This document shows, piece after piece, positions 1-64,000 of a stretch of DNA of 64,000 bases. The stretch's first letter is position 1. Each line of letters starts with the position of its first letter. Both the position numbers and the translations under genes were made by a program. The notes beneath the pieces were generated by a model. It searched no databases, was not told where the DNA came from, and saw only the letters and a list, made by a program, of their open reading frames with translations. Source of the DNA: Saururus chinensis (lineage: Eukaryota; Streptophyta; Magnoliopsida; Piperales; Saururaceae); contig CP141140.1 of assembly GCA_035235625.1 (NCBI GenBank), positions 43,705,351 through 43,769,350 of the forward strand, in the 5' to 3' direction.

Positions 1-946
1 TAATCCATTTGAACTAACTCCCAAGCCTCAAGGAGACGATCTACAAACAATAAACTCATAAGGCTCGGGCAACCAAAAACTCATGGCTCTACTTGATACC
101 ATGAATCTTCTCTACTTTGCTAAAAGGACTAGCACTTGTAGGCTAGAATGACAATAGGCACACATATCTTTAAGTGTCATACATAATAGGTTGAGGCCTC
201 TACCTTTTTTGGTATGCCTAAACTTAGGATTTATTTACTCGTTATTTACACTCATCTTTCATCATGTTTCGATATTTACTTATGTTCATTATGCAAATAA
301 ATTATACCAAAATATATCTCATTAGTGATAAGAGCATTGGTGAAAATATCACTTCAAAAATATAAACCTCAATGTCATCGGTTATCCAATCGATGCATTG
401 GTGTTGGTGTCGATGGCCATCAACTTGTCGATACCCTGCGGACAATGAGTAGACAAAAGTTAGGTTCACCGACTTCATCGTCGATGTGTCGGTCATACCA
501 TCAATGTCCAGTATAACATTGAAGCACCCCTATGTGTCGGTAACTATTAATTTTTTTCTAACCATTAACACCATCATCAATATGTCGATGAATGTGTCAA
601 TGACCAAAACAAAAGAATATTGTATGTAATTATCTACTTTGAATAGGTTTTATCTTCATTGGCAAAACTATTTTGTGCACTAACGTTTTGTTGTTCCTAC
701 CAACAAAACCCAGAGAGTCATTGATGTTTCATGGCCAACCGACAATACAAAGGCAATGGCATACACAACAATACAAAGGTTACCCATGAACATGTCAGTG
801 ATGACATCAATCACATACCTAGCAAAAAAATCAAATCTATTATAATTCGAGTATTTTTAAGATACCTATAAATTAGTGGGTTTGACATACTAGGTAACAC
901 AAACACACATGAAGCCCATGAGAGCCTCTCAAGTGCATACTATGGT
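1..946. other. intergenic, no gene recognised
   Basis: AT-rich sequence without a convincing reading frame. Between about 370 and 830 there are many GTCGATG/GTCGGT/CATCGAC words, which look like old repeat remains, but I could not assign them to a family. Confidence 0.4.
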
Positions 947-2529
947 TGTAACACCCTTGTTTTTAACTTCCATTTAGTAATATTTATAATTGCATTTCGG
1001 CCCAAGTAGGTAGGTATGTGGATAAGTGGTTAAATGGGTACTCAATGTAGGATCAGTAAGTTTTAATGTTTTCTTATTAGTGTAAAGTTCCTTGTTTTCA
1101 GTTTGTTATGATTTTATTTGTGTGATGGGTTGGTTTAAGAATGTATTTTCTTGGGTTTATTTTAATTTTTAGTGAGAAAAAATTATTGTCTAGCTTAAAT
1201 CATCAAGTGTCACACTAATTGTATCAAATTGTCATTAAATTTCATAATTAAGGAAGTGGTCCCCACCCTAGGAACCTTATCCATCTCAGGTGGTGTGCCA
1301 TCTTCTTGAAGTGCCAACCCTCAATTGACTTGTTAAATGCGCTTGGGCTTGGTAAAAATTATTTTTGGGTCCATTCCATACATATGGGTTTGTTTATTTC
1401 CTTACTAGGCCAATTTCTAGCACAATAACTTACCCTAACTCTAAGTAGAAACTTTAACCTCTTTTCACATTTGGGAAGGACTAAGATTGGGAGGCTTGAA
1501 GAGCTCCACCCCCATTACCAAGAAGGAAAATCCAATCTAAGGTAAAACCATCTAAGCACTACCATGTTTGCTTTAATTTTTACCCTAAAATCCCATGTTT
1601 CTTTCCTCACAAATGGGATTCTAGGTCTCTTTCTTATCAAGTTCATTTTTTTAACATGATTAGAAACCCTAGGTTCATATTCATTGTTCCTACCCTTTAA
1701 ATTTTCGTTTTTGACAAAAGAGGGTCTTAGATCTACCGTCTATTTGTGAGTTTGAGTCTATTTTTTGTGGAAACGTTGGATTTTTGCTTAGGGCTGATGA
1801 ACCCTTAATTATTAGGTAGGAATTCTCTAAGCTTTAGCAGAGAATCAATGGTCTACAATCTTGTTTAAGGTAACTAATTTTATTTGATAAGGTTTTATTT
1901 ACATTAACACCATGTTTCTGAATGAAATCATGTTCTTAAAGAATTAATATAACTTGAATTGGTTTTAGTCTCTATTTTGGATTCATGACTATGTTTTAGA
2001 CAGTTTTACTTTGAGTTTTACTCTCAAAGTTTTTTTAGAAGTAGATTATCATGTCTAGATCGCATTCCTAATTTCTTGGATTTTCTCAAAATAATATGTA
2101 TATATTATATTCTTCGGGATATGCATTGCACATTAAAATAATTTTCTGTTTATGTGTTTAGAAGTAGGTTTAGGAATGGAAACGTATGATTTTTATTTCC
2201 TTCTTTTTCTTATGGATTGATTTATGTGTCGTGAGTATGCTGTAAATATTTCATGTAATTTGGAGCATGGTAAGTCAATGGAATAGTCATAAATTTGAAG
2301 GTTAATAGCTCTGGTCAATTTACGCAACCTCGTTAATTAAATAACAAAAATTATTTTTTGTACTTATTTATATTATAATTAAAACTATGATGTAGTTTTT
2401 ATAAATTTTTATTTTAATTAGAATTTATTTACTATTTTTCCTAAAATGTACGAGTTATATGTTGTGATTATGCTAAAATATCTACTTAAGCTAGTATGGG
2501 GATAAATTAATATATGCATAATTTTAAGT

Positions 2530-2865
2530 TAGATTTTGATGATTTCTTCATGAGTAATTCATGTCACTAGTAGAGTATGACCATGCTGAAGTAGGAATGC
2601 TTACACATGTTATATTAATTAGGTATGAACTATGTTATACATGTTTTAACTTATTTTTGAACATGACTATGTAAGTTTATGCTAAGTATGATGCCCTACT
2701 TATCTTTGAGCTGGATTTGGATCATTTCTTCATGTTTATCTAATAACTCCAATAGATTATAACCATAATGAAGTATGAATCTTGCATACATGCCATATTA
2801 ATTATGTATGAACCATGTTCCGCATGTTTATCATATATGTTTAGGTTTACTTATGCATATATGAC
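2530..2865. repeat. diverged tandem duplication, period about 180 bp
   Basis: The segment at about 2530-2690 (GATTTCTTCATGAG..., then CATGCTGAAGTAGGAATG) is repeated in diverged form at about 2708-2865 (CATTTCTTCATG..., then CATAATGAAGTATGAATC). It lies inside the long LTR-like sequence. Confidence 0.6.
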
Positions 2866-3327
2866 CCCATTTGCCACATATAGACCATGTTTTATGCATA
2901 ATAAAACTGATTAGGGTATGATTACTTATGCCTACATATGCCTAGCATTGCTCGCATATATATATCATGTTCCATACATCATGAAAATAATTTGTTAAGC
3001 CATGATTAAGCAATATGGTGTCGTAGTTATTTGGATTTGTCATATTGGAGATTAATCACCGATTTTCCATCCAATTGGCGGGTGCCTCTGCCCTATGGGT
3101 AGGGTTTTGCATTCCCTCGAGGATGTGTTTCCTCCCGAGGTGAGAAGAGCTAAATGTAATAATGAGATAAACTATTGTGACTTTTTGGACTTGAGAATCC
3201 AAGTTGGTTTGTTCGTGTAGACCGGCTTACTAGGGGCACTTCTAGTTAGGATTTGCCCAAATTTCTTTAGTCTTCCTTTTCAAGATTTTGGCTGTCTTTT
3301 TTAGGCTTTGGTCATAGTGAGCAGGTT

Positions 3328-5270
3328 TGTAACGACCCGTTTTCCGGTTATGCTTGGGGGTTAAGGGTAATTTGGTAATTTAAGATCAGTATTAGGGGGT
3401 TTCATCAGGTAAAATCCTCATATCCTACTAGAGCTTTGAGTAACGAGTGTAATGAATCGAAGAACACGCAAAACGGAGGCTGGGAGCTAAAGCTACGCAC
3501 CTTAGGAAGCGTGCCACATGGGCGGGGCCCACTCGAAAAGAGTGGGATAACCTACCTATGTGTGGTCTTATTCTGAAGGGCTCGTTGAAACGAGTCCATC
3601 GGTACGTAGAATGCACGATTTCGACTTCGGGGTAAGAAGATATCGCGCGTTGAAGTTTAGATACTTTTGGATTAAAATAATATGGGAAAATATTATTTTA
3701 ATCATGTAAGACAAAATAGCTGGCATCATTGTGATGCTAGCGGCTAATGTCAGCCACACCAGCTGATGCGCGTTGCGGGCAGACTCCCGCACGATGCGCG
3801 GGAGCTGCGTGGTGAGCCCGCGCAGCGCGGGCGCAACCGCGCCCTGTGAGCACATAGTACGGTCGAGCACTTCATGCGTGTGGCCAGCGCGTCGCATGCC
3901 GCGCAGGCGCGTGATGTGTGGTGCGCACTGCTCGGGGGCGTTTCATACGCCCTCGGCTTCTCCCCTATAAATACCGATTCTGTTTCATTTTCCGGGGAAG
4001 TTTTCCGATTCGTTCGGTGTCTGTTTTCTTCCGCTCTTGAGGCGTTCCTAGCTAATGCGAAGGTGATCTATGCAATGGCATGGTCCATTCCTCGAGTTGG
4101 TGCTCCTATAAGGGAGGAATGACCAGGGGCAAGAGGAGGCTCTGTTCGCCACCCTCCTACCCCAAGAGAGAGAGAGACGGCCCGGAGAGAGAGGAGGCTC
4201 CGTCCTCCGTTACCAGGCCAGATCAAGAGAAGTGGCCCGATGTATGGGAGGCTCCGTTCTGCATTGAAGGGCCATGGCGTTTGAGGAACACCCTGAGTAG
4301 GAGAGGTTCTGTCCGCCGCTCACGGGCGCAGAAAACAAGAAGTCTCCGGGAAAAGGGAGAGTTGGTTGGGTCGTCTTTCGGTGCAAGGCAATGAACGTAT
4401 GGAGGCTAGAAGAGGCTCTATCCGCTGTCTCCAGATCTGAAGGGTTGGACGCCCAGAAATAAGCATCCCGAATACCGCTATTTTGTGAGACATCAGGGGA
4501 GTAAGAGTTTCTTACCTCCTATTTTAATTATATAACGACATGTGCTAGTTATGATGTGTGCTATGCTATGATCCATATGCTTGTTATGCTTATATGCCAT
4601 GATGTGTTCTGTCTCGCTTTGGGTTAGAGAGAGACGTGTTGTGTGTGTGTTCGGTCTCGGCTCACTGATAAAGCGAGAGCTATGATTGTGTTTTGTCTCA
4701 CTCTATATGGAGCAAGGCGTGCAATGCGTGCGGTCTCGGCTAAGTGATATAGCGAGACGTGTGATGCATGTGGTCTTGGCTCAGTGATGGAGCGAGACAT
4801 GTGAATGTGATGGTCTTGCTCTGGGATAGAGTGAGGCATGTTGTGGTGGTCGTGTGGTGCTCGTCTCTATGATAGAGCGAGATGTGTGTTGCCGGTGTTT
4901 TATCGGGTTTTTGTATAACTCCGATTAAATAGTTGGAGATACATATTTTATATGTATGTGTTTTTGGTATGCTGGTTGTATGTAGTAGCCAATAGGCAAA
5001 ACTACGTCCGGATCCGATCGTATGGGAGTAACATCGTGGATGTTATCCAATATGTACGTAGGCAACCAACGGCAAGGCAACGTTGGCCTGGTCCGAATTA
5101 GTTATATAATTAGGTCAGTTCTTGCCTACGCACAATGGAGCGCTAGTTCCGTAGCGCGTAGAGGAATGAGAAGACTCTCGCACTCAGAGTGTGCCGCTCC
5201 CGGTTCTGGGTTTGGTTTTTATCATTTTCGGACCCCCGGCCCAGGTCGGTTTTCAGGTCGGGGCATCACA
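3328..5270 (+). mobile_element. solo LTR, family A, 1,943 bp, TSD AGGTT
   Basis: It begins TGTAACGACCCG and ends GGTCGGGGCATCACA (TG...CA). It is flanked by identical 5-bp duplications AGGTT at 3323-3327 and 5271-5275, so its borders are exact. A TATA box (CCCCTATAAATACC) lies at about 3961-3974, after a GC-rich tract with ORF-like stretches that are not genes. A second, inverted copy of the family (1,913 bp) is at 58399-60311. No primer site or coding region adjoins it, so it is a solo LTR left by LTR-LTR recombination, nested in the older LTR-like sequence. Confidence 0.88.
4610..4885. repeat. minisatellite inside solo LTR A
   Basis: Six or so diverged units contain GTCTCGGCTCAGTGATAGAG / CGAGACGTGTGATG. 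Related units occur on the opposite strand at about 58850-58960 in the second family-A LTR, so the array belongs to the LTR family. Confidence 0.6.
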
Positions 5271-5299
5271 AGGTTGATTTTTCTATTATGAGACATTCA

Positions 5300-5420
5300 T
5301 CATACTATTTACACATATTGTGTATGGATTATATGCTCGTTTACACAAGTTATGTGTAGCAATAACAATGCTTATGTCTACACATGTTGTGTATGAATTA
5401 AAATTATGAAGGATGTGTAT
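5300..5420. repeat. short palindromic minisatellite of the long LTR family
   Basis: Three units carry inverted TTTACACA/TGTGTA arms around 3-5 bases. The same unit, better preserved, forms the 44-bp array at about 47543-47860 on the other strand. Confidence 0.5.
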
Positions 5421-6184
5421 CAATTATGAGACTTGATCAAGTAGGATGTATATGAAATGTGATACTGGATCATACAAGATGTGAATGAATTGTGATCATG
5501 CAGGATGTTTATGGATATGTTCATTAAATGCATAGGTTGTGTGTATGCGATTATGAGATATTAATGAGACCATGATGCACAAGTGTCATTTAAAGATATG
5601 TGATGCATGAATGAGATTTCCACAGGTTGTACATGTGAGGGAATGGATGTGCTCTTTTGTTATTAACACCAGTTTGTATGATGTTTATGTTATGATTCTT
5701 CAGCATTATGTATTGGTGTTAATGTGAGCTTTATGTTTTCAAAACTCTTACTAAGCTACACTCACCCTCTTTTGTGAATTTTGTTTTAATGCTGCATAGT
5801 ATTGTCATGCAGGTGCTCAAAATCATCTCTTATATGAGTGTGGAGACCATGAATAGAAACATGGAGTGTGGGATAGTTCTCATGCAATGTGATAGACATA
5901 TATTTATGACTTATGTTAGTACTTTGTTTTGATGCATGTTATGGATGACATATGTGTTGCCAATTAAGGCTTGAGACTATTTATGTTACTTTGAGAATAT
6001 GTGGGTATGTGATGGACTAAGATACTTTAATTAATTTGTTTATTCTTCCATTAATTATTTTTGCACAAAATGGAGTGTTGTCTACCTAGATCTAGCCCGT
6101 GTTGGTTAGCTTTCAGCTTCGTTACGTCTTCATCACCTCTCTTTATACCAGGTTCTAGTCAAGGAGGAGAGACAGGGTGTGAAA

Positions 6185-7629
6185 CGTGAGCCACAGTTGG
6201 GCAAGGATGCTACAAAACAATATGTCAGCTTGTCTAGGAGTCAAATGTGGGCTCAAAGTTGAGAAGATAGCCCTAATCACCTTAATTTGATTTGGAAACT
6301 CAATATTTAGTACAATTGGATGCTGATTGGCTAGGGACGGGATGATATCTAATCAAGTTGAGATGTTTTCAAACATAAGGAGGTGCCAACCCCTTATTCA
6401 CCCCATGCCAATCTGACCTCTCCCCACATCTCCCTCTCTCATCTTTGCCCTCTCTCCTCCTCTTTCACCTCCGTCCTCCATCTCTCTCCCTCTTCTCATC
6501 TCTTGCCTTTCTCTTCCTCCTCTCTTCTCTTTTCTTTTGTTTTGAAGATTCAACCATTGAAACAACTAGAAAGCCCCAAAACCTTGATTTACCACCATTG
6601 GAGCATCAACTTGGATCTCTTCTCAACTTGGTTGTTGACATAAATGACTGATTTGTACGTTTAGAATATTTATCTAGGTGAGGAAATTTGTTTTCCTTCA
6701 ATCTCTACAATTTGGTGTTGTTCTTTGGATTTGGCACCTATGATACAAACTAGGGGTTACGAAAGAAGGGATTTGTGCATCAAGTTGGGGATTTGGATTT
6801 TCTTGAAAAGTTAATTGATCCACACCCTTTGTGTTTTATGCTTAGATTGGATTAATTCTAGCATTTTAAATGTTTATCAAAAGAAATGATTTTTATGCAT
6901 GCTTTTCATGAATCCATGACTCATTGCTATTTGGGAAAAAGATTTATTTAATGATCTTGCTGATTCTAAGTTGTAGTCTCCATGTTGAATCATATTATAT
7001 CATGCCATATTGTTCTTCTTTGTTGAGATTATGTTTTGCAATTGATTAGGGTTTTTCTTCTCTCCAACCAAATTTTGTTTTCTATGCACGTCTATTTTTG
7101 GCTAGATTGGTTTGTGCCTTTCTTGTTAGAATTTTGACTAACAGTTCTTTGAGAGTCAGTAGAACCTAAAAAAAAGGTTTCTTTTCCCAAAACCCATTTT
7201 TTGCCAATAGGTATTGTCTTGGGTTTTTTATATTATTTTAGGCCTTTTCCTTTGCAATTTCAACTTAGGAAAATTACTAGAATAGCATTTTTGTGTCTAA
7301 TGTTAACATGAATGTTTCTTGGATTTTCTTATCCAACCCTATTTAATAGATTTTATGTAAGACGTGTTGGTAATAATTAACAATTTTGTGATTATGCACT
7401 AAAATGCATTTTTAGTATTAAATAAATGTTTTTTTCTTCCAAAACGCTTGTGAGTACAATTCTATGAGTTCTCTGCCTCTTGTAAAAGTCATGATAATTT
7501 TAGCTTAGTTTCTTTTTGTATTATGGTCTCTTAATTCCGATAGCACTAGGAATCTTACATAGTGCAGTAATTCCAAAATTCTTAAATAATTACTTTTTGT
7601 GGTCAAACTAATATGTCAATTTAATTGTG
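6185..7629. other. non-coding, CT-rich leader-like sequence
   Basis: About 1.4 kb without a recognised gene. The tract at 6420-6545 is strongly CT-rich and gives proline/serine-rich ORFs that I do not regard as genes. Its style (CT-rich tract, then GTGAGG donor-like sequence near 6678) recalls the leader of an LTR retroelement, but no LTR ends were found. Confidence 0.3.
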
Positions 7630-8220
7630 TCATGAACTACTTGTGCCCTTAACTGCGCTTGCCATATACGATGTCAAAACCTCCAACACAGCCATGATTT
7701 TGTCAAGCTTGAGATAGCTGGCTGTTGCAGGAGGATCGGCCTTCAGGCTGTTCGCAGATGCTGATGCTGGTACCTCCTTCTCCAGATTAACCTTGAGAAC
7801 AACAGTAGCTTGTTTACCTCGAGCCATGGCCGGGGATCGTAAAAGCTCCGATACCAATGATGTGCCCGATACAAGCACAATCGGTACCTAGGAGAATTAC
7901 ACAGGGAAAGGGGAGAAACTGGAATACTTCAATTGCATAACTTCAAAATAGAGAGGATCACCCCATATAGGGGACGACAAATCCCCTAGGGAGTTGTGCC
8001 AACCCAACCCAAGGCTGGCCCAATTCCCTAGGAGCGCATGCCAGTTAGTGGTTCAGCTAGCCCAGACCACTAACTGAACCAACCCGTTTTACATCTCAAT
8101 ATCTAAAATACTAAACTATTACAATAATAAATCGTTCAATGCAACTAGGAAAACAATAAAGTAAAGTCTAGGGTAAAAGTCCTCTGCGAGACTGGTCGAG
8201 TTTGGTCATCGTGCACAATA
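7630..8220 (-). mobile_element. LTR-retroelement stub: LTR end, primer site, start of gag
   Basis: On the minus strand an LTR-like end (...TCGGGCACA) is followed by TGGTATCGGAGC (plus 7845-7856), one base off the plant iMet primer-binding consensus. An ATG at 7827 opens a 65-codon frame beginning MARGKQATVVLKVNLEKE and running to a stop at 7630. This is the usual 5'LTR-PBS-gag order. The reading frame looks like the N-terminus of a gag protein but carries no diagnostic domain. The rest of the element is missing; the Athila-like pol sequence starts near 8225. Copia or gypsy cannot be decided. Confidence 0.5.
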
Positions 8221-8224
8221 GTTA

Positions 8225-10690
8225 AAGTTACTCGATGTGGGTATTATTTACCCACTTTTAGATAGCTTTTAGCCATGTTCAAGTTGTTCCCAAGAAATCC
8301 GGAATCAATGTAGTCAAGAATGATAATAATGAATTAGTCCCAACTAGAATGACTACTAGTTGGCGAGTTTGTATTGACTACAGAAAATTAAACTCAGCAC
8401 AAGGAAGGATTACTTTCCCTTTCCATTCACTAACTAGATGCTTGAGAGGTTAGCTAGACATGGTATTTATTGCTTTTTAGATGGTTACTATGGTTATAAC
8501 CAAATTCCTATTGCACCTAAAGATCAAGAAAATACCACATTTACTTGTCCTTTTGGGACATTTACCTATAGGAGAATGCCTTTTAGACTCCACAATGCAC
8601 TCGCCACTTTTCAGCTATGCATGATGGGCATCTTCTCTAATATGGTAGAATGTTTTATTGAGGTGTTTATAGATGATTTATCTATATTTGGAAACTCTTT
8701 TGAGGAATGATTACAACATCTGACATTAGTGTTAATTAGATGCAGAGAAAATAATCTTGTCTTCAATTGGGAATATTGTCATTTCATGGTTTATAAAGGA
8801 ATTGTTCTTGGGCATGTAGTTTCTAAGGATGGCATTGAGGTTGACAAGGCTAAGATTAATTTGATTTCTAGCCTTCCACTGCCATATACAGTGAAAGAAG
8901 TCAGGTCTTTCTTAGGACATGCAGAGTTTTATCGTAGGTTCATTAAAGACTTTAGCAAGATTACCCAATCATTGTGCAATTTACTTGCAAAAGATTCCTC
9001 TTTTGTCTTTAATGATGACTATTTACAAGCTTTTGAGAAGCTTAAGAAATTATTGACTTCCGCACTATCATTCAACCACCTAATTAGAAGGTTCCATTTG
9101 AGATTATGTGTTATGCTTCTGATTGTGCAGTCGGAGCTAATTTGGGGCAAAGAGTACACAAATTACCCCATGTCATTTACTATGCCAATGGGACCCTAAA
9201 TGATTCCCAACTCAATTATTCAACAACTAAGAAAGAACTATTAGTTGTTGTCTTTGATTTAGAGAAATTTAGGTCTCACCTTATAGGATCCAAGGTGATC
9301 TTTTTGGATCATGCAACATTGAGATATCTTCTTTCCAAGAAAGATGCTAAACCTCATTTGATTAGATGAATCCTTCTGGTACAAGACTTTGAAATTAGAG
9401 ATAAGAAAGGTTCTAAGAATGTGCTAGAAGATCACTTGTCTAAGCTAGTTTCTGAGTCTATTGAGGAGTCTTCACCCTTTAATGAGTCATTCCTTGATGA
9501 GTAGTTATTGTTAGTATCTCAGTACCCTTGGTATGCAGGTATTGCCAACTATCTTGTCATAGGTCAAATTCCTAGTGAGTGGACAAAGCAAGATAGAACA
9601 AAATTTTTAGCTAAGGTTAGACAATTCTTTTGGGATGTTCCATATTTATTCAAGTATTGTCCTGATCAAATCACTAGGAGATATGTTCCTGATAATGAGC
9701 AACATAGTGTCCTCTCCTTTTGTCCTTTTCAAGTGTGTGGTGGATATTTTAGCGCTAAGAAGATCACTGCAATGTGCTTTCTATTGGCCCACACTTTTTT
9801 ATGATACCCACCAATTCTGTAAAGCTTGTGAGCGTTGTCAAAAGTTAGGTGGAATCTCTTGTCAAAAAATGATGCCCCTTAACCCCATTTTGATTGTTGA
9901 ACTTTTTTATGTGTGGAGAATTTATTTCATGGACCCATTTCCCCCATATTTTGGTAACTTGTTTATCCTTGTCGTTGTAGACTATGTTATCAAATGGGTT
10001 GAAGTTGTACCATGCAAGACAAATGACCATAAAGTTGTGGTCAAGTTATTGAAAGAAAACATTTTTTCTCGCTTTGGTACACCTCGAGCATCCTTAGTGA
10101 TGGAGGTAGTCATTTTTGTAATAAGGCATTTGAGTCTTTGCTAAAGAAAACTCATAAAGTGGCTACACCCTATCATCCCAAGACTAGTGGACAAGTTGAG
10201 GTCTTTAATAGAAAAATTAAACACACATTAGAGAAAATGGTAAAGCCAGATTGCAAAGATTGGTCTCTAAGATTGATAGATGTTCTTTGGGCTTATCATA
10301 CTACTTTTAGAACTCCCATTGAGATGTCACCATATAGGCTTGTCTATGGCAAAGCCAGTCACTTGTTTGTAGAATTGAAAAATTAAATCTTTTAATTTTT
10401 CTTTCGATGAGACTATCTCACATAGAAAGCTTCAATTTAATGAGTTAGAAGAGATCCAGAATGATGCTTATGAAAGTGATAAATTTTATAAGGATTGAAT
10501 GAAGGTGTTCCATGATAAAATGATTCTTAGAAAATATTTAGAACCCTCTCAAAAGGTTGTTGGACTAGTCCCTTCATTGAGAAGACAGTCTGTCCTTATG
10601 GGACGGTTGAAATTGAGGACCCAAGTAATGGTAATATTTTTAAAGTTAATGGTCAAAGATTAAAGTCATACTTCGAATTTGTTCCAATAA
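8225..10690 (+). pseudogene. Athila-like Ty3/gypsy pol: RT, RNase H, integrase (broken)
   Basis: Domains follow the Ty3/gypsy order. A pre-RT segment (DVGIIYP, VVPKKSGI, WRVCIDYRKLN) lies at about 8225-8420. The RT core has FCLDGYYGYNQIPIAP-like text, TCPFGTFTYRRMPF and the active-site box VFIDDLSIFG near 8665. RNase H with the [10 protein letters not shown] and [11 protein letters not shown] motifs runs to about 9480. The integrase has a zinc-finger CKACERCQK near 9830, core Asp in YFMDPFPP, and GQVEVFNRK near 10195. The integrase C-terminus, with KVNGQRLK-like text, reaches about 10690. Frameshifts near 8425 and 9190 and stops (8708, 9367, 9502, 10142, 10384) break it. The second core Asp motif (SDGG in relatives) is degraded. 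The wording matches the Athila/Tat branch. gag and protease are absent. Confidence 0.85.
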
Positions 10691-13600
10691 ACTTAACACT
10701 TGTAGGAGGGAATCCATAGTTTTAGTGTCATTTTTTTATTTCTTTCGTTAGTGTGTTCTTTTATAAGTGGCGGTGCTCTACTTTAGGTTTGGGGGTGATA
10801 TTCTTACATGCATTTTTTTCTTTATCTAGCATGAGTTTTGTTAGTTTTTTGTTTTCTTTCCACCATCATTTATAGATTCTAACAGCGTGCAACACTATAG
10901 GTACTATCTTTCTTACCACTCTTCTTCTTTTACTTGTCATTGTAGTATTTATTTTTTTAACATTGCGGATAATGTCGAGTATAGGTTTGGGGGTGTAGAA
11001 AATGTTTTTCCATAGTGTATGTGTCCTGGTTATTTTATTATCGTGAGATGAATAAATTTGAAAAAATTGAAAAAAAAATATTTTGATTTAAGTTTATTGT
11101 TTTGGGCTATTTACATTGATGTTTCTTTTAGACATCTTAGTGGATATCATTGAATATAAGTAATTGTTTTCTTATGAGATTAAAACTTTGATATGATATA
11201 GTAGTACTCAGGATATCATAATAGAGCTTTGTGCTTAACTATTCTTGTTTTGTAGATCAATCTAGGACTTTCTATCATCATAATTAAGGTTAAGTGTACA
11301 ATGTTCTAAAAACAAAAACAAAAAGAAAAAAATGAAGTAAAATAAAAAAAGGATGAATATAAATTTGAAAAGAGTGAATATAAAGTCTCTCTATTGAGTG
11401 GACCAGGTCTCGGCATGCTTTACTCAGCATAGGGTGTTTGAGTCCAAAGGTATAGTTTACTAATCCATTACATGCATAGACTTATAGCCTATTTGGTTCA
11501 ATTTATTAAATCTAAGGTGTGATTCAGCCTTGAGACACCTTGATTGGGAGTCACTGACCTAACATTTATTACATAGATCTTATAGAAAGCGTAAAAAGGC
11601 TAAGTCTTACACATATCATGTAAAATGAGCATAAAAGTTTATTAGCATATTATGTAGTTAAATCCTAAATATATTTGTCAAGTGATCTTGGATGTTTTAC
11701 TTTTTAGGGAAGGTTTTGCATGTTTCTCTATTATGATCTCTTGAGGATGAATGGATGTCATTGTCTGTTTTTTTAGTGTTAAAACCAATTGCTCAGTGGA
11801 CATGAGACATATTGAGTTGTTAGATTCATGAGATTAGGATTGTATAATTACTTGATAATGTCTATTTTTTTAAACTAGTATGCATATATGAGCACTTACC
11901 ACTAATATGAAGTTATCAGAATGAATTATTGTTTCAGAAGACAAGTTGTATTATGAATTGCACTCACTAATGATTAATTTTATTAAATGGAGTCATATGT
12001 TTAGGAGGAGCTTATTTGCAAATTTTCATAGATTTTTTATTTTTTATTTTTGAATTTTGTGGGTATATTCATTGCAAACCCTCATGAGATTATAACTCGT
12101 CTACTAATATAAGCTAGGGGTTTGAAGGTGTGTTGCATATGCTAAATGCAACGATTTCTTGCGGAAGTAGAGTAGTTTATTTTATTTTCTGTTGTTTTTT
12201 TCTATAGTTTTGCTCAAGGACTAGCAAAATATAAGTTTAGGGGTATTTTATAAAAGTATATTTTATTTATTTTACAACCTTTTTAACTTATTTTCTAGTG
12301 TAGGATTAGGTTAATTTATTGTTGATTATGGTTTATTAGTGTTAGGATAGAAATTAGTAGTTTTAGTTTGATTATTCGTTAATTTGTGTGATAGTAGTTT
12401 AGGTGTGTATTTAAATCAATCCAAATTTTTACTATTGCTACACATTTAAAATTTAATTCTTTTATGGTTTGTATGTATGACATGTTTTTTAAGGCCTTTG
12501 GACAATGCGATAAACTATTCATAACACTCTTGTCATGATTACAAGTGATTTGGATAGCTTTCCATAGACATAGGTACATTGGAAGTGGATATGGATGTGA
12601 ACAAAAGAGCTTAATGAACATAACAAAAAGCTAGACTAAAATCTAGATAGTCCAATGAACAACAACCATCTTCCCAAACATACAAATTTGGACAATTAAT
12701 TTGATGAAACTGTTCAGATTATAGAAATGTGAAGCAGTTAGGAAAAATGATGAAATCAAAATCTAAAGAGTATACAATCACAAAAATTGATTTAGGGGTT
12801 TTGTTCCTAGCTCATTTCTAGACAAGAGGGTGGTTTCAAAATTTTATTTTTGGCAAAGACAAGGAGTTTTGAGCCCCCATTAATGGATTCATTTAAGTTT
12901 TTATCTCACTAGAAAGTGTCAAAGCAGCGTAACAACAATGGATTCTCTTAGGTTCATCTGTCTTTACTAAAACCAACAAACTAGATGATTTATTAGATAG
13001 AGATGTGATGTGCAAAGAACTCTAACATGATCAGGAAACAAAGTAGAAAGAAAAAAGAACTGAACTGGAAAGAAAGGTTTCTCTCTAATTGGCCGAATTA
13101 TGAGAAGAAAATGTCCTTATTTTGGATAGATTAGGAGGCTAATGAGTTTAAAACAAGGGTGAGAGAAAAATTTCCAAGCCATGGTTTCTGTAGAAGTAAT
13201 GTTCACAAGCACTATTCATAGTTACTGTTTATGGTAATGTTCATCATTACTATTCATAGTCCTGTTTATATTACTCTAGAAAACCGTGAGCAGGGATTTT
13301 TTTGACAGGTCTTCAACGGAGAATTTGAAGGGCCAATATTTATTTTCTTTTATCTTATGTCTCTTTATTCTCCATGAATTTAATGTGTAATGTTATGTTC
13401 ACCATAAACATGGGGTTCTAAACCCATGTGCCTAAGGCTGAGATGAAATACTAATGAAGTGTGTATTAAACTCAAGTTTTATTTCTACTTTGTGGATTAA
13501 TCTTTTTTAAATTATTTCTTGTGAGTTTTCTTTTAATTATTGTGTCAACCATGTTAATTAATTTGATTATCACTAGGTGTGAATTATAACTTATGCAAAC

Positions 13601-13985
13601 ATGAGTAAAGAATTGATCTTTGATTATTCGTGCTCTCTGGGTACCTGTAACACTTAGACAATTAATTAAAGTTGAGGTTTTCTTTGTTATTATGGGAAAT
13701 TGGATTAGAGCTAGTGATATATGTGGATTTAGTATGGATTCAATGCCTTGTTTTAACCCTCTATACAATTTTCTTTGAAGTTTTAGTTTTGTTGCTTTAG
13801 ATTTCAAGTAAGAATTATTTGAAATCTGATTTTGATAGCTTAGAAGCAATGACTAGTGATTTTAGTTTTCAATTATTTTTCCTAAGAATTAGCATTCCTC
13901 ATGGGATCGACCTCAAATTCACTGAAAATTTTATTACTTTGCTACCTACGCTTGGGTAACACTTTTTAAGTTGTAGCAAACACCT
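10691..13985 (+). mobile_element. 3' non-coding part and putative 3' LTR of the Athila-like element
   Basis: After pol there is a long AT-rich non-coding tract with repeated purine runs (AGGTTTGGGGGTG at about 10785 and 10983, AAGTTTAGGGGTA at about 12232). Such runs act as polypurine tracts in this lineage. I place a possible 3' LTR from about 12240 to about 13985. Its last part (GGATCGACCTCAAATTCACT near 13905, then TACGCTTGGGTAACAC) resembles the end of Athila/Tat LTRs. Without a 5' LTR in the window these borders cannot be verified. Confidence 0.45.
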
Positions 13986-16127
13986 CTTTGAATTAGTGTG
14001 TGTAACTCTTCTCTCAGTTGTGTTTCTTCATGAAATCACTATTAATATAAGCATAAAGATCAAAGATGATCTCCTATTGGAAAACAATAAAAATGAACTT
14101 TCCTTTCTTCTCTATGAATTTTTATGTTTTTCCCTATTCAATTTTTTGATTGCCTAGCTTTTAAATAATACACTAAGTCGGTTTAAGTGTTTGACTTCAA
14201 TTAGGAATAAAATCTCTTCTAGAAAGACTTAAACTAGGCATCCAACACAAACAACGATCAATTGTTTGACACAGTGATCAATCATTCATTATTTCAATTA
14301 GGGTATGACACTGGTAGCGATTAATTATTCACTAATACTATTGATTGATAAATCATTGACCTTATTTTACACAGTGATCTTCAAATGTCAATCGATCGAT
14401 TTGTCCAACGTAAAGTGCAATGATTGATCAATGGTATAGTAATGTTTAATAAAATTCCTATTTTACCCTAATTCAGTCTAAAATTCCCAAATTCACTTGT
14501 TCTAAGTTAATCTAAGTGATTTGTGTATGTGATATATGCAAATTAACATTTTACCTCCAACACTCTACTTAGTATTCAACCTTGATTAATAAGAACATGT
14601 ATACTCTTATTCTTTAATTCAATCAATTCTAAATTTGGCTCGACTACAACTACATTTTGTCAGATTCCTACTAATAAAAATATACATGAAGTTTTAATTA
14701 TCGAAATTAGTCAATTGCAATACATTTGTCTCATATGTTCTAATAATAATGAGATGAAAAATAACTTCGTGTGAACTAAAGTGTCAAAATTATTTAATTA
14801 TACGAAAATAGTCTAGAGCTCATGGGGCTTTGGAGGTATGGAATGTAGCCTTCAGAGCCGAGTTGGTGCCAGATGTATACATCTAAGATCACGACTCCTT
14901 GGAAAAGGCGTTTGAGTAGAGTGGAAGAATTGAGTAAATTTTATAAACCTAGTCATGATTTACATATATATGATTTAGAAAGTGGAATACCTTCAACTTT
15001 TATAATTAACATTTTTTTACTTATGCATGGTTTCTACTCATACGTATGTAGATTTTGTGTTTTTTTACCTTACTAAGTGTAAAGCTCATAGTGGTTGTTT
15101 CTTTTGCATGAGATTTCTACCACACAGGTTTCTTTGGAGTTTGCATATAATTAGCATTGGGAGCTGCAAGAGAATTGCCAAATAAATACTTGACCACACT
15201 GCATATGGCGTGGCTATCACTGCATATGACGTGACTACAATGGGGATGGTAGCCCTGTGCAAGATGGTAGTCCTGTGTAGGATGGTAGCCCTTGACCGAG
15301 GACTGCCCTTCCTGGTGGAAAATGTTCATGTGAAGATTGATGGTTTTCATGGCAACCACAAGTACCTTTTTACAAGCTATCCATTAGCCCTAGTCCTCTT
15401 CCATTCAAACCCCTTTTTCTTTTCATGAACCTAGGTTCTCATTGCACAATAGGTCAACCCCATTGGCCTCGCTATCTTCTTGAGCTTTGATCCCCATCCA
15501 AAATGTTTCTGGTAAAAGTAATTTCATTATTATCTCGATCTCCCATGGCCTCCATTCAATTTCCAACACTATGGTAGTTTAGCAATCTTTAAATAATTAC
15601 CAAGAGCCTCATCAATTCCTCTTTTATTTTCTTCCTCCTATCCTTTTAGAAGTATATTAGGCATTTATATAAATCAGTATCACATGTGTTTCCCATTTCT
15701 TTTTCTTTCAGTTTAGGGTGTCAAGAGGTTGAATGCCCCAGCATGACCCTATCAATAGGTCTCGAGACCCGTCCACAACTCATCTTCCCATAAACCATGT
15801 TTTATGTCTTTGTATGCATCATAGAATCCATGTTGACAAATGCATCAATTGGTCGAACATCCTATTGATATGCTTCACATTCAATCTAAAATTGACTAGT
15901 TAGTTTTAGTGAAATAACTTCTCTTTATTCCCACTCTATGCCCTTGTTTTCCCCAAGTCAATCATAAAAAGACACCATTTTACCCTTTTAATTATGCATA
16001 AACCCATTAAAGATATCCTTCCAACTCATTTTTTTATTTATAACAGAGTAAGGATTAAGGATTTAGTAATAGACAATGATCCTACTTCAAGTTACTTTAT
16101 TTTTGAAGTTCAAAATTCTTCTCGCAA
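13986..16127. other. intergenic, no gene recognised
   Basis: No convincing coding region. Small oddities are dispersed GATCAAT/ATTGATC words at 14250-14440, and short direct repeats near 15205-15300 (TGCATATGnCGTG twice, GATGGTAGnCCTGTG three times). Confidence 0.35.
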
Positions 16128-16535
16128 ATGTCTTCGTTGCCTCTAGTAACGCAGGGTGGGTTTCCATTGGAAGAAGTTGAAGTCATTTCGTATCACGAGA
16201 AAACCAACCACTTGAAAAAATATATCTTTTTAAGTCAGTTATTGATATTCTATGGTCTTCTATCGCAACCTATGGACATATGGATAGAGTCCTACTTTTT
16301 CCAAAGAATCTCCAAAAATAATTACAAAATTCTCAAGATAAATAGGGGAATTTATTCAAAATTATTAAATGTTACACAGCTTGGACTTGGGCTGCTAGCT
16401 TTGGTTCATTTAGTGGAGCAAGAGAAAGAAAGAAGCCTCCCTGGACCAAAGTCTCGCTCTCCCTTAGACAGTAGCGAGATGCATATATTGCTTGAGTTAT
16501 TTTGTAGGGCAGACGGGGAAGCAGGTAAAAAGTAG
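16128..16535 (+). other. unidentified 135-codon ORF
   Basis: An open frame from ATG 16128 to a stop at 16533-16535. I do not recognise the product. It has a hydrophobic stretch (YIFLSQLLIFYGLLS) but no domain motif. Its 3' end runs into the hairpin at 16542, which argues that it is a chance ORF in repeat-derived DNA. Confidence 0.12.
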
Positions 16536-16541
16536 GCAAAA

Positions 16542-16589
16542 GTGGGTCCCACAGCTTAGGGCAGGAAACTCCTAAACTATGGGGCCCAC
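16542..16589. repeat. hairpin: 19-bp arms, 10-base loop
   Basis: GTGGGTCCCACAGCTTAGG (16542-16560) pairs with CCTAAACTATGGGGCCCAC (16571-16589) with three transition mismatches. The flanks also mirror each other more loosely (GGGCAGAC...GCAGG against CCCTGCTTG...GTCTGTCCC, out to about 16508 and 16618), so this may be the core of a small foldback element of about 110 bp. Confidence 0.6.
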
Positions 16590-16811
16590 CCCCTGCTTGT
16601 TTCTTCTGTCTGTCCCTGCTTGTTTCTCCTAAACTTGGCAACCTGAGTAATTATATGCAATCTCTCTTGTTAAAATTACAGCAAATATATGGGGGTTTAA
16701 AAGCTAATAAGATTCTCATATTCAACTCTTCACGAACTTCGTTAAATAGGGCAAAGAAGCCTTCACTGTTCTTATCCCTATGGAGAAGTCACAATGTGGC
16801 ATGTGGGAATG

Positions 16812-17076
16812 GGAAGCGTTTTTTATGCTCCACTCGGAGCATAAGCCGAGCGTAAGGAACGCCTGGGAACCGTCTGATCTCAAGATCGGTGGCGCACACG
16901 CTAGTGCACGTTAGCGTAACCGTCTGATCTCAAGATCGGTGGCGCACACGCTAGCGCACGTTAGCGTAATACGCTAACGTGCACTAGCGTGTGCACCACC
17001 GATCTTGAGATCAGACGGTTCCCAGGCGTTCTTTACGCTTGGCTCATACTAAAAAGGGAGCATGAAAAATGCTTCC
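16812..17076. mobile_element. Mutator-type MITE, 265 bp, 9-bp TSD
   Basis: The two ends are inverted copies: GGAAGCGTTTTTTATGCTCC at the left and, read on the other strand, GGAAGCATTTTTCATGCTCC at the right. Near-perfect inverted arms extend about 100 bp inward and share the CCGTCTGATCTCAAGATCGG block. It is flanked by an identical 9-bp duplication GTGGGAATG at 16803-16811 and 17077-17085, the size made by Mutator-superfamily transposases. The left arm contains a 50-bp tandem duplication (units at about 16868 and 16918), so the element is close to one long hairpin. It has no coding capacity. Its ends differ from those of the large MULE 180 bp downstream, so another transposase moved it. Confidence 0.9.
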
Positions 17077-17258
17077 GTGGGAATGTCCCTGAAGAGTGCA
17101 GTTTGTCACATTTATTAAGAATAAATTGTTCAGTATGTGAAGAAGTGACAATTTTCAGGACTAACAGCAATCGATTTGGACATTTCTGGTCTCTCTCCAA
17201 TCCGTAGATATTTTCTATCATTATAAATTTCATAATTGTAACAAAAATATTTTTTTTA

Positions 17259-17382
17259 GAGTTTTTTTCATATTACTTTGCCAAAGAATAAAATATTCTA
17301 TATTTTTTAAATTTTAAATGAAAATGTCATAGAGTTTGGAATAATACGATATAAGATAAATTGGGACTAAAATACCCCTGAC
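17259..17382. repeat. left terminal inverted repeat of the MULE
   Basis: Pairs with 27883-27989. The best conserved blocks are the first 20 bp, the AAATGAAAATGTCATA region near 17316-17331, and GGGACTAAAATACCCC near 17363-17378. Confidence 0.85.
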
Positions 17383-18111
17383 CGGAGGTAGGGTTTTATA
17401 TCGTGTAAAACCCTCACGAAGTCGCATTCATTAGCATACAATTTTAGACACCGGCGATTCCTCCGATTGAAAACCCTGTTCCGATTCAAAACTCCATTCC
17501 GATTGCAAAGTTGTCTGGTTCAGCACCGTTCACGCGGCGTGGGAGAAGATTTTGCGACCTATCTAACCAGACATGGAAGATTAGATTTTTTTTTGTTCTG
17601 GAACGAGTTTGCAAAGTTGAGCTTTGAAACTATACGCCCAAAAGGTGGTTCTTCTTTGTAGAGGTGATTCAGGGTTTGCAGCGATCCGGGTAAAGGAATA
17701 AACTTTGTAGAAAAGCAGCGGCCGAATGAGTGGTTACTCTAGCTTGGAGAACAACAGCAGCGGTTTCATGGTAAGGCATTTCATATATTTGTATGCTCGA
17801 TTTTTAATTTAGCGTGTATTAGAGCACACGACATAGGCAGTCAAAGCAAACTATAGTTGGGTCAGAAAAATGATGAGTCATATATTGTGTGTTCAATAAG
17901 ATGCTTGAAACACGATGTTCAACCATTATGATATCATGTATGTGACTTCCTCATAGCGTATGTTCGAGCACACGATAAATATACTTATTGTATAAATACA
18001 AGTTAGCTATATAATGTGAATCGTCGCGGCTATTGATTATGGTCACGACCTATTGTTGATTGACATATATTTATCCAATTTTATAGATGTAAAGTTAGAG
18101 TATTACATCAA

Positions 18112-21100
18112 ATGGCGGAGTCAGTGAAGGTTGCAGAAGAGAAGAAGAAGAGAATCAATAGGAGAAGACTGGGTCTGGGAACAAATAATTTCCCCGCTAG
18201 ACTGCGTCTATCAAAAGACCTTATAGATTCACGTTCGGGATATAAGGCCATATTGTTGGAGACTGGGTTTTACCAAATATATAATTACGAGCCCATCATC
18301 ATCTCTAGGCCGCTATTGGATGTACTCATTGGTGATTGTTGGGATGACTCACTAGAGGTCTTCAACATAAGGGGCAAAGGACTACCCCTTACTATGGCTG
18401 AAGTGGCTATGATCACGGGTTTGAGTGGAAAAGGGAACCCGTGTAAATTGGAAAGTAGCAAGGGGAAGGCTGCCCAAGGCAATGGGTAATTCTACAAGAA
18501 GTTCTTCCAAGGGAAGAAGGCAGAACTTGAAGAAATGTTGAAAGAAGTGGCTAACGAAACAAGGACTGTTTCAGATGAGGACTTAGCACGGTTGGCAATC
18601 ATGCACATGGGTGTCCTCGTGTTGTTCACACATAGCAACAGAGCCGTATCCCCAGCTTTGTGTGATTACTTAGATGACATATCCATCGTGGGGAGCTACA
18701 ATTGGGCAGGCATCGTACATGATATGCTGATGAGAGGCATATCGACAGCCCACCGGAACATCATGAACAGACAGGATGAGAGTTTCGCCATGGCTGGAAT
18801 TCTCGTTGGGGCTTCATTAGTGCTCCAGGTAAGGCTTGTATGTGTTATACCACGTGATTTCTAAGATCATATCGCTAATGACACGATACGTTTACAGGCA
18901 GATGAATATCGCCGTATTGGTCACACGATACAAACTAAATCATGTTATCGGGCATACAACATATAACATGCACATAGACATATCATGTTCCTAGTAACAC
19001 GACTAAGTATAATATTGTGGACATTAGACGATCGGAACATATCGTGTTACTGAAAACACAATGGGGCGTATTATAAGTAACACGACTAATTTGTTATAGT
19101 GAAGATACTGACCATTTGAACTAATGACTATATTCTTGTGTATTGTCCGCCAGGTATGGTTTTATGAGCATACGTCCATATGGGCTCCCAGTGGTCCCCC
19201 ATGCAGCCCGAGGTGCAAGAGATGGCCCGGATTTATGCAACTTTTGAGCGACATGGAAAAGACCAATAAACTTGACCAGGCCGACGAAAAGGGGAGGAAG
19301 AAGATTCTAGCTCATCAGCGGATGAGAAAGTGGTACGAGGATGTCTTCATGAGGTTGAAGCAAGACTCCCAAATTGTTATGCACATCACACCAATTCCCA
19401 AAGAGGCACACTTGATGGATGTCCAAAGGGCGACCCCGAAAGCTAAAAAGGCAGGTACTCAAACTTTCCAGTCAATGAGACCCGGCCATGCCCTCCACAG
19501 AGAGAAGTCGGGGCATGTACATTTCAGCCATGACATCATTGAATCATTCGGCATGCCAGTTGATGTCATGACGAGAATATGTGAAGTTGTTTTAGAGAAG
19601 ACTGTGCTCTACGATGAGCAGGGATGGAACACGGAGCTAGTTGAAGCTGCACTCCAGCGTGTTAAGAACTGTCTCGAGGTGGCAACTAGCCTCATAGAAC
19701 AGATGCATCCCCTGAGGAACCGGAGACAGCTGCTTGATCCCACTCAGCCGGAGGTCGCCCAAGCATCAACCCCTCTGCCAAGAAAAGGATCATCGTCGGT
19801 TCGTTTAAAGACAAGAGCTTCAAAATTCAGAGAAGATCGCCAACCATCTGCCCCCGAAGATTAACCAGTACATGTCCCTCAGCCGGTGGAACAGGGATTC
19901 ATTTTGAGTAAGTTCAGCATTTTAATGTATCGTGTTTCGTTAAGAGATCTTTGTGTAGTCAAGTACACGATAGGGGATCATGTCATTTATTAAGAAAGAC
20001 GATTTTGGTATTGTCGTATCATCAATCACACGATCATTGAAGCAACAATTACTTCTGAAAACAATATTTGTGTGGTCGTGTGATCGTGAGCACAATTAGT
20101 CCTCTTTTCATATTTCCAACAATATGATATGCAATTTCATCGTGTTTGGCAAAAGACAACTAGCATGCATATCGTGTGTTTACTAACACAATGGCTTACT
20201 TCTTAAATACAAAGAAATGGCAACCGCAAGCTGCCACCAAACCGAAGAAGAAGATTGGTCCGAAATTGCAAAGGACCGTAATAACTAGATTTTTGACAAA
20301 AATAAATGCAAAATTCATAGAACAACCACGGGAGGTCGTGGAACAACCACGGGATGTCGTGGAACCACCCCAGGAGGTCAAAGAACAACCCCGGAAGGTA
20401 GAGGAACCAGACCTTCCCCGGGAGGTCATGGCTCAAGTCCGTGATGGGCCGGAACAACCCCATGAGGGACCAGCAGAACAACTAGAGGTTCCAAAACAAC
20501 CTTTGGAGGGTCCGAAAGCACCCCAAGAAGCAAATAAATGAGCAGTCCCGAAACAAGCAATAAAACTCAGATTGAAGTGGAAAGCTACTCTTGGTGCTCC
20601 TTTCTTACCTCCTATGCCATAGAAGTCGAGGTACACCGCAGTTGAATAACTTGCTTAAGGTGAGGAGCCTCTGAAGAAAGTCTCATCTCAGGGCTCAAAG
20701 AAGCCAAAGCATTTTAGCAACTACATTGATGAGAAGTTAGCAAAGTTTGGACACATTGCCCAGCCTGGAAAGCCTAGTGACGAAGTACCTCTGGCATCGG
20801 TCACTGGCCCAAGCATTATCTGTCCAGCACATCCAAAGTATTCCACCCCGGGACTAGCAGCCTCAATCACAATTTCCAATGAAGGCACTTTATCAGATAC
20901 TCCTCCAGTAGATGCGGAAGTAATGAAGAATATCCACAATGTTGTAGATGTCGAAGATGATACTGCGACTAAGACGATTAAGGAGGAGCGCACTCTGTGG
21001 CCAAATGACTATCTTGACACAGAGTTGGTGTTCCACATGGAGGTTCAGGAGGCAGATAAGGAAATTATCACCGAATTTCTGTCAAATCCATACAAGTCAT

Positions 21101-22059
21101 GGCCCATAGAGACACTCCTCTACACCGACTACCTATCTCTGTTAAAGTAGGAGTGCATAATGAATGAGGTAATATCATTTCATTTCTCATATGTTTGAAC
21201 ATCTATCATGTTATTAATCAAACGATTGAATAACTGACGCATATTACAATTAATTATCGTTTTATCGATTACATGACCTAGGATCATATCGTTGTTTTCC
21301 TTATACACTAAGTTTTGACTATCATTGCTAAAGTAAAACTAGCGTGTTAATTCATACACAACTTGTAAATGTGTCATGTTATCATTAATTTGATATAATC
21401 ACTTATCGTGTAAACGATGTCACGATCGGTCAACTACTGTGTCATTACTAACATGTATGGTTTTGTGTAGGTCATCGACGTCTTCTTCCAACTTCTTAAT
21501 GAACAAAATTTGAGAAATTCAGGCAGGTACCCTAACTATTTTTTTGGCAAGTTCGCTATTCAGCACTACTTTAACATTGGCACTACAGAAGGGTCAGCGG
21601 AGAAGGAGAGAAAACTCTCTGGCATATTGTTGACCGGCCTAAATGTTAACACGGAGAGCGGTTTCATTCCTATCTATGCCAAGGGCCACTTTCTCTTGCA
21701 TATCGTCCACTGCAGGGAGAAGCGATTTAGGTTGTACAATCCTCTAAAGGGTGAACACAGTCACCACTTCGTCAAGGTAGACAGTGTCAAGAAACATTTT
21801 GCCAATGGAATGGAGAAGGCACTTAAGATAAAGGGCGCTTGGCTATGGCCAATGACTAAGATCAACAAATGCCAATACCAGGAAACAAACAAAGATTGTG
21901 GTTTGTTCAACATGTACTACGTAGCAAAACTGGCAGGGGGTGTCATTCAGCCAGATTTTAGACAACTCGAGATAATAAGCTTGGTCAGGCCAAAGATCTA
22001 CGCTGCTATACTTCGGGCCTGAATCAAAGAGGAATTTGATCTGTATATAGATGAATTGT
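18112..22059 (+). pseudogene. MULE gene: DUF1985/PMD-like domain + Ulp1-type protease, decayed
   Basis: Exon 1 is 18112-18828, with an N-terminal basic patch (EEKKKRINRRR), then a domain ending FNIRGKGLPLTMAEVAMITGL, which resembles the DUF1985/plant-mobile-domain fold found beside Ulp1 domains. Intron 18829-19153 is GT-AG. Exon 2 starts at 19154 and has a probable donor at 19908. A third coding stretch of about 20.2-21168 encodes a proline/glutamate repeat region (EQPREVVEQPRDVVEPP). The last exon, 21471 to about 22059, carries the Ulp1 peptidase (C48) region: His in KGHFLLHIV, FRLYNPLKGE, Gln in INKCQYQ and Cys in DCGLF. The usual Asp after FRLY is Asn. In-frame stops lie at 18487, 19862, 20539, 20620, 20647, 20656, 21148 and 22020. 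Frame and splice phase are otherwise kept, including phase 0 across 21168/21471. Ulp1 enzymes cleave SUMO-type conjugates; the role of these transposon versions is unknown. Confidence 0.85.
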
Positions 22060-24215
22060 AAAAGAAAATAGACTTCTTTCATGCTTTGATTAACTGACAA
22101 ATTCAATGTTTGACCAATTATTTTGTAATAACTACTAGAATAGAAATACATGTACCAATGTCAGATGGCATATAATCAATCAAACAATTTGTACCAATAT
22201 CGAGTATTCGATAGCGCGAAACGGAAGTACACATATATCTAATTGTATTATAGTTCTCATGATCACTTATTAGGTCGTGTTATCGCATACACGCCACCTC
22301 GTATTAGGTCATGTTATCATTTACAAGACATCTCGTATTAGGATGTCTTTGATGTCGTGTAATCAAACAAACGAAAAAGATTCATGTCGTTGATCATAAC
22401 TGACGACTGAACGTTCTAGAACGAGGATGGTCATAGGAAAGTTTCAAACATTAACCGAAATCAAATATGTTTCTAGATGGCCACTTCAAAGGATGTTGAT
22501 GACCAATATGTCGTGAAAGCGACGGATCATAATAGTGTAGGTCGTGTTATCCGATTGATCTACATAATAACATTTCATCGTGTGTCTACATAAGTGTTAT
22601 TAATATTTTCCTTTAATTTTATTAATTCTACATCCAACAAACTAATAGTTACAAAACTTTATAAATACAAATAAAGTTCAATTGTGACGGAACATTCGTG
22701 ACATTGAAATAACACCGGGTAGTAAATCGGCCCCCTTCATAGGCTAGTTAGGACCGCGCCACTAAAGGGGACAAATTACCATTTGGCACTATATCAATGT
22801 CCCAAAGGCTTCATCTCGTGCTCTTCGCGAATTGGGTTAGCCCAGAGGTAACTTCGATATATATAGGCAGGATGCGAGGGATACAAACCGTTAAATATAT
22901 ATGGAAATTATTCCATATATAGTGTAATTGGAAATTGGAAATGATTCCTCGCGAATTAATGATTCTAATTTAGTTGAAATCTTGGAAATTGTTGTGACGC
23001 TTCGGGAATTGGGTGTTTAAATTTATGTAGTTGTCGTGTGTTCGATCGCACGACATGACCAATATCGTGTAATTGATTACACGTCTAGCATAAATATTCA
23101 TTATTGTAGTCGTGAGATCGTAAAATGGACTGATAACTCATCATGTTCATGTGAACACGATATTTACGAAAGTCGTGTGAAAACAAAATGCGAGTGTATT
23201 ATTGTCATGTGGTCGGTAACACGATATATGAACATATCGTGTTAAGGAATACACGCTTCAACAAGTATCATTACATCCAATATACGGGAAAGACAACTTT
23301 CAATGGGAAGAAAGATATAACTGTTATTAATTCATTACATCCAAAAAACTAATCTTTACATAACTTTAAAAATACTAAGAAAATAACAATCCTTCTTGTC
23401 GCTAGCGATCGGTTGGCGTGCGATCTCCTTATAGACTCACGTGCCCATCATTTCAAGAATAGGGCGTTGTCTAGCAAATAGGATGCAAATGTGACGGATC
23501 ATTGCAGATATTGATATATCGCTTTCTAGTGAAACATGCCCGCCATTGGATATAGGTGAGGACCATATCCGAAGGAGGGCCGATTCACCAGCCGCCGCTA
23601 CAACAATCTCTCGAATGATACGTCTCTGCGAAGAACATCACTGTGCGAGCGATCTCCCTATCAATCTTCCCAAATATATTGCAAAAATATTCACTATTGG
23701 AGTTGATTGAATAAGGCGCAAAGGCGACAGATCATTGGAGACATTGATATATCGTCGTCTAGTGAATCATGCCCACAATCGGATATAGGTGATGACCGTA
23801 TCCGATGGCAGGCCGATTCACCAACCGCCGCTTAAGCAATCTCCCGAATGACCCATCTCCGCGAAGAACCAATGAGTGAGCCTATAGGCAGGGTGAGACA
23901 GTTACAAACCGCCATGTTATTGAGCTATTGATGCATCGGGAATAACTCCTCGACAATTGGAACATTATGAACATGGAATTGTCATTCGAACACATGATAT
24001 GACCAATATTGTGTAAGCAAAGGACACTTTGACATAAGAATTAATAATTGATATATTGTATCATGTAATTAGTAACACGTAAACCCTTTTAGTTGTGTTG
24101 TCGCTTACACGATACACATATACAATATACCCTATGTACAACAAGTCATGTTTTTAGGAACACGTTAATTACATATTTCGTGTTGTTGATAACATGATGC
24201 ATATACAAAAAAATT
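22023..24215. other. MULE intergenic region between the convergent genes
   Basis: Non-coding, about 2.2 kb. It holds about 12 of the 20-bp palindromes in two clusters (22275-22375 and 23034-23256, then 24061-24197), separated by a duplicated sequence block. No third gene is visible, unlike VANDAL elements, which carry extra genes. Confidence 0.7.
22690..23960. repeat. three diverged copies of a ~240-bp block
   Basis: The clearest pair is about 23463-23660 and 23700-23905. Shared text includes GACGGATCATTGnAGA, ATTGATATATCG, GGATATAGGTGA, GGCCGATTCACCA and CTCTGCGAAGAAC. A more degenerate copy lies at about 22700-22990, part of it inverted (complement of GACATTGATATA and GGCCGATT) and part direct (TATAGGCAGGnTG...ACAAACCG). 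The blocks lie between clusters of the 20-bp palindromes. Confidence 0.65.
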
Positions 24216-27200
24216 TCAGCTAAAGAACGGGGGTGGAAAAGGTAAGCCTGATCGATGCTCCCCTTCCTTACGCCGTTTGTGTACGTTGTTATTCGACCTC
24301 CTTCAGCTTGTCAATGGGACATCTTCCACATTGGGGGGGCCCCCTTGTGCGCTGGTACATCGTTTACGGTTGTGACCCAACTAACTGCATGTTCCACATT
24401 TTTGTGGGGCTTTGAGAGGCAGTTGTGACTCTATCTAATTTTTCATACACACCCCTGCTGCTTTTGAGGGATAGTGGGCTGAATGTAGGCATAACTCCAG
24501 CCGGTGCCCACTCGTGCTGATCCTTCGTTGGGTGTAAGGGCTCTCGATAGGTCAGTTTATACATTTCAATAGAGTACCATCTTTCGTAGTACTCAAACAT
24601 GTAAAAGTATCTATTATCGATTGTTGCAATTGCATGCTTACATGGTAGACCCAGATGTTGAAACCTTCCACATGTGCAGGTATGATCAACCAAGTTAACC
24701 ACATCCTATGAAGAAAATATCGTGAGTATGAGTGCATGATAAATGACTTTCTCGTGTTCTCGATTACACGATGTGTCATACAATCGTTAAGTAAAATCAT
24801 ATCTACTTACACAATGAATGAAACTAACGTGTTTAAACTAACACGATATGAAGCCCTCACGCATAAATGAACACACGCTAGGTACATCGCCATATGAATG
24901 CAATGTACTTGGTGATATAGCGAGTTAACCTGGATTTCATACATTGGCACAAGCAATACAATTACATTCATGGCTTCTTCTTGCCTATTTTCAATGTGTT
25001 TTCGGGCAAATGGGTTAACTCTTCCATCATATTTTCACCGTCCATCCGACATTTTTCAAATAATGTCGTCGTGTGCTCAATTAAACGAGTTATAAGCATC
25101 GATCTAGTTTTTTTTAACATTGCATTTGCACTTTCAAACCTATTTTAAGCTTAGGGTCCCATATATTTTTTGAGAAATGATACATTCACCCAGTGCTCCG
25201 AACCTATCTAATTTAGCCAAGCATACGCTTCTGGATTATGTTTTTTAATGCAATTCATTGTTAATTCGTACACATTCTATCTGAATGTTTTAGCTGCAAC
25301 ATGGAGTTGATTCTTTAGGTAGTTGTCCTTGAATATGTCCAGCATATTTGCTGCCATGTGATGGGAAAAACTTCTTCACAGCATTTGCCAATCCCTTCTA
25401 TCTATTAGAAACGATTGTATCCAACTCGGCTGGAGGATCAGAGAATAGATGATTTCTAAGCAACTCAAGAAACCAGCACCAAGTTTTCTCACACTCATTC
25501 TTAACCACTACAAATGCAACACACAACGTATTATTGTTCCCGTCCAGTGCAGTTGCTATCAATAGCTGTCCATGATACTTTCCTTTCAAGAAAGTTGCAT
25601 CAACCGTTAGCAACGGCCTCAGAGTTGTTCTAAAAGCTCTCACAACAGGACCAAACATCCAGAATATTCTTTGCAAATCGTACCCACCCATAGGTCCGGG
25701 AATATCACTTGATCACACTAGCACAACTACACTTCCCAGATTTATATATTCTATCTGCCTCCCATAAGCAAGAAGTAAGCGGTAAGATTCGTTTGGGTAA
25801 CCATCTATTAAATCAGTCAGAGCTTTACCTGCACGACCAAATACAATTTAGTAAATATTATACGACACCAGCTTACAACATCTTCCCAATTGCATGACAT
25901 TTTATGTTTTTGTGTGATCGGAATCCATACACAATGACTGGTCATGTTTATTGTTACACGCTATTGACGTATGTCATGTGAGTACATATTCCGACCATAG
26001 TTTAAGTGTGTAAATGATAACATGCTAGACTAACATATCGTGACACTAAATTAACACTTCGATTCTTCTCATGCATTACCTGTGCACCAGCATTTCTTGT
26101 AGTTAGCAGTTATGCCCCAGTGCTTCGATATATTACTTGCTATGCTCTTAGGTGTAATGTCCACCGAGTCTTTAAAGATGTCATAACATTTTCTCGCTAT
26201 CCAAAGGTGTGATGCTAGGGGATGGTCAGTTGACTTCCTTTGGGTTCGACATGAATGAGTCAGCACTAACCTTGTGATAGTCACATGATCTCCTATATTT
26301 GAAGCCCTTATGTACCAGTTACAAGAATCATTGGAGCACTTTGCGATGTATGTATTCTGGTTTTCATCCACAACACGATATGTGAAATTTTCCTTTATTG
26401 CTAAGTCGATCAGGACCCTCTTGAAATGCAACAGACTTAGAAAATATGCACCCAATTCGAGGAGCTTTTGGTAATCCTTAGCTTGCAAACTGCCCATCAT
26501 CAGTTAGCCTTCACCAATATTCGGTTCCAACATATTTAAATCATCGACTATATCCCAATCTGCCTCCTCCTCAATGTTGACGTTATTGGGAACCTCTTTA
26601 TTTCCAAATTCTTCGTGGCCGGACATACTTTCCATGTCAACTATATCATTATCGTACCACAGATCCTCACCTCACATATTTTCAACTTCTTCGCCTTGTC
26701 CACCGTCATAATTCCAACAACTGTATGGAGGTTCGTATTTATCAAATAAAGTCCTTGTCCCATCCATCATTTGCGACCATTCCTCTGATCTATTTTGATT
26801 GACTTCTATTTTAGGTTTGTACTCGTTGGATTTGTGAAAGATGATTGACATGGATTTGTTGAGGGCAAGTTTCCCGGTTCTCCCAATCTGCATTGCACAT
26901 TATCATGTTAAAAAAATGCAACATTAGTCAACATCATGTATTCTGTTAACACGCTTACAATTCAAAACATGTTATCAAAACCACGACATGAATGCATGTC
27001 GTGTTATTATATCTACATTACAACTCATAATTGCTATATCGCATGTGTATATCATGTAATTACTAGTGCGATATATTATGCATCGTGTTTATTACTTCAC
27101 ACGATATGATTTACCCTTAACACGATATGTTCAATATCGTGGTCTCGAGTATACGAAATATTCCAATTGCATATAATCTAAAGATTCATTGTTACCTAAC

Positions 27201-27742
27201 AGTTTCAAAGGTGAACTAAGTTTCATTGAATCCGGAATGAAATCTAACATTAGAGCTGGGATGAGCCATTACGACAGGTGATTCAACTCTATTGACTATC
27301 TAAATCCTTTCTACGGAGGGTGATGGTGATTTATCACCGTTGTCAAGCTATTTCATCTCGGCATGCAATGATAACACCTCCTTATTTGCCTTCTTATGAA
27401 TGGAGAATACTGATTGGAGGTCCTCATCGTCTTGTAATTCATATATCATAGATAATTGGAAGGATGGAATTAAATACTTCAAACTGACATTACCATTGAC
27501 GGAAAGTCGTGCTTTGACTTGCCCCAGCAACTCACCAAAGCTCATTGGCGGATGAATGTTCATCAACCATGCCATTCCACTAATATACATGTCGTCATTG
27601 CTTACCTCTCCATTATAATAGATGTAAATACCGATCCTATCCATGATCAATGTAAAAGAAGGGTCGTTTCTACGAAATGTAACCTTTGGAGCACTCACGC
27701 AGCGTCTGCGGTGTCAAAAAATATTTTTTTCTTGTTCATCGA
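24216..27742 (-). pseudogene. mudrA-type MULE transposase, decayed
   Basis: On minus, the N-terminal exon (about 27742-27196) encodes a PB1-like region (IYIYYNGEVSNDD ... YELQDDEDLQSVFSIHKK). An acidic linker exon follows (26893-26080), then the conserved MuDR N-terminal domain with YIAKCSNDSCNWYIRAS and TPKSIASNI. The transposase exon starts at about 25869 and contains LTVDATFLKGKYHGQLL and a WCWFLELL helix. The last exon starts near 24707 with a SWIM zinc finger (CTCGRFQHLGLPCKHAI) and ends in a CCHC knuckle (CGTCS*LGHNRKRC) reached by a one-base frameshift near 24415. Clear GT-AG junctions include 27195, 26079 and the acceptors near 26894, 25870 and 24708. At least ten in-frame stops and a frameshift near 25370 disable it. 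The second catalytic Asp (VSDR in relatives) reads VSNR and is followed at once by a stop. Confidence 0.88.
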
Positions 27743-27882
27743 CTCTCACTGCTGAGTCACCACTGGTTAGCTCCCACCAGCGAGTTCCATTCGCTGCCGA
27801 TGACTACCAGCACACCAGAATGGTGCGGCACTGTTCCAGTGTTCATATATTACTCTCTACATCAAAACCTAATATATTAGAA

Positions 27883-27989
27883 ACGTAAGGGTATTTTGGT
27901 CCACAAACAAGTCATATGACATTTCCGTTTAAAATCTAGGAAATATGAAATTTTTCCTTCTTTGACCAGGCAATATGGAAAAAAAACTC
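27883..27989. repeat. right terminal inverted repeat of the MULE
   Basis: Complement of the left end at 17259-17382. The outermost bases read ...GGAAAAAAAACTC on plus. Confidence 0.85.
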
Positions 27990-27998
27990 TTTTTTTTA

Positions 27999-28738
27999 AA
28001 GGAAATCTTCTTAATTTGTTGGTGAAAACACTTCGGCGGTTTACTTTGCTGAGTTTGAAGGTTGCTTTGCTGCCTTGAGCATATTGCAAGATGGATTAAA
28101 CCGTGTGTTGAACTTATAGTATCAATAATTCCGACTGAATGAATTTGGTGTAGCCCAATGAGCCACACAAAGTGAGTGTGATAGGGAAGTAGAGAGGGAA
28201 GGGGAAGAAGTAGAGACAAAGGAACAGAGGGAGAAATTTACTCTTCTATTACTTCTCTTTTCCCATTACAACTTTTCAAATTGGGAATCTAAATTACAAT
28301 TAACTTAAATTAAATTAAGAATCTTAAATAGTAGTGATTTAAATTAAAACAAAATAATCAAAGAAAATAGTTTCCTAAAATTAGAGAAGTCTAAAATAGC
28401 ATGCCTGCAATTCCCTTCCTATTTGGCCGCAAGAGGCATAACAAAATTGTAATGTTTGTGGCTTCGGGGATGGCTTGCCCACTTAAGAAAGTTGAGGCAA
28501 AACCCTCAAACCGTTGCTTATATAATATTGGGATCTCCAAATTTTTGCTGCCACAGGGATACAAACACTTTTCTAAAATAGGATGCCTTTTTCGAAATTT
28601 GGGCATATTTTGAACAGTTTCAGAATTGTCCACTATATAATTGTGGTCCTTGGAATGTAGAGCTCTCCATTTAATAGTTCATTTTGATTGATTTTATTAA
28701 AAAATAAACACAATAAATTATTTTTTACAAGTTACAGT
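27999..28738. other. non-coding sequence between the MULE and eIF3e
   Basis: AT-rich, no gene recognised. The MULE inserted about 1 kb beyond the eIF3e stop codon, past the likely poly(A) signal. Confidence 0.4.
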
Positions 28739-28744
28739 TTTATT
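28739..28744 (-). promoter_or_regulatory. candidate poly(A) signal of eIF3e (AATAAA)
   Basis: Minus-strand AATAAA about 285 bases after the stop codon, in AATGAATAAAACTG context and followed by further AATAAA-like words. It is the first canonical signal I see downstream, but plant poly(A) signals are loose, so this is only a candidate. Confidence 0.4.
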
Positions 28745-29027
28745 CATTTTAATAAAGTTCTTGGATGCACTTTGGATCGTTTAGACTACATCAGATTCAG
28801 TCCTATAAAAAAAATTTACTTTCCAACGTTTTCATTAAAAAAAAAAAAAGAAGCAAAACTTTTGAAGCAAATTCATGTTCATAGTGCAGTCTCATCGTAA
28901 GTCAGCAGGTAAGACGACATACATGATACGTTGGTTTAAAGCAAGCTTGTGTATTCAGAGGACAAAAAGAAAAAATTGTAATTGTGAGTTGCTGAAAATT
29001 TTGCTCAAACTCAAATATTCTCCTATG

Positions 29028-32000
29028 TCAGCAGATAGCAGCAGCGGTCTCACTCTCACATACATTTTTGGCCAATGAAAATGTGCGAAAAGATAGCTGC
29101 TTCATGTTTTCAATAACCTGTTCAAGCCTGCGAAGAAGATAAAGTCATGAAAAGAGTTTTTAGTTAATCAGTAATGGAACCGTACAAAAATGCAGTTCAA
29201 ATTCATTTTACACGGCCAAACATACCTATTGACGTGATTAGAGCCTATCATAATGGTTCCAGATTCAGAATCGATCTTGGCATCAATCTTGGCACTCTGG
29301 ACAAAATTCACTATCCACCTCTCCACCTCATCATAACTCATGTTTAATTTCTCAGCAAGTATCCTGTGTTAATTTGTCAAGTACATTAGCTAATGACGGA
29401 AAAAAGGTCAATGAAGCATTAAAGAACCACAAACTGAATTTAGAAGCCACTATTTTATGTCATTTCCGTTTCTATTAGACCTGTGAGACCGGAAAATATT
29501 CCAGTTGAATGAATTCAACTGGCAAGTGCTTCTCAAAGTACACAACCATCAGCAAAATTCAGTTGGATTCACCACACAACATGTGGACCACTACATGTCC
29601 TCAAAAATAAGTAGAACCTGACAATTACCTATTTAAGTGTCATTCTTTCTTTTTATACATGTCCTCAAAAATAAACTTGCACCATTATATCTCAAATACA
29701 TTTACATTTTTTCTTCATCTAATTTATCGAAAGCTTCATATTCAAACTCATCATAAGAATTGCAATTTTATATATTCAGTCCTCTTGTACTAATCCATAA
29801 ACCATTAGAATTTACCCTCTGCAACTACAACCTTTTTTAAACTCCTCTAGTCATATCTATTAATAGTATTAATCATCAGCAAAAAGCACATGAACCAAGG
29901 AACTGCTTGAACATTACTTGTTATTTATCTATTACTAATGCAAAGAGAGATGGGATTAATAAGATTCCTTGATACAAACTTATAGTTACAGAAAATTCTT
30001 GAGTCTTTCTATCAATAGTACTTAAACTAATTGCAACACTTTCATACATGTCTTTATAATATGATCCACGTAAGCTAATCACAACACTATTATACATGTA
30101 ATAAGATCCACATAAGCCTTGACAATTATTTTCCTCTGTAGCAACTCCCAAGTATAGTATCATTGGCACATTATCCATTCATTATGAATTATTTTATTCT
30201 ATGTCAATTAATTATTCTAACCGTTCTAATTTAATTTCTTAAAGCATATTTTCCATCTAGCTTTGATTTCTCCATCTTTCACTAGAACTTGCAACTCATC
30301 ATTCTTAATACTCCTAATTACATCCAAATACTTGCCTCTCTTCCCTCTCTTTGGTAAGTTTGTAAATCTCTTTTACTTCTCACATGTACCCAACCTATTG
30401 TAGATCTTCATATGCTTTTAGCATAAACTCATTCACCACTCTTTTAGTATTTTTCCCTAAAATATTTATATTTTTCTAAATACTCAACTGTCTGTCATCT
30501 TTTAGAACACTTCATTTTGTCTTTTACAACTCTAGGACAACCTTACTCAATCACCATGTTTCTGATGCACGAAGTACCTCTTTCACTAAGTATATCTATT
30601 GCCTTTTTGTCCCACATACCATAACCTCCAGTTCAAAGTTCCAATTTAATTTAGCCTCTAACTTTTTATCAACAATATTATATCTTTCCCCTCAAAGACC
30701 ACCTAGTTTCACGTTCTCCAATTTTAGCATTTCTCCTTTATCATCCCTTAATCCCCACATTCAACACTAATAACCTAGGACGTGTAGATAAATCCTCACA
30801 AGGTTAACCTTACAAGCTGATGTGGATGCCATAATGGGAGCTTTAGAAGCCATACACGGACCATAGAAGATTTTATACTATTGCTTCAGGAGTTATATTG
30901 TACATAACAGTTTTATTTGGTAGATTAGTGATCTAATAACATTAGGATTTTATATTTCAATTTCAGATTTCTATGGTTAGGAGATTTATCTTGCAGGTGT
31001 TTTATTTCCAAATAGAGACCTATTGTAAAGGACTAAGTCTTTAATAAAAAGGAAGCCTATGATTATGTTTTTCTCTACGAGTTCTCTGCCAATTTCAGTT
31101 CTGTTAAAAAGGCGATTCGCAGCTGTGGAATCATAAATCATTGCAACTCTAATATTTGTCTCCCTGGCCTCATTTATCTCCCCAAACCCATGTATCCCTA
31201 CATATCCATGGTTAACAATTTTTATGTGCTCCTTCACAATTCTACCTAGTACTCTTCCATCCCATATTAAGGTCCTTTTTTGTTTTTCAAAATGAATTGA
31301 AGTAAAATAGGACATTTAAATATGGGATGGAGGGAGTATTATCTTTTACCCTTATGGAATTACTTTGAAAAACCCCTCCACCTCCTCCAGAAATTGCCTC
31401 TCAATAACCTCATTTAACTCAATTTGAGCATAAGAAGCATTACATGTAAACTACATTCTCCTAACACTGGGTTAATATATATTAATCTATCACTAATTCT
31501 TTTAAAAATCCACCACAAGCTCAATTAGGTTTTTATCAATACTCATACCTACACCATGTTCTCTATAAAGACAAATTTATGACCCTCGTCCATCAACCTG
31601 GCTTTCTCCCTACCAATTACTGAAAGTGACTACATTAGTGGGAATTTAAGGGTAATCACAATCTATCATTTATTCTTTTAAAAATCAACCACGAACTCAA
31701 TTAAGGTTTTATCAATACCTATACCTACACCATATTTATTAGCCTTTTATTATATAAAAGACAAATTTAGAGCCTTGCCTATCAACCTGGCTTTCTCCAT
31801 TCAAATTATTAAAAACGACAATCAGTAATATACTAGTAAAAGACCAATGGAGATAGTTTAGTATGTTCAAAGGAGACTGAAAATAGCTCCTGCAATGTTC
31901 AATGGTTACAAAGGCACCAAGAAGAAAGAAAAAGGACGAACCAAGATGATCTAAAAGAAACTAGTGAAAGAAAACTTGGTGACATGAAACTTGAACGTGG

Positions 32001-35000
32001 AAATGGTCGATGTTAAGGTTGAATGGGCCGGAGTAGAGGCAAATAGGATAAGGTATTATGCATGGTGATGACTTCTCCAAGCAATGCCTAAAGCTTGTCT
32101 GTGATTAGCAAGTAACACAAATAGCCATGTTGCACTTTCACATAAAAAAAATTGTTGAGTGAGAAATCATGACAAAATAACTATAAGTAAATCTGATTCA
32201 ACAAGCTTCATAAGAGAAAACTTGAATTCAAGTCTGCAGTCAAATATGACCAGACTCCTATCTGAGTATTTTCTTTCCCAATTCAAAGCAGTGTTCTTGA
32301 TGCAAACAATAACCAACTTTTGCTTCATTGTATGGGGCAACATTAATTAAACATAGCTGAAACTACATGCTATAGTTCTTATACAATAAAGATATAGCCA
32401 AGCCTACTCATACAACCATGCTTTCAAAAGAATTGCAATAGAAAAGAAAAAGGCAATTCAATCATGAGAACAAGATGAATAATGCAAGATACCACCCATG
32501 TAACCATATATATACCATCTAAACATGTCGAACCATGTCCATGAGCTGGAAGGAATTAAGCTGGTACACCAAACACATATCAATATAGCCATCAAGATTT
32601 GTAAGATTCATACAACCAGAAGATGATAATATGTACATTGCACATGTAATTGTTTCCCTAGACAGGGACTCACCCAATATCAATACATTGATGGATCTGG
32701 CAGTAAGTCTCCAGGGTTAAGAGATGAGCATTTTCAAGGAACTTATCTTTCAGAGAAACGCACTTTCCAAGAAATGGGTCATTCAGGATTACCTACATAT
32801 GCATTGCAAATAGTCAAAGATAAAAGATACAGATAGATCATTATATTTTACAATATGGAAAGTGGCAAATACTAACTTATGCCTCATATGGATAATGATA
32901 CACACCCAACAAATCTGTGCAGCAAAACCCCCAAAGTGGGTTTTGGCTGGACAGAACATGTGGGCCTCACAAAGCTCACCACGTGGGCATACATGTTCTG
33001 TCCAATCAAAAGCCAGTTGGAGGGTTTTTGTTGGACAGATTCATTAGGTGATTATCCTTTTCCTTCATGATAAATAGACTAATTTCAGAAATGGTGCATA
33101 AAAACCAAGGGTGAAAAGCTGTTTAGATATGATAAATATTAAAGGTTACAAGATATGGCAAAGAGTCAGTGAAGGCATTGGCATAAACTTACATCTTCAC
33201 ATTCATGAAGCTTCCTCTGAGCGCCATCAAAATCCTGATAAACATACAAACATTCCAAAAATTCAGTTATCGGATCCCTATAAGTATGCTGCTCCTGCTG
33301 GATAACTTTAGTCAACTCCTTGATCACACTTCTTCTTTTATTTACAACAACAGCAGTTGCCACATAACGAAGCAGATGGGGTGCACTTGTTTGAATCGCA
33401 TTCATATACCTGAAAATTATTACATAAAAAACTTTACCAAAACAGAAAAAAACACTTTTTATATACTAGAAGGTGATAGAAAGAGGGACTCTCAATTTAA
33501 AAATACAGATTATATTAAGATGTTTTGTCCCATCTTTAGACAATTGCATCAGCAAGGGTATCATCCAGTGTAAAAATTTGCCACTATTTTCTTTACATGG
33601 ATTTTGTATTATCATTTTGATTTTGATAAGACAAATATGGAATAGAATCCAGACTGCTTACCCTATATAGCTGGGATAAGGCGTATGATGATTATGAAAT
33701 ATAAAATCATATAATTTAATGGAAAATCATTTATGAAAGAACACATTTACTTTGTACTGAATGATGAATTGCCATCTCGGTTTCAGTCTCAATCTCAATC
33801 GACCTCATAAATAAGAGATTGGGAAAGTATCTTAATGATAAGAAAACAGCAAACACTAATTTCACATATAAAAATGATGTGCATGTATATTAACACCTAT
33901 AAGCCCTAACATTACCACAAAACAATTGCCAAATGGAGTAAACAAATAATGTTTTTAAAAATAATTACCAAATGAAAAGTGGAAATAATTATTAATTTCC
34001 TTGAAAAAAACAGTATAAAGAAGTTCACAAACATCAATGATACCACCCCTTTAAATGTGCATAGATTAATTAACGTAGTGATGAGGCTGTTCAAACTTCA
34101 AACTCAAGAGATTAGAGGGGGATCTCACAATTGTGGTGAGATGAAGATCTCGCTGACACAGTATTCCATAATGCTGACACTTCTGATCTATTGGTAAACT
34201 TGTTAGTTGTTAGCCATGAGAAGGTGCTGGTTAGCAAATAATTTGTAAACAGTACAGGTATCACATCAAACACAATTTTGTTTAATAGTAGTGTACCTCC
34301 CACCATGAATTTTTTTTATATTACTATTCTGCCCACTAAGTCTTTGTACAACAACCCTATGGAGAAAATGTAATACCTGATATTTTAAAAAATATTTTAC
34401 TCTATTTAATAGTTGTTTTAAGAAAAAAAAAACCAATTTTTTTTTAAAACTTGCAGGTCCAGCTCTCAAATAGTTAGCCCTAGAGAGACAAGATCTGTTA
34501 CTTGTTGAACACAAAACACAATGGTGGAAAACGGTTCATTTGCCTCGCAATCGAGTGAGGGTCTTGGGCAGGCCCACTCATAATGAAGGCCATCTCATCA
34601 TCCCACCCATCCCCTTTCACTTTTCAGAGACCAACCTTTTTCCTATAATGAAATAACTTTTGTAAAGATCAACCCAATTTGGACACCCTATGGCCCGTGG
34701 TTGCGCACCACGACCCGACCCACATATCCAAAGCCCAACCCATGCACACAAGCCCAGCTCATTGCACACACTCAAAGATTTAACATGTCTAAGGCCCTCT
34801 TTCTTTACACAAGCTCAAATGATCCAACATGTCTAAGGCCCGACTCTTCTTAGTCACAAACTTTTTGTAAACCTCTCCCCTTGTTGCACGGCAATCACAT
34901 GCACACGCATGTGGTCCTTTCCCCAGTGCCACATCAGCACTCTTCCCCATTCTCATGGCCATAAGCCTGTAACCTCTCTCACCCTCTCCCTTTCAAATGA

Positions 35001-38000
35001 GAAATTATTGGATGCTCCAAAAGTGCTACAGAGGTCCTCAGGATCAACCCACTTGTGATAACATGCGCTAGCGTGTGCGTCATCGATCCACCCATACAAA
35101 GCAGGTACTCATTAATTTCTCCTTTCCAGCGTGACAATCAACCATATGTGGAAACCCCTCTCCTCCCACCACTATAAGCCATCTTCTCCTTTTGAACCAT
35201 ACCTTCTCTCACAGTATAAATTGGACCAGTCCCATCTTCTGTAAGGAGTGACTGAAACATTGAACAGAATAGTTTAGATTAGCTACCCCTCTTTTAATTG
35301 TTCTACTCTTATTACTTAGGGAGTTACAACACACTCCTGGTCAGCCCCCTTCATCGTCCCCAACCACCAGCCACAGCACCAGCTCCACTCTTCTCCCCCC
35401 CCCCCCCCCTCTTGCAGCAGCCTTTGGACAGCAGCGCCTCCCCTATCTTCAGCCTTCTCCCACAACCCTACAACAATAAGCCGCCATCACCCCTTGCCTA
35501 CAGCCAGCAACTCTCTGGCTCCTCTAACAAACACACCCTCCAAGCTGCCTCTGTGCCACCTGATGACCCACTCCACCTTCAGCCCACCACTTCCCCCACC
35601 TCCTCTCCTCAGGACAACCCTCAGACAAAGCATTGACTTTTCTTTTCACTTAGCTCCTCTTTGGTCCAACCAGACACATGTCAATGCACCCCCATGTTCA
35701 ACAACGAATTCCAGAGCCTCGATAGAGTTTCTTGCCCCTTCGCACGAACAATTTCAAGTTACAAACTTTGGCCAAAGGTAAGGGATTTCTTACCACTTTA
35801 ACATAGGTGCCAAGTTCATAAACTGCATAGAATGGGGTTAGAGGGCAGTAAATGTGAGTCGCAGATCAGTCATTTAGCGCAAGTTGTGAAACATGCTTGA
35901 ATTGTTATTATGATGACACTATTTTGAAGAATTTATTCCCTGAGCTTCTCATTGTTGGTTTAATCCAAAAAAAATTTGGTAGATTGATCATTTTGTACAG
36001 TAATCGTGTAAAATTACTTCGGATTGAACTGCTATAAATTAATTTCTATATATGAGTTCTACACAGGAGGGATGGGTCTTTCTTCTCACAAGACTTAAAC
36101 ATGGGTAATGATGACACCTATGGAGTTTTGCAAAGACGAAGGAGAAGGTTGCTTCCTGTGAACAATCCTATAGATAAAACAAAAAATTGGTTGCTTCTGT
36201 GTGGACAACATAAAAGAAGAAAAACTATGGTTGCTTCCGTATGAAGACTTTTGGATGCTTCTGCAATGCTTAACAAGGATGTGGGCTGTGATCCTAGTAG
36301 TGAATAGACCCCAAACATCTCCCTTGTTAGTTTAGATTCTTTAGAAATGGTCATTGCCAAGTGTACACCACGTAGCAAGCCCCTGATGGACATTCCAGGT
36401 GACAAGTCCCTGACAGGCATTCCAGGGATTAGAAAACTGGCCATAATGTGGACAAGCCAACTGACTAGAGGCACTTCATCCGGCATATTAAGTGGAAAAA
36501 ATTTTTAAAATTGAGATGAGAAACTGATGCGTTGACAAACATTCCAGCCACATGAGAACAAATGACAAAATATTTGAAATAAGAACCGATTTAATGATTC
36601 AATATTAATTTACTAAATTGTTGAATGAAATATGAGTCTTCGTAGATTATTTCATTTTTCTTGTAGCATAATGAGTATATAATTGGGATGTGTTGTGTGT
36701 AACCGAGTGTTGTGAACTTTAGAGTTCATGACGCAGTAGTAATTTATTACTAACTAGGTTATAGATTCACCCTTTGTTGGGCTACGCATTGTTACAATGC
36801 GTGGTTGGTAAGCCATTTTGTAGGTTCGAGGCTGTTACTTGGACATGGCAGTCTTGCCTTGATCACATTGAGAAGATGCCATGTGTTTCATAGGTAATTG
36901 TTATTGTTATTTTAGTTTAAGAAAATCAGCCGCCAATAATTATTATATTCTGCAAGGATAATTGTTGTTATTTTACTTTAAGAAAAGCAGGGTAACTCTT
37001 ATCGGAGTTTACAACAGACTCATCATCGAGAGGTGTCAAAAATGACATCTTATCAATGTAGTCTACCCAACTGTCAGCAACAACCTTAAGAACCTCGTGG
37101 AGAATGTCATTTAATTCGCAAGCTGCTAAAGGTGCACTGAAAAAGTTGTTCTTAACTTGTGTGTCCTGGGACACCTTTTATGCTTAAGTGGAATTACTCT
37201 TGGCTACGAGTAAGGATTGCCAATCCTATTTTAAACATCCCCACATATCCTCTTGCTGCTTAGCTGCATTCATCAGGTGGACTTTTCTCCTCTCAGGAAG
37301 TGCTTTCTTTAGTCTTTGCTAAACCTTCACTTAGTTTCTCTTGATTATTTTGGGTATATCTTAAGCAGCATAATTCCCTTTTCCTACCCTAAGGTATGTG
37401 TAACTCGAGTCTCACACAACCCCTAAGTTGGGAATCATAAGTCTCGCATTAGTGATTAGCAGCTCAACCCTTAACTCACCAACTTCATTCTTATGCTCTT
37501 ACCATAGCATCTTGTTTCAAATTGGGACTTAGTTCATAGTTATGAAATCCTTAACGTCTCATGAAAATTGGTAGGCATATACTTTGTACTACAGACTACT
37601 TAGGGTTTAAACTTCAAGTCTTCTAATTCGGCCTAAATAATTTCTACAAAACAGTCACTTTCAACATGGACAATGTAAAAAAATGAAAAACACAGACGAA
37701 GTAGCCAACTCTGAGGGTACGCTTATATAGGATATAGTCATTGGTTCCTCGATCATACTAATATCAGGGTTGATCCAAATAAATTCTACAAAATAGCCTG
37801 TTGGTGCCATTTTCAGAGAAAGTTTGAACTTTTTCAAGCATAAACATGAACTCTCCTTTGCTGATGGAACAAATCACATTAACTAGCATTCAAACAGCAT
37901 GCGATAATCAGAACTTTGACCGGAAAAAAAGGACTTCTTCCCTCTTTCGACAATTTTATGGAAGTACACAACCTTTTCACATTTTGTTTCTCGTCAATAG

Positions 38001-41000
38001 ACACAAGAACAACTATGGAGACGCTTCTTAACCCCCCCCTCCCCAATACCCCCCACGAAAAGAAAAAGAAAAACTGAGAATGGGTGAAGAAGACTACAAC
38101 TTCAGCCTTAAGCTCACTATCAACAAAAGAAAGAGGAGGTGTGGAGAAGGGAAGAGAAAAGCAAGAGGGCGGGCACGACGTGATGGTCTGGGCAGCGGCT
38201 GCTCCTATGCTGTCCAGCCTGCACACAAACCAGGAGAGGAGATGCTAGAGAGAGAGAGAGTATTCACGGAAAAACTCTGAGGGTTGGGGGTGGGTCTCCT
38301 CGACTAACCTAACATTTAGGACTTAGGCATTTCATTCTATAGTAACTAAAACTCTAGTGAGATAGACTTCTTAACTCAAGCACATAGTTTTGATAGGATT
38401 TACTTCAAACTCAAGCAATCAAAACTACTTAATTTCATATTTAACATCTAAGCCACATTTTTCGGCAAGTGGGTCCCACAAGTCAATTCCCCTCATTATA
38501 TTGAAATTCGTCATTAAATAAAACATAATATTCAAAAGTTCATATCTCCCTCTTTTGTTTGTTGGTTTTCACATTTTTGGTATTGTTACAATGAGGTCGA
38601 AATCTACTTTCTACTCATATAGGTTTCAAATTCTAACTCCCTGTGTGCTGGGAGGAATAAAATAAATAAGATACTAGGGTCAAATTTACAGGTCGGGCCC
38701 ACAGTCCCTCATTTAATTGCAAGGCAAATGAACCGTGTCCCACCATTGTGGTCCGTGTTCATATTAACACATCCCGCCTCTCTCTAGGGCTCACTAATTG
38801 CCTGCATTAGAAGAGCCAGACCTGCAAGTTCTAAAAAAGTTTGGCTCTAATTTTCATCAAACAACAATTGGATAGAGTGAATATTCTCTAAAAACCCTGG
38901 GTATTAAAGAAAAGATTCATGCCTTTCCATTCACCCCCTCCCTCCCTGGAGGCTGGAAGTAAAACCTTGCCCACTGCATCTTTTCCCAATATATGAAATT
39001 GGAATCAAACACACAGCCATCCTACCAATTTCAAAGATTTTTTATCAAGGTTCTGAATTTGTCCGTCATATATATTCATATATCTAGATATTAAGAATTC
39101 CAAAAAAAATGATGAGAATAAAAAAAAATTAAATTAATGAAGAAATCATATAATTGATCAAAATGCAAAAACATAAAATGAGGGCGTCCAGCACTAACGT
39201 GTCCTTTGTGTCATATATGAAAGTAGACTAATGTTCAAACTATTCATTATAACAACTCAACAATGATGGAAAAAGTTAGCCTTTACATATAGCAGGAGTA
39301 GCAAGATTGCTAGATTAATTGCTGCACATGTTGTTCAACAATGTTTAGAAAATGTGTCACAGTCAAGCAAGACACCAAAAACATAGCAAATTTCAACAAA
39401 CAACAAATTATTTAGAAAATGTCATACCTGTCTTGAAAGAAAAGATCGATGATATCCTTTCTCCCATTTTCATGGTTGAAAAATACAAAAAGGCTCCAAT
39501 GCATCAGCCATACTCTATTCTGTAACTGAGTCAGAGGGGATGCAAAATTCTGTATAGAATAAAAAATAAAACTGTGAAGGGACCGGAATAGACAGAACAT
39601 AAAAGTTTCTAAGCATATAACTGCAGCCAACATATATACCTTCATATCAATTATCTCCTTCAAATGATTGAGTTCCTCAAGGACAATATCCCAATTCAGA
39701 GTCAAAATTTCAGCAGCAAGCTTACCCCATGTTGCACTCAAGCCTCTGCCAGGATTAGTGCACAATGCACAATATAGATACAAAGCATCAGCAGCTTCAA
39801 AGTAGAACCCACATTCAAACTGAAGTTTCGCATACTGATACAAAGCCTCTATTTGCTCAGGAACAATCTGCATCAAGCAAGGTTTCGAAGTTAGGAATGC
39901 AAATGAACCCATGGTCGACCACAATGCACATTACTTTTCCAACCTCAACAGATAAGGTAAGTGTAAAGCTATAAAAGAGCTAACTGCCCCATGAGACCAG
40001 TACAAGATTTGCAATTGAATAGTTACAGGTCCTAGTTCCTAATTCTCCTTTCCTTCCTCGTCATTACTTCTCCCCTTTCTCTCTCAATCTGTTGCCTTTC
40101 ACCCTATTTCATTGTTGCCTACCTTGTGTGGCTCATTGGGCTGCACCAAAAAGTTATACAGTTGAAGAATTCCTTCCGCACCACATCTCAATATGTAACC
40201 TCATTCAAAACTTTAAATTCACCTGACACAATTTCTATGAATTGACAGTTACAACTTTCAGCACATCCGGATTTTTTTTAAAAAACCATAATCATAGTTG
40301 GTTCAGCAACAAGATACAAATTCTACTAAATATAACCAGAAAACGCAAGAAACCACCATGACTCCTGAAGGAACAAGCACATATAGGTATCTGATTCATT
40401 CTTTCCACTGTGTCCTAATGATAAATTGAATGCTCCTTACAAGGCAACGACAACTAATACATCTAAAAAATCTGATTGGTTCTTACCATTATATCACAAT
40501 GATAAAGTGAATGATCCTTAACCGGCAAAGACAATTAATACAGGATAAACAGATCACTCTATCAGGAGATATTTCTAAAAGTTACTACAGAAAAGATAAT
40601 ATATAATAATTCAACACCAAACCTGGAAGCGATCATTCAACATCTGAAAGTTGTACTCTTTGTCTGGCCTGAGCATCTGCACCGAACTGGAATTCAGAAA
40701 ACTTATCAATGGGGCTGCCAATTCCTTTGATGATTTAACTCTTGCCAACACTTCCAACTTCCTATCCACCATGGCTACCAAAAAAATAAAAACTCCAATT
40801 AAACTTAAATGTTCCAGAATCCAAACCGAAATATTCCAATTAAAATCACATTTTCCAGAATCCAAACAGAAATACTCAACGAAAACAGCAGGAAAAAAAT
40901 ACACCATTAACGCAAGCTGGGAACTCATCATTGTGTATACGAAACCATAAAACCTGCAATTTACATCCATAAACTAAACTTATTAATAACCATGGTCCCC

Positions 41001-41970
41001 GCAGAGAACAACAACCAACCACAAATCCACAATAAGGTTTTAAAACAAATGTACTAAAGAAAAACTAATTAACATCAATACCAGAAAGTAAATACTTCTA
41101 GCAGTTCAGCCCCAAATACCAAATTTCAAATTGTAATAATGTTATGCCCCGCCATAGGGGTCATGTCCACCTTCAGGGTTCACTAAAATATGAATTGTAA
41201 GTCAAGGGTAGATTAGTAATTCAATTATTATTAGAGTGTTATTTCTTCTTTAATCTTGTTGGCTTTAGGCTAATTGTTAGGGCCATTATCAGTTATGAGT
41301 TCAATACGGATTATGTTATGGAGTCTATATATAAGTAGGGGCTATGCCCTAATTCAAGAACCTTTGATCAATGGAATTTACTTACTGAGTAGTTTATTAA
41401 TGTTAATCTCTTATCCCTAATTCCTGTCTCTTTCCCCAACGATGTAAATCCCTAGTAGACAACAGGTCTACATCAAAAAATCATATAGAAGTCTGATTTA
41501 CCCAAAAAAAAAACATATAGAATCCTATAACAGACAACTGAAAAACACAGAGCCATAATCTCATTCAAAGGTCACCATACTCTGTTGAAGCGCTCAAAGT
41601 CCCCTTGAAAATACAACCACCAGGAGTTCAACTCCAAAATCCTAAATTTAAAATATAAAATTAAATGAAATAATATTTTTCTTACACAAACTAAATAATT
41701 GAAGTAGCCAAATCTCAACAACAACAAAAAATAAAGAAAAGAAAAAGGTATGAAAAAGGTACCTTGGGGAACAACTTGTGTGTGATATAGCTTCTGGTGT
41801 GTTTCCATCTCGTAATCAACCACATTCGTCTTGCAAACCAGCTCCATCTTTGCTTTGAGCATCTCGTCATCAGCATAGAGCTGACGCTCCTGGAGGAATT
41901 CTAGAAGTGGGAAAACTAGATGCCTATCCAGATATGGGGCAATCCGATTCGTCAAATCGTAGGTCGTCAT
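29028..41970 (-). CDS. EIF3E: eukaryotic translation initiation factor 3 subunit e (eIF3e/INT6)
   Basis: Eight exons (minus): 41763-41970, 40623-40774, 39640-39867, 39428-39549, 33193-33409, 32674-32792, 29226-29363 and 29028-29127. All introns are GT-AG, phases agree, and the joined frame is 1,284 nt, 427 residues plus stop, with no internal stop. Plant eIF3e is about 440 residues. The start is fixed by [19 protein letters not shown], the conserved N-terminus; [43 protein letters not shown] and [17 protein letters not shown] identify the body and C-terminal PCI domain. eIF3e is a subunit of the eIF3 complex that helps load mRNA on the 40S ribosome. Oddities: several substitutions at usually conserved sites ([18 protein letters not shown]), about 10 residues missing after DPFLGKCV (exon 6), and an altered C-terminus ([11 protein letters not shown]). 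Introns 4 and 6 are 6.0 and 3.3 kb because of transposons. Intact but divergent: working gene or a paralogue under relaxed selection. Confidence 0.93.
31252..31336. mobile_element. Stowaway-like MITE, 85 bp, TA target site
   Basis: Ends are inverted: CTCTTCCATCCCATATTAAG at left and, on the complement, CTCCCTCCATCCCATATTTA at right, the classic Stowaway CTCCCTCCgTCCCA end. It is flanked by TA on both sides (31250-31251 and 31337-31338). It lies within the LINE fragment. Confidence 0.85.
31480..31815. repeat. tandem duplication (~180 bp) within the LINE endonuclease region
   Basis: About 31480-31640 and 31660-31815 share CTATCAnTnATTCTTTTAAAAATC, ACCTACACCAT and TCAACCTGGCTTTCTCC in the same order. 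Confidence 0.7.
34371..38907. mobile_element. 4.5-kb element with ~210-bp inverted ends in eIF3e intron 4
   Basis: The left arm, 34371 to about 34579, is the inverted counterpart of 38692-38907. Shared blocks are TAATACC at the tip, CACTCTAT/TACTCTAT, ACTTGCAGGTC, AGCCCTAGAGAGA, CACAATGGTGG, CGGTTCATTTGCC and GGCCCAC. No transposase motif was recognised inside. The interior has low-complexity tracts: a C run and proline-rich frames at 35390-35640, and C-rich sequence near 38030. It is therefore a non-autonomous DNA transposon or two related copies in opposite orientation. No clear target duplication was found, so the superfamily is open. It accounts for three quarters of the 6-kb intron. Confidence 0.65.
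41140..41472 (+). mobile_element. possible small solo LTR in eIF3e intron 1
   Basis: Starts TGTTATGCCCC and ends GGTCTACA. It has a TATA-like GTCTATATATAAGTAGG near 41320 and ATCAATGGAATTTACTT before the end, as in short plant LTRs. No matching 5-bp flanks were seen (AATAA versus TCAAA), so this is tentative. Confidence 0.4.
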
Positions 41971-42071
41971 CTTTTCTAGGTTCTCTGTCCCGATGAAGCA
42001 GAAGCGAAAGACAAAGAAGAATGATTTTAACTGGTTTTTGCAATAATCATCAAAAACTTTATTTACATTGA

Positions 42072-42082
42072 CTTATATATAC
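42072..42082 (-). promoter_or_regulatory. TATA box of eIF3e
   Basis: Minus strand GGTATATATAAGT, about 105 bases upstream of the ATG. This implies a 5' leader of about 70-80 bases that includes TTCTTCTTTGTCTTTCGC-like pyrimidine-rich sequence. Spacing and sequence fit a core promoter. Confidence 0.55.
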
Positions 42083-42206
42083 CTTCTGGGTGGGGTGCAT
42101 TTACCAATCTGAGTCCTAACAAAACAAGGAAACTAGAAGAACAACAACACGTAAAAACACAACAAAAAGAAACTACCTAAATGAGAAACTACTGGACGAC
42201 CTTCTC

Positions 42207-42545
42207 CTAATGGAACCGGGATACTGACTGACGTTGGTCCAGAAGCGGACGGCCAGAGCCACTGGGAGTAACAGGGCTGCGACGGGCAGGCTGCGTGGGT
42301 TGCTGGTATAGCGGAGGCCCAGTCAAGCGTGCTTCAGCTGAAGCCTCCTGATGATCTTGATCACCGCTGAGGAGACTCCTCACATAGTCCTCCGCAGGGC
42401 AGCGGAGGATTAGACCACCATGCGGGAGTCCACTCGTCATCGCCGGCCATAGCGGCGACGAAAACTGCGGTGACCCTGGGCACCATCTTCGGCCCACAAC
42501 CCCAACGGTTAAGAAAGGGGTGACGTATGTAAAGAGCGAAAACAT
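42207..42545 (-). CDS. unidentified GC-rich ORF upstream of eIF3e
   Basis: A 112-codon frame from ATG 42545, with an inner ATG at WPAMTSGLPHGG. It is clearly richer in GC than its surroundings and has coding-like text (LILRCPAEDYVRSLLSGDQDHQEASAEARL). I do not recognise it. It is squeezed between the left end of the mobile-domain transposon (42554) and the eIF3e promoter, so it may be a truncated neighbour gene whose 5' part was lost or displaced by the insertion. It may also be a chance ORF. Confidence 0.3.
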   Translation of the reverse strand: MFSLFTYVTPFLTVGVVGRRWCPGSPQFSSPLWPAMTSGLPHGGLILRCPAEDYVRSLLSGDQDHQEASAEARLTGPPLYQQPTQPARRSPVTPSGSGRPLLDQRQSVSRFH

Positions 42546-42699
42546 AGATGCGGGGGAAATTTATATAAATAATAATTAAAAAAAATATTTACTAAAATAA
42601 ATAACTTTGGAAAATATTTTTTAAAGTATTTTTTTTATCACACAGGTACCTACTAAGTAGTTGGCATCTGCATAACTTTTTTTTTAATTTTTAAGTTAA

Positions 42700-42917
42700 T
42701 TTCATCATTTAGAAAGACGAAATTGGTTTTAAGTCGATTTCGTCTTTTTAAACGACGAAACCGTTTTAACTTAACCCGGTTTCATCGTTCTGAACAATGA
42801 AATTAACTTATATTAATTTCGTCATTCTGAACAACAAAACTGCCACTTATCCCATTTCGGCTTTTAGTTTGACTTCGGTAAGCAACAATGCTGATTTCGT
42901 TGTTCTAAATAACGAAA
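42700..42917. repeat. five 23-bp palindromes in the left inverted end
   Basis: Starts at 42700, 42738, 42780, 42817 and 42895. Consensus arms TTTCGTC and GACGAAA lie around GTTCnGAAC, so the whole unit is symmetric. Three more copies are in the right end. Confidence 0.8.
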
Positions 42918-43149
42918 TTTAAAATAATTTTTTTAAAAAAACTATCTGAAACTAACTTTATCACTTGTCCCTGTTCATTTATTCAAAACATACACAATAT
43001 ATACATAATTACATTTATTCTACCCATTTTATGCATAACAAATATAATATTAAAGTACATCATAGACGAGTATGAAATATATTACATCACAAGTCGAAAA
43101 AATATTTAGTTGAAAATAAACATATAAAAAAAGTAATATAATAATCTCC

Positions 43150-45330
43150 TACGTCCTTGACGGTGGTGTACGAGCTCCTCATGATTTGCCTCTAGCTCTA
43201 GTTGTGGCTATGGCTCTGGCTCCGGCTCTGGCTACGACTCCAGGTCCGCCTATGGCTCTGGCTCCATCTCCGGCTGCGGCTGCGGCTCAGCATAAGTAAT
43301 AGATGGTACAACACGAGCTAGCCGATGTCGTCTATAATATACAACACGAGCTAGCAGTGTCCAGAAATGATGAACCTGGAGGAGAGCTATACGCTGCTAA
43401 TGATGATGGAATATCAAGGAATGTAGAGTACATCGGCTGTGTCTGAGCGGCCTCGTCGACAGGATAATCTCTATGAACATCCGTGATCACCGAATGAAGC
43501 AGTGGCAAGCTACGAAGGACATCATCAAACTCTCTAATCACCGACTGACATGCTGTTGATAAGTCCTTGCGCAAAGTACAGGTGATAAGTGCATCAATCA
43601 AATGCGCATGCATACGTCAAACTAGACGAAGCTATAAAAAAATAAATTAAAACAAAATAAGAAAATAATATATGCCTTAATTAACAAAGTTGTACTTACT
43701 AGAGCTACCTCAAACGCTCCCCTAGGCTGATATGTCATCTCCTCTACATCATCGCGCGTAAAATATATTGTCGTGTAATCGGTAAATACCACTGCATATA
43801 AACACTACGAACATCTCGCAATGTCGTAGCCATCTCCCCTTTAATAACAATGGCTCTCCTATCCTCCCATCGAGCAAAATACGATGCATGATGTATAGCC
43901 CAGTCGGTAATATGGTGGCCCTGTCGAGTGATGCGATGGACAAACTCTATAATAGAAGGTGGGACCCGTTGCTCTGGCACATACATCTCTATAAACTCGT
44001 AACATATTAATGGAGTTCGAGATAGCCACACCTCTTGATCGTCCATGCATAGGGGAGGTAATGCAGCCAACACATCCTCCGAGTACGGCTGCCAAATAAT
44101 CTATACAATATATTAAGATAATTTAGTTTAAATAAAATTACATAAAAAAGTTCAACACTGCAATAAAATTACCTGGTATGACCACTGGTGGTCTAACTCC
44201 CCTCTGTATAATCGGAGTACTCCTTGTGGATTTTCGGTTCTCTTTTTTCGAACATTCCACCTTAAGGAGTTAAATTTAAAAAATAAGTTCAACATATGTA
44301 TATAAAAGTTGCTAAAAAAAGTGTTAAATATAAATACAGCCTACCTCGCCCCTAATGGAGCACCCTCGACCAAGCGACCCATCTCAGCACTTGGTCATCC
44401 GACATATAAGTGCTCTCATGACCATAACTATGTTAGAAAATACGATAACAAATATTACAATTAAATAAATATACGTGACTAAAACACCAAGTAAAGTTAC
44501 ACAATTAATTACCTGAAGAAGGGTCAGATAGCCCGCAATCCCCGAGGTCATGGCCTGGCATGCATTCCCTAACTCTCGGTATAAAAATGAGAGAGTAGCA
44601 CTGCCCCATGAATAAGTACCAACCATGTCAAAGTCGGCAAGAAGGGAGAGATATGAAACATGCACATGGCTACTTATGGTATCTGCAAATATCGTGGCTC
44701 CAAGTAAATGTAATAGATAAGCTTGTGCATGCTGCTCGACAACTATCTCTATAGCATCGGCTGGGAGCTCTCGAAACTCCTGTAAGAGTCATCGTAGGTT
44801 CACTCGGCTACCACGCATCACTGTAGTAGGAGGAGCTCTACCAAAAAGTTTAACTAATATATCCATATGAGCTCCTCCTGTCAAGCCTGCCACAGGACGT
44901 CCATCGATACGAAGTCCTAATAGAATTGTCACATCCATGAGAGTGATGGACATCTCTCCATATGACAAATGAAACGTCTAAGTCTCCCTCCTCCATCTCT
45001 CAACGAGAGCTATCAATAGAGGCCGATTGAGACGGACGTACTGTAGATGAATGAAATGGCCAAATCCCGCTTGCTCGATATAAGGTAAAATACGCTCGTC
45101 TATGGGCCAATGGCGGAGATATTTAAAATGTTCGATGCACTCAAGGCACCTGGGGTCCTATAGTAAATTTTAAAATTATAACATAGCATACTATATCGTC
45201 CAAAAAATGAAATAAATTTTATAAAACATTTATCATATCTCTCCTCTCCAAATAACAACAGACCTATGTGACTCCTATTGTACGAGTATGGAAGTGTCAC
45301 TCGGGCCTGGCCTATAACAAGGCTCTGCAT
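43150..45330 (-). pseudogene. transposon plant mobile domain (PMD) protein, decayed
   Basis: Exons (minus) can be followed. First, a start near 45330 (MQSLVIGQARVTLP). Then 44513-45157 with CLECIEHFKYL, VRLNRPLLIALVERWRRET, HLSYGEMSITLMDVTILLGL, IDGRPVAGL and SLLADFDMVGTYSWGSATL. Then about 44346-44431, about 44173-44262 (WNVRKKRTENPQG), about 43697-44102 (WLSRTPLICYEFIEMYVPEQ ... YFARWEDRRA) and about 43150-43630, ending in a PEPEPEP tail and HHRQGRRRL. The text follows the aminotransferase-like plant mobile domain closely. In-frame stops (after ERWRRET, after RVNLR, two in the third exon) and a frameshift near 43760 show it is dead. Stops are mainly TAG/TGA where Gln, Arg or Trp is expected. 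Confidence 0.82.
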
Positions 45331-45798
45331 GATCCATATTATCTACGAAAAATTAATATCATATCATTAATTGAAAGGAACACAGGCATACATAACTAAA
45401 ATATAGAATAAATAAAAAGATTGATTATATGTTTACTAATCACCGAAACCGAAACAACCTGCAGTAGTACTTTCGCAAGAGGCAAAATGCAAAACCTAGA
45501 CATGCAGTAAATATTTAATTTAAGCACAGTCTTTAAATCAACACATTTTTAAAGCAATTATTTAAAAAAATGAAGAATTAGGGTACCATGGAATGGGTGC
45601 AAAATTGGCGCAGTTAAAATGGGGGCTGATGACAAAGGCGGTGGGGAGGAGGAGGCAGAACCCGCAGTGGGCCGGAGGAGGTGGAATTGGCGGCGGGCCG
45701 GACGAAAGCGGTAGAGGAGCAGAACGCTAGATCAGCACGAAGAAATGATTGAAAATGCGACTGGAGGTGGAGCAAATTTGTGACTAGAACGACGATGA

Positions 45799-45901
45799 TT
45801 TCGTCGTTCAGAACGACGAAACCGGGTCAAGTTAAAACGATTTCGTCATTTAGAAGGACGAAATCGGCTTTAAACCAATTTTGTCTTTCTAAATGATGAA
45901 A
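45799..45901. repeat. three 23-bp palindromes in the right inverted end
   Basis: Starts at 45799 (perfect apart from the centre), 45841 and 45879. Same consensus as the five copies at 42700-42917. Confidence 0.8.
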
Positions 45902-46050
45902 TCAACTTAAAAATTAAAAAAAAAAACCACCAGGCGCTAGCTGCTTAGCTGGCACCTGCGTGGCAAAAAGGAACACCACTTTGGGAAATATTTCCCATAG
46001 TGGTTTATTTTGGTAAATATATTTTTAATTATTATTTATATAATTTTTCC

Positions 46051-46963
46051 TTAATTTTAATATATAAAATTTTTGTCATATGTATTAAAAGAGAAATAAA
46101 ACTTTTTTGAATCAGTTTTTTTAGTCTTCGTGTTTAGTTTTCAAATAAATAGAATAAAAATTATAAATAATATAATTAAATTTTAGAATTTTGTACATAG
46201 TGGGACATATGTTATAATACATAGTCCTCAAAATCTTAAGCTAAAAAGATTAATTGAAATTTAGGAGCTTTAATATTCATGATAGTATTATATGTATTGT
46301 TAATTTGATTGTCTTAGTACTTACTTTAATAATTCAAAATCTACTACTAAGTTAAGTTAAATGTATAATATTATAGACTTATTATTAAATTACTATGAGG
46401 TAGTAATATAAGGTAGTTAATGATTTAAATTCTTTTACAAGCTAAATGATATTTGATATTTAAGTTTTACTTAAACATGTTATATTAATATTTGCAAAAG
46501 TATGGCTTGCATAAAGATGATAGAGATAGTTGCATATATAATTTATCTTGTGTTAGTGGGACTGCTATTATCACCTTTGACACTTGAAAAATGCTATAAT
46601 TTGAAATGAAAAATATAAGAAAAGTGCAAGGTTACGAGAATTATGAAAAAACCAAAATTAGCAAAATCAAAAAAGTAGAAAAAACCAAATATTAAAATAG
46701 GTAGAAGGGCATAAAATTATAAATGCAAACTACACATTGTATTGAAACATTTGATTCTTGTTTTCTCAATGGACTTATTTGTCATGTACTTAGATAGGAA
46801 TAATTATTTATTATTATATTATCCATTGATATCTTAAAATGAGTTTTAGAGTGATCATAGTAAAGTTATTTACTTTATGCCAAGCACATTGGCATGTCTT
46901 ATTAATATGAGTTTACTTGTTTGACTTTTCTATATTTTAGTTGAGTGACTAATGAAGTTACAT
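46051..46963. other. intergenic, no gene recognised
   Basis: About 0.9 kb, very AT-rich, no coding or repeat structure recognised. Confidence 0.4.
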
Positions 46964-49773
46964 TGAGCACACCTCCTACCCAAACTGGCTAGAAAGTGCA
47001 CCAACATTTATAAACCCAAGACCCAGGATAGATCAAAGTACATAGCCACCGCTTTGTACAAAAGCAATAATTGAAAAAAAGTAAAGGATATTAAACATAA
47101 GCTATTAAGCATATGCATATGCATGCTTTCACACATTTGGATTCATAGTCATAAAGGAGTCTCAAGCCTTCAAAATCATAAAATTAGTCCATAACTTTAA
47201 AAAGGAAGACTTTTTCTCTCTCAACATAAACACATAACTATAAAGTCTCAAAGTTATATCACACATCAACTAATAACTATTAGTTGTTGATTATTTATCC
47301 TTTCTTAACATCTTTTTAGTCTTCGCCTTCTAAGAAAAATAAGTTAGCCTGAGTATTTATGGTGCACAATCATACAGAGGATCCCAAAGGGGTAGCTAAA
47401 ACCAAAACAACACAAAAGGGTGAGCATACCCTAATAAGGGTTTGAAAACACGAAGCTTACATTAATACCACAAAGCATAATCTCAACATACATAAAATAA
47501 ACCTCATGCAATACTAGTGTTAATATCACAAGAATACATCAAATCTCTTACACAATATCAGTGTAAACACTTCAACCATGTATCAAATTGACTACACAAA
47601 ACCTGTGTAAATATCTCAATAATGCATCATATTCTTTACATAAAATTTATGTAAATATCTCGATCAGGCATCTAGTTCCCTACACAATGCCTGTGTAAAT
47701 GTCTTGATAAGACATCTAGTTCCCTACACAATACCTGTGTAAATGTCTCAATAATGCATCAAGTTCCTTACACAAAACTTGTGTAAATATCTCAATAGTG
47801 CATTATATTCCATACACAAAACCTATGTAAATATTACAATAACGCGTCAAATCATACAATAAAACCTGGTTCTTGAAGATACTAAATACCTGCTTACCGA
47901 GTATTCCAAAGCATAAAATACCAAAAGTAGCATGCTTACATGGTATTTCAAAGCCGAAAATACCAAAGGAAACTTGGCACCCCTGTAAATCGGGAATGCC
48001 CCTAGTTCTCAACTCAAGGAGAAATGGGCCCTTTTGGAATGGAAAATCATGCCCTTTTAGACATAAAAGCCCTTTTGAAATGGACAACTAATTCATTCAA
48101 AACATGATATTGCTAATCCAAAAAAACTATGGCTAACCATAGTAAAACACGGTTCATGGCTAATTGTGGCTAAACATGATTTAGCAAATGATTTTTATGA
48201 TGCACACAACATGATTTATACATGAGTAAAGTTATATGCAAACATTAGTGGTCATATTAATAAACAATTTCATGATGCATGGGGCATGATTCATACGTGA
48301 ATAACATTAGTTGCATGCAAGCATTCACACTATAACATGGTAATGTTTAACTAGTTACATATAAGTGGCATAGTAAAACCATCAAAATCTACGTAAAAAT
48401 TAAGTACATAAGTCAAAATTTGTATGGACAATTGATCGGGCCTTGGAAACAATAAACAGTAAGTTTGGGCAGGGACAGATCAACACTAAAATGCAATCTG
48501 TAAAAAGGTAGGCCAATCAATCGGCCCAAAGGGGCAATAGATCGAGCATGTTGCAAAAGTGAAGAGTAGAAAATACTAACATTCTAGATTGACCGGCCCT
48601 CAGGGCAAGCAATCATACAAGTGCAGAACTGCAAAAAATTTTGATTTTTTTAAGCAAATACAAGTTTGATAATCTATCAAAACATCATAAAACTTTGTAT
48701 AACTATCATCTAAACATTAGATATGATAAATCCAATATAACACATGCACATGCTTCTCAAAATAGCATCAAATCTTGCATGCAAAGGGATCAAAGCTCTT
48801 ACACACATCATGCATTAAGAACATGATTAATCACATAATTCATGGTATAAATGTCAAGTAAAACATCATCAAGCAAAAACCCCTTACCTCTAATCAGTAG
48901 AGAATATCTTCAATTTCCTCTCAAGATCAAGGAATCCCTAATAAACAAATTAGGTTTTATTAGCCCTAAGCAAAAACCATACCTTTCCACCAAATAGAGA
49001 ATCGAAGCCACTATTAACAAGAGAAATCAAGCATTTCCTTGTGTCTATCAAATCCCAAACATGAATCACAAGGTTAGGAACTAAGAACAAAATTCTAAGG
49101 TTGTATAATGTGGGTAAAAGAAAGGACTTCCAAGAGAAGAAGATATGGAAATGAAGAACATGCAAAGATGATATGTGAATCAACCCAAAAACTTAGAAAA
49201 GCATGAAGTAGAATCATTTGGACTCACCTTGGATGAAACAAGAACACATGCAATCCCATCAAGAGAAGAATATATGGAAATCAAGAAAATGCAAAGATAG
49301 TATGTGTATCAACCCAAAAACTTAAAAAATCATGAAGTACAATCATTTGAACTCACCTTGGATGAAACAAAAACACATACAATCCCATCAAGAGAGAAGC
49401 TAGAGAACATGCAACAATGAAATCTCAGCCATCTCAATGAGGGGAGTAGGCCAAGTTGGCTATTTATACTAATAAGTGGGTAAGTAGGCTTTCTTGGGCG
49501 CAATTAAGGAACAAATGGAACCCATTTTGAGAATTTGTTGAAATGAATCCGACAAAGTTCAAGCCCATTTAGCAATCCAAATGGGGGTTGGTGGCCCAAG
49601 AATTGGTGGGATGACTTGGATGGTTGTGGGTCCTATAGTGGGGCCCACTTCCTCAATATAAGAAAATGTATAGAAATTATAACAAATCATATGATAACTT
49701 TGTGGTTTATGCTAGGCACTAATGTACTCTATGAGTATTTCCACCTAACAACTACGATAACACTTCCGTCACA
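46964..49773 (-). mobile_element. long LTR-like sequence, copy 2 (inverted)
   Basis: Complement of the family at 947-6184 without the nested insertion. Shared landmarks are listed there. On plus it runs from about TGAGCACACC (46964) to CCGTCACA (49773), so on minus it reads TGTGACGG...GGTGTGCTCA. A TATA-like TTAGTATAAATAGCC on minus lies near 49460-49475. No coding region. The flanking 5-mers do not match, so the ends are approximate. Confidence 0.5.
47543..47860. repeat. minisatellite, 44-bp unit, about 7 copies
   Basis: Unit is TGTAAATaTCTCAATAATGC followed by atcaagttccnTACACAaaacctg. Each unit carries the palindrome TTACACA-N5-TGTGTAA across its junction. It lies inside the LTR-like sequence, and three diverged units occur in the other copy near 5300-5420. 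Confidence 0.8.
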
Positions 49774-50049
49774 CCTTAGGTAAATCCCTGGTAAAATCTA
49801 TCCAACTAATTCTCCACCAAAAAATTAAAATAATACAAAGAAATTTCCTACTTATTCCAAACCATCAACACAACAAAATCTAACAAAACTATAAAATTTT
49901 CAGGTCTCAAATATTGTGTATAAATTAATCATGGGTAATTGTGTTCATTCAAGACCTTGCTATATATTTTCAACACAATTAGTTTTCTATAAACTTTGAC
50001 TTTTCTTGACTTTAAAATCTTCAATTTGTTAAAAAAATTTATGTTTTCT

Positions 50050-50051
<2 letters not shown>

Positions 50052-50112
<61 letters not shown>
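50052..50112. repeat. (TA)n microsatellite, about 30 units, then (TTC)5
   Basis: Uninterrupted TA dinucleotides for 61 bases, followed by TTC repeats to about 50130. The ORF reading through it (IYIYIY) is an artefact. Confidence 0.97.
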
Positions 50113-50114
<2 letters not shown>

Positions 50115-50130
50115 CTTCTTCTTCTTCTTT

Positions 50131-52271
50131 CCTTCATATTACCTTTGTCTATTCATGACAAAAAGGGAAGAACTAATTAAATATAACTATGCAAACTTGA
50201 GGAAAGAGATAGTTACCAATAGCTTGAAAAGAAAAATTGAATTGATTGATCTTATCACATTTTACTTGGACATTTAAATTATGTGTTTACTTTTTTGGAT
50301 AGTGTTATGCGGGTATGTTCTTGTTTGGTGATGTGCAAGTTGATTATAGGTTGAAGACCATACCATATTAGAATTTGTGAGTCATAGATTAAAGAGGAGA
50401 GTCATATTCAAGTTGGATAATCTGATTCAGCTTGATTTATGTACTATAGAGTTGTAATTTTTTTCTTCAAATTGATAGGTCGTAGTGTATTGTCATGAAA
50501 TAGACAAAGGGGGTAATTATAAGAACATATGTTGTCATATGTATTGTATTGGCTTATTTTACTATCAAAATAGTATCAAATGTTGTGTAATTTGAGTCAT
50601 AGTATTGTTGAAGATCACATGATAAAGATGAAGCAGACTCAAGAAGTATTTTTGACATGTAAAAATAGGCACACACATCACACTCACATACTTGAGAGTT
50701 ATGTGAATTTCAGTTTATAGTGCAGAAGAGTGTAGAAGCCAATTGAATGAAAAATGTGTTTTGATTCATTAGGGATCAATCTCTAATGAAGGCTCGATCA
50801 ATTAACCTTGAATATTGTTCAAAAAGTTCTCCACAAAGATGAAAGATTGATCAGTGTTGGTTTAGTATGATTTTGTAGCAGTGAACGATCAATTGTTTTA
50901 TCAAAGGATCCATCAGCTGCATGTATGCATTCAAGTAGAATTGGGAATGTTCAATTGCCTTATGGTATGATCGATGTCTTTAAAGTTTATGTTCTTGAAA
51001 TAGGCTATTTTGAGTGGAATTAGATACCTATTCTAAGTAAAACTCCTTAAGCGACTTTGGGGTCTATAAAAAGGGGTTTAAGAGGAAGGTATTTCTCTCT
51101 TGAATTCAAGAGTAAATTAGCCTCATTGATCATAAACCTTGACAACAAAAATCAAAAGAGTGAATTGAGTTGAGTGAAAGCACAAAACAGTTGAAGGCAC
51201 TAAGTGAGTTACTTGGAGATTAACTAAGAATATCAAAGGGAAAGGATAATTCATGCCAAAGGGACTTGCATTGAAGATTTGAATTTGTCAAAAGTAAAAC
51301 AAGGTAGTGAAGACTAAGCTGATGCAAATAAACAACCAATGGTGGTCATACAGCAGTTTAGAGTAGTCTTGGGGCCAGCCCGATGAAGAAAAGAAGAGAC
51401 TTTTTCTTTATAAATGGGTAACTTTGTATTTGTTTTTACATATTGCATATTAATTTTGACAGAGGGTCCCATGGTTATTCCAAGCAGGATTTCCACATAA
51501 AAATTTTCTTGTGTTGGTTGTTGCTTTGATTTGCATGTGTTTTACTAAACACAGAAATTTCACTCATAGGATAAAAAACAAAGTTTGATTTTTATTTTGA
51601 GCAAGAAGATATTACTTTTAGTTTAATTGCAAACTAAGGCACTTTATCTTTCATGGTTTGCCAATGGTTCAAACCAGCAAGACATAGTTTATGTCCATTG
51701 AAAACTTGCATGTTAAATCAATTAGATATGTATACTTAACAAGTAGAAGAAATACCTTATGACATCAAAAACAACAAAAAATAATGCAACCGGCAAAAAT
51801 CACAAAATTTACAAGCTACATATTGAACACTTCTTTAAAAACACAATTCCTCATGACACCTACTAATATTGTCTTCGCAAAAGGTTTCATCAAAATCTTA
51901 GTTCTTGACTTAGATGTACCCCTTGAAAAAGTAAAATATAATTAGCTACGCAAAAAAAAAAGGCTCAGGTAAGTACAACCTTACATTCTAGATGGTATGA
52001 CATTGTGCCTTGTTGAAAGTCATTGCGAATGCCAATCAAATTAGAAATTTCTTCTATTTAAAACGAAATTGACACTTTTTGTTATCAGCTGGCGTGAGAG
52101 GTATCCTTGGTAAAAAGAACATCATTTCTTTTATGTTCACTTGAGGAAATCCTAACATGTTTCACATTTTTTTATCAACTTCATGTATACCATCCTTGAC
52201 TCATTACATAGACCATTTATATAGTCTAGATTGCATAAAAAATAATTGGACAATTTTCCTTTATAACCAAT
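50131..52271. other. intergenic, no gene recognised
   Basis: No coding region recognised. A TATA-like GTCTATAAAAAGGGG at about 51062 followed by TTCTCTCTTGAATTCAAGAG could mark an old LTR promoter, but no LTR ends were found. Confidence 0.3.
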
Positions 52272-53995
52272 TGTGATGGTTGCCATTTTAAATGTATAAT
52301 GAATATCATGAATTCCGTCAGACACATGTATATTATTTTCACGCAACTGAACGTGATGGTTGTCGATGCATATGACACACAAAAGAACATCGTAAAAACA
52401 AAAAAAAATATATCGGAGTGATTACACAGCCAAAAAAAAATATAAATGTCAAGTTCACATAGCATGATAAAAGTTAATACATGCCTACGACCACTGTGCA
52501 TAGAGCAGATAGTTATGTGAAATTGAGGCACATCATTCCTCTATATACCAGTCACAAAAATAATTATAGACCATATTTGGAGCAATATTCATATAATTTA
52601 GCCAGAAAATTCTTCTTCTCTTACTTCTACTTCAGTATTAATCCCTACATAGTCTTGGAGTGGGTGAGTATTTTTATATTCAGTAGGTCATCGTGTTAAT
52701 ATCTAAAGTAATGCTAAGAATAAATTCATGAAACAATTGAAAACCTTTTTTTTTTGCCTCAAAACAATTAGTTCAGGAAACAATTTAGTAACACAATTCA
52801 AAAATCGGCAATTCGTCTGATGACGATCAAACCAATAATCGTGACCCTCGACACTCATGGGAAATTGAGAGGCCCATTTTAGCGAGGAGTTTTCCCATGA
52901 TGATCCACACCCTATGTGCACACCATTGCAGATTATATTTCTCGGCAAGTATCAAGGAGCTATGCTCCAATAGTTTTTGGTCTTATGCCAAATAACTGCC
53001 CATCAAAACAATAGTTTTTGGTCTCATGCCAAATAACTACCTGTCAAAACAATTCAATATTTTCCAAAAATGCAAACAATAAAACAATGCACAATATTTC
53101 ATAGTCATAATATTCTTCAAAAAATAACCCAAAAAAGCAGGAATGGAACAAGGATAAATTAGAAAAAGTAAATATACGGGCAATGCATCAATTTGGACCT
53201 TAAGACTCCCTACCTCGAACTTGAAGTGCAAAATTCGGAATTGAAAAGGTCTCAAATGGAAAAATTGAACCCACCACCGTGTCTGGCACGCTTGATTTGG
53301 CTGGAAATGGCTCTTGAATTGTCTGATTCAGACTCTTAACAAGGGAGAAATGAGGGAGAGAAGTTTATGGAATGTGTAGAAGAAAGAATGGCATGCTGAG
53401 CCTATTTATAGCCTTGATGTGCCGCATAGTGTGTGACGCGTCAATGGGAGCGCATCGCGTGCCTATTACGAGTCTTGCCACAGTGTGACTTGTGTCGGAC
53501 ACGTGGCATGACTCATGTCGAACACAGATCGTGTGCTCTGCAATGCGTCGCAATGGCACGTCCCGTAGCATGGCACCCATCGCGACACAAATGCATGTCC
53601 CATGCATGTTCGCACGCAGAAGGCATGCCGTCGCACGCCGCTGTGAATTTTTTAATATATTATTTTTTTCAAAGTTTTCAAAAACTTTAAATGCGTGTAA
53701 CTTTCTCTCCAAGACTCTATTTCATGCATTCTTGGTACCGATGGACTCGTATCAACAAGCCCTACAAAACTATACCACAGATAAGGGGGTTTTGCTACAC
53801 TTTTCAAGTATATCCCACCTATGTAGCACATTTCTTGAGGTCGTAACTTCCGGCCCCTATGTCCGATTTATGCAATTCAAGTATTGTTATGCTTATTTTT
53901 CAAAGTTCTTTTATAAACTATATAAAAATCTAAAAAACAATCTAAAATTACTAAAACTCAATATAGAATATCATCAGAAATTCAGGGTCGTTACA
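52272..53995 (-). repeat. 3' LTR of the chromovirus, 1,724 bp
   Basis: On minus it starts TGTAACGACCC (53995) and ends ...CAACCATCACA (52272). TATA box GGCTATAAATAGG (minus) at about 53400-53412. The first 560 bases on the plus side match 63470-64000. Confidence 0.85.
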
Positions 53996-54012
53996 ATTTA
54001 CCCCCTTAAAGA
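53996..54012 (-). other. polypurine tract of the chromovirus
   Basis: Minus strand TTCTTTAAGGGGGTAAAT immediately before the LTR start. Such tracts prime plus-strand DNA synthesis. Confidence 0.7.
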
Positions 54013-54059
54013 AAATTTCGTCCTTAAAATTTAACTCTTTCCATACTGAATGAATCTTC

Positions 54060-55250
54060 CTAGATATCTTCCATTATTACACTTTCTAATTCCCACATTG
54101 CTTCCTTCGCGACGTGGTGTTGTGGTAACACTTTTACCAATGGAACATCATTCTATCCTAAGAATTTTATCTCAATTCTATTTCTTATGATCCCTTATAA
54201 TAATTCTGATTTGAAAACAACCCTAACTAGGTAATATATTCCTAGTTGCATAGGTGAAAACATTAGTACTCGCGTCCCATACTATGAGGATAGAATGGTT
54301 TCTCAGTCATTCCGCAACCCTATTACATGCTTACATAAGATTGTTTCCAATTCCAAACTAATCATTCTCCACCATATCAATTTTTTTTTGCATGATCTCA
54401 TACTTGTATTTAGAAAAAGTGTCTTCAATACTAGCTATCATGACCTGAATTTTTAAAACCCTTTTCAAAAGTATGAATGATAAATCCCGAAGAAATCATT
54501 TAAACCAAAACAAATCATTCGTCTAATTATCTAGATCATAATAACAGGGGTTTGCAACTACAAATACCAAATCATATTCTTAGTATTATGCAATTCCAAA
54601 AAATCAAAAAATAGGCACATTTTTCTAAGCACAAGTCCGTTATCAAGGAAAATTAATTGGCTCTTACATTCAAAATTTCTTTATAGGTCACTTCTCTAGT
54701 TCACGACAAATCTATAACATGTTTTCCAATGTCGGAATGGTCCTCTCATATTGCTCTCCGTTTGCGAGTGGAAGGCTGTACTAAAACTGAGGTTATTACC
54801 TAACTCCTTTTCAAAATTATAAATTAACTCAACTATCACTATTTGATGGAATTGTCAACGGCACTCCATGTTGACTCATGGCTTTCGTTATGTGTATCTT
54901 TGCCAAACAATTAATCATTGTGTCCTCCTTAGATATAGGAATGACGCATTCTTGTGAGTCACTCCACTCTAATTCAAATAACTTCATCACTATACAATAT
55001 TCAGGACAAACCTAAAATGAAATCTCCAAAATTTGATCCCCTCTCCATTCTAAGATTTCAATCTATTGGAAGGTACCAGAAGGCTTCTTTTGAATCTAAA
55101 GCTGGTAATAACCCAATTGGAGATCAATCTTTGATCTAACATGTCATCAATCCTTGGCAAAGTGTGCTTATTCTTAAACGTTATTCTATTCATCATCCAA
55201 TAATCAATGCAAAGTTGAAATGATCCATCCTTCTTCCTCACAAACAAGAA
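54060..55250 (-). pseudogene. chromovirus pol remnants: RT start, integrase core, chromodomain-like end
   Basis: RT start at 55050-55250 ([16 protein letters not shown], then PRIDDMLDQ). After a short YYQL remnant the sequence jumps to integrase core pieces near 54838-54880 (QHGVPLTIPSNSDS) and 54750-54790 (STAFHSQTES). Near 54078-54150 is IPLVKVL-QHHVAKEAMWELE, the chromodomain-like C-terminus. RT palm, RNase H and the integrase zinc finger are missing here, and many stops are present. Confidence 0.7.
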
Positions 55251-55260
55251 TGGTGTTCCC

Positions 55261-58215
55261 TATAACGCCCGAGATTTTTCATACATTTTCCTTAAAATTC
55301 ACGAAAAAGTTTTGCAATATAATGTCTGTAAATCAGAGGAAAAATGATGAAATCAAAACCTGATAAAAAGTTTATAATTTAAAACACTAAACATCAATTT
55401 TCCATCTAAATATTTCCATCATAGGGTCAAACATCGTACAACCAAAGCAAATATCCTCAGGCGCTACTCGAAAACACACGTACGACTAAATTGTTATGAT
55501 CATAGACTTTAAATACAAATCTCTCCCAAGCATCTCTGAGTGCAAGTCCCATAATAGTCCACGACTAATCCAACCGAAAGTTCAGAATATATAAACATCT
55601 TAAAGTCTCGTCTCACCCAATACAACAGATTGTGGCACAAATAAACTCGCAGTAAGTCAAGCATATACCTGAGTCAATGGGAATCAATCCACCGCTGAAA
55701 TGAGCATCCATCTCTGGGAGCTCTCCGCACAAACCTGCAAAACCTCCCGTACAATGGGGCTAAAAAGTAGGATGATGAGTATTTTCATACTCAGTAAAAA
55801 AATACCCAGTAGGGAAAACCAAAACAGTGAACTCACTAAGTTCATAAATACATGCGTTCATGCAACTCAAATATGAAGCACATAGGCATAATATAATCGT
55901 AATCATGCACATATGCACATCCATAGCATAGGCAAATAGCCATCATACATACATATGTCTATCACATATACGTATAACATACACATACGGTCATACATAT
56001 GTAGCTTACAAACATGCTCACTAGCCATCACTAGTGCATACATACACATTTATACATATGTCAAACATACACGCTAGCCATCACTAGCACATGCATACAT
56101 ACGTCAAACATACACGCTAGCCATCACAAACACATGCATAATCCATACATACTCCAAACATACACGCTAGCCATCACAAACACATGCATAATCCATACAG
56201 ACTCCAAACATGCACGCTAGCCATCACTAGCACATGCATAATCCAAACATACTTCAAACATGCACGCTAGCCATCACTAGCACATGCATACATACGTCAA
56301 ACATACATGCTAGCATCACTAGCACATGCATACACATACGAAGCTTAGCAACAAACACGCTAGCCATCACTAGCACATACATACATTCAACATACTTACA
56401 GCTAACATGCATGTCATATGCATTTCAACATACCATATAATCATGCTTACATGCACATCATGCAATCGGATCGTTACTTAACATCCAAAGCATGGAATCA
56501 TACAATCCTAGCATGCTGCTACTAATTCAAAGCATGCTATCATGAAATTACGAGTTCAAATCTCCCCTACCTCGTAATCATGACATTTGATGGCGAGCAC
56601 ACGATGGTGGCGACGTCGGCAGCAGAGTTGGCAGTCAAAACTGTTGCCTGGCTGAGAGAGCTGTTGTCCCGAGGATTTTAGGAAGTGCTGGAAACAATCA
56701 CGGCCAAACAAGGTGTCAGAAGTCAATACGGCAACACACTAGGGTGGCCGGGAGAAATATCGTGCCAACATAAGTGGCGGTGCGACTAGAAGTCGATGGT
56801 GTACTCACTGAAGATCGGCTGATGGCTAAGACGTACTCGGCCAGCCGCAAGACATCAAAATCAGCTGTGGACAGCACCCAATGGCGACGATTTCGCATCA
56901 ACAAGGGCCCACATAAGGGCGGAGAGTGTGGGGCAACGCTCGAGGATAAAGGAAGGGTGGAGGAGGGCTATGTGTCAACTCCACTCGGTGGCAAAGCCAA
57001 CCGATGGTCAGGTGGCGCGAATGTGGCTCCTAAACCCAAAAGCACATGTGTGGCCACTTGCACACGCGACCCAAAGGGGCGGGGGAGAGGGTTGAAAGGA
57101 GGCGACCCAAGGCCCACAAAAAGCCAACAGGGCCAAGGCCCTAGCTGTGGACAATCAATGCGGTGACATCGCCGATCACCACCCACAACCAATACCCATG
57201 GTGCAGGCAGCTATGCATTTTGCACGGTATAGGGCAATGACAAGCGACCCATTCCGAGCAAAAGAATAATCGGGCCAAGTGGGGCTGACCCTCACTGTCA
57301 CCAAGCCGGGGCAGAGCCCATAATGCCAAATGGCCCATAACTCGCCGATGGCAACGACCCGAGGCGCACCCAAAGCGTCTAATCGGGCGGATCAAGGCAA
57401 TAGGGTGGAGGTGGGGTCAGAAACGATAAACCCCTACCGACATCGAGTCAAGGTAGGCTGGACGGAGTCCTACCGGTGACCGGACAATGACCGGAAACAC
57501 ACCGGCATCCAAAAAATCCCACAGACAAGGAGATGGAAATAGAAACAAAACCCGACCAAAGGGCCAGTAGCTCACCATAGAGCGAAGAAAGCATGGTGGC
57601 AGCTCTAGCCAGCACCTATGGGTTCCTAGCGGCCAACTAAACATAAGTCTAGTTGAGGGCGGCCGCAAACGACATCAAAATCGTACACCCACAGTTCAAA
57701 AAGGGATTGAAGGAGAGAAAAACCCGAAGAAAAGGTCAGTACCTCATGGAGGAGTGAAGAGGCCATGGCGGCTCTCATAGCCGGTACCTACAGACTTGTG
57801 GCGGTGAGGCAAAGTGGATCCTGACAAGAATCGACAGAATCCGAAGTCGAAGGAGGGAGAACAGAGCGACCGGAATCAAGCTCGGGTTCTCACAAAATGT
57901 TACTGGACGTGAAAACTTTTCTGGAAGTCGCTCTGTGGAATCCAATCTTTGGATTGATTTTTATATAAAATCTTTTTAATTTTTACATCTACATCTCTAA
58001 CATGCGTTCACCCACCGGTTAAGCGTTGTAGCTCCAAAATTCATGTTGTAAGCACACAGCGAGGCCTACGGCCTGCGACTAAACCCCACACCTGACTCTA
58101 CGTGTATAAATATGGCATAAAATATATAAATACGAATATGCCAAAGCGTCACATTTTTTCGCCGAAAATGACCAGAAAAATTCCAAAAAATCGTAGAAAA
58201 ATCAGGGACCTTACA
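55261..58215 (-). mobile_element. nested solo LTR, 2,955 bp, TSD TTCCC
   Basis: Flanked by TTCCC at 55256-55260 and 58216-58220. It interrupts the chromovirus RT sequence between the Pro-Leu-Gly codons and the following Thr-Pro, so the empty site is clear. On minus it starts TGTAAGGTCCC and ends CTCGGGCGTTATA (expected ...TACA; G/A change). TATA-like TTTTATATAAAAATC on minus near 57960. The GC-rich stretch 56600-57700 has long frames in several phases but no protein family I know. A minisatellite is at 55990-56400. Confidence 0.87.
55990..56400. repeat. minisatellite, ~46-bp unit, about 8 copies
   Basis: Unit is CACGCTAGCCATCACTAGCA followed by CATGCATACATACGTCAAACATA, with one or two unit types alternating (CACAAACACATGCATAATCC). 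Inside the 2,955-bp solo LTR. Confidence 0.88.
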
Positions 58216-58398
58216 TTCCCAAAGGTGTTACACTAGGTTAAAAGAAACCCTTGTCAAGAAGTTTCTACAACCCGCTCTTTAGTTCTTTCATCTCAGTGGG
58301 TATCATTAGATAAGATGCCTTCATAATTGGTGCGACTCCTAGCTACAAATCTACACTGAAGTCAATCTATCTCTTGGGTGGTAATCAAGGCAAATATT
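58216..58398 (-). pseudogene. chromovirus pre-RT segment
   Basis: Minus reading gives LP-LPPKR-IDFSVDL, then MIPTEMKELK and LLDKGF-PSVTPLG, the segment just before the RT start at 55250. It is cut off by nested solo LTRs on both sides and has several stops (TGA, TAG, TAA). Confidence 0.78.
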
Positions 58399-60311
58399 TG
58401 TAATGACCCGACCCAAGCCGGGCCCACAAAATCACTAGTAAATTTTTTTTCTTTTCCTTGAGCTAGGAATCATCGTCTATATGCGAGAGGTACAATGTTC
58501 ATCTACGCACTACGAAGCTTTAAAGCTTCCTTGTACGAAGACTTAGGTTGTAATGAATGCATACACACAATGAAGCTTCATAGTTCATCATGAGTAAAAT
58601 ATAATTAAAATATATATTTATAATTAAATTGGATCGGGCCAACATTGCCTTGCCATTGGTTGCCTATGTACGTATTGGATATTATTCCAACACGATAAGA
58701 TCCGAATGTAGTTCTGCCTAACGGCTACTACATACATCAGACATCACAAAATCATATACATTAAAATATGTATATAATAAAATTGAATCGAAATCATACT
58801 GAAACTCGTAATCTATCAGAGTAAAGCGGATGTTAATAAATCAATGAAATCGTACATCTCGCTGGACCACCACGTCTCGCTCTATCACTGAGCTGAGACC
58901 GAAAACACATATTACGAGTCTCGCTCTACCCTAGAGCGAGACCACACAAGTCATAGCATATAAGCATACATCATGGCATATAAAGCACACATCATGGCAT
59001 ATAGTTACACAACATGGCATATAGGCACATAGCATAGCAAACATATAAATCGTAGCATAACACACATCCTAAATGGCACATGCCGTTCTATAATTAAAAC
59101 GGGAGATCAAAAATGCTTACTCCCATCATAACTCGTAACGTATCGATATCTATGGACAGAACCCCTTCTTTGCTCTGGGTCTCTTTTTCTTGTTCCGGTG
59201 TTCGGGCAAGGCCTCTCTTAGTCTCAAGGCATTTCCTCCTCATAAGATCGTCAGCTCAGAAAATGAAATCCTCTCCTTGTCTTGGGGTGTTTCTTCTTTA
59301 TATGATTGCCAACTCAGAAAATGAAACCCTCTATCATGTAGAACATACTAGATTTAGTCAAGAACGCCTCTTGAATCGACTAAATCGGAGTTAGGATGGC
59401 CAAAAACAGAGAAAACGAAGTTAGTCGATGCTTGAAGGTAACAGGCAGAACCTCTCCTTGTCTTGGGGCATTTTCCTCCTTATAATGACTCCAACTTGAA
59501 GAAAGGACCACTCCATTGTGTAGAGTATGCTCGATTTAGTAGGAAACAGGTCTTGAACGGCCTTAATCGGCCTCAGAACGGTCAAAAACGGGGGAGGAGA
59601 AGTTTTGATCGAAAAATGAGCCCAAATGGGGTATAAATAGGCGAGCCGGGCTGAATAACCGCAGCGCCGCCAGAAATGGCAGCGCTTGCAGTTATGCGTG
59701 GTGCATCATCCGTGCATAACATGCACAGCGACCACGCATTATGCGCACCGCAGTCGCTCGTGCAGCGCGAGCGCAGTGCTAATTTTTTATTTTTTTTAAA
59801 CAAACCTTCAAACGCACGTAACTTCCTACCCCGGATTCGGATTCGCGCGTTCTAGGTACCATTGGACTCGTATCGATGAGCCCTTCAATACTAACCCACT
59901 TAAGCAATAAATTGTGCTGTTTCTAAGTGGGTCCCACCTATATTCCACATTTCTCAAATATCATAACTTCCGGTCCCGACCTCCGTTTTGCCCATTCTTT
60001 GAATCGTTACGCTCGTTTCTTCGAGCTCTACTCAAATACGGAGGTTTCAATGGTTAAAAATATCTATAATTTATTACAAAAATTACTAATTACCTCTAAC
60101 CCCCTTGGTTAGACATAATCGAAAAGCAAAATGGCCTTCATTAAACTATTAGGTTCCCGACCTCCGTTTTGCGTGTTCTTTTGTTCATTACGCTTGTTAC
60201 TTTACTCATCTATTAGGATTCCAGCCCTAGAAACCCCATTAAAATTTAGCTAAAAGGGTACATAGTTACCCCTAACCCCTTGGTTTTGGTTTAATCAAAA
60301 CACATGATGCT
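58399..60311 (-). mobile_element. nested solo LTR, family A copy 2, 1,913 bp, TSD ATATT
   Basis: Inverted relative of 3328-5270, sharing the CGAGAC tandem units, the GCAACCAAtGGCAAGGCAA block near 58655 and the TATA region (minus CTATTTATACC near 59630). Plus left end is TGTAATGACCCGACCC. Flanked by ATATT at 58394-58398 and 60312-60316. The right tip (...GATGCT) has lost the expected TACA, so that border may be off by a few bases, but size and flanks agree. Confidence 0.75.
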
Positions 60312-61700
60312 ATATTATAATCTACATGCAAACTCTTCTGGACATACTTTTCTTTGTCCCCTTCTTATCCCGTTCCACTACAAATTCCTTTCCAGATCTT
60401 GGCACATCATTAATCCTTCTAGATGGATTGGGTAGCGGAATCTATGTGTCTCATTCAACAAATCCTTTCTTATTTTGAGCACTGCCTAATTACCGACTTT
60501 TTTCAAAATCTTCTCTTTTTTTTCAGTGTCTTTATTGAAGTCAAACATTCCTAGCAAAACCTACACGCTTCCATCTTCTTTTCAACTTTCCAAAATGTGC
60601 TCATCCGGTTTGGACTTTACTCCCAAGTTGGTCACAAATAACTCTTGTTTTTTGTATACAACCCAAATTGAAATTTGTTACCTCTTCTATCAATTTCACT
60701 TCTTTACCATTATTTGCACCATGCTTCTTTCAACCTTGAGGTTCAATGTATCGACCACCACTTTTTTTTTCCCGATGATACTGAATAGAAAAATTATAGT
60801 CCTTATAACATTCTATCCCTTGATTTTACTTCCAATTAAAATTTCTTTGCTATTTTACATTAGCAGGTCTATGAGAAGTGTTCAGGAGATATTGCTACAT
60901 ACTACAAATCCACCCCTTTTGGACAGTAAAGATAAGATGTAGACTGCGGTTAGCTTCCCTTTTGAAATCCATTCTTACCGTCCTCATTCCTTATAAATCT
61001 TTTGTCAAGGGGGAAGCTATATTAGGAATTTCTTAGACGAACCTTCGGCACAAGCAAGACTTAGAAAACTTCTGATTTCTATAATTGTCTTGGGCCTTCC
61101 CCTCCTAATTATAACATTGATCTTATTTGGGTCCATTGACCCTCCATCTTAATAATATGTCCAAAAACAACTTGTTTTGGTCAGAATACACACTTACATA
61201 GTATAGCATATAGTCGATGATCTCTCAAAAGTTGTTGACCTATTGGTAAGTGTTTTTGGTATTCTTCTAAAATAGCATTAACTAAAATCAATTACGATTG
61301 AGTTTAGAGAGCTTGGTTCAAAATCTTCAAAGGTTATCAGTGCAATTGTCAATCCAATAATATAAAAATCCGTAGTGGCCATATTGGGTATGAAAAGCGG
61401 TCGTTAAACCATCTTCATCCCATCTTTTCTCTTGATAGTATTCAAGCCTTTAGACCTTCAAACCTAAAGAATACCTTGGCTCCTATAACCAATCATCAAT
61501 AAAGGGAAAAGGACATTTATGCATCCAATAATTCATACTAAATTGTTATACGTTCTTCTTTCTTACCAACCTTACTTGAGCTCTCCTGGGAGAAACACTA
61601 AGTCACATAAATCCTTTATCCAATGACTGATGCAATTGATTTTTTACTTCCTTTCATTCTATAGTAGTTGCTAAGTAAGGTGTCTTAAACATAAGATATA
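60312..61700 (-). pseudogene. second pol remnant: RT, RNase H, integrase zinc region
   Basis: Minus order: VKNQLHQSLDKGF and SVSP near 61650-61600. RT middle (TAFHTQYGHYGFL) near 61390. EEYQKHL / LLRDHRLYA near 61250-61210. KTIIEIRSFLSLA near 61110-61070. RNase H start (GGFVVCSN) near 60905. GKKKVVVDTLNLK near 60770. An integrase HHCC-type start (PIHLEGLMMCQDLERNL) near 60410. All are heavily stopped. This is an RT lying upstream of the other RT start (58.3/55.2 kb), so pol order is not that of a simple element. Confidence 0.7.
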
Positions 61701-62019
61701 TCCCTAGTAGTAAGTTAATCGATCTTCATGGTGATGTCCCTAGAGAACTCCTCGGGAAAAACCCTTATCATATAAATATTTTTTGATTTAGAAGTTATAG
61801 GCTCTTAAAACAACATACCAGAAAGATACTCATGACATCACTTTAATATTCATTGTTGAGCCTTACTAGCAGGCATGATACATGTCCCTGCATATTTTTC
61901 ATTTCCACAAAAGGTAAAGTTTTTCTTTTCTTGCTTATAACACTTTTCTTCTAATAGTCTACCAAGGCTAACCTATTTCTAATTCGACCTCAAAGTCTAT
62001 CATATGTATGAGCATGAGG

Positions 62020-63345
62020 TTAACCTTCCATCCCAGGTTTCCTTAATAACAAAGACTCACTCATGAGCCTGAAGTTTTTGATTTGTCTTGATTTCTTCTT
62101 GGTTCTTTTTCTTGGGGCATTTCTTAATCTTATGTCCATGATTCCCACATGAGAAACACCACCTTTTAGAGAAATAACAGTTTTTTGGTGGATGAAATTG
62201 GTTACACTTGAGACATTTCTTAATTTTTTTCTTCCCTCGAGTTTGGGGGGGTGGTCCAAAGGTCTTCCGAGATTTTTGATTGGCGTTCTGATTAGGGAAT
62301 ACTACTTTCCTCTTCTTATCTTCCATATTAGAATTATTGCTTTTGCCCCAGTCTTTTCTTCCAACTAAGAACTCATGATATTCTTGCTCCAACAGAGAAA
62401 CCAGTTCCGTAGTTTTGGTGAGAGTAGTGGGTTTCAGCTAGAATCCTTGCTTTCATAATTGCTAAGTCATTTCCTTCATTACATCGAAGAGGTTTCCATT
62501 GGATTTTCTGATGCTGCTAGTTCATGAGTCAAGGCTTCAATGTGAGTTGTGTCCTCTGACAATTAACTCCCTTTACTACTGGCCAAAGTCTTTTCTAAAT
62601 GCTAATAATTCATAAGTACCCCAAGTTCACAAGAAAAGCATTCAAATAGACAATGTTTATTTCTAAACCTTCTCATACATACCTAATAGGAGAGGTGTAT
62701 CGAAAGCACCTAACTCAGAAGAGGTCATGTGCTTACAATACACACCAAACATGCAGTCACAAAATAAGTTAAACCCTATGGTTAAACTTAGAGACCGAAA
62801 CAAAATTTTAAGCTCAACACGCAACTCTTCGTCTGAGGGAGCTGCTCAAGGAAAGTTCTTCCTCTGTGAGCCTTCAACGATGTAGTGCTCCCTTTTTCCA
62901 TAGGAGACACATTTCCCATACTCAGTGTACCGCCTCGGTTCCTTGCCTTTATCGCCTCCTTGAACATCTCTCTCCCCTTCCTCTTTCTTAGGGTTTAATT
63001 TGTTCGGGTTAGCATCTCACATATTATTTTTTTTTTTTCTCACAGCTCTCCGAGTTTTTCACCCTCACTCAGGTCCGCCTTAGATAGTTCCTCAATAGAC
63101 AGGTCCTCTTAGACGATCTCTCCTCGAACTCCTCGATCTGAAATGGCTATTACTTCATGAACTTTACTACTCTCATATGAGGTGGGTGAAGCAATAATTT
63201 CAAGGTCGCCCGAAGAGTATGGAATTTACACAATGATGGTTTCCTCTGAAGTCTCTCCTTTATTTCTCTTAGCTCGCAATGACCCGATCAATTTTTTGGT
63301 CGTTGAGTGGTGCACTGAGCAAGGACACACATCTTCTTTGAATTA
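62020..63345 (-). pseudogene. retrotransposon gag with zinc knuckle
   Basis: The best preserved frame (62057-62392) is basic (KSRKTFGPPPQTRGKKKIKK) and contains the CCHC knuckle CFSCGNHGHKIKKC, preceded by CLKCNQFHPPKNC. This is the nucleocapsid end of gag. The upstream part to about 63345 (DLEIIASPTSYESSK ... EELSKADLSEGEKLGEL) reads as an acidic gag N-terminus, broken by stops. It lies directly downstream of the primer site, as expected. Confidence 0.78.
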
Positions 63346-63455
63346 CTAGCCATATTTCTTAAAAAAACAAAGCATAAGTCAAATCACAGAAAAACAAACT
63401 AGTAATTATTTATGTGACCAGTTAAGACTATCGCTCTACTAATAGTGATCCTTTA

Positions 63456-63467
63456 GCTCTGATACCA
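63456..63467 (-). other. primer-binding site (initiator-Met tRNA)
   Basis: Minus strand TGGTATCAGAGC, two bases after the LTR end. It is the standard iMet primer site of plant LTR retroelements and fixes the orientation of the chromovirus. Confidence 0.9.
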
Positions 63468-63469
63468 AA

Positions 63470-64000
63470 TGTGATAGCCGCCATTTTAAATGTATAATGA
63501 ATATCATGAATTTCGTCCAACACATGTATATTATTCTCACGTGACCAATGTGATGGCCATCGGTGCATACGACATACAAAAGGACATCATAAAAACAGAA
63601 AAAAAAACATCAGAGTGATTGTACAACCAAAAAAATTTATAAATGTCAAGTTTGTAGAGCATATTAAAATTTAATTACATGCCTACAATCACTGTGCGTA
63701 GAGCATATAGTTATGCAAAATTGAGGCACATCCTTCCTCTATATATCAGTCCCAAAAATAATTACAAACTATATCTAGAGTAGTAATCTAATAATGTAGC
63801 TAAAAGATTCTTCTTCTCTTACTTCTGCTTCGGTATTAATCCCTACAGAGTTTGGGAGTGGGTGAGTATTTTTATACTCAGTAGGTCATATTAATATCTA
63901 AAGTAATGCTAAGCAGAAACTCATGAAACAATCAAAAACCTTATTTTTTTGCCTAAAAAACAATTAGTTTAGGAAACAGTTTAGAAACACAATTCAAAAA
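63470..64000 (-). repeat. 5' LTR of the chromovirus (partial)
   Basis: Begins TGTGATAGCCGCCATTTTAA on plus and matches 52272-52840 with scattered substitutions, many C/T or G/A. It continues past the window end. Confidence 0.88.

Follow-up and report, generated by a model that had tools for sequence, protein, structure and literature searches.

A 20-bp palindrome, TCGTGT-N8-ACACGA, recurs as a helically phased array through the non-coding parts of a decayed MULE of Saururus chinensis, and this observation is confirmed in the 64,000-nucleotide stretch of DNA that was analysed here (the window). The array is probably no independent invention but the target of an anti-silencing protein of VANC/KIU type that the element itself encodes; according to our analysis, the probability of this reading is about 0.72. 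A gene with DUF1985 and Ulp1 domains lies opposite the transposase gene, as in the VANC and KIU systems, and therefore a relative of the VANC system is most likely. The analogy with Arabidopsis VANDAL elements drawn in the original prediction holds, whereas its description of the array as independent is not supported, since DUF1985 scores above its cut-off (with a stop read through) and is accompanied by Ulp1.

The host element and its proteins

The host is a degenerate MULE of 10.7 kb (17,259-27,989), with imperfect terminal inverted repeats (TIRs) and a 9-bp target-site duplication. The TIR arms at 17262-17331 and 27915-27984, 70 nt each, are 79% complementary. Two opposed, convergent genes are carried, a MURA-type transposase (-) and the DUF1985+Ulp1 gene (+), and their parts are listed together with the sites in Table 1. 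An eIF3e gene is also present in the window, outside the element.

Table 1. Map of the element and of the motif sites scored with the symmetric matrix (window coordinates)
Feature	Position	Strand	Remarks
Left target-site duplication TTTTTTTTA	17250..17258	.	9 bp, low complexity; identical to 27990-27998
Left terminal inverted repeat, begins GAGTTTTTTTC	17259..17331	+	no matrix site
5' leader intron	17772..18086	+	predicted from ends resembling splice sites; 3 sites: 17812, 17885, 17956
DUF1985 exon of VANC/KIU-like gene	18112..18828	+	stop breaks exon in this copy
Intron 1 of VANC/KIU-like gene	18829..19153	+	6 sites: 18867, 18909, 18940, 18983, 19042, 19066
Exon 2 of VANC/KIU-like gene	19154..19905	+	no Pfam domain; apparent frameshifts
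Intron 2 of VANC/KIU-like gene	19906..20204	+	7 sites: 19951, 19983, 20014, 20076, 20108, 20140, 20172
Exon 3 of VANC/KIU-like gene	20205..21168	+	proline/glutamate-rich; 21-bp tandem repeat 20320-20407
Intron 3 of VANC/KIU-like gene	21169..21469	+	6 sites: 21206, 21257, 21289, 21342, 21374, 21406
Exon 4 of VANC/KIU-like gene, Ulp1/Peptidase_C48 domain	21470..22022	+	
Gap between convergent genes	22023..24236	.	15 sites, three clusters: 22168-22374, 23034-23256, 24061-24197
Transposase exon with SWIM zinc finger	24237..24705	-	PF04434 E=1.4e-10
Transposase intron	24706..24870	-	3 sites: 24720, 24752, 24827
Transposase exon(s) with MULE domain	24871..25849	-	PF10551 E=2.3e-10; one exonic site, 25069
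Transposase intron	25850..26068	-	3 sites: 25878, 25942, 26006
Transposase exon with DBD_Tnp_Mut	26069..26899	-	PF03108 E=3.7e-11
Transposase intron	26900..27290	-	5 sites: 26967, 26999, 27052, 27085, 27137
First transposase exon, PB1-like domain	27348..27713	-	PF00564 E=2.3e-4, 21.5 bits; below Pfam cut-off 23.6
Right terminal inverted repeat	27915..27989	-	no matrix site
Right target-site duplication TTTTTTTTA	27990..27998	.	
Only perfect motif unit	24752		in transposase intron 24706..24870
First and last good motif units	17,812 and 27,137-27,156		

With the single stop read through, DUF1985 (PF09331) was matched at E=4.4e-10 and 40.1 bits (cut-off 35.1); without read-through, the second half alone gave 2.3e-4, below the cut-off, and the first half gave no match. 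The Ulp1 domain (PF02902, E=2.4e-5, 24.7 bits, cut-off 20.7) lies on the + strand, in reverse to the transposase. In a weak alignment with SENP5 (E=0.025), its His, Gln and Cys positions are kept and the catalytic Asp position is occupied by Asn. The transposase domains PF10551, PF04434 and PF03108 are all above cut-off, and the joined transposase pieces retrieved 5 related proteins, the best of which (P0001) is 55% identical across 58% of the query; a viral contig scan with P0001 gave no match. No relative of the conceptual DUF1985+Ulp1 protein was found among the best 8,000 candidates scored. Comparison of the DUF1985 part with solved structures returned nothing usable (best E=0.54), and the structure predicted for the DUF1985 exon from its single sequence was uninformative (pLDDT 36). 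Additionally, an NCBIfam search with two element proteins returned nothing, and none of the scanned ORF pieces showed DUF287, a domain that occurs in VANCs. Both genes are broken in this copy, and therefore the array here can now be read only in trans.

Geometry, placement and phasing of the motif

A pattern scan of the window for TCGTGT-N8-ACACGA gave 19, 32 and 42 matches at up to 1, 2 and 3 mismatches in 17,701-27,200, compared with 0, 0 and 14 in the other 54.5 kb. The six-base arms and 8-base spacer of the original prediction are borne out, since a spacer of 8 yields these 32 matches at up to 2 mismatches and each of 30 alternative spacers (0-7, 9-30) only 0-7 in the element. Over the whole window at up to 3 mismatches, 56 matches were counted; dinucleotide shuffling, repeated 100 times, gave 14.8 +/- 3.1 matches and never more than 23. 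When the sites of the element were used to train a symmetric matrix, it located 50 sites within the element, and the remainder of the window added 3 weak sites (scores 11.1, 10.5 and 10.1). The number in the element varies with the cut-off from 29 to 50, and the predicted figure of 38 of 39 units is about right in size for a count that depends on the cut-off. The proposed extent, 17812..27156, agrees with the first and last good units, and the absence of the motif from the rest of the stretch is upheld at up to 2 mismatches, apart from the 3 weak matrix sites. When single arms in the non-coding parts were used as anchors (66 left or 48 right), the partner arm was the most conserved block beyond the anchor, at an offset of exactly 14 bp, with a weaker conserved centre, TYRA. 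Therefore, the fixed N8 geometry was not produced by searching for it.

As had been predicted for the 5' region, introns and intergenic gap, 48 of the 50 matrix sites are non-coding (4,229 bp scored as non-coding). The two exceptions lie in a transposase exon (25,069, score 18.1) and in the DUF1985 exon (18,658, score 13.0). When the arms were scored alone and CpG decay was tolerated, the non-coding share of element sites was 29/31, 42/46 and 56/69 as tolerance rose. The calls beyond the element numbered 1, 23 and 102, so that the loosest set is noisy. Between the genes, two stretches are free of the motif (22,401-22,990 and 23,301-23,960).

The commonest distance between sites is 32 bp, or 3 helical turns, and other spacings lean to steps of about 10.5 bp. 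In intron 2 of the VANC/KIU-like gene, 5 of the 6 gaps are 31-32 bp. The excess of arm matches at +/-32 bp has z=9.6; lags of 24, 29 and 34 bp, which are not helical steps, likewise exceed 2.5 standard errors. At each of the four matrix cut-offs, the best period fell within 10.4-10.6 bp. Beyond the 32-bp mode, phasing of the matrix sites is modest at three cut-offs (P 0.009-0.016) and disappears at the strictest one, which leaves 12 spacings (P=0.85). For the arms-only sites, comparison with random placement in the same segments gave P=0.002 for the set of 29 sites and <0.001 for the sets of 42 and 56. The helical periodicity is thus firm for 32 bp and weaker for the other steps.

The two arms are equally well preserved, with mean mismatches of 1.08 on the left and 1.15 on the right (P=0.75, 48 non-coding sites). 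No covariation was detected between them, as 205 of 300 positions form Watson-Crick pairs, compared with 208 +/- 4.5 when arms are re-dealt among the 50 sites. Therefore, the unit looks like a DNA dyad and not a hairpin. Among all pairs of the 50 sites, which had been chosen mainly on their arms, mean identity is 0.715/0.673 in the arms, 0.386 in the spacer and 0.323/0.315 in the linkers, and neighbouring units resemble each other hardly more than random pairs do. Only one tandem array overlaps any sites (22268-22342, 2.2 copies). The balanced and non-covarying arms, the near lack of extra likeness between neighbours and the helical phasing support the earlier preference for a dimeric DNA-binding protein over repeat expansion. 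A small bias was also seen at arm position 3, where A replaces G in 17/48 left and 9/48 right arms; it is too small to use.

One CpG lies in each consensus arm, and the 48 non-coding sites carry a mean of 1.46 CpGs per site; a CpG stands at the motif centre in 12/44 sites. The observed/expected CpG ratio is 1.05 in non-coding parts of the element outside the sites, 0.58 in its coding parts and 0.54 elsewhere in the window. The high non-coding ratio is what local loss of CG methylation would leave, a weak indication confounded by the two motif-free stretches, which are CpG-rich, and by some intron linkers, which are not. When sites were selected only by the core TGT-N8-ACA (22 sites), 18 of the 20 non-CG arm dinucleotides were CA or TG. 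These may be either remnants of methylation from times when the switch proposed below had failed or tolerated site variants.

What may read the array

If the element's own product is the reader, the DUF1985+Ulp1 protein would bind TCGTGT-N8-ACACGA as a two-fold symmetric complex, presumably a dimer with one subunit per arm. The three-turn spacing would place adjacent dimers on the same face of the DNA, so that many weak and degenerate sites could sum to a dense cooperative occupancy. Such occupancy would cover the introns and the intergenic gap, regions of the type that host RdDM targets in Arabidopsis VANDALs, and the bound protein would strip or block methylation there, allowing both genes to be transcribed.

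The palindrome, fixed spacing and 32-bp phasing would suit any cooperative dimer, including a host transcription factor for which the element uses the array as a dispersed enhancer; CGTG/CACG, present in the motif arm, is the core of several plant factors. However, enhancers are usually compact, whereas about 50 sites extend across both genes' introns and the intergenic gap, and the other 54.5 kb, eIF3e gene included, contains no site at up to 2 mismatches. We know of no host factor with exactly this spacing and regard this explanation as unlikely. The transposase had also been suggested as the reader. It possesses DBD_Tnp_Mut and SWIM domains, and a weak match with 3 mismatches begins at 17330, the inner edge of the left TIR, followed by a lone half-site at 17401. 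Binding sites like the subterminal repeats of CACTA and Ac/Ds elements would occupy the end few hundred bp, whereas neither TIR here has a matrix site, the distances from the element ends to the outermost matrix sites are 553 bp and 833 bp, and the counts per segment do not rise toward the ends. An end-binding role for the transposase is therefore disfavoured, and sites of this kind are very unlikely.

Tandem duplication of a 32-bp unit, leaving a functionless relic, would account for the commonest spacing, for the 22 of 44 adjacent gaps of 31-33 bp in the loosest arms-only set, and for the upstream linkers of neighbours, whose likeness is slightly above that of random pairs (0.355 vs 0.315); VANC targets also grow by tandem repeats (PMC5735166). 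Yet neutral decay would strike arms, spacers and linkers equally, and the arms stand out. Moreover, spacers and downstream linkers of neighbours show no extra likeness over random pairs, gaps of 43, 53 and 75 bp are not multiples of 32, and clusters are present in seven different introns and at three points between the genes. Tandem growth may have been the origin of the array; a relic without function is highly improbable. RNA or DNA hairpins, as intron structure or cruciforms, are scarcely credible, even though the inverted six-base arms let some units fold on themselves and, among 8 clusters folded as RNA, one reached z=-3.4 (six -0.8 to -2.3, one -0.2). The arms do not covary, 15 of the 50 sites are intergenic, and the predicted folds mix stems within units with pairing between units. 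An Rfam search of the element also found no family at the gathering score.

Targeting by a VANC/KIU-type protein, the preferred reading, could further imply that transposon anti-silencing targets include a new architectural class, in which a rigid CpG-bearing palindrome is bound by protein dimers phased at three turns on one face; this idea is tentative and rather doubtful. The recognition sequence itself has CpGs, and binding could therefore depend on the methylation that it removes. If true, this would create a self-sustaining on/off switch. Phased, spacer-fixed motifs restricted to introns of DUF1985-bearing MULEs would also offer a search route from sequence only, and protein-site pairs of this sort would be candidate tools for targeted demethylation.

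Comparison with known systems

Subterminal transposase arrays, such as those of CACTA TNPA and Ac, also repeat a short protein-binding motif within a transposon; they are confined to the ends, whereas the array here lacks sites in the TIRs and is spread through introns. VANC motifs reportedly act via sequence, density and helical periodicity (Sasaki et al. 2022, EMBO J, abstract).

A close likeness is to VANDAL21 (Hiun) of Arabidopsis thaliana, in which many short motifs in the non-coding parts of a MULE are combined with a DUF1985 protein (PMC5735166), DUF1985 being carried by VANC proteins (PMC5735166). Sites of the VANC21 motif are found in introns and in intergenic and terminal non-coding regions, their density matters, and they are rare in other transposable elements (PMC5735166). 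That motif, YAGTATTAY, is a single oriented 9-mer without CpG; its copies share one orientation, often as direct tandem repeats (PMC5735166). In the present element YAGTATTAY does not occur, the unit is a 20-bp dyad with CpGs, which, unlike the CpG-free motif, could support such a switch, and almost no tandem repeats are left. The single orientation and tandem repeats of VANC21 motifs are not features of this array, and neither is stated in the source as defining for VANC systems. VANC6 of VANDAL6/8 represents the same kind of system with its own 8-bp motif in tandem repeats, AGTTGTMC (PMC5735166), which occurs once in the element; therefore motifs differ between relatives. The CpG-bearing palindromic dyad differs from both motifs, and the main text of PMC5735166 nowhere calls the Arabidopsis motifs palindromic or inverted. 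No palindromic motif array in a MULE was noticed in a literature search, which is not a claim of its absence from print.

The gene arrangement resembles that of Kaonashi (KIU) MULEs, in which an Ulp1-domain gene lies in reverse orientation to mudrA (PMC13317346, PMC2528002); Ulp1-bearing VANC genes are termed KIU and act on specific motifs in KIU elements (PMC13317346). Unlike the KI-MULEs, which are called non-TIR (PMC2528002), this element has recognisable TIRs, 79% over 70 nt; TIRs of the VANDAL group are described as short and degenerate (46-174 bp) or missing (PMC6446971). How one protein selects kilobases of its own transposon, and how this choice evolves, has been named the most enigmatic feature of VANC function (PMC5735166). 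A fixed-spacing dyad with three-turn phasing would provide a concrete and testable answer for one lineage, in which the targeting protein binds as a dimer, cooperatively and on one face of the DNA.

Distribution of the palindrome

Matches to the 20-bp palindrome TCGTGT-N8-ACACGA (6-bp arms around an 8-base spacer) are far above chance expectation in the window, numbering 56 with at most 3 mismatches against 14.8 +/- 3.1 in 100 shuffles. The original prediction of such an array, confined within the window to one MULE, was borne out: with at most 2 mismatches, 32 matches lie in 17,701-27,200 and 0 elsewhere. The 8-base spacer is likewise fixed as claimed, since at this tolerance all other spacers from 0 to 30 gave 7 or fewer matches in the element. 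One arm alone was used as anchor, in non-coding parts only, so that the tested geometry was not selected for. From 66 left-arm or 48 right-arm anchors, the partner arm emerges at an offset of exactly 14 bp, with a weaker preference for TYRA at the centre and A/T at the flanks. The fuller site consensus is approximately TATCGTGT-TATCGATA-ACACGATA.

A symmetric matrix, built up iteratively from the sites of the element itself, recovers 50 sites within it and 3 weak ones in the rest of the window. The near-absence from exons originally described is seen here also, with 48 of the 50 matrix sites being non-coding. Arms-only calls were non-coding in 29/31, 42/46, and 56/69 cases as tolerance rose, and calls outside the element climbed from 1 to 23 to 102; therefore, only the stricter arms-only sets are clean. 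No matrix sites were found in the terminal inverted repeats (TIRs), in the outer 553 bp and 833 bp of the element, or in two intergenic stretches. These stretches are CpG-rich, contain passages apparently duplicated (by eye), and are perhaps captured host DNA.

Features of the element and its surroundings in the window
Feature	Position	Strand	Description
MULE	17,259-27,989		10,731 bp; imperfect TIRs starting GAGTTTTTTT
Transposase gene		minus	DBD_Tnp_Mut, MULE, SWIM domains; PB1-like domain below cut-off
DUF1985/Ulp1 gene		plus	DUF1985, plus Ulp1 protease domain in last exon
Ulp1 domain	21471-22022	plus	His, Gln, Cys positions retained
21-bp tandem repeat	20320-20407		4.2 copies; coding, between DUF1985 and Ulp1
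Matrix sites, 5' leader intron			n=3
Matrix sites, DUF1985/Ulp1 gene introns 1, 2, 3			n=6, 7, 6
Matrix sites, between convergent genes			n=15, three clusters
Matrix sites, transposase introns			n=3, 3, 5
Matrix sites, exonic	25,069 and 18,658		n=2
3-mismatch match	17,330 (start)
Lone half-site	17,401
Intergenic stretches	22,401-22,990; 23,301-23,960		0 matrix sites
Long inverted repeat	16812-17076		107-nt arms, 89% complementary, 51 nt between; two 50-bp tandem units; directly left of MULE
Degenerate LTR-retrotransposon pieces	8711-10144		Reverse transcriptase-like by eye alone; integrase zinc-binding match slightly below cut-off
Host eIF3 subunit e (INT6) gene	41572-42072	minus	eIF3_N domain, E=7.2e-23
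ORF	39412-39930		By eye, resembles a further eIF3 subunit e exon; no Pfam match

Nature and spacing of the sites

The mismatch load is equal on both arms (left 1.08, right 1.15 per arm, P=0.75; 48 non-coding sites), and covariation between arms is absent among 50 sites, with 205/300 Watson-Crick pairs against 208 +/- 4.5 after the arms were re-dealt. Balanced, independently varying arms argue for a pair of half-sites rather than a stem, and the arms look like two half-sites for a predicted symmetric protein. RNA folding of 8 clusters gave z-scores of -3.4 (one), -0.8 to -2.3 (six), and -0.2 (one), with predicted stems both within and between units, as short inverted arms alone would give. Recent tandem growth is also disfavoured, for in 38 adjacent pairs the identity of neighbours is at or barely above that of random pairs in spacers (0.398 vs 0.386), downstream linkers (0.320 vs 0.323), and upstream linkers (0.355 vs 0.315). 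Arm identity, at 0.65-0.72, is inflated by the choice of sites on their arms, which does not affect the lack of neighbour likeness in spacers and linkers. An old origin of the array by tandem duplication is possible.

The spacing geometry of the sites is an addition to the original prediction. The commonest neighbour distance is 31-33 bp. When 32 strong sites are averaged, arm matching at a lag of +/-32 bp exceeds the element mean by 9.6 standard errors. The level of 2.5 standard errors is also passed at lags of 64, 85, and 96 and at three lags that fall outside helical steps (24, 29, and 34). For adjacent gaps of up to 120 bp, a search of periods from 6 to 40 put the optimum at 10.4-10.6 bp whichever of the four matrix cut-offs was used; with uniform gaps as the null, 0/2000 draws reached it at three of these cut-offs, and the strictest gave P=0.02. 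Arms-only calls, compared with the same number of sites placed randomly within the same segments, gave P values of 0.002 (29 sites) and <0.001 (42 and 56 sites). With the 32-bp class removed, the 19 remaining gaps favour helical steps at three cut-offs (P 0.009, 0.010, 0.016), and the 12 gaps at the strictest show no helical signal (P=0.85). Because of these lag and period tests, three-turn (32-bp) phasing is firm; for other multiples it is likely without being firm.

CpG content in and around the arms

Among 22 sites for which TGT-N8-ACA was the sole selection criterion, 24/44 arms have CG as the arm dinucleotide, and 18 of the 20 others have CA or TG, into which methylated CpG decays. The 19 such matches outside the element carry CG in 1/38 arms and CA/TG in 10. 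Outside the sites, CpG observed/expected is 1.05 in non-coding DNA of the element, compared to 0.58 in its coding DNA and 0.54 in the rest of the window. Such a high level would be left by local freedom from CG methylation, but also if the insertion were young or the DNA had been captured. The signal is uneven, being 1.27 and 1.13 in the motif-free intergenic stretches and 0.47 and 0.58 in some intron linkers. The two observations point opposite ways, with decay inside the arms but little decay around them.

Host element and comparison with VANC/KIU systems

An identical 9-bp flank, TTTTTTTTA, of low complexity, stands on either side of the MULE. The inverted repeat to its left resembles an insertion of its own, either a MITE or a foldback element. 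Exon/intron boundaries were predicted from sequence alone, using open frames, encoded domains, and ends that resemble splice sites. As we read the sequence, stops and apparent frameshifts disrupt both genes in the present copy, and DUF1985 clears the cut-off with one stop read through. The Ulp1 catalytic Asp position is Asn in a weak alignment to human SENP5 (E=0.025), which could reflect either copy decay or a family no longer needing protease activity. A transposase of 378 aa, P0001, with a longest contig of 3510 bases, shows 55% identity over 58% of the query.

According to PMC5735166, the Arabidopsis VANDAL anti-silencing protein VANC21 binds YAGTATTAY within VANDAL21, where the motif occupies introns as well as intergenic and terminal non-coding parts; motif density matters, and VANC21 causes CG methylation to be lost locally and non-CG methylation more widely. 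The same source notes that DUF1985 is present in VANC proteins and that VANC6 recognises another motif. In PMC10398659, RdDM is described as acting on those non-coding parts too. Elsewhere, KIU is introduced as the name for VANC genes carrying Ulp1 (PMC13317346), and ULP is placed opposed to mudrA in KI-MULEs (PMC2528002). The present element shares this VANC/KIU and KI-MULE anatomy, its DUF1985/Ulp1 gene being opposed to the transposase. Because of this anatomy, the array is read, with a probability of roughly 0.7, as the putative target of the element's own VANC/KIU-type protein, which would read the palindromes.

Sasaki et al. 2022 (EMBO J) reportedly found VANC targeting to be set by sequence, density, and helical periodicity; if so, the phasing seen here independently matches a property already known and is no novelty. 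The same work is said to describe DUF1985, DUF287, and Ulp1 as gained and lost in eudicots. The present analysis rests on one degenerate element copy in one window. The coding tandem repeat resembles the tandem peptide motifs of VANC variable regions. A known palindromic motif may exist among KIU, and the comparison for novelty is with the VANC21 and VANC6 motifs. Compared to these, the site described here is a rigid palindrome, with CpGs and nearly without tandem repeats.
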